Positions 1-33,328 of a DNA stretch of 33,328 bases are shown here, piece after piece. The notes below the pieces were generated by a model. That model saw nothing but the letters and a program-made list of their open reading frames with translations, did no database searches and was not told the origin of the DNA. Each line of letters starts with the position of its first letter. The first letter of the stretch is position 1. A program made the position numbers and the translations under genes. Origin of the DNA: Clostridia bacterium (GTDB lineage: Bacteria > Bacillota > Clostridia > Peptostreptococcales > Acidaminobacteraceae); the NCBI GenBank assembly GCA_014859095.1, contig JACUUV010000032.1, positions 1-33,328 of the forward strand, in the 5' to 3' direction.

Positions 1-107
1 ATGTCACCGTTAGGCGACTTAACTATCTTACTATAGGTTGTACCTTGAGTCAACCTCAAAACGCAAATTACTTTATTAAGGAATCGTAATCGTTTGATGG
101 TCTTATC

Positions 108-136
108 TTGACGGTCGATATCATTAATAATATAAT
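108..136 (+). promoter_or_regulatory. sigma-A promoter of trpS
   Basis: The -35 box TTGACG (108-113) and the -10 box TATAAT (131-136) are separated by exactly 17 bases. The leader to the trpS start is only about 30 bases. No T-box antiterminator core or terminator hairpin is visible in it, so trpS here does not seem to be under tRNA-dependent attenuation. Bases 1-107 contain a small inverted repeat (AGGTTG/CAACCT) but no gene I can recognise. Confidence 0.8.
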
Positions 137-173
137 GATTTAAGTATGATAAAGTCAATAAGGGAGGTATTAT

Positions 174-1160
174 ATGAAACGTGTTTTCTCCGGTGTACAA
201 CCTACTGGTCAAATACATCTCGGTAATTATATTACTATGAAAAATTTCGTGAAACAGCAAGATGACAAGGATTGTTTCTATTGTGTCGTCGATATGCATT
301 CCATCACTCTTCCACAAGACCCTATTGAGCTCAGGAGGAGAACTATAGAACTCGCTGCTCTATATGTAGCCATCGGTCTTGATCCAAAAAAAGTCACCTT
401 GTTTGTCCAGTCCCAAGTGCCAGCCCATGCCGAACTCGCATGGATTCTGAATTGTTTCTCATATATGGGGGAACTCAACCGTATGACACAATTCAAAGAC
501 AAGTCTGAAGGCAAGCAAATGGTCACCACAGGACTTTTCACATATCCTGTTTTAATGGCCGCTGATATTTTGCTGTACGACACGCACTTTGTGCCTGTGG
601 GCAATGACCAAAAGCAACATCTCGAATTGACGCGTGACATTGCAGTGCGCTTCAACAACCGATTCGGTGAAACCTTCGTGGTACCGGAACCACTCATTTC
701 CAAAGTGGAGGAAGGTGCACGTATAATGGCACTCGACGATCCTACACTTAAAATGAGTAAAAGCAATCCAAATGAGCATTCCAAAATAACCATGCTCGAT
801 TCTCCGGCAAAAATAAAGAAATCGATAATGAAAGCCACCACTGACAGTGAAGGCATCATAAGATACGACAGGGATTCAAAACCAGGCATCAGCAATTTGC
901 TGACCATATATTCACAATTTTCGGGAAAATCAATTTCAGAACTCGAGCTTCAGTATTCCGGTGAAGGTTATGGCACTCTGAAAAAAGATTTGGTCGAAGT
1001 CGTTCAAGTTGAAATCGCGAAAGTCCAAGACACTTATAATAAAGTCCTTGAGAGTGGCGAAATCTACGATATTCTTAAAGCCGGCCGCGAAAGGGCAATT
1101 GAGATTTCTTCCGAAGTGCTTGAGCGTGTTAAGGAAAAAGTCGGATTTGTCAGATACTAA
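174..1160 (+). CDS. trpS: tryptophanyl-tRNA synthetase
   Basis: This enzyme charges tRNA-Trp with tryptophan using ATP in the cytoplasm. The 328-residue protein has the normal length of bacterial class Ic TrpRS. The HIGH-type signature reads HLGN at residues 15-18 and the KMSKS loop lies at 193-197. The PVGNDQKQHLELTRD stretch (about 141-155) is the typical active-site wall of the family. The ATG start is preceded by AGGGAGGT at 161-168. The gene has its own promoter and terminator, so it is a single-gene unit facing the minus-strand operon. The identification is firm. Confidence 0.97.
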   Translation: MKRVFSGVQPTGQIHLGNYITMKNFVKQQDDKDCFYCVVDMHSITLPQDPIELRRRTIELAALYVAIGLDPKKVTLFVQSQVPAHAELAWILNCFSYMGELNRMTQFKDKSEGKQMVTTGLFTYPVLMAADILLYDTHFVPVGNDQKQHLELTRDIAVRFNNRFGETFVVPEPLISKVEEGARIMALDDPTLKMSKSNPNEHSKITMLDSPAKIKKSIMKATTDSEGIIRYDRDSKPGISNLLTIYSQFSGKSISELELQYSGEGYGTLKKDLVEVVQVEIAKVQDTYNKVLESGEIYDILKAGRERAIEISSEVLERVKEKVGFVRY

Positions 1161-1163
1161 ATT

Positions 1164-1211
1164 AAAAACCCCAATATATGCAAGTGATTTTGCAGATGTC
1201 GGGGTTTTTTT
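1164..1211 (+). terminator. trpS terminator, probably bidirectional
   Basis: AAAAACCCC (1164-1172) pairs with GGGGTTTTT (1201-1209), followed by further T residues to 1211. The long loop contains an inner TGCAA/TTGCA hairpin (1179-1195). The A-run before the stem means that transcripts from the minus strand would also end here. Confidence 0.8.
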
Positions 1212-1227
1212 ATCATCACTGACGATT

Positions 1228-1545
1228 TTATCTGTTGACCACTGTGACAAAACCATTCTTACCGATACCATGGTCTATATAAGGATCCGACCAAAAAATC
1301 TGATCCGGATTTTCAATGGAATTCATGTACCAAGAACGTTCTCTGGGATCATAATCATCTGCAACAAACCTATTGGGATAAAGATAGAAATTTCCCGCCT
1401 CATCAGCTAAGAAGACAGTATCAATGCCTCTCTCTGCGTCTTCAAATGTTTGACTTAGAATAAGATGTGTATAATTGATGACCCCGTAGGACTCATGCTT
1501 GTACTTCTCGTTAATTTGAATATTAACAAATACGTAAAAAATCAA
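1228..1545 (-). pseudogene. fragment of a Cache-type extracellular sensor domain
   Basis: The reading frame encodes about 105 residues ending in a Cache-like pattern: VFLADEAGNFYLYP, DPRERSWY and WSDPYID, then VTV just before the stop. In intact Cache receptors (chemoreceptors, diguanylate cyclases, PP2C phosphatases) this pattern is followed by the rest of the domain, a membrane helix and a signalling output. Here the frame stops at once and then meets the trpS terminator. The only upstream start is a TTG at 1545 with no convincing ribosome binding site, 8 bases after the sigma factor stop. No membrane anchor is visible. I read it as a decayed remnant. A small expressed Cache-only protein is less likely. 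Confidence 0.5.
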
Positions 1546-1553
1546 ACTTACAG

Positions 1554-2357
1554 TTAAATCTCATTCAGTTTGTGAAGTTCTTTTCTGAATTTCTTGATGA
1601 TTTTTTTTTCCATTCTAGAAACTGTCATTTGGGAAACATTGAGCTCATCAGCCACTTGTATTTGTGTTTTGCTGTCAAAAAAACGGTCATTGACGATTTT
1701 GATCTCGACTTCATTGAGTTTTTTCATGCACATATTGATGAAATCACGATTTTCGATGATATCAAAATATTTGTCATCCCTGCCAATGATATCTTGAAGT
1801 TGAATTTCCTTGTCATCTCCAGACGAATCATAAGTGATGTCAAGTGATTTTGGTGTGTAAACCTGTGAAGCTTCCATGGCTTCAATGACTTCTTCTTCAG
1901 AAACATTCAAATATGCGGCAATATCACTTATTTTGGGAACGCGCTGAAGATCCTGCTGTAATTTGGATTTTGCAAGATTGATTTTTTTGGACAATTCCTG
2001 AATTCTTCTTGGTACACGCACAGACCAACCTTTATCTCTAAAATATTTTTTGATTTCTCCAATGATTGTCGGTGTGGCAAAACTCGAAAATTCAAAACCT
2101 CTGTCTATATCAAACCTTTCAATGGCATAAATTAAACCTAGAGAAGCGACTTGATAAATATCCTCGTACTCAATGCCTTTGTTGATATATTTTTTGGCTA
2201 GGATCTCTGTTATATACATGTGGCGTCTGATGAGTTCATTTCTTATTGCGATGTCTTTGGTATCTCTATAAAGACAGAATAATTCCTTGGTGCCAATATT
2301 CATCCATTCCTTCGCAATAGGACCATCTTTCTCTCTTTTTAAATATTTTTTATCCAT
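1554..2357 (-). CDS. sigB: SigB/SigF-family RNA polymerase sigma factor
   Basis: A 267-residue alternative sigma factor of the group 3 SigB/SigF/SigG type. Region 2 is visible as EDIYQVASLGLIYAIERFD and FSSFATPTIIGEIKKYFRD (roughly residues 64-108). It is followed by the characteristic WSVRVPRRIQEL. Region 4 ends in a helix-turn-helix (QIQVADELNVSQMTVSRMEK). It is the last gene of an rsbV-rsbW-sigma operon, the arrangement used for partner-switching control in general stress (SigB) or forespore (SigF) regulons. The RsbV-like DSTGL motif of the first gene and the distance from sporulation genes favour a SigB-like role, but SigF cannot be excluded. The ATG at 2357 has AGGGG about 10 bases upstream. 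Confidence 0.85.
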   Translation of the reverse strand: MDKKYLKREKDGPIAKEWMNIGTKELFCLYRDTKDIAIRNELIRRHMYITEILAKKYINKGIEYEDIYQVASLGLIYAIERFDIDRGFEFSSFATPTIIGEIKKYFRDKGWSVRVPRRIQELSKKINLAKSKLQQDLQRVPKISDIAAYLNVSEEEVIEAMEASQVYTPKSLDITYDSSGDDKEIQLQDIIGRDDKYFDIIENRDFINMCMKKLNEVEIKIVNDRFFDSKTQIQVADELNVSQMTVSRMEKKIIKKFRKELHKLNEI

Positions 2358-2385
2358 TACGATCAGCCCCTAATTTATCAGTTTA

Positions 2386-2784
2386 TTATTCAACGTCTTT
2401 GCTCATGATGACTTTGGTGCCATTACCCTCTATCGTTTCGATTATAACGTCATCCATCAATGATTTGATGATAAATAAACCTAGACCATTCTCTTGTAAT
2501 TCATCCAGTTCAGGTGCTTTGTACGCCTCTTTGTCAAATCCCTTGCCGCTATCCTTCACTTCTATGATCAAACTGCTTTCCATATTCTTTAGCTCCAATT
2601 GATAAGTTGGGCTATTGCCTGAATGTAAGACTGCATTGTTGCATGCTTCCCCCACTGCAAGTTTGATATCTTCTATGGCTTCGATGTCGAATCCCATCTG
2701 GTTGGCCACAAATGAAGCTGTCAAACGCGCAACGCTTACATATTCAGGTCTACATGGTAAAGATAAATTTACTGATTCCCTCAT
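2386..2784 (-). CDS. rsbW: anti-sigma factor, serine-protein kinase RsbW/SpoIIAB family
   Basis: A 132-residue GHKL-fold ATP-binding protein that would hold the downstream sigma factor inactive. It would also phosphorylate the antagonist encoded just upstream. The N box is seen as AVGEACNNAVLH (about residues 43-54), the G1 box as DSGKGFD and the G2 box as NGLGLFIIKSLMD. No membrane segment or extra sensor domain is present. It lies between the antagonist gene (24-base gap) and the sigma gene (28-base gap) in one transcription unit. The cognate PP2C phosphatase that normally resets such switches is not in this operon. Confidence 0.88.
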   Translation of the reverse strand: MRESVNLSLPCRPEYVSVARLTASFVANQMGFDIEAIEDIKLAVGEACNNAVLHSGNSPTYQLELKNMESSLIIEVKDSGKGFDKEAYKAPELDELQENGLGLFIIKSLMDDVIIETIEGNGTKVIMSKDVE

Positions 2785-2808
2785 TTTCTATTCCACCTTT
2801 TTTATGAA

Positions 2809-3123
2809 TTAACGAATTGAAAAAATTTTATCTAAACCCGTCAGAGTAAAAACTTTTGCAATACTTGGTTTGAGTTTTTCAAAGTGAACGTTTTTTTCAT
2901 TGACCTTGACATTCTTGTAAAAGCTGATCAATACCCCTAAACCAGTACTGTCGATATACTCCAGATTTTCACAATTGAAAACGAAATCCAGTTGTTTTTC
3001 ATTGTTGAGAATCAGCAATTCTTCCTTGAATGATGATTTCGAACTGATGTCGATTTCACCATGTATTTCCACGTTCCAAGTATTCTGTTTCTCATTATAA
3101 TTTGAAATCAATTTGAGTGCCAT
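2809..3123 (-). CDS. rsbV: anti-sigma factor antagonist (STAS domain), RsbV-like
   Basis: A 104-residue single STAS-domain protein. The phosphorylatable serine lies in the IDSTGLGVL motif, which matches RsbV more closely than the DSSGLG form of SpoIIAA. When unphosphorylated it would bind the anti-sigma kinase and free the sigma factor. An in-frame upstream extension exists, but the ATG at 3123 is chosen because AGGGAGGG (3128-3135) sits just before it and the protein then starts like other STAS antagonists (MALKLISNYN). It is the first gene of the three-gene partner-switch operon. Confidence 0.88.
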   Translation of the reverse strand: MALKLISNYNEKQNTWNVEIHGEIDISSKSSFKEELLILNNEKQLDFVFNCENLEYIDSTGLGVLISFYKNVKVNEKNVHFEKLKPSIAKVFTLTGLDKIFSIR

Positions 3124-3171
3124 AAAACCCTCCCTATTCGAAGAAACCGCTTCATATTGTATTTTTATTAT

Positions 3172-3200
3172 ACTATACCTTTTAAAAAAAATCATGTTAA
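3172..3200 (-). promoter_or_regulatory. sigma-A type promoter of the rsbV-rsbW-sigB operon
   Basis: On the minus strand TTAACA (3195-3200) and TATAGT (3172-3177) are 17 bases apart, a good vegetative promoter. The -35 box overlaps the T-tract of the gyrA terminator. I tested for a SigB-type GTTTAA/GGGTAT pair for autoregulation. AGGTAT is present, but the spacing to a GTTT-like box is too long. Confidence 0.5.
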
Positions 3201-3233
3201 AAACCAAGCGCCAAATTCACAGGAAATTGGCGC
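3199..3233 (-). terminator. gyrA terminator
   Basis: GCGCCAA (3208-3214) pairs with TTGGCGC (3227-3233). A few more pairs form inside after one mismatch. Read on the minus strand, the stem is followed by TTGGTTTTT. It lies 8 bases after the gyrA stop and ends the dnaA-to-gyrA operon. Confidence 0.75.
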
Positions 3234-3241
3234 ACTTGATT

Positions 3242-5752
3242 TTAGTCTTGGGTCACTGTTTCTATTTCGTCTTCTTCGTCTTGTTCGTCTTGTTCATTTA
3301 TTTTTGCAATGGATACCAATCGTGTCTCATCATCCACTTTCATCAATCTCACACCCGAAGTTATTCTACCGGTGACAGAAATGTCCTCAACTTTGATTCG
3401 AATCAGGACTCCATTGTCATTGATGATCATCAGATCGTCAGTATCCTCGACGACTTTTGCTCCAATGACATGGCCCGTTTTAGTATTGAGATTATAGGTG
3501 ATGATGCCTTTTCCACCTCTGGTTTGTTGTCTATACTCGGAGAGTTTTGTACGTTTGCCGTAACCATTTTCTGAAACTGTGAGTAACTTACCTGTTTCGG
3601 TTACTACATCCATTTCGATCACATAATCGTTTGAGGTAAGTTTGATTGCCCTGACACCAGTAGCTGTTCTACCCATTGCTCTGACATCCTCTTCACTGAA
3701 TCTTATGGATTTTCCATTGGCTGTAACAACGATGATATCATCTTTTCCACTAGTCATTCTAACAGAGATCAATTGATCTTCCTCATTCAGATTGATAGCT
3801 ATAAGACCAGATTTTCTGGATGTGTCAAATTGATCTAAAGTCGTCTTCTTGATCACACCATGTTTTGTACATAATGTGAGGAAGCCTTCCTCAAAATCCT
3901 TGATAGGAACTATGGCGTTCACTTTTTCATCTGATTCAAGTGGTAGAAGGTTCACAATAGCCGTACCTTTGGAGATTCTCGATCCATCCGGTATTCTATA
4001 AGCTTTCAGTCGATAAACTTTTCCGAAATTTGTGAAGAACAACAGATAATCATGTGTGGAAGTGGTGAATATGTCCTTCACAAAATCTTCTTCCCTGGTG
4101 GAAAGACCTGTTTTTCCTCTACCTCCACGTTTTTGTGAAACGTACTCACCGGTGGAGACTCGTTTGATATATCCGGCATGTGTCAAAGTGATGATTACCT
4201 CATCTTCTTCTATCATATCTTCATAATCAATCTCATCTGGACTTATGCTGATTTCAGATCTTCTTTCATCGCTGTAAGTCTTTTTGATTCTGAGCAAATC
4301 TTCTTTGATGATTTGAAGCAACATGGCTTCGTCATCCAAGAGCAAAGTCAGATAATTAATCAATTTTAATAGTTCCTGGTACTCGTTTTCTATTTTTTCC
4401 CGCTCAAGTCCCTGGAGTCTACGCAGTCTCATATCAACAATTGCTTTTGCCTGTATTTCTGAAAGAGCGAATTTTTCCATCAATCTATGCTCAGCGTCAT
4501 TATAGGCACTTCTGATGATTCTTATGATTTCATCAATATTGTCAATTGCAATTCTAAGGCCTTCCAAAATATGGGCACGGTCTCTTGCTTTTTTCAAATC
4601 ATAAAGAACACGTCTTCTTTCGACAACTTTTTGATGCTCCAAATAAGCAACCAATATTTCCTTGAGGTTGAGCACTCTTGGTTCTCCATTATGGAGTGCC
4701 AAAAGAATCAGACTGTAAGTTATTTGAAGCTGGGAATTCTTGTAAAGTTGATTGACTATGATATTGGCATTGGCATCTCTTCTGAGTTCAATGACGATTC
4801 TAATACCGTTTCTATTACTTTCATCTCTAAGATCTGTTATTCCGTCTATTCTTTTGCTCTTTACGAGGTCTGCTATGCCTTCAATCAATTTGGATTTATT
4901 GACCTGATAAGGAATTTCAGTGACTATGATTCTTGTTTTTCCATTTTTCATTTCTTCAATTTCAGTCTTGGATCTTAATATAAGCTTTCCACGACCAGTT
5001 CTATAAGCGCGTTTGATACCTTCGATGCCTACAATTTCAGCTCCTGTTGGAAAATCGGGACCCTTAATGACTTCCATCAGTTCAAAGACATCCGTATCCG
5101 GATTATCAATCAATTTGATGGTTCCGTCTATTATTTCACCCAAATTATGTGGTGGAATGGATGTGGCCATGCCTACTGCTATGCCGTTTGATCCATTTAC
5201 AAGCAAATTTGGGAATCGGCTTGGTAAAACGACAGGTTCTTTTTCAGTCTCATCGAAGTTGGGTCTGAAGTCCACAGTTTCTTTTTCTATGTCCTTCAGG
5301 AGTTCAGCTGAAAGACGGGTCATTCTAGCCTCGGTATAACGCATGGCGGCAGCGCCGTCACCGTCAATCGATCCAAAGTTACCATGACCATCCACCAAGA
5401 GATATCTCATGGAGAAGTCCTGTGCAAATCTAACCATGGCATTGTATATGGAGGAATCTCCGTGTGGATGGTACTTACCGATGACTTCACCGACAATACG
5501 TGCAGATTTTCTATGTTGTTTATCATGTGTGAATCCGACATCATTCATAGCATAGAGTATTCTTCTATGGACGGGTTTCAGACCATCACGTACATCTGGA
5601 AGCGCACGGCTTACTATGACACTCATTGCATAATCCATATAGGAATTTTTCATTTCATCCATTACATCTATAAGGATGACCGTTTCGTTTTCATTTATGG
5701 AATTGTTAACTTCATCCAATGACTCATTTATATTGTTTTGATCGTCACTCAA
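3242..5752 (-). CDS. gyrA: DNA gyrase subunit A
   Basis: The breakage-reunion subunit of the gyrase that supercoils DNA, 836 residues. The catalytic tyrosine lies in [11 protein letters not shown] (Tyr139). The GyrA box QKRGGRGK in the C-terminal beta-pinwheel separates it from ParC. The protein ends in an acidic tail rich in D/E/Q. About 17 extra N-terminal residues relative to E. coli GyrA are seen before the conserved [20 protein letters not shown]. The quinolone-determining segment reads HGDSSIYN, so the residue matching E. coli Asp87 is Asn104. The start is TTG at 5752, fixed by AGGAGG at 5761-5766 with 8-base spacing. It is the last gene of the origin operon, 12 bases after gyrB. Confidence 0.96.
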
Positions 5753-5764
5753 CGCTTTATCCTC

Positions 5765-7690
<1,926 letters not shown>

Positions 7691-8800
7691 CTAATGGCCA
7701 ATAACATTTCCATTTTTTATTTTAATAATTTTAGAATCATTGATGTAATCATCTAAAAGATTTTTTATATCTGTTGTTGTTATGATGGTTTGTACTCCTT
7801 TGATCGCATAGATCAAATCCTTTTGCCTATTGTTGTCCAGTTCACTCATGACATCATCGAGCAAGAGTATGGGATATTCACCAACTTCATTTTTTACAAT
7901 TTCTATTTCCGATAATTTGAGTGAAAGGGCTGCCGTCCTCTGTTGCCCTTGTGAACCAAATGATTTTATGTTGATGCCATTGATTAAAATTTCCAAATCG
8001 TCCCTGTGAGGTCCAACAGATGTGAACCCTCTTCTAAAATCCATTTCACTGTTTTTCTTTAGCTGATCCAAAAGCTCAAACTTTATTGTATCATAATTAT
8101 CCCTATTTTTGACAGCAGTAATATATTTAACCGACAATTGTTCTTTTCCATCTGTTATTCGGCTATGGATATCTCTGCTGATCTCGTCGAGTGAATGAAT
8201 GAACTGATTTCTTTTGACTATTAGTCTGGCACCTTTATCTGAAAGTTGTTCATCCCAGACCTCAATCATATCTTTGAATTCAGGTTTATAACTCATTTTT
8301 TTTAGAAGCTCATTTCTTTGAACCAGAATTCTACTATATTCGATAATATCCAGACAATAGATTTTATTAATATGTGAAAGTTCCCGATTGATGAATTTTC
8401 TTCTTTCCTGCGGACTGTCTTTGATCAGTTTCAAGTCATCGGGATAAAAAAGTATAATGTTTACGGTTCCAAGCAACTCTGAAATTTTTGTGATATTGAC
8501 CCCGTTGATCAGAAATGCTTTCTTGTTATTTGAAAGAATTCTATACTCGATAGTCTCAAGTAGTCCATTGTCTTTGAGAATTTCAATGCGCACACTTCCA
8601 AATTCCTTATCGAAATGAATCAAATCGGATTCCTTGTTGGTTCTGAAAGACTTTCCAAATCCTGAAACATATACTGCTTCCAGTAGATTGGTTTTGCCTT
8701 GTGCGTTATCACCCACAATAATGTTTAATTTTTCATCAAAACTTAGTTTCACTTGTTCGTAATTGCGATAATTCTCAATGACAATCGATCTGATTTTCAA
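7691..8800 (-). CDS. recF: DNA replication/repair protein RecF
   Basis: An SMC-like ABC ATPase that helps load RecA at gapped DNA with RecO and RecR, 369 residues. Walker A is GDNAQGKT (residues 30-37). The ABC signature region is SFGSQGQQRTAALSLKLSE and Walker B is PILLLDDVMSELD. The start is TTG at 8800, supported by the family N-terminus (KIRSIVIENYRNY) and a GAGGGTG box just upstream. Only 3 bases separate it from the stop of yaaA. recR, a later partner in the same pathway, lies at 32076 in this window. Confidence 0.95.
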   Translation of the reverse strand: MKIRSIVIENYRNYEQVKLSFDEKLNIIVGDNAQGKTNLLEAVYVSGFGKSFRTNKESDLIHFDKEFGSVRIEILKDNGLLETIEYRILSNNKKAFLINGVNITKISELLGTVNIILFYPDDLKLIKDSPQERRKFINRELSHINKIYCLDIIEYSRILVQRNELLKKMSYKPEFKDMIEVWDEQLSDKGARLIVKRNQFIHSLDEISRDIHSRITDGKEQLSVKYITAVKNRDNYDTIKFELLDQLKKNSEMDFRRGFTSVGPHRDDLEILINGINIKSFGSQGQQRTAALSLKLSEIEIVKNEVGEYPILLLDDVMSELDNNRQKDLIYAIKGVQTIITTTDIKNLLDDYINDSKIIKIKNGNVIGH

Positions 8801-8803
8801 GCT

Positions 8804-9049
8804 CTACACCCTCTTAATGACTTTTATTCTGATAGATTCGTTTTCAGAATCCTCCACACCTGGTATGACAACATCAATAAAATCGTCGTGAAAGACTTTT
8901 TTGCCTCTTTGAGTGCATACAGAACCATTCATGGATACGAAGCCATCCAAGATAAGTGATTTTGCTGTACCACCGGAATCCACTACTTCAGCGTATTTGA
9001 GAAGCTGATCCAGTTTGATGAATTCTGTTTCTATGAATACTTTTTTCAT
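8804..9049 (-). CDS. yaaA: S4-domain RNA-binding protein YaaA/RlbA type
   Basis: An 81-residue protein with a single S4 RNA-binding fold: FIKLDQLLKYAEVVDSGGTAK, then LILDGFVSMNGSV and RGKKVFHDDFI. It is found between dnaN and recF in most Firmicutes and is thought to bind ribosomal RNA or assembling ribosomes. A longer frame exists, but the ATG at 9049 is preceded by AGGAGA at the right distance. That Shine-Dalgarno overlaps the dnaN stop. The short spacing to both neighbours marks it as part of the replication operon. Confidence 0.88.
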   Translation of the reverse strand: MKKVFIETEFIKLDQLLKYAEVVDSGGTAKSLILDGFVSMNGSVCTQRGKKVFHDDFIDVVIPGVEDSENESIRIKVIKRV

Positions 9050-9057
9050 AATATCTC

Positions 9058-10164
9058 CTACTTGGATATTCTGCATGGCAGCACTAGATAGGTGTAATTG
9101 TCACTGTCATCAGGTCTGATGATACATGGGCTGACGTTATTGATGAATTCTATTTTTATGTTCTCACTGTCAATGATTTTGAGTGCATCAATCAAGTATT
9201 TAGGATTAAATCCAATTTCAAGATCTTGACCTTCTAGTTTGATTTTCACTTTTTCAACTGAACTTCCCATTTCTGAATTGGATGAAATTCTGATGAAATC
9301 ATCTTTGACTTCGAGTTTGATGGCTATATTTTTATTTTCTCTAGCCATCAGAAATGAACGGTCGATGGAAGTCAAAAATTCATCTGTTGAAACATAAGCT
9401 AAGGCTTTATATTCGTTAGGCAGTATTTGATTGTAATTGATGAACTCACCAGCAAGCAATCTAGAATACACTTTAAATTTATTCATGCTGAACAACACTT
9501 GTTTGTCATCAAAAGAAATTCTTAAATCACCTTTTTGATCCATTTGCGAGAGAATTTTATTGATTTCACTGAGCGTTCTTCCTGGAACGACAGCTTTTTT
9601 ATTCAAATCAGTTTTAACGATAGCACGTTTGATGGCCATTCTGAATCCATCGATTGCAACCATGTTAAATTTTCCGTTTTCAATTTCAAGAAGTGCTCCT
9701 GTGAGAATTGGTCGTGATTCATCCTGTGAAATCGCAAAATGAGTTTGTCTGATCATATTGCTGAAAAGTTCTTTATCCATTAAAAAAGAATTTTTATCCT
9801 CTATTTCAGGAAGTTCTGGATATTCATTTCCTGGAAGTCCAACGAGTTTGAAACTGGATTCCATGCAATGAATGGAAACCACATTGGTTTCACTCACATC
9901 AAATTCTACTTCTGCGTTTGGTAATTTTCTGATCAGTTCAGAAAAAAGACGTGCAGGAATGACAGTGCTGCCCTCTTTTTCTATACTTGCGTCAATAAAA
10001 GTTTCTATGCTTAAATTAAGATCATTTCCTATAAGTCTAAGTTGATCGCCTTTTGCTTCAAAATAGATGCCCGACAGGATTGGCAATGTCGTTTTAGAAG
10101 AGACAGCTTTTGTAACCATATTGATTGCTGCGGAGATTTCTTGTTGCTGACATTTGAATTTCAT
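9058..10164 (-). CDS. dnaN: DNA polymerase III beta sliding clamp
   Basis: The ring-shaped processivity clamp for the replicative polymerase, 368 residues, the normal length for three clamp domains. The N-terminus (MKFKCQQQEISAAINMVTKAV) and the C-terminal YLVLPCRISK match the family. The hydrophobic partner-binding pocket residues sit in the C-terminal domain (LVLPCR). The ATG at 10164 has AAGGAGG upstream. It follows dnaA after a 226-base gap that holds the unwinding part of oriC, so it may be read through from dnaA or from a promoter in that gap. Confidence 0.96.
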   Translation of the reverse strand: MKFKCQQQEISAAINMVTKAVSSKTTLPILSGIYFEAKGDQLRLIGNDLNLSIETFIDASIEKEGSTVIPARLFSELIRKLPNAEVEFDVSETNVVSIHCMESSFKLVGLPGNEYPELPEIEDKNSFLMDKELFSNMIRQTHFAISQDESRPILTGALLEIENGKFNMVAIDGFRMAIKRAIVKTDLNKKAVVPGRTLSEINKILSQMDQKGDLRISFDDKQVLFSMNKFKVYSRLLAGEFINYNQILPNEYKALAYVSTDEFLTSIDRSFLMARENKNIAIKLEVKDDFIRISSNSEMGSSVEKVKIKLEGQDLEIGFNPKYLIDALKIIDSENIKIEFINNVSPCIIRPDDSDNYTYLVLPCRISK

Positions 10165-10190
10165 TTTAGGGCCTCCTTAAATAATAAAAT

Positions 10191-10390
10191 ATTTAATAAA
10201 AATAAGTAGTAATAGCAGTAGGGGCTGTTAATTTGTGGATAATCCCTGCAGCCTTCATATAGGATACATCTTGGCTAAAATTATCTTGTTGACAACTTTT
10301 TAAAAAAATCAAAGATATCAACAGGGTAAGAAAAAAAGATATTTTAAATTTAATCCACAGAAAAACAGTACACATATGAACAGGCAAATA
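10191..10390. other. oriC: oriC, downstream part with DnaA box and DnaA-trio unwinding element
   Basis: The dnaA-dnaN gap holds a perfect DnaA box (TTATCCACA on the minus strand, 10234-10242). Next to it are a short GC-rich run (GGGGC, 10221-10225) and the string TAG-TAA-TAG-CAG-TAG (10207-10221) leading into an AT-rich stretch (10181-10206). Box, GC cluster, DnaA-trios and AT-rich DNA in this order form the basal unwinding system described for B. subtilis. A second box with one mismatch (TAATCCACA) lies at 10351-10359. The B. subtilis unwinding site has the same place relative to dnaA. Confidence 0.75.
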
Positions 10391-11722
10391 TTATTCACCC
10401 TTTATTTCTTTTATTATGCTGTCTATTTTGTTTTTCATCTCATAATCAGCCTTGATTTCAGTATTGATTTTGTCACAGGCGTGGATAACGGTCGTATGGT
10501 CACGTCCACCGAACTCCTCCCCTATCTTGGGAAGCGAGAGATCTGTGAGTTCTCTGGAGATATACATTGCGATCTGTCTTGGATATGCAATTTGTCTGGT
10601 TCTTTTTTTGGATTCAAAATCATCCACTTTCATATTGAAATATTCGGCAACAGTAAGTTTAATGAGATTGACATCCACTTTACGAGCTTGTGCGGAAGAA
10701 AATATGTCTTTAAGTGCTTCGTTGACCAGTGTGATATCCACTTCCTTTTTAGTGAGAGATGCATAAGCCACTACTCTGTTGAGTGCACCTTCCAGTTCTC
10801 TGATGTTGGATTTTATTTTGGTGGCTATGAATTCAAAAACTTCGCCTGGGATGTCTACACGATCCCTTTCCGATTTTTTTCTTAAGATTGCGATGCGTGT
10901 TTCAAAGTCAGGAACTTGTATGTCTGAAATGAGACCCATCTCGAATCTTGAACGAAGCCTGTCTTCTAATGTAGGAATTTCTTTTGGAGGTCGATCGGAT
11001 GACACAATGATTTGCTTGTTGGCCTCATAAAGCGCATTGAATGTATGAAAAAATTCTTCTTGAGTTCTTTCTTTGCCGGCAATAAATTGAATGTCGTCCA
11101 CCAGGAGTACGTCCACTGTCCTGTATTTGTTTCTGAATTCCTCATTCTTATCATCTTTGATGGAGTTGATCAGTTCATTGGTGAATTTTTCGCTAGAGAC
11201 ATAAAATACTCTGGAATTTTTGTTTTGCGAAAGAATATGATGACCAATAGCATGCATCAAGTGCGTTTTTCCAAGTCCGACTCCTCCGTATAGGAAAAGT
11301 GGATTGTAGGCCTTTGCAGGTGATTCGGAGACTGCGAGTGATGCCGCATGAGCGAATCTGTTGCTGTTGCCCACTACAAACTCATCGAATGTATAACGTG
11401 GATTAAGATTGTTGTTCTCAAAAAAATCACCTATTTGAATGTCTCTTTGCTTCTTAAGCTCGATGGAATTCTCTTCAGGAATGATGTACTTGATGATATA
11501 GTCCTGATTGGTGATGTGCTTTATAGTGTTCTTGATGAGGTCATTATATCTGTTCTCAAGTACATTTCTGTTGAGATTGCCTGTCGTTTGAAGAATCAGC
11601 GTGTTTCCTTCTATTGCTATAGGATCTATAGTCTCTATCCATGTGCTGAAACTGACAGTCATTAGTTCGTTGCGCATGATTTCTCGAGCCTGGTCCCATA
11701 TGATGATTAATTGATCGTCCAT
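10391..11722 (-). CDS. dnaA: chromosomal replication initiator DnaA
   Basis: The AAA+ initiator that binds DnaA boxes and opens oriC, 443 residues. Domain I covers about residues 1-85 and a short linker domain II follows to about 108. The AAA+ domain has Walker A GGVGLGKT (146-153), Walker [10 protein letters not shown] and the box VII-type [10 protein letters not shown]. Domain IV carries the DNA-binding signature [12 protein letters not shown]. The ATG at 11722 follows AGGAGG. It is the first gene of the minus-strand replication operon. DnaA boxes at its likely transcription start (11771-11779) and leader (11747-11755) suggest autoregulation. Confidence 0.97.
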
Positions 11723-11785
11723 GTGATATCCTCCTAAATACTGAACTTACCCACAAAATCCTAATGGTATTGTTGATAAGTTTGC

Positions 11786-11814
11786 ATTATAATAGTAATG
11801 AAATTTGCAAAAAA
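11786..11814 (-). promoter_or_regulatory. possible dnaA promoter
   Basis: A perfect minus-strand TATAAT lies at 11786-11791, but the -35 region at 17-base spacing is only a T-run (11809-11814). The predicted start point would fall inside the DnaA box at 11771-11779, a natural arrangement for repression by DnaA. The weak -35 keeps the call tentative. Confidence 0.4.
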
Positions 11815-11829
11815 ATAGTCTTATTGAAT

Positions 11830-11887
11830 TGTGGATAAAAAAAGAGTGATAAGAGTTATCAACAGAAAAGCACTCTTTTTATCCACA
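11830..11887. repeat. nested inverted repeat bounded by two perfect DnaA boxes
   Basis: The left arm begins TGTGGATAAAAAAAGAGTG (11830-11848). The right arm CACTCTTTTTATCCACA (11871-11887) is its complement apart from two A residues. Each arm ends in a perfect DnaA box. The loop carries a small GATAA/TTATC repeat and a further DnaA-like site (11856-11864). It could act as an origin structure or as a transcription barrier between dnaA and rpmH. Confidence 0.75.
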
Positions 11888-12248
11888 CTACTCACAATGA
11901 AAACGCTAAAATGCCAAAAAAAAATGATAAATAATCAACAAATCATACTTATCCACAAATCTGGGGATTGTTAAATTGTTTTTTGTGAGTACAAATTATT
12001 CTAACAAATTTCCGGGCAGTTTTCAAACTTATCCACAAAAAAGAGATGTAATTTAATATTCATTTTTTTGTGGACAAAACTTTTAAGTTTTTTTGAAATC
12101 TTATTTTGTGGATTAAACATCATTTTTATACACAAGTTATATCAAAACTTGTTTATAACTACTATATCTGCAATTTTGTCATTTCATAAAACTATATATT
12201 GTTACAGGTGTCCTTTTTATTAATAAAATGTCAAAGCTTTCTATAGGG

Positions 12249-12277
12249 TTGACATAGACTGGCCTAAACGTTATAAT
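12249..12277 (+). promoter_or_regulatory. strong sigma-A promoter of rpmH
   Basis: A perfect TTGACA (12249-12254) and a perfect TATAAT (12272-12277) are 17 bases apart. This is the strongest promoter in the window, as expected for a ribosomal protein gene. It drives the plus-strand half of the origin region. Confidence 0.92.
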
Positions 12278-12346
12278 GTTTTAGCAGACTTATGTGAAAA
12301 AAAAATGTTCATATAAATTATTTGACATGTATAAGGAGGTGCTGAA

Positions 12347-12481
12347 ATGAAAAGAACTTACCAACCCAAAAAGAGACAAAGAAAAGTTGAACACGGTTTT
12401 CGTAAGAGAATGAAGTCAAGTGCAGGTAGAAATGTTCTTAAAGCGAGAAGAAGAAAAGGTAGAAAGAAATTATCTGCTTAA
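12347..12481 (+). CDS. rpmH: 50S ribosomal protein L34
   Basis: A 44-residue, very basic ribosomal protein. It begins [18 protein letters not shown] and ends in [11 protein letters not shown], the standard L34 pattern with GFRKRM and the arginine/lysine-rich tail. AAGGAGGT (12333-12340) precedes the ATG. It is the first gene after oriC on the plus strand. A terminator-like hairpin separates it from rnpA, so part of the transcription may stop after this gene. Confidence 0.97.
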
Positions 12482-12487
12482 TGAATT

Positions 12488-12515
12488 AAAAGACCGCAGT
12501 CAGTGGTCTTTTTTT
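12488..12515 (+). terminator. attenuating terminator between rpmH and rnpA
   Basis: AAAAGACCGC pairs with GTGGTCTTTT (one G-U pair) around a five-base loop, followed directly by a T-run to 12515. It lies 6 bases after the rpmH stop and before rnpA, which has no clear promoter of its own. Partial read-through would give much more L34 than RnpA. Confidence 0.8.
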
Positions 12516-12545
12516 GTAAGTAGGGGAATCGAGTGTGGAGGTCAA

Positions 12546-12869
12546 ATGTCTTATGAAAGCATAAAAAAGACTTCTGAATTTTCGAAGGTTTATAAGCATG
12601 GAAAATCTTATGCCGATCGTTATCTGGTTATGTATGTCTACCCTAACAAGCTTGGTTATTCCCGATTGGGACTTTCCATCAGCAAAAAAGTGGGCAATAG
12701 TGTTGTGCGTAATAGAATCAGACGCCTCATCAAAGAAGTTTTCAGACTCAACTATAGAGCTGAACAAAACAATGATATTGTGATCATTGCGAGAGTGCGT
12801 GCATCAGAAGCGGGTTACATGGAGATAAAAAAATCATTCCGGTATCTTCTAAAGAAGGCCGGTATTTAA
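12546..12869 (+). CDS. rnpA: ribonuclease P protein component
   Basis: The protein subunit of RNase P, which helps the RNA subunit bind precursor tRNAs, 107 residues. The signature basic helix is seen as KKVGNSVVRNRIRRLIKEVFR, the RNR motif of the family. A longer frame overlaps rpmH, but the ATG at 12546 is chosen because GGAGGT (12537-12542) precedes it, although only about 4 bases away, and the family start aligns there. It follows rpmH, the usual order next to oriC. Confidence 0.93.
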   Translation: MSYESIKKTSEFSKVYKHGKSYADRYLVMYVYPNKLGYSRLGLSISKKVGNSVVRNRIRRLIKEVFRLNYRAEQNNDIVIIARVRASEAGYMEIKKSFRYLLKKAGI

Positions 12870-12892
12870 ATTTTTTTGAAAGTGTGTATTAA

Positions 12893-13102
12893 ATGAAGTA
12901 TTTTTTGATTTTTATGATAAAATTATATCGTAGATTCCTGTCGCCTTTACTTGGAAGCAGCTGCAGGTTTCATCCGACATGTTCGATGTATTCCATGTTG
13001 GCAATTGAAAAATATGGCGCTCTGAAGGGTGGCTGGATGAGCATCAAACGAATTTTTAAGTGTCATCCGTTCCATCCAGGCGGATATGATCCATTAGAAT
13101 AA
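12893..13102 (+). CDS. yidD: membrane protein insertion efficiency factor YidD
   Basis: A 69-residue protein that helps YidC/Sec-dependent membrane insertion. It has an N-terminal amphipathic/hydrophobic segment ([20 protein letters not shown]) and the family motif [19 protein letters not shown]. The later [12 protein letters not shown] completes the signature. It lies 23 bases after rnpA and 17 bases before yidC, the standard arrangement. The Shine-Dalgarno is poor (only GAAAG-like), so translation may depend on coupling with rnpA. Confidence 0.92.
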
Positions 13103-13119
13103 TTCAGGAGGAAAATTAA

Positions 13120-13842
13120 TTGTCTATTTTTGCAGAGGTATTCGGATATTTACTGGGGTTAATTTATAAATTGGTTCAAAATTATGGTGTGGCTATTATA
13201 ATTTTCACATTGTTGACAAAACTGATTTTAATGCCTTTTACGATTAAACAATTGAGATCTTCTAAGGCAATGGCGGCTTTACAACCTAAAATGAAAGAAA
13301 TTCAAGAAAAATATAAAGACAACAAAGAAAAGCAAAATCAAATGATGGTAGAACTCTACAAAGAGCATAATTATAATCCGCTCAGTGGTTGTTTGCCACT
13401 GTTGATCCAGTTTCCAATAATCATTGGTCTGTTCACCGCTTTAAGAGAGCCTGGGACTTATGTATTTGTTAATAATCCTGATTTGCTTGAATTGGCGACA
13501 CAACAATCTTTCTTATGGATGAAAAATTTATCGGATCCGGATTTGATCAGCAATATTCTTTCGACAGGTCCTGCCTGGTTGATCGGACTGCCTGGCCTCA
13601 TGCCAGTTATGTCAGCCGCACTCACCTACTTCCAAATGAATTCAATGAATAGCGCGCAAGCCAGTGGGAGTGCGGGACAAAACAGCTCTATGAAAATGAT
13701 GCAAACGATCTTTCCAGTGATGATTCTATTTTGGGGTAAATCATTATCTGCAGGCTTGATTTTGTATTGGACTGTAGGTAGCTTATTCCAACTCGTTCAG
13801 CAATACTTAATGAATAAGCCGGCTAAGGGGGAAAAAGCATAA
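13120..13842 (+). CDS. yidC: membrane protein insertase YidC/Oxa1/SpoIIIJ
   Basis: A 240-residue polytopic insertase of the short Gram-positive type, without the large periplasmic domain. Hydrophobic segments include GVAIIIFTLLTKLILMPFTI, GCLPLLIQFPIIIGLFTAL, a pair around residues 145-170 and VMILFWGKSLSAGLILYWTVG. The groove arginine lies in TIKQLRSSKAM. The start is TTG at 13120 with AGGAGG at 13107-13112. I see no lipobox cysteine near the N-terminus, unlike B. subtilis SpoIIIJ. Its stop overlaps the jag start by one base (TAATG), so the two are probably translated together. Confidence 0.94.
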   Translation: MSIFAEVFGYLLGLIYKLVQNYGVAIIIFTLLTKLILMPFTIKQLRSSKAMAALQPKMKEIQEKYKDNKEKQNQMMVELYKEHNYNPLSGCLPLLIQFPIIIGLFTALREPGTYVFVNNPDLLELATQQSFLWMKNLSDPDLISNILSTGPAWLIGLPGLMPVMSAALTYFQMNSMNSAQASGSAGQNSSMKMMQTIFPVMILFWGKSLSAGLILYWTVGSLFQLVQQYLMNKPAKGEKA

Positions 13843-14477
13843 TGAAATTTGTGGAAAAAACAGGTAAGAGTGTAGAGGAAGCGCTTAGACTTGCTTTGAT
13901 TGATTTGGAAGTGACCAGAGAAGAGGTCGATTATGAAATCATTGAAGAAGGTGCTAAGGGATTTCTAGGATTCGGTGCCAAAGAATTCAGAATTAAAGTC
14001 AGCAAGAAGAACTCGGTTACAGATGTAGCCAGAAATTTTCTTGAAAGCGTTCTTAAAGAAATGAATATTAAAGCTGAATTGGATTTAAAGCAAGATAATG
14101 AGACGCTCAGCATCAACATGAACGGTGAAGACATGGCTATTTTGATCGGTAAAAGAGGGCAAACACTGGATTCATTACAATATTTAATCAGCCTTGTGGT
14201 CAACAAAGGGAGAGACGAATATATCAGAGTTGTCCTTGATACAGAAAACTATAGAATGAAGCGAAAAGAAACTCTTGAGAATTTGGCTGACAAACTTGCA
14301 TACAAAGTCAAAAAGACTCGAAAAAATGTGATTTTGGAACCAATGAATCCGTATGAGAGAAGAATCATTCACTCTGCTCTTCAAAACAATTCAAGTGTCA
14401 GCACCAAGTCTGAGGGCGACGAACCTTATAGAAAAGTTGTCATTTATTTTGACTACAAAAAAAATAAAGTGAACTAA
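13842..14477 (+). CDS. jag: KhpB/Jag RNA-binding protein
   Basis: A 211-residue cytoplasmic RNA-binding protein. The Jag N-terminal domain is at about residues 1-55 (AKGFLGFGAKEFRIKV). A KH domain follows with the loop GKRGQTLDSLQYLISLVVNK. An R3H domain lies at the end (MNPYERRIIHSALQN, then YRKVVIYF). In other Firmicutes KhpB works with KhpA on transcripts for cell division and elongation. It is translationally coupled to yidC through a TAATG overlap. Confidence 0.93.
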   Translation: MKFVEKTGKSVEEALRLALIDLEVTREEVDYEIIEEGAKGFLGFGAKEFRIKVSKKNSVTDVARNFLESVLKEMNIKAELDLKQDNETLSINMNGEDMAILIGKRGQTLDSLQYLISLVVNKGRDEYIRVVLDTENYRMKRKETLENLADKLAYKVKKTRKNVILEPMNPYERRIIHSALQNNSSVSTKSEGDEPYRKVVIYFDYKKNKVN

Positions 14478-14481
14478 TCCT

Positions 14482-14512
14482 TATAACCCAGTGCTCAACT
14501 GGGTTATATTTT
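14482..14512 (+). terminator. jag terminator
   Basis: TATAACCCAGT (14482-14492) pairs perfectly with ACTGGGTTATA (14498-14508) around a five-base loop. A weak T-tract (TTTTAATTT) follows. It ends the rpmH-to-jag unit or lowers read-through into mnmE. Confidence 0.72.
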
Positions 14513-14530
14513 AATTTAAAGGAGCATGCT

Positions 14531-15898
14531 ATGTATTTTGATACAATCGTGGCCATTTCCACGCCTATCGGTGAAGGGGCCATTGGAATCATAAGAATGA
14601 GCGGCGCGGAAGCGTTTGAAATCATTGACTCGGTTTTCAAACCCTTTGGTAAAGATCCAAATGAAGACAAAAAAATGGTGTATGGCTGGATTATGGAGGG
14701 TGATGAAATCCTCGATGAGGTTTTAATCGTCAAGATGTTCGAACCTAAAACATATACCAAAGAAAATGTTGTCGAAATCAACTGTCATGGAGGCCTTGTA
14801 CCCATAAGGGCAATACTCAGCCTACTTATGAAAAAAGGCGCTAGAATGGCTGAACGTGGTGAGTTTACAAAGCGTGCCTTTCTAAATGGACGAATTGACC
14901 TCGTGCAGGCTGAATCCGTTATGGACCTTATTGGTTCAAAGACAAAACGTGGCTATGACATGGCAATGAATCAACTTGAGGGTCATCTATCCAAGCGTGT
15001 CAGAGCTATAAGAGAAGACATGATGACTTTGATGGCCCAAGTTGAGGTCGGAATTGATTATCCGGAAGAGGATATTGAAGACATTACATATCCTGAAATA
15101 TTGGATACGCTTTCAAATGTTCAAATACAGGTAGCCACACTGTTAAAATCTTCAAATAATGGTAAAATCATCAGAGATGGACTAAAAACCGTGATTATAG
15201 GAAAGCCGAATGTAGGAAAATCAAGTCTGATGAACGCATTGCTCAAAGATTCAAGAGCTATTGTAACGGATGTGCCAGGAACCACAAGAGACGTCATTGA
15301 AGAGTTTATGAACATTGGAGGCATTCCTATCCGATTGGTGGATACAGCGGGGATTAGAGTTACAGAAGATGTCGTAGAAAAAATAGGTGTCGAAAGATCA
15401 AAAATTTCATTCAATGAAGCGGATCTTGTCATTTTTGTGCTGAATGCGTCAGAACCACTTTCGGATGAAGACTTGGATCTCATGGAACATGTTAAAAACA
15501 AGCATGCCATTGTCATCATCAACAAGACCGATTTGGAAATTAGAATTGACGAAAATGAAATCAATCGGCATCTCAATGACAAAAGAATCATCAAGACTTC
15601 CGTTGAAAAGGAAATTGGTATTGATTTGGTTGAAAATGCGATTTCCACAATGTTGTTGGATGACAATATAGAAATCAATCCTAGTGAGATCGTAAGCAAT
15701 ACAAGACATATCAACCATCTGGAGTTGGCTCATAAGAATATAACCGACGCCATGAATGCCACTTCGAATCACTTGCCGTATGACTTTATCGAAGTGGATG
15801 TGAAGGAAGCTATACTCAATTTGGGACATATCACCGGTGAAAGTGTCGAAGAAGATTTACTTAACAATATCTTTGGCAATTTTTGTTTAGGCAAATAA
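14531..15898 (+). CDS. mnmE: tRNA modification GTPase MnmE
   Basis: A GTPase that works with MnmG to put carboxymethylaminomethyl groups on wobble U34 of several tRNAs, 455 residues. The N-terminal domain starts with DTIVAISTPIGEGAIGIIRMSG. The G domain shows GKPNVGKSS, DVPGTTRD, DTAGIR and NKTD. The protein ends in CLGK, the conserved C-terminal cysteine motif. AAAGGAG precedes the ATG at 14531. mnmG follows after 10 bases, so the two partners are made from one transcript. Confidence 0.96.
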   Translation: MYFDTIVAISTPIGEGAIGIIRMSGAEAFEIIDSVFKPFGKDPNEDKKMVYGWIMEGDEILDEVLIVKMFEPKTYTKENVVEINCHGGLVPIRAILSLLMKKGARMAERGEFTKRAFLNGRIDLVQAESVMDLIGSKTKRGYDMAMNQLEGHLSKRVRAIREDMMTLMAQVEVGIDYPEEDIEDITYPEILDTLSNVQIQVATLLKSSNNGKIIRDGLKTVIIGKPNVGKSSLMNALLKDSRAIVTDVPGTTRDVIEEFMNIGGIPIRLVDTAGIRVTEDVVEKIGVERSKISFNEADLVIFVLNASEPLSDEDLDLMEHVKNKHAIVIINKTDLEIRIDENEINRHLNDKRIIKTSVEKEIGIDLVENAISTMLLDDNIEINPSEIVSNTRHINHLELAHKNITDAMNATSNHLPYDFIEVDVKEAILNLGHITGESVEEDLLNNIFGNFCLGK

Positions 15899-15908
15899 GG
15901 AGAAATCA

Positions 15909-17804
15909 ATGGTTAGAACTTATCATTCAGGACACTATGGCTGCATAGTTGTCGGTGCTGGACATGCCGGCTGTGAAGCTGCTCTTGCAAGCGCTAGAAT
16001 GGGTGTGGAAACTTTAATATTGTCCATCAATTTGGATTCCATAGCTATGATGCCATGTAATCCGTCCATAGGTGGAACTGGCAAAGGACACCTTGTTAAG
16101 GAGATAGATGCTCTAGGTGGTGAGATGGGGCTAAATATAGACAAATCATTTCTCCAAAGCAAGATGCTGAATTTATCCAAAGGTCCTGCGGTTCATTCGC
16201 TTCGCGCACAAGCTGATAAAAACAAATATCATACTGAAATGAAAAAAGTACTCGAAAATACTGATAATCTTCATATCAAACAAGCCGAAGTCATCAGTTT
16301 GGATATAGAAGATGAGAAAATAAAAGGCGTGCTCACGGCGACCGGCGCCTACTATGGTGCTGAAACTGTTGTGTTGGCAACGGGAACGTATCTTGGTAGC
16401 AAAATATATATCGGTGATGCCGTGCTTACGAGTGGTCCAAACGGGCTTGCCGGTTCTTATGCTCTAGCTGAAAATCTTAAAAACCAAAACTTTGAGCTTA
16501 GAAGATTCAAGACTGGTACACCTGCCAGAATTGACGCACGTACACTCGATTATGATGAAATGGAAGTGCAATGGGGCGATCAGGACTATGACCTTTTCTC
16601 TTTCATGAACGATCAAGTAGAATTGGATGAAATACCTTGTTGGTTGAGTTACACGAATATGGGAACGCACACAATCATTTTGAACAACATGGACAAATCC
16701 AGCCTTTTTTCAGGAGTGATCGAAGGAACCGGCCCAAGATACTGTCCATCCATCGAGACTAAAATCGTGCGTTTCAAAGATAAGGAAAGACATCAACTTT
16801 TTATTGAGCCTGAAGGTCGCGATACCAATGAGATGTATGTGCAGGGTATGTCTTCAAGTATGTCTGAGGATGTTCAACTCGCTTTCATGAGATCAATCCC
16901 TGGTCTTTCAAGATGTGAAATCATGAGACCTGGTTATGCCATAGAATATGATTGTATCAACCCACTACATCTAAAACTTTCACTGGAATACCAAAATATT
17001 GAAGGCCTTTTTTCAGCTGGACAATTCAACGGTTCTTCAGGATATGAAGAAGCTGCTGCTCAGGGACTGGTTGCAGGAATAAATGCAGCGCTTAAGGTGC
17101 AGGGAAAGGAACCTTTCATTTTAGACAGATCGGAAGCATATATAGGAGTCTTGATTGACGATCTAGTGACCAAAGGCACAGATGAACCTTATCGTATGAT
17201 GACTTCCAGAGCAGAATACAGATTACTGCTCAGACAGGATAATGCGGATCTCAGGTTGACTCAAAGGGGTTATGACATTGGTCTTGTCAAGGAAAGTCGC
17301 ATCAATAGATTCAACACCAAGATTCAAATGATTAAAGAAGAGATGAAGCGAGTTTTAGCACTTAATTTGAAAGAAATTGATCTGAATCCGATTTTGAAAG
17401 CAATGGACATCCCTACTGTCACTCAAAGTGTTAGAATGGCAGATTTGTTAAAACGTCCAGAAATTTATTATAAAGATCTTGAATCCATTGATAAAACTCG
17501 ACCTGAACATTTGAGTAAAGATGTCATAAAGCAAGTTGAGGTCACTCTCAAATACGAAGGGTATATAAAAAAGCAACTCCAGCAAGTGGAAAAATACAAG
17601 TCGCTTGAAAACAAGAAATTATCTGCTGACATAAATTATTCAGCGATTGAGAGTTTGAGACTTGAAGCGAGACAAAAGTTGGATGAAATCAAACCGGAGT
17701 CCATTGGACAAGCCTCTAGAATTTCAGGTGTCTCCCCTGCTGATGTTTCTGTCCTCTTGGTTTATTTGGAGCAAACAAGACGGAGGAAATCAAACAATGA
17801 ATAG
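15909..17804 (+). CDS. mnmG: tRNA uridine-5-carboxymethylaminomethyl modification enzyme MnmG
   Basis: The FAD-dependent partner of MnmE, 631 residues. The dinucleotide fold is visible as VVGAGHAGCEAALASARMG at the N-terminus. Other family marks are CNPSIGGTGKGHLVKEIDALGGEMG, TGTPARID and PRYCPSIE. The C-terminal part shows TSRAEYRLLLRQDNADLRLT. AGGAG lies just before the ATG. The last 8 bases overlap the start of rsmG, indicating coupling. The length and motifs are complete. Confidence 0.97.
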   Translation: MVRTYHSGHYGCIVVGAGHAGCEAALASARMGVETLILSINLDSIAMMPCNPSIGGTGKGHLVKEIDALGGEMGLNIDKSFLQSKMLNLSKGPAVHSLRAQADKNKYHTEMKKVLENTDNLHIKQAEVISLDIEDEKIKGVLTATGAYYGAETVVLATGTYLGSKIYIGDAVLTSGPNGLAGSYALAENLKNQNFELRRFKTGTPARIDARTLDYDEMEVQWGDQDYDLFSFMNDQVELDEIPCWLSYTNMGTHTIILNNMDKSSLFSGVIEGTGPRYCPSIETKIVRFKDKERHQLFIEPEGRDTNEMYVQGMSSSMSEDVQLAFMRSIPGLSRCEIMRPGYAIEYDCINPLHLKLSLEYQNIEGLFSAGQFNGSSGYEEAAAQGLVAGINAALKVQGKEPFILDRSEAYIGVLIDDLVTKGTDEPYRMMTSRAEYRLLLRQDNADLRLTQRGYDIGLVKESRINRFNTKIQMIKEEMKRVLALNLKEIDLNPILKAMDIPTVTQSVRMADLLKRPEIYYKDLESIDKTRPEHLSKDVIKQVEVTLKYEGYIKKQLQQVEKYKSLENKKLSADINYSAIESLRLEARQKLDEIKPESIGQASRISGVSPADVSVLLVYLEQTRRRKSNNE

Positions 17805-18495
17805 ATATTTTGATGCTATGAGTATTCCTTTGACAGATATCCAGAAGAATAAGTTCAATCGGTATTTTGATCTTTTGATCAGTGAGAATGAAAAATACAA
17901 TCTGACGGGAATCGTCGATTATGATGAAGTGTGTGTCAAACATTTTTTGGATTCTGTTCTTATTGAGAAGCTTGGGTTTGATCTCCAAGATAAAAAGGTG
18001 ATCGACATTGGAACGGGGGCAGGTTTTCCAGCAATTCCTATTAAAATAATGAATCCCTCGGTTCACATGACTTGTTTGGATGCGCTCAACAAAAGAATCG
18101 GTTTCATACAGATGGTCAATAATGAACTAGCAATTGATCACATGGAGTTGGTGCACGGTCGTGCCGAAGATTACGGACAAAATCCGTTTTATAGGGAAAA
18201 ATATGATTTTGCGGTTTCCAGGGCTGTTGCTGAGTTAAGATTGTTGCTCGAGTATGTCATGCCTTTTGTTAAGGTGAATGGGTATTTCATTGCATATAAA
18301 AGCCTTAAATCCAAATCGGAACTTGATGATGCCGAAAATGCACTCAAGCTATTGAATTCAGAATTGATCGAAATCAAGCAATTTCAGTTGCCAGAGCGGT
18401 ATGGTGAACGAGACATGTTGATTATAAGAAAAAATGGAAATATAAGTAAAAAATATCCTCGAAAAGCTGGAGTGCCAAAAAAATCACCTTTATAA
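17797..18495 (+). CDS. rsmG: 16S rRNA (guanine527-N7)-methyltransferase
   Basis: An S-adenosylmethionine-dependent methyltransferase that modifies G527 of 16S rRNA, 232 residues. The SAM-binding motif I is VIDIGTGAGFPAIPIKI. It is followed by the CLDALNKRIGFIQMV segment and the AVSRAVAEL motif typical of RsmG. A longer frame inside mnmG exists, but the ATG at 17797 has GGAGG (17782-17786) about 10 bases upstream and gives the family N-terminus (YFDAMSIPLTDIQKNKFNRYFDLL). It overlaps mnmG and is followed by a strong terminator. Confidence 0.95.
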   Translation: MNRYFDAMSIPLTDIQKNKFNRYFDLLISENEKYNLTGIVDYDEVCVKHFLDSVLIEKLGFDLQDKKVIDIGTGAGFPAIPIKIMNPSVHMTCLDALNKRIGFIQMVNNELAIDHMELVHGRAEDYGQNPFYREKYDFAVSRAVAELRLLLEYVMPFVKVNGYFIAYKSLKSKSELDDAENALKLLNSELIEIKQFQLPERYGERDMLIIRKNGNISKKYPRKAGVPKKSPL

Positions 18496-18502
18496 TTTAA
18501 AT

Positions 18503-18540
18503 GAGAACATTGAGTGAATAATTCAATTGTTCTCTTTTTT
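18503..18540 (+). terminator. rsmG terminator
   Basis: GAGAACATTGAGT pairs with ATTCAATTGTTCTC with one bulged T, about 13 base pairs, followed by six T. It separates the mnmE-mnmG-rsmG group from parA-parB. A TATAAT lies at 18558-18563 before parA, but its -35 region is only this T-run. Confidence 0.85.
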
Positions 18541-18593
18541 TATGTGTGAAATTTTAGTATAATGTTGTTAGTGGTTAACAATTAGGAGGCAAC

Positions 18594-19370
18594 ATGGGCA
18601 AATCGATTGCAATTTTTAATCAAAAAGGCGGAGTGGGCAAAACTACGACTGCTGTCAATTTTTCAGCGGCATTAGCAGAGAAAGGGAAACGAGTCTTATT
18701 GGTTGATAACGACCCTCAAGGGAATCTTACAAGTGGCGTCGGCATTGACAAGAATTCACTTGAGAAATCCATTTATCATGTATTGATCAACGAAGCTTCC
18801 ATAGAAGATGTCATTCTTCATACGAGTTTTGAACGTTTGGACATTTTACCTGGCAGTGTGGATTTGGCTGGTGCTGAAATTGAAATCATTGATTTTGAAG
18901 ACCGAGAGTTCTTACTTAAAAAACAAATCCTTAAGGTCAAGGACTCATATGATTATATAATTGTCGACTGTCCCCCATCCCTCGGATTACTGACCATTAA
19001 TGCACTTGTTGCAGTAGATAGTGTTTTGATTCCAATTCAGTGTGAGTATTATGCTCTTGAAGGTGTCAGCCAGTTGGTCAATACCTTCAATCTTGTGAAG
19101 AAGAGCATAAATTCCGATCTAGAAATACAAGGTGTATTGCTCAGCATGTTCGATGGTCGAACCAACCTATCCATACAGGTTGTTGAAGAAGTCAAAAAAC
19201 ATTTCAAACAATTGGTGTACGCAACCATTATTCCTCGAAACATAAGATTGGCAGAAGCTCCTAGTTTTGGGCTCCCCATTATACATTATGATCGAAAGTC
19301 TAAAGGTGCGGAATCTTATTTGGAACTCGCAGATGAATTTCTAGATTTGGAGGAAGATAATGAGCATTAA
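18594..19370 (+). CDS. parA: chromosome partitioning ATPase ParA/Soj
   Basis: A Walker-type ATPase that moves or spaces origins with ParB and can affect DnaA activity, 258 residues. The deviant Walker A is KGGVGKTT (11-18), with the signature lysine. Walker A' DNDPQGNLTSG and DYIIVDCPPSLGLLT follow. The length fits chromosomal Soj rather than larger plasmid ParA proteins with an N-terminal helix-turn-helix. AGGAGG precedes the ATG at 18594. It overlaps parB by 11 bases. There is no noc paralogue between rsmG and parA. Confidence 0.95.
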   Translation: MGKSIAIFNQKGGVGKTTTAVNFSAALAEKGKRVLLVDNDPQGNLTSGVGIDKNSLEKSIYHVLINEASIEDVILHTSFERLDILPGSVDLAGAEIEIIDFEDREFLLKKQILKVKDSYDYIIVDCPPSLGLLTINALVAVDSVLIPIQCEYYALEGVSQLVNTFNLVKKSINSDLEIQGVLLSMFDGRTNLSIQVVEEVKKHFKQLVYATIIPRNIRLAEAPSFGLPIIHYDRKSKGAESYLELADEFLDLEEDNEH

Positions 19371-20244
19371 GAAAAGTGGATTGGGAAAAGGCCTTGGTGC
19401 ACTTATACCTACAGAGTCTATGCAAAATATTGAAAAGAACATCAATGAGCATGGAGAACTGATACAGGAAATAGATGTCAATCTCATTATTCCAAATAAA
19501 GATCAACCCCGTAAACATTTTGATCAGGAGAGAATTGCTTCACTTGGGGATTCCATATCGGAACATGGATTGCTGCAACCGATAGTTCTGAAGAGAAATG
19601 GCAGTTTTTATGAAATCATTGCAGGTGAAAGAAGATGGCGTGCCACAAAACACCTTGGTGTAAAGAAAATCGCTTCCATCATCAAAGATGTAGATGATTT
19701 TACGATAGCGCAGCTCGCTTTGATTGAAAATGTCCAGCGTGAGGATTTAAATCCAATAGAAGAAGCAATGGCTTATCATAAATTGATTGATGAATATAAG
19801 ATTACACAAGAAAAACTCAGCAAAATTGTTGGGAAAAGCAGATCTTATCTTACAAATACCATGAGATTGATGAAACTAGAAACTTTTATACAAGATGGTA
19901 TTGTAGAAGGGACGATCTCCAATGGTCATGGACGAGCTTTGCTAGCACTTGAAGAACCCAAGAAACGCAAGATGGCTTATGACAAGATTGTTTCTGAAGC
20001 CTTTAGTGTTCGTATGACTGAAGATTTGGTCAAAAATTTTGAAAAGTATTTCAAAGAGCGTACATCAGTAATTGCCAAGCCACATAATAAACTTAGGGAA
20101 ATTGTGAATTTGGAAGATGAACTTTCGATGTCTTTTGGCACCAAAGTTACTATTAAAGAAACACAAGGTAGAGGAAAAATCTTAATTGATTTTTATAATA
20201 TTGACGATTTAAATAGAATTATTGATTTGATCAATAAGCAATAA
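19360..20244 (+). CDS. parB: chromosome partitioning protein ParB/Spo0J
   Basis: A CTP-dependent DNA clamp that loads at parS, 294 residues. The N-terminus has KSGLGKGLGALIP, the short segment that stimulates ParA. The CTPase/arginine box is GERRWRATKHLG and the second conserved box is ENVQREDLNPIEEAMAYHKL. A helix-turn-helix (TQEKLSKIVGKSRSYLTNTMRL) reads parS. The last part is the dimerisation domain. Two perfect parS sites start one base after its stop codon. Confidence 0.96.
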   Translation: MSIKKSGLGKGLGALIPTESMQNIEKNINEHGELIQEIDVNLIIPNKDQPRKHFDQERIASLGDSISEHGLLQPIVLKRNGSFYEIIAGERRWRATKHLGVKKIASIIKDVDDFTIAQLALIENVQREDLNPIEEAMAYHKLIDEYKITQEKLSKIVGKSRSYLTNTMRLMKLETFIQDGIVEGTISNGHGRALLALEEPKKRKMAYDKIVSEAFSVRMTEDLVKNFEKYFKERTSVIAKPHNKLREIVNLEDELSMSFGTKVTIKETQGRGKILIDFYNIDDLNRIIDLINKQ

Positions 20245-20260
20245 TGTTTCACGTGAAACA
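20245..20260. promoter_or_regulatory. parS: parS site 1
   Basis: A perfect copy of the chromosomal parS palindrome TGTTTCACGTGAAACA directly after the parB stop. Its right half also forms the left arm of a terminator hairpin. Confidence 0.97.
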
Positions 20261-20288
20261 TAGTTCGGATTTTGAGCTATGTTTTTTT
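20253..20288 (+). terminator. parB terminator overlapping parS
   Basis: GAAACATAG (from parS 1) can pair with CTATGTTT, at least 8 base pairs, followed by a run of T that leads straight into parS 2. The terminator is thus built from and bounded by ParB binding sites. Confidence 0.65.
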
Positions 20289-20303
20289 GTTTCACGTGAA
20301 ACA
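20288..20303. promoter_or_regulatory. parS: parS site 2
   Basis: A second perfect TGTTTCACGTGAAACA, 43 bases from the first, about four helical turns, so both face the same side of the DNA. Confidence 0.97.
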
Positions 20304-20348
20304 TATATGTGTTACAATATAGAAAAGATGAGAATTGGAGCCATTAAT

Positions 20349-21242
20349 ATGAGAAAAATTGCAATTATAGTGAACCCGGTAGCAGGAAATGGCAAAACGA
20401 TCGATACACTTCCAATAATAAAAGATGTATTCAATAAATATAAAGATACAATAGAACTCAAAATTATGCTTTCAAAAAACAAAGGTGATGTAACGGCGCT
20501 AGCAAATACAATAAGTAAAGAAGGAATCAACGAGTTTATTGCTGTTGGGGGAGATGGAACACTATCTGAATTGATCAATGGACTTGATTATACATTAAAC
20601 ACAATATATAAAGTTGGGATAATCCCTTGGGGTACAGGTAACGATTTTATCAAATCGTTGAATAACGAAAAAAACATTGTTAAGATCCTAAATAATGTTG
20701 TAGAAAACAGACTCAGGATAATAGATCTTGGAAAAGTAAATGAACATTATTTTATAAATGTATGCTCTTTTGGAATTGATGGGCCAATCATAAGAGACAC
20801 CGAAAAACTTAAAAAGGTATTTCCTGGACACCCGGCATATTTGATCAGCACGTTAAAGTCAGGTCTTATATTTAAAGCACAACAAACAAAAGTAACTGTT
20901 GACGACCGTGAATATAAAGGCAATATGATATTGATTGCAGTAGGTAACGGAAAATACATTGGTGGTGGTATGAATGTTTGTCCTGATGCTAAAATCGATG
21001 ATGGACTATTCGAAGTTTGCCTGGTGAACAATGTTTCGAAATTGACATTCATGAAGGAAATCGGTAAAGTCTACAAAGGTCGGTTGGGAGAAGTTGAGGA
21101 AGTGATTTATGATCGAGGTAAAGAAATTTCCATACAAGTCGAAGGCATACAATATCAAATCAATGTGGACGGAAATCTAATCGGTACAACACCTTCCAAA
21201 ATTAGATTCTCAAAACACAAAATTTACGTATATGCAGATTAA
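20349..21242 (+). CDS. diacylglycerol/lipid kinase, DgkB/YegS family
   Basis: A 297-residue soluble lipid kinase of the DAGK catalytic family. VAGNGK (11-16) and VGGDGTLSELINGL (67-79) form the nucleotide site. IPWGTGNDFIKSL is the second conserved block. In Gram-positives DgkB-type enzymes recycle diacylglycerol to phosphatidic acid. A longer frame from 20244 is translated parS DNA (MFHVKH...) and is rejected. The ATG at 20349 has TTGGAG 8 bases upstream. No signal peptide or membrane segment is seen. The position after parS suggests its own promoter, which I cannot define. Confidence 0.88.
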   Translation: MRKIAIIVNPVAGNGKTIDTLPIIKDVFNKYKDTIELKIMLSKNKGDVTALANTISKEGINEFIAVGGDGTLSELINGLDYTLNTIYKVGIIPWGTGNDFIKSLNNEKNIVKILNNVVENRLRIIDLGKVNEHYFINVCSFGIDGPIIRDTEKLKKVFPGHPAYLISTLKSGLIFKAQQTKVTVDDREYKGNMILIAVGNGKYIGGGMNVCPDAKIDDGLFEVCLVNNVSKLTFMKEIGKVYKGRLGEVEEVIYDRGKEISIQVEGIQYQINVDGNLIGTTPSKIRFSKHKIYVYAD

Positions 21243-21353
21243 ATACCATATAATGGAATTTACAAGACGTCTAAATTATGAAAAAATTAAAATCTAATAC
21301 TAAGATTCGTCAAAACACAAAAAATCAATACAGAGAGAATATGAGGCTTTTTG

Positions 21354-22778
21354 ATGAGTACTATGAATTTAAGGGACGCGAAAAATCATTTTATTGAATC
21401 TGGTAGGTTGAATCGAAATGTGGTTAGAGATGACATTTCGATTTCTTGGTATAAATGCAGATTGAGTCAATTGTCTATTGATCATGATGGAGCCACTTGT
21501 CAGAACAGCAAAAAAACAAAATACAACAACAAGTTTGATCCGAGTTTCATTGATTACTTGGATTCTATAATTCCAGTTTCATATGATTTTGTCATCGCGG
21601 ATGAAAATCATAATGTCATTTATCGAAGAAATGATAATCATACTATAGAATCGATACAATGTATTGAAGAACATTGTATAGGTACAAATGCTGGTGCGCT
21701 TGTACTAAAAACAGGTGTAGAACAAATTGTGATGAAGCATGAACATTATCTCAACACATGGTCTGAACTTTATTCATATGGAATTCCAATACGTGAAGAA
21801 GATAATCTCGTTGGAGCAATAATGTTGATAGCCAGTTTTCAGCCAACGGAAATCGAGATCAAGATTATTAAGGAAAAAATGAAACAGTTTGAAAAGCGTA
21901 GAACCAAGACGGTAGAAACTGAAATTAAAGAACTGCACTTTGAAGATTACTTTGTATATCCTGAAGGGTATAAGGAGTCATTCATTCAGAGTTTAAATAG
22001 ACTTTCAGTAATCAATACACCGGTAATGATTATGGGTGAAAGAGGGGCAGGCAAAACGACACTCTCATGGTATTTATGTCTGACCAATGGATTATCACCA
22101 TATTTCATTAATGGGAAGAACATTCCGAGAATAATGGAATCAGAGATTATAAAAAAAGCACTGTATCAATATGATACAATTGTAATAGAGAATTTTGAAG
22201 TTCTCACACCTGAGAACAAACAGTTGTTAACTGCTTACACTGAAGAAAAAATTATCAGTAAAACAAGTGAAAAATATAGTAATTACAGTGCACACAACAT
22301 TATTTTGACAACTGATTACACTACTGAAGAACAATGTGATAAAATAGATGTGAAGTTGATGAGTAGATTTTCAGTAAATGCTGTTAAACTTAAGAATCTG
22401 AATGCATTCAAATATGAGTTCAAGTCTTTATTGATCAAAATACTGGATCGATACGAACTACGTATTACTGATGATGCCGCTGAAGTCGTTGCTAAAAATA
22501 GTGAGATCAAAACTTTTCGAGACTTGTCAGAGTATATTGAAAAGTTGAAATATAAGCATATAGAGAATCGAAGCGTTGACGTTGCGGATCTGATTTATAG
22601 AAAAGAAACCATTATGCATTCATTGGAAGAGCAAGAAAAACAGTATGTCAGTTATGTATATGAACGAATGGATAGCAATATTTCAGCCACTGCGGAGGTC
22701 CTTAAAATAGGTAGAAGCACATTGTACCGAAAGCTTGAAAAGTATCAAATCGATACAACTAAGCAAAATTCAAAATGA
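21354..22778 (+). CDS. GAF / AAA+ / Fis-type transcription regulator lacking the sigma-54 loop
   Basis: A 474-residue regulator resembling AcoR-type enhancer-binding proteins. The N-terminus has the family pattern ISISWYKCRLS, then a GAF-like sensor (about 68-165, with CIEEHCIGTNAGALVLKTG). The AAA+ part has Walker A GERGAGKT (228-235). However, the segment from PYFINGKNIP to TIVIENFEVL is short, and the GAFTGA loop that contacts sigma-54 is absent. The Walker B region is weak (IVIENFE). A Fis-type helix-turn-helix closes the protein (SATAEVLKIGRSTLYRKLEKY). It probably acts on ordinary promoters or as a repressor. ATG at 21354 with GAGG upstream. Confidence 0.75.
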   Translation: MSTMNLRDAKNHFIESGRLNRNVVRDDISISWYKCRLSQLSIDHDGATCQNSKKTKYNNKFDPSFIDYLDSIIPVSYDFVIADENHNVIYRRNDNHTIESIQCIEEHCIGTNAGALVLKTGVEQIVMKHEHYLNTWSELYSYGIPIREEDNLVGAIMLIASFQPTEIEIKIIKEKMKQFEKRRTKTVETEIKELHFEDYFVYPEGYKESFIQSLNRLSVINTPVMIMGERGAGKTTLSWYLCLTNGLSPYFINGKNIPRIMESEIIKKALYQYDTIVIENFEVLTPENKQLLTAYTEEKIISKTSEKYSNYSAHNIILTTDYTTEEQCDKIDVKLMSRFSVNAVKLKNLNAFKYEFKSLLIKILDRYELRITDDAAEVVAKNSEIKTFRDLSEYIEKLKYKHIENRSVDVADLIYRKETIMHSLEEQEKQYVSYVYERMDSNISATAEVLKIGRSTLYRKLEKYQIDTTKQNSK

Positions 22779-22808
22779 TGCAGCAATATAGATGTCTTAT
22801 ATTGATAC

Positions 22809-22839
22809 AGTGTCCAGTGATCAGATTGGACACTTTTTT
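22809..22839 (+). terminator. terminator after the GAF/AAA+ regulator
   Basis: AGTGTCCA (22809-22816) pairs perfectly with TGGACACT (22827-22834), followed by six T. Another perfect 7-bp hairpin (CAATATA/TATATTG, 22784-22804) lies just before it. Confidence 0.88.
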
Positions 22840-23111
22840 ATATGTTTTCTAATTTCATTATAATACAAAATATATTACACAGTCTTTAATCACTTTGATT
22901 AAAACGATATGTGTAAATGTGTTTACAACAAACAATTGTTTCACATTTTACTGTAAACCCATACAGTTTTACCGTGAAAGGGTTCTTATATAACGTATAG
23001 ATGTTATATATTTTCAAATATATCGTTTATAAAATAACATTTGAATAGTAAAGATTTTTTATGTAGAATAGAAAAGAGAAGAAGAAAGCTTAAATCAAGC
23101 GAATTAGGACA
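22840..23111. other. AT-rich intergenic stretch with several inverted repeats
   Basis: No gene is visible. Inverted repeats are TTTAATC/GATTAAA (22885-22903), TGTAAA/TTTACA (22912-22927), TTTACTGTAAA (22947-22957) facing ACAGTTTTAC (22963-22972), TATATAAC/GTTATATA (22987-23010) and ATATATTT/AAATATAT (23006-23023). The 8-mer TTTACTGT at 22947-22954 returns in the palindrome at 23112-23133. The stretch is probably a regulatory region for the operon that follows. Confidence 0.55.
23041..23069 (+). promoter_or_regulatory. promoter of the HTH/coiled-coil/OmpA operon
   Basis: TTGAAT (23041-23046) and TAGAAT (23064-23069) are 17 bases apart, each one or two mismatches from the sigma-A consensus. 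The leader to the first start codon is about 77 bases and contains the 22-bp palindrome. Confidence 0.6.
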
Positions 23112-23133
23112 TTAACAGTAAATTTACTGTTAA
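23112..23133. repeat. perfect 22-bp palindrome, likely operator
   Basis: The left half TTAACAGTAAA (23112-23122) is exactly complementary to the right half (23123-23133). It lies between the candidate promoter and the GGGGGTGA ribosome binding site of the next gene. It could be an operator for the helix-turn-helix proteins of the operon, or an RNA hairpin near the ribosome binding site. Confidence 0.75.
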
Positions 23134-23152
23134 CTGTTGGGGGTGATTGATA

Positions 23153-23599
23153 TTGTATAAAGTCAGTGAAGTTGCTGAATTGATGGGTGTAGAAAAAACC
23201 GAGATATTTGAAAAGATGATCACGCACAAGACATTGATCGATCCCAACATCCATAAAAAAGATGGAGTAACCTATTTTGATGAACGGGGATTGGAGATTC
23301 TGAGGACGTTGTTTTCTAAAGACATATCGAATTCACTTGGAGAATTCAATAGTTTGAAATCGGAACAGAACAATGATCCCACAAAGAAAAACAGACCTTT
23401 ATCCAAATTTGAAAGAGACAAAAAAATCTTAATCGATAAAATGGACATTTTAAAGAATGAACTGATGAATTTGGATATGGAACTGAAGCTCAAAGACGAA
23501 ATGATTATCAAGTATCAGGTCAAAGTGAATGAAGATATAGAAGCTTTGAATCGATTTCAGTATGCATTGCTTAAAAAAATAGAAAGAATTGTGGAGTGA
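23153..23599 (+). CDS. MerR-like HTH and coiled-coil protein, paralogue 1
   Basis: A 148-residue protein of no assigned function. Residues 1-55 look like a MerR-type winged helix-turn-helix (YKVSEVAELMGVEKTEIFEKM, then IHKKDGVTYFDERGLEIL). Residues about 85-148 are charged and heptad-like, predicted coiled coil, with LKLKDEMIIKYQ. The next gene encodes a clear paralogue with the same layout. The plan recalls RacA (MerR-like domain plus coiled coil, anchors origins) and RocS/DUF536 proteins, but I cannot prove kinship. The start is taken as TTG at 23153, which aligns with the paralogue (MYKVSEVA against MYRVIEVA) and sits 7 bases after GGGGGTGA. TTG at 23147 is an alternative. Confidence 0.7.
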   Translation: MYKVSEVAELMGVEKTEIFEKMITHKTLIDPNIHKKDGVTYFDERGLEILRTLFSKDISNSLGEFNSLKSEQNNDPTKKNRPLSKFERDKKILIDKMDILKNELMNLDMELKLKDEMIIKYQVKVNEDIEALNRFQYALLKKIERIVE

Positions 23600-23603
23600 G
23601 CGC

Positions 23604-23993
23604 ATGTATCGTGTCATAGAAGTAGCTAAGATGTTGGGTGTGAGCAAAGTCACCATTTATAAAAAAGTGAATAAGAACAAAAAACTTTTAAAAAACCACA
23701 TTCATACCAGAAGCAACATAACTTACATAGACGATGTGGGTGTGCAAATCATAAAAGAGACCATAGAAGTTTCTTCAAGCGGTTTACAAAACGACAACAA
23801 TGATATTTCTGAAATCAAAAATGAAGTTTTGGAGGATCTCACAAAAGCTATTGAAATCCTCAATCATCAGATCCACGTCAAAAAAGAGCAGATCAATATT
23901 AAAGATGAAATCATTGACAATTATAAGACATTGATCAAAAGCAATAGAGGTAAACTGCAATATCTTGAAAACAAATTAAATGAAGTCAATTAG
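23604..23993 (+). CDS. MerR-like HTH and coiled-coil protein, paralogue 2
   Basis: A 129-residue protein with the same plan as its upstream neighbour. The helix-turn-helix is MYRVIEVAKMLGVSKVTIYKKV. The wing-like HTRSNITYIDDVGVQII follows, then a linker and a predicted coiled coil (about 75-129) with INIKDEIIDNYKTLI. The pairs VxEVAxxxGVxK and KDExIxxY are shared by both proteins, so they arose by duplication and may form heterodimers. The ATG at 23604 follows GGAG by 7 bases, and only 4 bases separate it from gene 1. Its stop overlaps the AGGAGGG of gene 3. The function is unknown; DNA binding is inferred from the fold. Confidence 0.72.
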   Translation: MYRVIEVAKMLGVSKVTIYKKVNKNKKLLKNHIHTRSNITYIDDVGVQIIKETIEVSSSGLQNDNNDISEIKNEVLEDLTKAIEILNHQIHVKKEQINIKDEIIDNYKTLIKSNRGKLQYLENKLNEVN

Positions 23994-24005
23994 GAGGGTT
24001 AAGCT

Positions 24006-24698
24006 GTGGTACCTAAAAAATCAATTTTCGAGAAAATGGGTTTAATAGAACCTAAAATTACTGAAAAGAAAGAAGAAATTATTGAAATCGAGACTCAAAC
24101 TGAAAATATTCCTGATCCAGAACATGTTCCTGATTTAAGAAATTTGGATTTTGAGGAACAAAAACCTATATTTGAAGAGAGTTTCAAATCTAAAGAAGAA
24201 GAAGAAGAAGAAGAACCAGTCAGTACACCTAATGAAATCAGCGACAAACTGGACCTGATCATTGGAGCTTACGAGAAAAACAAAATGCTGACTATCGATG
24301 AGATTTATAGAAATGCTCACTTGGATTCTGAAGTCAAAAAGACTATTTTTATGACAGATGTTTATTTAAAGGCGATTCCTGAGAATTTGCCTCTGGATAT
24401 CAAAAGGGAAACAGTACTTAATATCATGAAGGTTTCAAATATCGGACTTGATGATTTACTGAATGATGCCTACAAAAGAATTGACTCACTGAACACTGTA
24501 CTAGAAGAGACTGTTGCAACTACCCAAGAGGTATTTGATAGGAATGACACTACAATTCGCGAACTTGAAAAGCGAATTGAAGACCTGAAGGATGTCAACA
24601 AAAACCGAAAGAAGTTCCAGGAAGACCAAAACACTATGATTGAGTATGAAATTCAAAAGATAATAAACTTAGTCGAATTCGTCAAACCAAAGAAGTAG
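24006..24698 (+). CDS. acidic coiled-coil protein of unknown function
   Basis: A 230-residue soluble protein I do not recognise. Residues 1-80 are acidic and probably disordered, with a run of seven glutamates (about 63-69) coded by a GAA repeat. Residues about 85-155 look helical and globular (DLIIGAYEKNKMLTIDEIYRN, LPLDIKRETVLNIMKVSN). Residues about 156-220 are predicted coiled coil (NTVLEETVATTQEVFDRN, RELEKRIEDLKDVNKNRK). The start is GTG at 24006, fixed by AGGAGGG at 23992-23998. It lies between the two DNA-binding proteins and the membrane protein, 4 bases before the latter, so an adaptor role is possible but unproven. Confidence 0.7.
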   Translation: MVPKKSIFEKMGLIEPKITEKKEEIIEIETQTENIPDPEHVPDLRNLDFEEQKPIFEESFKSKEEEEEEEPVSTPNEISDKLDLIIGAYEKNKMLTIDEIYRNAHLDSEVKKTIFMTDVYLKAIPENLPLDIKRETVLNIMKVSNIGLDDLLNDAYKRIDSLNTVLEETVATTQEVFDRNDTTIRELEKRIEDLKDVNKNRKKFQEDQNTMIEYEIQKIINLVEFVKPKK

Positions 24699-24702
24699 CG
24701 AT

Positions 24703-25329
24703 ATGACTCAGTACAAATTAACCACGAGAGGGAAAGTTGTGCTTGGAATTTTTGTCTTCTTGATTGTGGTATTCATGATTAAAGGTGGAATTTATATCAG
24801 TGAACACAACAAAGCCACTGAAGCGATTGTGCCTGAAGAGATAAATCCCGATGTCGAAACCGCTCCGGTAGAATCACCAGTGACGGAAATGCCTGACCCT
24901 GTTGTGACTCCTGAAGATCTGGAAACTGAAAAAATCTATTCTATTGAAATGCTAGAAGACATGAAGTTGATGTTGTTCGTTTTCTATTTTGAAAAAGGCC
25001 AATCAGATTTGAATGAAGATTCTCTTGAGCAATTTGATATTCTTATGGAGGTTCTTAGCGCTTATCCTGAGGAGCCAATAGTGATAGAAGGTCATGTCAA
25101 TGGTTATCCGAATTTCGCCCAAACGGAGGAGAATTTAGTGCTCAGTGGAAAGCGAAGTCAGGCCGTTGCGGAATATTTAATAGACAGGGGTATTGAAAAC
25201 TCTAGAATAACGGTGTATAATTTTGGTTCAGAGGTTCCTTATATCAGACAAAGTGTGTTACAACATCAAAACGATCGTGTAACCGTATATTTTAAGAATC
25301 ACTTCACAAATGGTGATCTTAACAAGTAG
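24703..25329 (+). CDS. membrane-anchored OmpA/MotB-like protein
   Basis: A 208-residue protein with a single N-terminal membrane helix (about 12-32) after a short basic cytoplasmic start. A Pro/Glu-rich extracellular linker (36-77) follows, then an OmpA/MotB-type domain (about 90-197). The domain shows YFEKGQSDLNEDSL, IVIEGHVNG (128-134), LSGKRSQAVAEYLIDRGI and ITVYNFGS. The arginine of the LSxxR motif (Arg151) is kept, but the usual GHTD aspartate is replaced by Asn133, so peptidoglycan binding may be altered. There is no MotA-like partner nearby and no stator-type plug. The Shine-Dalgarno is weak, suggesting coupling to gene 3. Confidence 0.75.
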   Translation: MTQYKLTTRGKVVLGIFVFLIVVFMIKGGIYISEHNKATEAIVPEEINPDVETAPVESPVTEMPDPVVTPEDLETEKIYSIEMLEDMKLMLFVFYFEKGQSDLNEDSLEQFDILMEVLSAYPEEPIVIEGHVNGYPNFAQTEENLVLSGKRSQAVAEYLIDRGIENSRITVYNFGSEVPYIRQSVLQHQNDRVTVYFKNHFTNGDLNK

Positions 25330-25335
25330 ACCATT

Positions 25336-25411
25336 GCACTCGTAGCTCAGTGGATAGAGCAACCGCCTCCTAAGCGGTAGGTCGGAAGTTCAAGTCTTCT
25401 CGGGTGCGCCA
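25336..25411 (+). tRNA. tRNA-Arg (anticodon CCT)
   Basis: A 76-base cloverleaf: acceptor GCACTCG/CGGGTGC with one G-U pair, anticodon arm ACCGC-CTCCTAA-GCGGT with CCT at the anticodon, T arm with GTTCAAGTC, and an encoded CCA end (25409-25411). It reads AGG codons. Confidence 0.95.
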
Positions 25412-25419
25412 GTAAATGC

Positions 25420-25452
25420 AAGGTTAGAGAATAAAACTTCTCTAGCCTTTTT
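25420..25452 (+). terminator. terminator after tRNA-Arg
   Basis: AAGGTTAGAGAA (25420-25431) pairs with TTCTCTAGCCTT (25438-25449) with one G-U pair, followed by T residues. It ends the operon plus tRNA unit before tadA. Confidence 0.85.
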
Positions 25453-25471
25453 CTATTTTTAGGGAGGCAAC

Positions 25472-25921
25472 ATGAACAAATCAGAATATTTTATGGGTGA
25501 GGCACTAAAGGAAGCGGAAAAAGCGCTTGTCTTCAATGAAGTTCCAATTGGAGCAGTTATTGTATATAAAGATAGAATTATCGGTAGAGGTTACAATACT
25601 AGAGAAAGCGATGAATGTGCAGTTTCACATGCTGAGATCAACGCTATCCGGGAGGCCTCCAAAAGCATGGGTGGATGGCGTTTGACAGACTGCGACATCT
25701 ATGTTACAATAGAGCCCTGCCCTATGTGTTGTGGGGCTATTTATCAGTCCAGAATCAGGTCCGTCAAGTACGGAGCAAACGACTATAAAGCAGGTGCGTG
25801 CGGCTCAATTTTTAATCTTTTTGAAATGAAGGGACTCAATCATTACGCTGAAATAGAATCTGGGATTTTGGAAGAGGAATGCAAGTCTATATTAAGAGCA
25901 TTCTTCAAAAGTAGGAGATAA
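25472..25921 (+). CDS. tadA: tRNA-specific adenosine deaminase TadA
   Basis: A zinc enzyme that converts wobble A34 to inosine in tRNA-Arg(ACG), 149 residues. The zinc and catalytic residues are in HAE (53-55) and PCPMC (Cys83, Cys86). The pattern VPIGAVIV near the start is typical. The ATG at 25472 follows AGGGAGG closely. It lies between tRNA-Arg and tRNA-Ser genes, but the neighbouring tRNA-Arg has a CCT anticodon and is not its substrate. The tadA next to tRNA-Ser and SRP RNA arrangement is common in Firmicutes. Confidence 0.94.
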   Translation: MNKSEYFMGEALKEAEKALVFNEVPIGAVIVYKDRIIGRGYNTRESDECAVSHAEINAIREASKSMGGWRLTDCDIYVTIEPCPMCCGAIYQSRIRSVKYGANDYKAGACGSIFNLFEMKGLNHYAEIESGILEEECKSILRAFFKSRR

Positions 25922-25928
25922 ATAATAT

Positions 25929-26017
25929 GGAGAGATGTCCGAGTTGGCTAAGGGGCACGCCTGGAAAGCGTGTAAGGCCGCAAGGCCCCGCGGGTTCGAG
26001 TCCCGCTCTCTCCGCCA
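25929..26017 (+). tRNA. tRNA-Ser (anticodon GGA)
   Basis: An 89-base tRNA with a long variable arm (type II). The acceptor is GGAGAGA/TCTCTCC, the anticodon loop CTGGAAA has GGA, the T arm has GGGTTCGAGTCCC, and the CCA end is encoded. It reads TCC and TCT codons. Confidence 0.96.
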
Positions 26018-26030
26018 GTTGATCATCTAT

Positions 26031-26296
26031 GCCGTGCTAGATGGGGAGGTAGCGGTGCCTTGTAACCTGCAATCCGCTATAGCAGGGTCGATGCTCAGTC
26101 GAGGGCGTCCATTGTGGGGTCTGCTCCGAGAAAGTGATGTTGATAATTGGGTCCCGCGCAATAGGTACTTGTGAACCCCGTCAGATCCGGAAGGAAGCAG
26201 CGGTAAGCTTGAACATCTATGTGCCGCGGGGGTTCCTGATTTGAGTCAACTACTCGGGTTACGCTTATAATGGTATTTCGAAACTGAGTGCACGGC
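26031..26296 (+). ncRNA. ffs: signal recognition particle RNA (large Firmicutes type)
   Basis: The ends GCCGTGC (26031-26037) and GCACGGC (26290-26296) pair. The 5' part carries the Alu-like GGGGAGGTAGCGGTGCC block, and the S domain has the Ffh-binding hairpin CCGGAAGGAAGCAGCGG (about 26187-26203). The length of 266 bases matches the roughly 270-base scRNA of Bacillus rather than the 114-base 4.5S RNA. It targets membrane and secreted proteins together with Ffh. A frame across it is not a gene. Confidence 0.93.
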
Positions 26297-26305
26297 GTAA
26301 TTAAG

Positions 26306-26340
26306 AAATCATCATTCTTTAATCAGAGTGATGATTTTTT
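26306..26340 (+). terminator. SRP RNA terminator
   Basis: AAATCATCATTCT pairs with AGAGTGATGATTT (13 pairs, one G-U) around a short loop and runs into T residues. Confidence 0.88.
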
Positions 26341-26356
26341 ATTTTGTCAAAGAAGG

Positions 26357-26385
26357 TTTTCATTTAGGACATAATCGAATATAAT
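26357..26385 (+). promoter_or_regulatory. promoter of the tandem HD-domain genes
   Basis: TTTTCA (26357-26362) and TATAAT (26380-26385) are 17 bases apart. The leader is about 30 bases. This promoter may also serve dnaX-ybaB-recR. Confidence 0.6.
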
Positions 26386-26419
26386 TTTACTAAGGGTATT
26401 ATTTGGGGGGTGAGAGGAC

Positions 26420-28216
26420 TTGGAAAAAAAACAGAATATCATGCTTCTCAGCTTGATTTACGGTCTTGTAGTCCTTTCGGCCATTGTTGCCCAATTGAGG
26501 CTATTCAATCTTTCTTATAATGCAAGGGGACTATATGTGTCATCAGGAATTATTCTTCTTGGCGCATTTGGAATGACATATGCGATAAAAAGGGAGATTC
26601 TACATTTCAATAAATATGTCGGCATTAAAGACATGCTGTTCAAGGATAAAGATCGACAACAAGTCCAGTTGAAATATGAAAATCTGAGAAACGATCAAGA
26701 AGAAAAAATGCTCAGTATCACAGTTCAAAAAGAAATACTGTTGAACTTGGAAGTCCAACTGAAAAACATACAGAAGGTGTCAACAACACTCGATTCGGAT
26801 GTCAAAGCATTGAATGAAAAAAAAGAATACGCCATCCACTTTTTTGATGCACTTGCGAACCTTTTACCTCAAAGAATTTGGATCACAGACGCTCATGGTC
26901 AGATCCTGTTCATAAACAGTGCATTTAGGAGCAACTTAAGTAAAGGGAAAAAAATAAACAATCTAATGGATTTTCTTGAAATATCAGAAGACCAAATGGA
27001 AATATTCAATAAGAGGAATTTCGGCAGTATATTGTATCGATTCAAAGAGGACAGTGGCAATTTGGCTCTTGAAGGGAAGTCTATCAGGATATTCGAGAAC
27101 GATACGGTCAAATACATTTTATATACCTCCAAATCCACAGATTTTGAAAAGAAGATGAATCAGAATTACCTAAGGAAAAGTAGAGATCTCCATGTGATCA
27201 ATGAGATCGGAAAGATAATCATCGGTCGAAGTACAATCAGCGGGACGCTCCAAGAAGCGCTCGACAAGATTGCATTTCTAAACAATTTGAATTCAACAAC
27301 CATTAGATTGTTGAATGATAAGAACGAATTAGAGATAAAAGCGTTAAGTGGTTACAGTAAGGAATTCATACTTAAAAATAAAGTTGAGGCAGAATTGTCT
27401 CATATGGGCTATGCTTACAATGAGAATAGAATGATTTTTATCAATAAGCCAGAAGATCTTTTGTTCAACGATCCGGACGTTGAGAATGTCGTGAGAAAAG
27501 GCGGCAAAATCGCCTATATTCCACTAGCCAATTACAAGAAGACTTTTGGAATCATGTCCATAGTCAGTGACAATGAGTTCAATACTGAAAATCTCACCTT
27601 GTTTGAAGCCATTTCCATCAATCTTACTATAGCACTTGAAAAAATATTGCTGTATGATCAGCTTAAATCCAATTATTTCAAAACTGTAGAGGCTTTTGTG
27701 ACCGCCTCGGAAATCAATTCGGAATGGTTCAGCGGGCACTCGAGGAGAGTTGCCGAGATTTGTAGGGCAATTGCAGAAAAACTATATCTGAATGAGCATG
27801 AAGTCGATGAAATTTATATGGCTGGACTTTTGCACGACGTCGGAAAATTGTCATCAGATTACGACAATGAGGATTTAAAGGATATTCATTATCACAGTAG
27901 AATCGGACGGCGGATGATTGAAAAAGTAGGTTTGAGCAAAGATGTTCTGGAAGGTATTGAATACCATCATATGGACTATGATCTTAAAAATAATAGTGAT
28001 CCTGAACTTACCGAACAACCTTATTATGCTCAAATCATTAGGATTGCCAACGACTTGGACTGGTTGCTCAATACGGAATTCAAAATTGAATCCATGGAAT
28101 CCGCTACGGAACAGCTGAATGAAAAGAGCAATACCATTTACTCCAGTCAGTTTCTTAAGATTCTTGGCGCGATATTAAATGAACCCAATAATATAATACA
28201 AAGTGTTTACCATTAA
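26420..28216 (+). CDS. membrane PAS-GAF protein with a degenerate HD-GYP domain
   Basis: A 598-residue putative sensor. Two membrane helices (about 8-28 and 40-56) lead into a coiled coil (about 65-140). A PAS domain (about 140-240, RIWITDAHGQILFINSAF) and a GAF-like domain (about 255-410) follow, then an HD domain (about 420-560). The HD motif LLHDVGK and the second HH are present. However, the sequence after HH reads MDYDLKNNSDP, with no GYP signature, and the later AD pair is ND. It may therefore be inactive or act on another substrate. The start is TTG at 26420 after GGGGGGTGA. A close relative with a fuller HD-GYP follows. Confidence 0.8.
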   Translation: MEKKQNIMLLSLIYGLVVLSAIVAQLRLFNLSYNARGLYVSSGIILLGAFGMTYAIKREILHFNKYVGIKDMLFKDKDRQQVQLKYENLRNDQEEKMLSITVQKEILLNLEVQLKNIQKVSTTLDSDVKALNEKKEYAIHFFDALANLLPQRIWITDAHGQILFINSAFRSNLSKGKKINNLMDFLEISEDQMEIFNKRNFGSILYRFKEDSGNLALEGKSIRIFENDTVKYILYTSKSTDFEKKMNQNYLRKSRDLHVINEIGKIIIGRSTISGTLQEALDKIAFLNNLNSTTIRLLNDKNELEIKALSGYSKEFILKNKVEAELSHMGYAYNENRMIFINKPEDLLFNDPDVENVVRKGGKIAYIPLANYKKTFGIMSIVSDNEFNTENLTLFEAISINLTIALEKILLYDQLKSNYFKTVEAFVTASEINSEWFSGHSRRVAEICRAIAEKLYLNEHEVDEIYMAGLLHDVGKLSSDYDNEDLKDIHYHSRIGRRMIEKVGLSKDVLEGIEYHHMDYDLKNNSDPELTEQPYYAQIIRIANDLDWLLNTEFKIESMESATEQLNEKSNTIYSSQFLKILGAILNEPNNIIQSVYH

Positions 28217-28227
28217 ATGAGGCTGTA

Positions 28228-30132
28228 ATGATGAAAATGCAACTGAGTTTCAAGTTTAATATGACAAGCATGCTTTTTATGTTGCTCCCACTTACTGCCG
28301 TGTTGTTCATTCAAGAAAGTGGAGCGTATAGACCAGATTTTATAGCCGTTTATGTACTTATTCAGGGCTTTATTTTCTTTGTCTGGAACAAACTCATGTT
28401 GATAAGGATCAAGAAAAGCAATCGAATCACAAAGATGCTGGACATGAACTATGATGAACAGATTGAGCACATAAAGGACATGGAACCTCTGAACAACGGA
28501 GAGGAGCGATTGGTCAAATTGATTCGCTCCATGCAATTCGCTGTGAATGTCGAGTCTCAGATGGAAAAAGACAGCGCTTTGTTGGAAGAGGAAATCAATA
28601 GACTCAAAGCAAAAACCACTGAGCTTAACATTGAAAAACAGCTTAATATGACCGCTTATGATTTGCAGGATACCATAAATCGCAATCTTTCCGGGTTCTC
28701 GGATCAACTATTGGTCAGATTGGATTCACATGGATCAGTCTTGGATGTCAACGAACTGTTTGTATCCAGATTGGGCTATTCCAAAAAAGAATGCATCGGG
28801 AAATCATTCAGTGACTTCTATCAGGGAGGAAACGAGGGAAACGGTCCCAAAATCACCTCTCTTTTTCAAGCCAGTGAAGAACCCTTGTTTTTAAGAATCT
28901 GGTATAAGAACCACGGTGGCGGCGCATTTGAATACGTAAGCTTCAAGACCATTGAACTGTCAGATGGGTCCTACCTTTGCGTCGGAAAATCCATTGGTGA
29001 TGAAATCACACTTCAAAGCCGTATTATAAGAAAGAAAAAAGAACTGGACTACATCAATCAAATCAATTCTGCGTTGATCAGCAACAGAAGTGTCGACGAA
29101 TTGCTCGAAAACATTGTAAAAAGACTTGAGAATTTATTTAATCTCACACTCGGATGCATTTATACGCTCAATGATCAAAAAGCATGGGAACTCGTCACAT
29201 ACACCTCCAAAAATTTGTCTCGTGAAGAGTTTTTGGAATTTGAGATCGAACAGAATTTTGATGAGAATTGGCTCAATACTCTCGAAGTCAAAATTGAGAA
29301 ACAGGATTCTGAGCTTGGAGATTTTGTCAAATACATGGCTTTCGCGCCTCTTGAGGTTGAAGGCAAAGTCATCGCCATCATGTGCATAGGATTAGTTCAG
29401 GATATCAAAGTCAATGATTACAACATTCTTAGAATGTTCAACAATCAAGCATCCATAGTGGTTCAACGCGCCATCATCTATGAAAAGCTTAGAAGACAGT
29501 ATTTCAACACCATCGAGGCACTAGTCAGTGTTATCGAGGCAAAGGACAAATACACAGAAGGTCATTCTAGAAGAGTATCCAGATTTGCAGTTGAAATAGC
29601 AAAAAAAATGGGCTATAGTAATGAAGAGATTGAGAATGTTGAAATTTCAGGTCTTTTGCATGATGTTGGTAAAATTGGAATAGACCAGGATATTTTGATC
29701 AAACGAGGCAAGCTCTCAGACGAAGAATATGAAATCATGAAACTTCATCCTGAAAAAGGGATACAGATTCTGGATACGATCCATTTGCGCGACGACATCC
29801 GTGAAGGTATCCTTTACCATCATGCACGCTTTGACCTTCGGGGTTACCCGACACATACTCTGGAAGAGCTTCCACTGTTCGCTGCAATCATTGGAGCCGC
29901 TGATGCTTTCGATGCCATAACATCGGCCAGATCGTACTCACACGCACGCAGTATTGACGACGCTTTGAAAGAATTGATTCAATATAAAGGGACGCAATTT
30001 TATCCCGAGATCATTGAGATTATTGAAAGGCTTGTCAAGGAAAATAGAGAGATCATTCAAACCATCATTGACGATCAGCAAGGAGAAAGAAATGTCATAT
30101 CAGGCACTTTACAGACAGTGGCGGCCACTTGA
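28228..30132 (+). CDS. membrane PAS-GAF-HD-GYP protein, probable c-di-GMP phosphodiesterase
   Basis: A 634-residue protein with the same plan as its neighbour: two membrane helices (about 12-55), a coiled coil, PAS (about 165-270, DSHGSVLDVNELFVSRLGYS), GAF (about 280-425) and HD-GYP (about 435-600). The HD-GYP part shows GHSRRVSRFAVEIAKKMG, LLHDVGKIGI, LHPEKGIQIL, HHARFDLRGYP and GAADAFDAITSAR. HH is followed by Ala instead of the usual Glu. HD-GYP domains hydrolyse c-di-GMP to pGpG or GMP. The start is ATG at 28228 or 28231. Its last 41 bases overlap dnaX. Confidence 0.86.
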   Translation: MMKMQLSFKFNMTSMLFMLLPLTAVLFIQESGAYRPDFIAVYVLIQGFIFFVWNKLMLIRIKKSNRITKMLDMNYDEQIEHIKDMEPLNNGEERLVKLIRSMQFAVNVESQMEKDSALLEEEINRLKAKTTELNIEKQLNMTAYDLQDTINRNLSGFSDQLLVRLDSHGSVLDVNELFVSRLGYSKKECIGKSFSDFYQGGNEGNGPKITSLFQASEEPLFLRIWYKNHGGGAFEYVSFKTIELSDGSYLCVGKSIGDEITLQSRIIRKKKELDYINQINSALISNRSVDELLENIVKRLENLFNLTLGCIYTLNDQKAWELVTYTSKNLSREEFLEFEIEQNFDENWLNTLEVKIEKQDSELGDFVKYMAFAPLEVEGKVIAIMCIGLVQDIKVNDYNILRMFNNQASIVVQRAIIYEKLRRQYFNTIEALVSVIEAKDKYTEGHSRRVSRFAVEIAKKMGYSNEEIENVEISGLLHDVGKIGIDQDILIKRGKLSDEEYEIMKLHPEKGIQILDTIHLRDDIREGILYHHARFDLRGYPTHTLEELPLFAAIIGAADAFDAITSARSYSHARSIDDALKELIQYKGTQFYPEIIEIIERLVKENREIIQTIIDDQQGERNVISGTLQTVAAT

Positions 30133-31705
30133 TTTTGATGAGATCATAGGTCAGGATCATATCACGTCACCACTAAAGAATCAGATCACATCAAAAACTT
30201 ATGGACATGCTTATATTTTTTCTGGCACCAGGGGTACAGGAAAGACTTCAACAGCAAAGATTTTCGCAAGAGCAGTCAACTGCCTCGACAACACCACTGG
30301 AAATCCATGCAACGTTTGCGAAAATTGCCTGAGCATACTTGAAGATCAATTCATTGACGTTGTGGAAATGGATGCGGCTTCCAACAACAGTGTGGATGAT
30401 ATCCGTGAATTGCGTGAACACGTGAAATTTGCGCCCTCCAAAGGCAAATACAAGGTATATATCATCGACGAGGTCCACATGCTGTCCCAAGGCGCTTTCA
30501 ACGCGCTTCTTAAGACACTTGAGGAACCTCCGGAATATGTCATATTCATACTCGCAACAACAGAAGCTCAGAAGATACCTGCCACGATTCTTTCCAGATG
30601 CCAGCGTTTTGATTTCAAGCGTATTTCTTATGAGAACATCTTGAAGCGTCTTGAGTACATCTGCAAAAAAATTGATGTGGAATATGAGACGGAAGCACTG
30701 AAATTGATCATTCAAAAAAGTGATGGCGCGGTTCGTGATTCACTCAGCAGTTTGGATCAGTGCCTCAGTGTGGGCGGTAACCGCCTGACCATAGAAAATG
30801 TGGTGGATGTGCTCGGCGTTGTCGAAAAGACACAGATCGTTCTTTTGGTCCAGTTTCTCACCACAATGCAGACTTCTGAATCGCTCATGACAGTGGACAA
30901 CGTGCTTAGACAAGGAAAGGATTTGAATCAATTTCTAAACGGGTTGATTGAAGTTTATAGAGATTTGTTGATTGTAAAAATGGTGGAGAACAATTATGAG
31001 GCATTGATCAATGCGTCTGATGAGTATATTCAGTCACTTGTGGATGTGGTGGGCAGCATCACTCCGACACAGATCACTCGAAGCCTTGATTTACTGATTG
31101 AACTCTCCAAATCCATGAAATATTCGCAGAACAAACGGATCGTTTTTGAAGCGACCATCATCAAACTGATCAATCCGGAAGTGGAAGTGAACTATGACGC
31201 CATGATGGAGAGAATCGAGAGAATTGAAAAAACACTCGCATCTGATCAACTCGTAAAAGCTGCACCAAGAGTGATGAAAGAGGCAGTCAAATCAACTGAA
31301 CCGGTGAAACCAGTTGTGACAGAAGCTGAGAAAGTGGAAGAATTCATAGAATTCACAGATCAGGAAATTTCACTTGAAAATGTGAAAGGCATATGGCAGA
31401 CTTTTATTGAGACACTGAAAAGTGAAAAGAAAGGGCTCCATCCGATTCTGGAAAAATCTGAACCGATTTTGCTCAAAGGCGACAGGTGCATGGTTTCCAT
31501 AGCACCAGAGAATAAAATGTTCTTAAGTCTTCTTGTCAACACATCCAACACGGAATATCTGAACGGGCTGGCGAGCAAACTCGTCAAGAAATCGTTGACA
31601 CTGGATTATGAGGTTGCAGCAGAACAAGTTGAAAACAAGGACAGTGAAGAAGCACAAATTATGGACTATTTTAAGGATTATAAGAATGTGCTTGAAATAA
31701 AATAA
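30092..31705 (+). CDS. dnaX: DNA polymerase III subunits gamma and tau
   Basis: The AAA+ clamp-loader ATPase, 537 residues. Walker A is GTRGTGKTS (45-53). A four-cysteine zinc knot has Cys64, Cys73, Cys76 and Cys79. Walker B is YIIDEVHML and the SRC motif is LSRCQRFDF. The C-terminal 200 residues would form the tau extension binding the polymerase. The ATG at 30092 follows AGGAGA and lies inside the preceding HD-GYP gene. A longer upstream frame is not supported. I saw no obvious A-run frameshift signal for a separate gamma form. Confidence 0.95.
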
Positions 31706-31727
31706 TAAAGATTTTAGGAGGATAATT

Positions 31728-32066
31728 ATGGCTAAGGGCAAAGGACCTATGATCCCTGGAAACATGAACAATATGATGAAACAAGTTCAAAAGATGCAAA
31801 AGGAAATGCAGGAAGCGCAAGCGAAAATTGAAGAGCAGGAATTTGAGGCTACAGCAGGCGGCGGTGCCATCAAAGTGGTTGTCAACGGCAAAAAAGAAGT
31901 CATTAAAATTGAACTGAAACCTGAAATCGTCGATCCAGACGATATTGAAATGCTACAAGATCTGGTCATGGTCGCTGTCAATGAAGCGCTTAAGACAGCA
32001 GATGAAACCATGTCAAAAAGTATGGACAAACTCACTGGTGGTATGAACGTTCCTGGATTGTTTTAG
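31728..32066 (+). CDS. nucleoid-associated protein YbaB/EbfC
   Basis: A 112-residue DNA-binding protein of the YbaB/EbfC family. The N-terminus has the Met/Gln-rich [23 protein letters not shown] helix. The core shows [20 protein letters not shown] and IKLEL-like strands, and the end MNVPGLF is typical. It binds DNA as a tweezer-like dimer. GGAGG precedes the ATG. The gene lies between dnaX and recR, the standard order dnaX-ybaB-recR found across bacteria. Confidence 0.95.
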
Positions 32067-32075
32067 GGGCGTCTG

Positions 32076-32672
32076 ATGAAATATATCCCAGCCATCAGCC
32101 GGCTGATCGATGAGTTTGCAAGACTGCCCGGAATAGGCAGAAAAACCGCACAGCGCTTGGCGTTCCACATCATCAACCTGGATGCCAGTGAAGCTGTCCA
32201 GTTTGCGGAAGCCATCATGGACGCTAAACGAAAAGTACATTTCTGTGAAAAGTGTTTCAATTTAACTGAAGAAACTTTATGCGATATTTGTAACGACCAA
32301 AAACGCGATCCTTATATCATGTGCGTTGTCGAATCACCGAGAGATCTGCTAGCGATTGAGAACACAAAAGAGTTTCACGGTTATTACCACGTCTTGCATG
32401 GTGCGATTTCTCCAATGGAGGGCATCGGTCCAAACGAAATCAAGATCAGGGAACTGATCTTAAGATTACAGGGCGATGAAACCAAAGAAGTGATCGTTGC
32501 CACCAACCCTTCCATTGAAGGTGAGGCGACAGCGATGTACATTTCAAAACTCCTCAAAGGCACTGATATCAAAGTGTCAAGACTCGCACACGGCATACCT
32601 GTCGGTGGCGATCTTGAGTATGCGGATGAAGTGACGCTGGCAAAAGCCATTGAGGGCAGAAGAACTTTATAA
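32076..32672 (+). CDS. recR: recombination mediator RecR
   Basis: A ring-forming DNA-binding protein that works with RecF and RecO to load RecA, 198 residues. The helix-hairpin-helix is [16 protein letters not shown]. The zinc finger has Cys57, Cys60, Cys69 and Cys72. The Toprim part starts with [15 protein letters not shown] and continues to [15 protein letters not shown]. Walker-like [24 protein letters not shown] ends the protein. GGGG 10 bases before the ATG acts as the ribosome binding site. It is the last gene of the dnaX unit and is followed by a terminator. Confidence 0.96.
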
Positions 32673-32693
32673 TTGTTTGAAAAAATAACATTG

Positions 32694-32725
32694 TGACGGT
32701 TGCATAGCGCATCCGTCATTTTTTT
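32694..32725 (+). terminator. recR terminator
   Basis: TGACGG pairs with CCGTCA, with three more pairs (TGC/GCA) inside after one mismatch. It is followed by a seven-base T-run. Confidence 0.82.
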
Positions 32726-32740
32726 GTGCAAAAAATACCA

Positions 32741-32795
32741 TGTCACAAGGATGTGACAAGGATTTTCGCTCCGTGTGACAGCGCTCCTATATAAT
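32741..32795. promoter_or_regulatory. TGTCACA/TGTGACA repeats and -10 box
   Basis: TGTCACA (32741-32747) and TGTGACA (32752-32758) form a perfect inverted repeat with a 4-base spacer. A third TGTGACA lies at 32774-32780. TATAAT follows at 32790-32795, but no -35 box fits at normal spacing. The repeats may be activator or repressor sites for the next gene. I do not recognise the regulator. Confidence 0.5.
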
Positions 32796-32862
32796 TGAAT
32801 CAATAAAGGGAAATGAATTAACCAATCTTTTATCTGTGACCTGCAAAAGGAGTCGTGCTAAT

Positions 32863-33111
32863 ATGAATAAAAAAATAAAAAAGACAGAAAAAAATTCCTC
32901 AGTTGGTGGCACAAACTTTTTGATCTCAATCCATCAACAGGAAGGTAACAGTTGGCAAGGCGTTGTTCAATGGCTGGAAACGGGAGAAAAGGTACATTTC
33001 AGAAGTGCTCTGGAACTGATGTCCCTGATGGATCAAGCTGTTGCAACAGAAAAGAAAACCAGTGAAACAAAGCGCACATGGCAAGGCAAATCAGCATCAA
33101 AAGCAATGTAG
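32863..33111 (+). CDS. small protein of unknown function
   Basis: An 82-residue soluble protein. A basic N-terminus (NKKIKKTEKN) is followed by a compact core (NFLISIHQQEGNSWQGVVQWLE, then VHFRSALELMSLMDQAV) and a charged, probably flexible tail. The WQG...W..(F)RS.LELM.LMD pattern recalls short proteins often seen in Clostridia without known function, but I can name no family. AAAGGAG (32846-32852) lies 10 bases before the ATG. The leader carries possible regulator sites, and a c-di-GMP riboswitch follows directly. Confidence 0.68.
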   Translation: MNKKIKKTEKNSSVGGTNFLISIHQQEGNSWQGVVQWLETGEKVHFRSALELMSLMDQAVATEKKTSETKRTWQGKSASKAM

Positions 33112-33121
33112 GGGGATACAT

Positions 33122-33213
33122 AACACGAAAAGGCAAACCCAGTGAAAACTGGCGACGCAAAGTCTGGAGTCTAAAGTATGGGAGTCATACCATACCACGA
33201 CCGTCCGACTGCC
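33122..33213 (+). ncRNA. cyclic-di-GMP-I (GEMM) riboswitch
   Basis: The conserved core elements are present in order: AGGCAAACC (33131-33139), a CCAGT-GAAA-ACTGG hairpin with GNRA loop, GACGCAAAG (33154-33162), a GGAGTCTAAAG block, and the closing GACCGTCCGACTGCC (33199-33213) whose TGCC pairs with GGCA at 33132-33135. This matches the class I c-di-GMP aptamer. TGCCAAA (33210-33216) can instead pair with TTTGGCA (33226-33232) just before the ribosome binding site of the next gene. No T-run follows, so control is probably at translation rather than termination. Confidence 0.85.
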
Positions 33214-33245
33214 AAAGGCAATTTATTTGGCAAAGGAGAAAGCAT

Positions 33246-33328
33246 ATGAAGAGAATTTTAAAGAGGGTTTTGGCGTTATTGTTGGTAGCACTACTTGTGA
33301 TCACGGGCACACCGATGGCGAGTTTTGC
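33246..33328 (+). CDS. secreted protein, N-terminal part only (cut by window end)
   Basis: The frame from ATG at 33246 encodes a typical signal peptide: MKRILKRV, a hydrophobic core ALLLVALLVITG and a probable cleavage region TPMASFA. AAAGGAG (33232-33238) lies 7 bases before the start. The rest of the protein is outside the window, so its function cannot be told. Genes right behind c-di-GMP-I riboswitches in Clostridia often encode surface or adhesion proteins, which fits a secreted product here but is only inference. Confidence 0.75.
   Translation, partial: MKRILKRVLALLLVALLVITGTPMASF

Follow-up and report, generated by a model that had tools for sequence, protein, structure and literature searches.

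The oriC region of the window (the whole stretch of DNA analysed, 33,328 nucleotides) carries a conserved operon of four genes, denoted here A to D, which we propose to encode a distributed DNA-to-membrane link that also regulates itself. We give this reading a probability of about 0.4, with linkage of DNA to the envelope and simple autoregulation about equally likely. To our knowledge, how Firmicutes without RacA or RocS hold their origins at the membrane is poorly understood, and the operon offers a compact candidate set whose DNA site is precise and usually single. Because of this site, tethering and autoregulation are separable by direct tests.

Gene layout and distribution of the operon

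As described in the initial annotation, the four open reading frames are closely packed, all on the + strand with intergenic gaps of 4, 12 and 4 bp (Table 1). The TTG start codon of gene A was our choice. One flank of the oriC region contains gyrA, gyrB, recF, dnaN and dnaA, and the other contains jag, mnmG, rsmG, parA and parB. The position previously given for the operon, about 3 kb after parA-parB-parS, agrees with the 2.8 kb between the two perfect parS sites and the tandem dyad; it needs correction in that yegS (lipid kinase) and a Fis-type regulator gene lie between parB and gene A. Since all genes in this region show high synteny, adjacency to parS is weak evidence.

Table 1 Features of the operon and its surroundings in the window
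Feature	Coordinates	Strand	Basis
parS site 1 (context)	20245..20260	+	perfect TGTTTCACGTGAAACA; 0 in 100 shuffles
parS site 2 (context)	20288..20303	+	perfect TGTTTCACGTGAAACA match; 0 in 100 shuffles
Isolated 11-bp dyad TTTACTGTAAA upstream of operon	22947..22957	+	exact TTWACWGTWAA match, -206 from A
Possible operon promoter TTGAAT-17-TAGAAT	23041..23069	+	consensus scan
Tandem 11-bp dyad TTAACAGTAAATTTACTGTTAA, putative target of protein A	23112..23133	+	conserved in 16/21 loci
Gene A, predicted wHTH and coiled-coil protein, 148 aa	23153..23599	+	ORF; paralogue of B
Gene B, predicted Par/RacA-type wHTH and coiled-coil protein, 129 aa	23604..23993	+	ORF; model; PDB matches 8csh, 5i44
Gene C, acidic protein, 230 aa, GTG start	24006..24698	+	alignment of 25, model, charge
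Gene D, cytoplasmic tail, one predicted TM segment and OmpA-like domain, 208 aa	24703..25329	+	ORF; PF00691

Among 41 members of the family (Fusibacter/Acidaminobacter type), C was found in 23, complete A and B in 21, and D after C in 19, with conserved order; the other 18 had no match to C (some assemblies are incomplete). Across the 198 genomes of the order, 21 contained complete A and B, and C was present in every one. Not among these 21 are G028, where A is lost and a contig end truncates B, and G017, which has neither A nor B. The genes followed the same order, A-B-C, in all 21 genomes, so the arrangement is more than chance.

The proposed check, whether the gene set stays together near oriC, came out positive in part. 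In related genomes the genes stand beside parAB, but C occurred without A/B beside it in five genomes (f8, f10 and f11), and C and D occurred together in three of these, all from f8, where they stand away from the par genes. Two genomes (G007 and G010) have C and A/B without D, and downstream of C in one f11 genome stands a different membrane-type protein, with VanW, PG_binding_4 and G5 domains. Occurrence of C with A/B but no D, and with D but no adjacent A/B, is the pattern expected of a hub.

Scattered homologues had been named as a refuting case. Besides C or C-D without A/B, we found an A/B-like protein of 324 aa in G119 (f11), a genome with no C match; it matches positions 1-118 of the 152 in the model of B (E 1.1e-11), and its gene sits between two phage-type integrase genes. 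Set against these cases is the co-occurrence of A, B and C in every A/B genome. A draw of 397 other genomes from the phylum yielded a single B-like match at E 1e-5 or better, a wHTH/coiled-coil protein whose tail is basic, on an 8.3-kb contig that also has an ORF matching AAA_25 and DnaB-like helicase. When the phylum was searched for C, one other match came up (E 8e-4); it contains stop codons and was rejected as spurious.

A and B as predicted DNA-binding proteins

A and B are paralogous over their whole length (profile-profile comparison, 99.4%, E 1.4e-21), and B was modelled as a winged HTH (wHTH) followed by one long helix (residues 65-128; mean pLDDT 89), in line with their annotation as paralogous HTH coiled-coil proteins. 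In a Foldseek comparison of the modelled B wHTH with PDB chains, pSK1 Par with centromere DNA (8csh) ranked first (E 0.01, probability 1.00) and the RacA-DNA complex (5i44) second (E 0.06), with no match of B at E 0.001 or better. VIA-align superposed the domain on pSK1 Par at 1.1 A over 53 residues (Z 9.8) and on RacA at 1.2 A over 56 residues (Z 9.6); by the VIA-align rule, this leaves RacA level with HiNmlR, a MerR regulator (Z 8.7, 8.5 A over 105 residues), and wHTH-only MerR alignments reached Z 7.8. The modelled ranks support the earlier suggestion of RacA as a precedent and place B in the wHTH class of Par and RacA, with a predicted long coiled coil after the wHTH. At the sequence level, the B profile retrieved neither Par nor RacA.

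A was assigned to the Par/RacA/RocS wHTH-coiled-coil class through its paralogy with B only, as a putative member; A itself matched weakly along pSK1 Par (8csh_D, E 0.087), below ten chains that were mostly coiled coils and designed proteins. DUF536 had no match in A or B of the window (Pfam, E up to 1) or among the 21 A rows (E up to 0.01), for which a Pfam scan gave no credible family, and a PHROGs search of A, B and C gave no informative name. Five of the 21 A proteins have a basic C-terminal tail that resembles the MinD/RocS membrane-targeting tail by eye, with hydrophobic moments no higher than those of shuffles; such a tail is absent by eye from A and B of the window.

A tandem dyad in the operon leader

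Of the 21 A/B genomes, 16 have a tandem 11-bp dyad (consensus TTWACWGTWAATTWACWGTWAA) immediately before A; the dyad was found in none of 25 genomes without detected complete A/B, an association that is new here. It is the sole copy genome-wide in 15 of the 16 site-bearing genomes (G029 has two), and in the window's own genome the copy in the operon leader is the only one at 0-1 mismatch. Near matches at 3 mismatches showed no excess over a reversed-pattern control in five genomes, except in G040 (8 versus 7). The site is missing from five A/B genomes; in G016, which is one of these, the closest copy has 2 mismatches and sits at 1.31 Mb of 3.1 Mb, remote from the operon. The dyad is the only recognisable DNA site found for the operon. 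Binding of the HTH proteins to their own promoter only, with no effect on origin position, had been given as a second refuting case, and for A the first half of it fits the position of the presumed site.

The recognition helices suggest which protein reads the dyad. Of 104 columns in A to D that are invariant among site-bearing genomes, a single one is missing from every site-less row, namely F19, which lies in A's recognition helix (the C part is without G001, and the D part has only three site-less rows). A is therefore probably the reader of the tandem dyad, with a concordance that amounts to two or three independent changes (sign test p 0.5). The recognition helix of B is nearly invariant, and its SKVT.YKK is kept even in genomes without the site, which suggests that B has another target.

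The consensus scan for promoters gave 12 sites such as that in Table 1 versus 10.3 expected, which is weak alone. A similar promoter pair at equal spacing to the dyad was present in nine of 13 scanned loci, not always as the top-ranked match. In these nine the dyad starts 41-43 bp past the predicted -10 box, and the geometry deviates in the other four (L038, L042, L048 and L051).

C and D as a candidate adaptor and membrane protein

The annotation of C as an acidic coiled-coil protein is consistent with its net charge of -19, its pI of 4.7 and its modelled long C-terminal helix (mean pLDDT 74). The alignment of 25 C proteins (A1, two G001 fragments excluded) and the model indicate a conserved N-terminal motif, a disordered linker and a C-terminal helical/coiled-coil domain. 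A Pfam scan of the 25 rows gave no credible family, a profile search of the PDB reached E 0.15 at best with nothing usable, and none of 39 Foldseek matches was at E 0.001 or better; the best VIA-align score (Z 5.9) was to Ndc80:Nuf2 and other long-helix proteins. This lack of usable fold or sequence matches is no evidence for a new fold.

D fits its description as a single-pass membrane protein with an OmpA-like domain, having an N-terminal hydrophobic stretch that is predicted to be one membrane span and a PF00691 match at residues 95-184 (E 3.7e-13). With profile matches to the PDB down to E 3.7e-23, the predicted outer domain is by sequence a clear member of the OmpA/Pal domain. Of the 22 D rows, 18 carry a Y[RKN][LIV][TS]x[RK]GK-type motif in the conserved cytoplasmic tail, and when the 678 ORFs in the retrieved neighbourhoods were scanned for it, all 18 matches were D. 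The part of PMC5974059 that we consulted names an Asp and an Arg as the diaminopimelate-binding residues of this domain. The Arg is present in 21 of the 22 D rows; the Asp position has Asp in three, Asn in 14 and other residues in five, and D of the window has Asn133 at this position and keeps Arg151. The proposed role of D as a wall-facing anchor is doubtful, since the Asp is replaced in 19 of the 22 rows. D-like matches in the D-less genomes G028 and G017 were MotB-type by look, when read by eye, and were rejected; that in D-less G010, which equals them in frame length and match, is probably also MotB-type, and D-less G007 has no D-like match.

A possible link between DNA and the membrane

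In the link that we propose, A and B would be DNA-binding proteins of the pSK1 Par/RacA/RocS class. A would bind the single tandem dyad in the operon leader, at a distance of about 11 kb to dnaA and 2.8 kb to parS, where it would limit transcription and mark a spot on the origin side; B would bind other DNA and associate with A through their coiled coils. C would be the adaptor joining A/B to D, with putative B-C and C-D contacts, and D would hold the complex in the membrane by its cytoplasmic tail, its OmpA-like domain facing outwards. DNA might thereby be anchored at the membrane, with a possible effect on origin position. The most far-reaching version of this reading is unlikely: four proteins would tie one defined place in the origin region to the cell envelope, one of them a Par/RacA-like protein reading a single 22-bp chromosomal site that also sets operon expression, the others its paralogue bound to DNA elsewhere, a coiled-coil adaptor and an OmpA-like protein that spans the membrane.

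The earlier reading of the operon as a DNA-envelope link is partly supported, by its parts, the RacA precedent and conservation. We counted in favour of the link the ranks of the B wHTH, C in all 21 A/B genomes, the hub pattern of C and the D tail motif, and also C beside the VanW/PG_binding_4/G5 protein in f11, the dyad in 16/21 versus 0/25 genomes, F19 and the basic tails of A. Counted against it were the mostly single site, in the operon's own leader, the five site-less A/B genomes, C/D without adjacent A/B, the 18/41 genomes without C, the weak Foldseek E values of B and the RacA-HiNmlR tie. G119, the failure of the B profile to find Par or RacA, the Asp loss in D, the moments of the A tails, the sign test and the general synteny also weigh against the link.

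An ordinary self-regulated envelope operon is a serious alternative, if somewhat short of even odds. A, perhaps with B, would be a repressor that acts at an operator in its own leader and responds to how C-D stand; C and D would form an envelope or division complex, and no DNA would be positioned. The single leader site in 15 of 16 genomes and the F19 pattern, which points to A as reader of one site, agree with this, as do the f8 genomes in which C-D have no adjacent A/B and the operator-like spacing of the dyad from the -10 box, although that geometry differs in four loci. However, the joint retention of two paralogues in all 21 genomes exceeds the needs of an autorepressor, no transcription regulator matches the modelled B wHTH better than Par and RacA do, and the retention of SKVT.YKK where the site is absent suggests that B acts elsewhere. 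That pSK1 Par tops the ranking of solved structures for B, and that the only B-like match in the phylum draw shares its short contig with the AAA_25/DnaB-like helicase ORF, would also suit a domesticated plasmid partition module of Par-like A and B beside an unrelated C-D membrane pair, the dyad being a relic centromere and operator. We consider this distinctly improbable: complete A/B was never found without C, the dyad and the B helix are strongly conserved, and a search of 72,556 plasmids gave no match to B.

Comparison with known systems

The binding site of pSK1 Par lies upstream of its own gene, as the dyad lies upstream of A, and this protein shares with the B model an N-terminal MerR-type wHTH followed by a coiled coil. 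Here, however, a pair of chromosomal paralogues takes the place of the single protein; they have no DUF536 match and are linked to C and D. RacA has the same modelled architecture as B; according to the part of PMC6593407 consulted, it has many ram sites, densest near the origin, and DivIVA as its anchor. In contrast, the tandem dyad, assigned to A only, is single in 15 of 16 site-bearing genomes, and the operon may have its own membrane partner. RocS resembles A and B in its wHTH and coiled coil, and its C-terminal tail, described as MinD-like and membrane-targeting in the sections seen of PMC11500499 and PMC13042908, resembles that of five A homologues by eye, whereas A of the window is without such a tail. 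PMC11500499, as far as seen, presents RocS as one protein that binds the membrane itself, and its authors suggest that a partner yet to be identified may act together with the DUF536 and tail that mark RocS/Par-type proteins. In a different lineage, C and D would be candidate partners of this kind. In contrast to the Pal/OmpA/MotB C-terminal domain, that of D would be anchored by an N-terminal TM segment and mostly has Asn for the diaminopimelate-contacting Asp. The initial annotation knew of no described system with this gene set, and we found none in the portions of the literature searched.

Additional DNA motifs

A RacA-like array of sites is unsupported: counts of the 11-mer were below or near the reversed-pattern control in six of seven genomes (11 versus 38 in the window's own genome). 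The count was above the control in G016, which is without the tandem site (51 versus 31). The isolated dyad upstream of the operon was not found in the loci of the two nearest genomes (L033 and L035), with 0.01 expected per shuffled 420-bp stretch. Upstream of A in the 21 loci, nine extra 11-mers were found at ≤1 mismatch versus 4.2 expected, and two exact copies versus 0.15.

Distribution and gene order of the operon

A search of 393 genomes of the order found gene C, which encodes the acidic coiled-coil protein, in 28 genomes: 23 of the 41 in f1 (the window's own family, of the Fusibacter/Acidaminobacter type), three in family f8, and one each in families f10 and f11. Named C-locus records (24 loci) include Fusibacter tunisiensis, F. 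paucivorans, F. ferrireducens, F. bizertensis, and Acidaminobacter sp. JC074. Genes A and B, encoding winged helix-turn-helix (wHTH) proteins with coiled coils, were each searched by profile in 198 genomes of the order, a set in which the inclusion of the f10 genome G268 is uncertain. Both were complete in 21 genomes, all belonging to f1 and carrying C. In G028, B is truncated by the contig end, and in G017, yegS and tadA flank C, with A, B, and D all missing.

C is followed by D, the gene for the OmpA-like transmembrane protein, in 19 of the 23 f1 genomes with C. The commonest order is yegS-regulator-A-B-C-D-tadA; most loci retain the Fis-type regulator at this position. Where the stretch is long enough, mnmG-rsmG-parA-parB precede the operon and dnaX-ebfC-recR follow it. 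Exceptions include L038 and L045, in which the regulator was undetected, and L043, in which 8 kb separate D from tadA.

None of the five genomes outside f1 (f8, f10, f11) has A or B beside C. The three f8 genomes carry C then D amid unrelated genes, and none of A-D was found in their par regions. The initial annotation had asked whether the four genes stay together near oriC; this is usual in the f1 genomes with C, where A-B-C-D lie beside the par genes, but does not extend to f8, where C-D lie away from them and without A or B alongside. In the f11 genome (L084:293-2373, on a 3.6-kb contig), C is followed by a gene for a protein with VanW, PG_binding_4, and G5 domains, a candidate for another membrane-type, wall-related partner of C. 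The N-terminus of that protein, REYRIT, is reminiscent of a motif in the tail of D. Neither D nor an HTH gene was seen on the 6.8-kb contig of the f10 genome with C. C thus occurs together with A/B where D is missing, and together with D where A/B are missing.

Among 398 genomes drawn from the phylum, C had one other match only, taken as spurious, and the only other match of B at E 1e-5 or better lay on an 8.3-kb contig of another family (L192; Table), which also has an ORF matching AAA_25 and DnaB_C.

Proteins A and B

A and B are paralogues by sequence. In Pfam, neither A nor C had a credible match, and B reached HTH_17 only below the cut-off. In the predicted structure of B (21 rows, mean pLDDT 89), a winged HTH is followed by a single long helix. 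Foldseek's best match among 350,542 chains was the DNA-binding domain of the plasmid partition protein pSK1 Par on centromere DNA (E 0.01, probability 1.00), ahead of RacA-DNA (E 0.06); no chain scored E 0.001 or better. VIA-align, which re-aligns Foldseek's own hits, gave Z 9.8 (1.1 Å, 53 residues) for pSK1 Par and Z 9.6 (1.2 Å, 56 residues) for RacA; the first entry after Par other than RacA was the MerR regulator HiNmlR (Z 8.7, 8.5 Å over 105 residues), followed by entries at Z 8.0 and below. The authors of the work on RocS liken its wHTH to those of Par and RacA, and a coiled coil follows in all of them (PMC11500499).

The profile of A aligned along pSK1 Par in the PDB (E 0.087), but ten chains ranked above it, designed proteins and keratins among them; A is placed in the class of B by paralogy. 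The profile of B did not find pSK1 Par by sequence. RacA and RocS had been proposed as loose precedents. The modelled wHTH of B is indeed like those of pSK1 Par and RacA, whereas DUF536 had no match in A or B, so neither protein was assigned as RocS or Par. By eye, five A proteins (L038, L043, L044, L048, L051) have short basic C-terminal tails, e.g., KSGFFNKLMK, resembling the membrane-targeting sequences of MinD and RocS; the other 16 are without them.

Proteins C and D

In protein C, a conserved N-terminal motif of about KKSIFEKLGLIE and a variable acidic stretch precede a conserved C-terminal domain, which is helical and includes a long helix. A PDB profile search, Foldseek, and VIA-align found no structural relative of it.

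The cytoplasmic tail of D carries a motif of the type Y[RKN][LIV][TS]x[RK]GK in 18 of 22 rows (the exceptions being L046, L047, L050, and L053). The expression matched D alone when run against 678 non-redundant ORFs from the neighbourhoods of the loci, a local rather than genome-wide set. The motif is retained in f8 too, which suggests that the tail may bind C. Protein D, earlier described as a wall-facing anchor, matches the OmpA domain of Pfam (E 3.7e-13). Of the Asp and Arg named as diaminopimelate-contacting residues (PMC5974059), Arg is kept in 21 of 22 rows, while the Asp position holds Asn (14 rows), Asp (3), or another residue (5); since Asp is replaced in most rows, wall binding by D through the usual contact is doubtful.

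A tandem dyad upstream of gene A

In 16 of 21 loci, gene A is preceded by two 11-bp dyads in tandem, TTWACWGTWAATTWACWGTWAA. The pair begins between -33 and -42 relative to A in 13 of these loci and between -76 and -80 in the other three. The 22 bases are conserved and the flanks variable. At 0-1 mismatch, a first scan of 16 genomes detected the tandem in 15, G016 being the exception; each had one copy, but G029 has a second, one-mismatch copy. Only one of 30 further genomes had it (G001, which has A/B). Both scans taken together, the dyad was present in 16 of the 21 genomes in which A/B are complete and in 0 of 25 others (18 f1 genomes lacking C, G017, G028, and five of f8/f10/f11). With three mismatches allowed, matches in five genomes did not clearly outnumber those of the reversed pattern (2/6, 1/6, 5/8, 4/13, 8/7).

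Site-bearing rows share 10 invariant columns in A, 22 in B, 68 in C, and 4 in D, among which F19 of A is the only one missing from every site-less row. Alignment with helix 15-24 of B places F19 in the recognition helix of A, and the SKVT.YKK helix of B is retained in 21/21 rows. We infer recognition of the dyad by A and a different target for B. In a tree built from eight neighbouring genes, where two rows have long branches, the concordance of F19 and dyad comes down to two or three independent changes, a number too small to test.

A possible DNA-to-membrane link

We tentatively read the operon as a DNA-to-membrane link that is self-regulated as well (probability about 0.4). A and B, as coiled-coil DNA-binding proteins of the segregation class, would form the DNA end, C would be an adaptor able to pair with either side, and D, with its conserved cytoplasmic tail, would form the membrane end; it is these three properties that make the anatomy of A-D suit such a link. 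Plain autoregulation of the operon is almost as likely. Two findings tell against the link: the sole site found belongs to the leader of the operon itself, where in 9 of the 13 loci scanned it starts 41-43 bp past a predicted -10 box, a position that would suit an operator; and elsewhere C-D persist without A/B beside them. In plasmid Par-type systems, a site beside its own gene can serve both purposes, as the DNA-to-membrane reading would have it here. We found no paper on Fusibacter with chromosome segregation or ParB, and no operon of this kind by title among the matches listed in wider searches, both with subscription literature mostly outside their scope.

Genomic setting

The window is the oriC region, with gyrA, gyrB, recF, dnaN, and dnaA on the minus strand at its left side and jag, mnmG, rsmG, parA, and parB on the plus strand. 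Genes yegS and the Fis-type regulator lie between parB and A-D, which are separated from one another by only 4, 12, and 4 bp and have a tRNA-Arg gene after them.

Table. Features in the window and related proteins on other contigs
Feature	Position	Strand	Remarks
parS sites (two)	20245 and 20288		Perfect; after parB
Regulator between yegS and A	21351-22778		Fis-type C-terminal HTH; weak sigma-54-activator-like ATPase domain; no GAFTGA motif
HD-domain proteins (two)	26420-28216 and 28228-30132		Upstream of the c-di-GMP-I riboswitch; dnaX, ebfC, recR in between
c-di-GMP-I riboswitch	33122-33216		71 bits; right end of window
HTH/coiled-coil protein matching B, 135 aa	L192:1222-1629	-	8.3-kb contig, another family; basic MinD-like C-terminal tail
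A/B-like HTH protein, 324 aa	L186:6099-7073		Flanked by two phage-type integrase genes; weak MTES_1575 nuclease-like match

Both parS sites (window 20244-20303) fall in the 5' part of the yegS ORF, whose kinase match begins only at residue 36-39; the true start of yegS is therefore probably further downstream. A second ParB-like gene, possibly Noc, was not seen in the window and lies upstream of parA in six A/B loci (L038, L039, L043, L044, L048, L051). By eye, TGTATCA...TGATACA-like motifs occur 3' of the regulator in several genomes.
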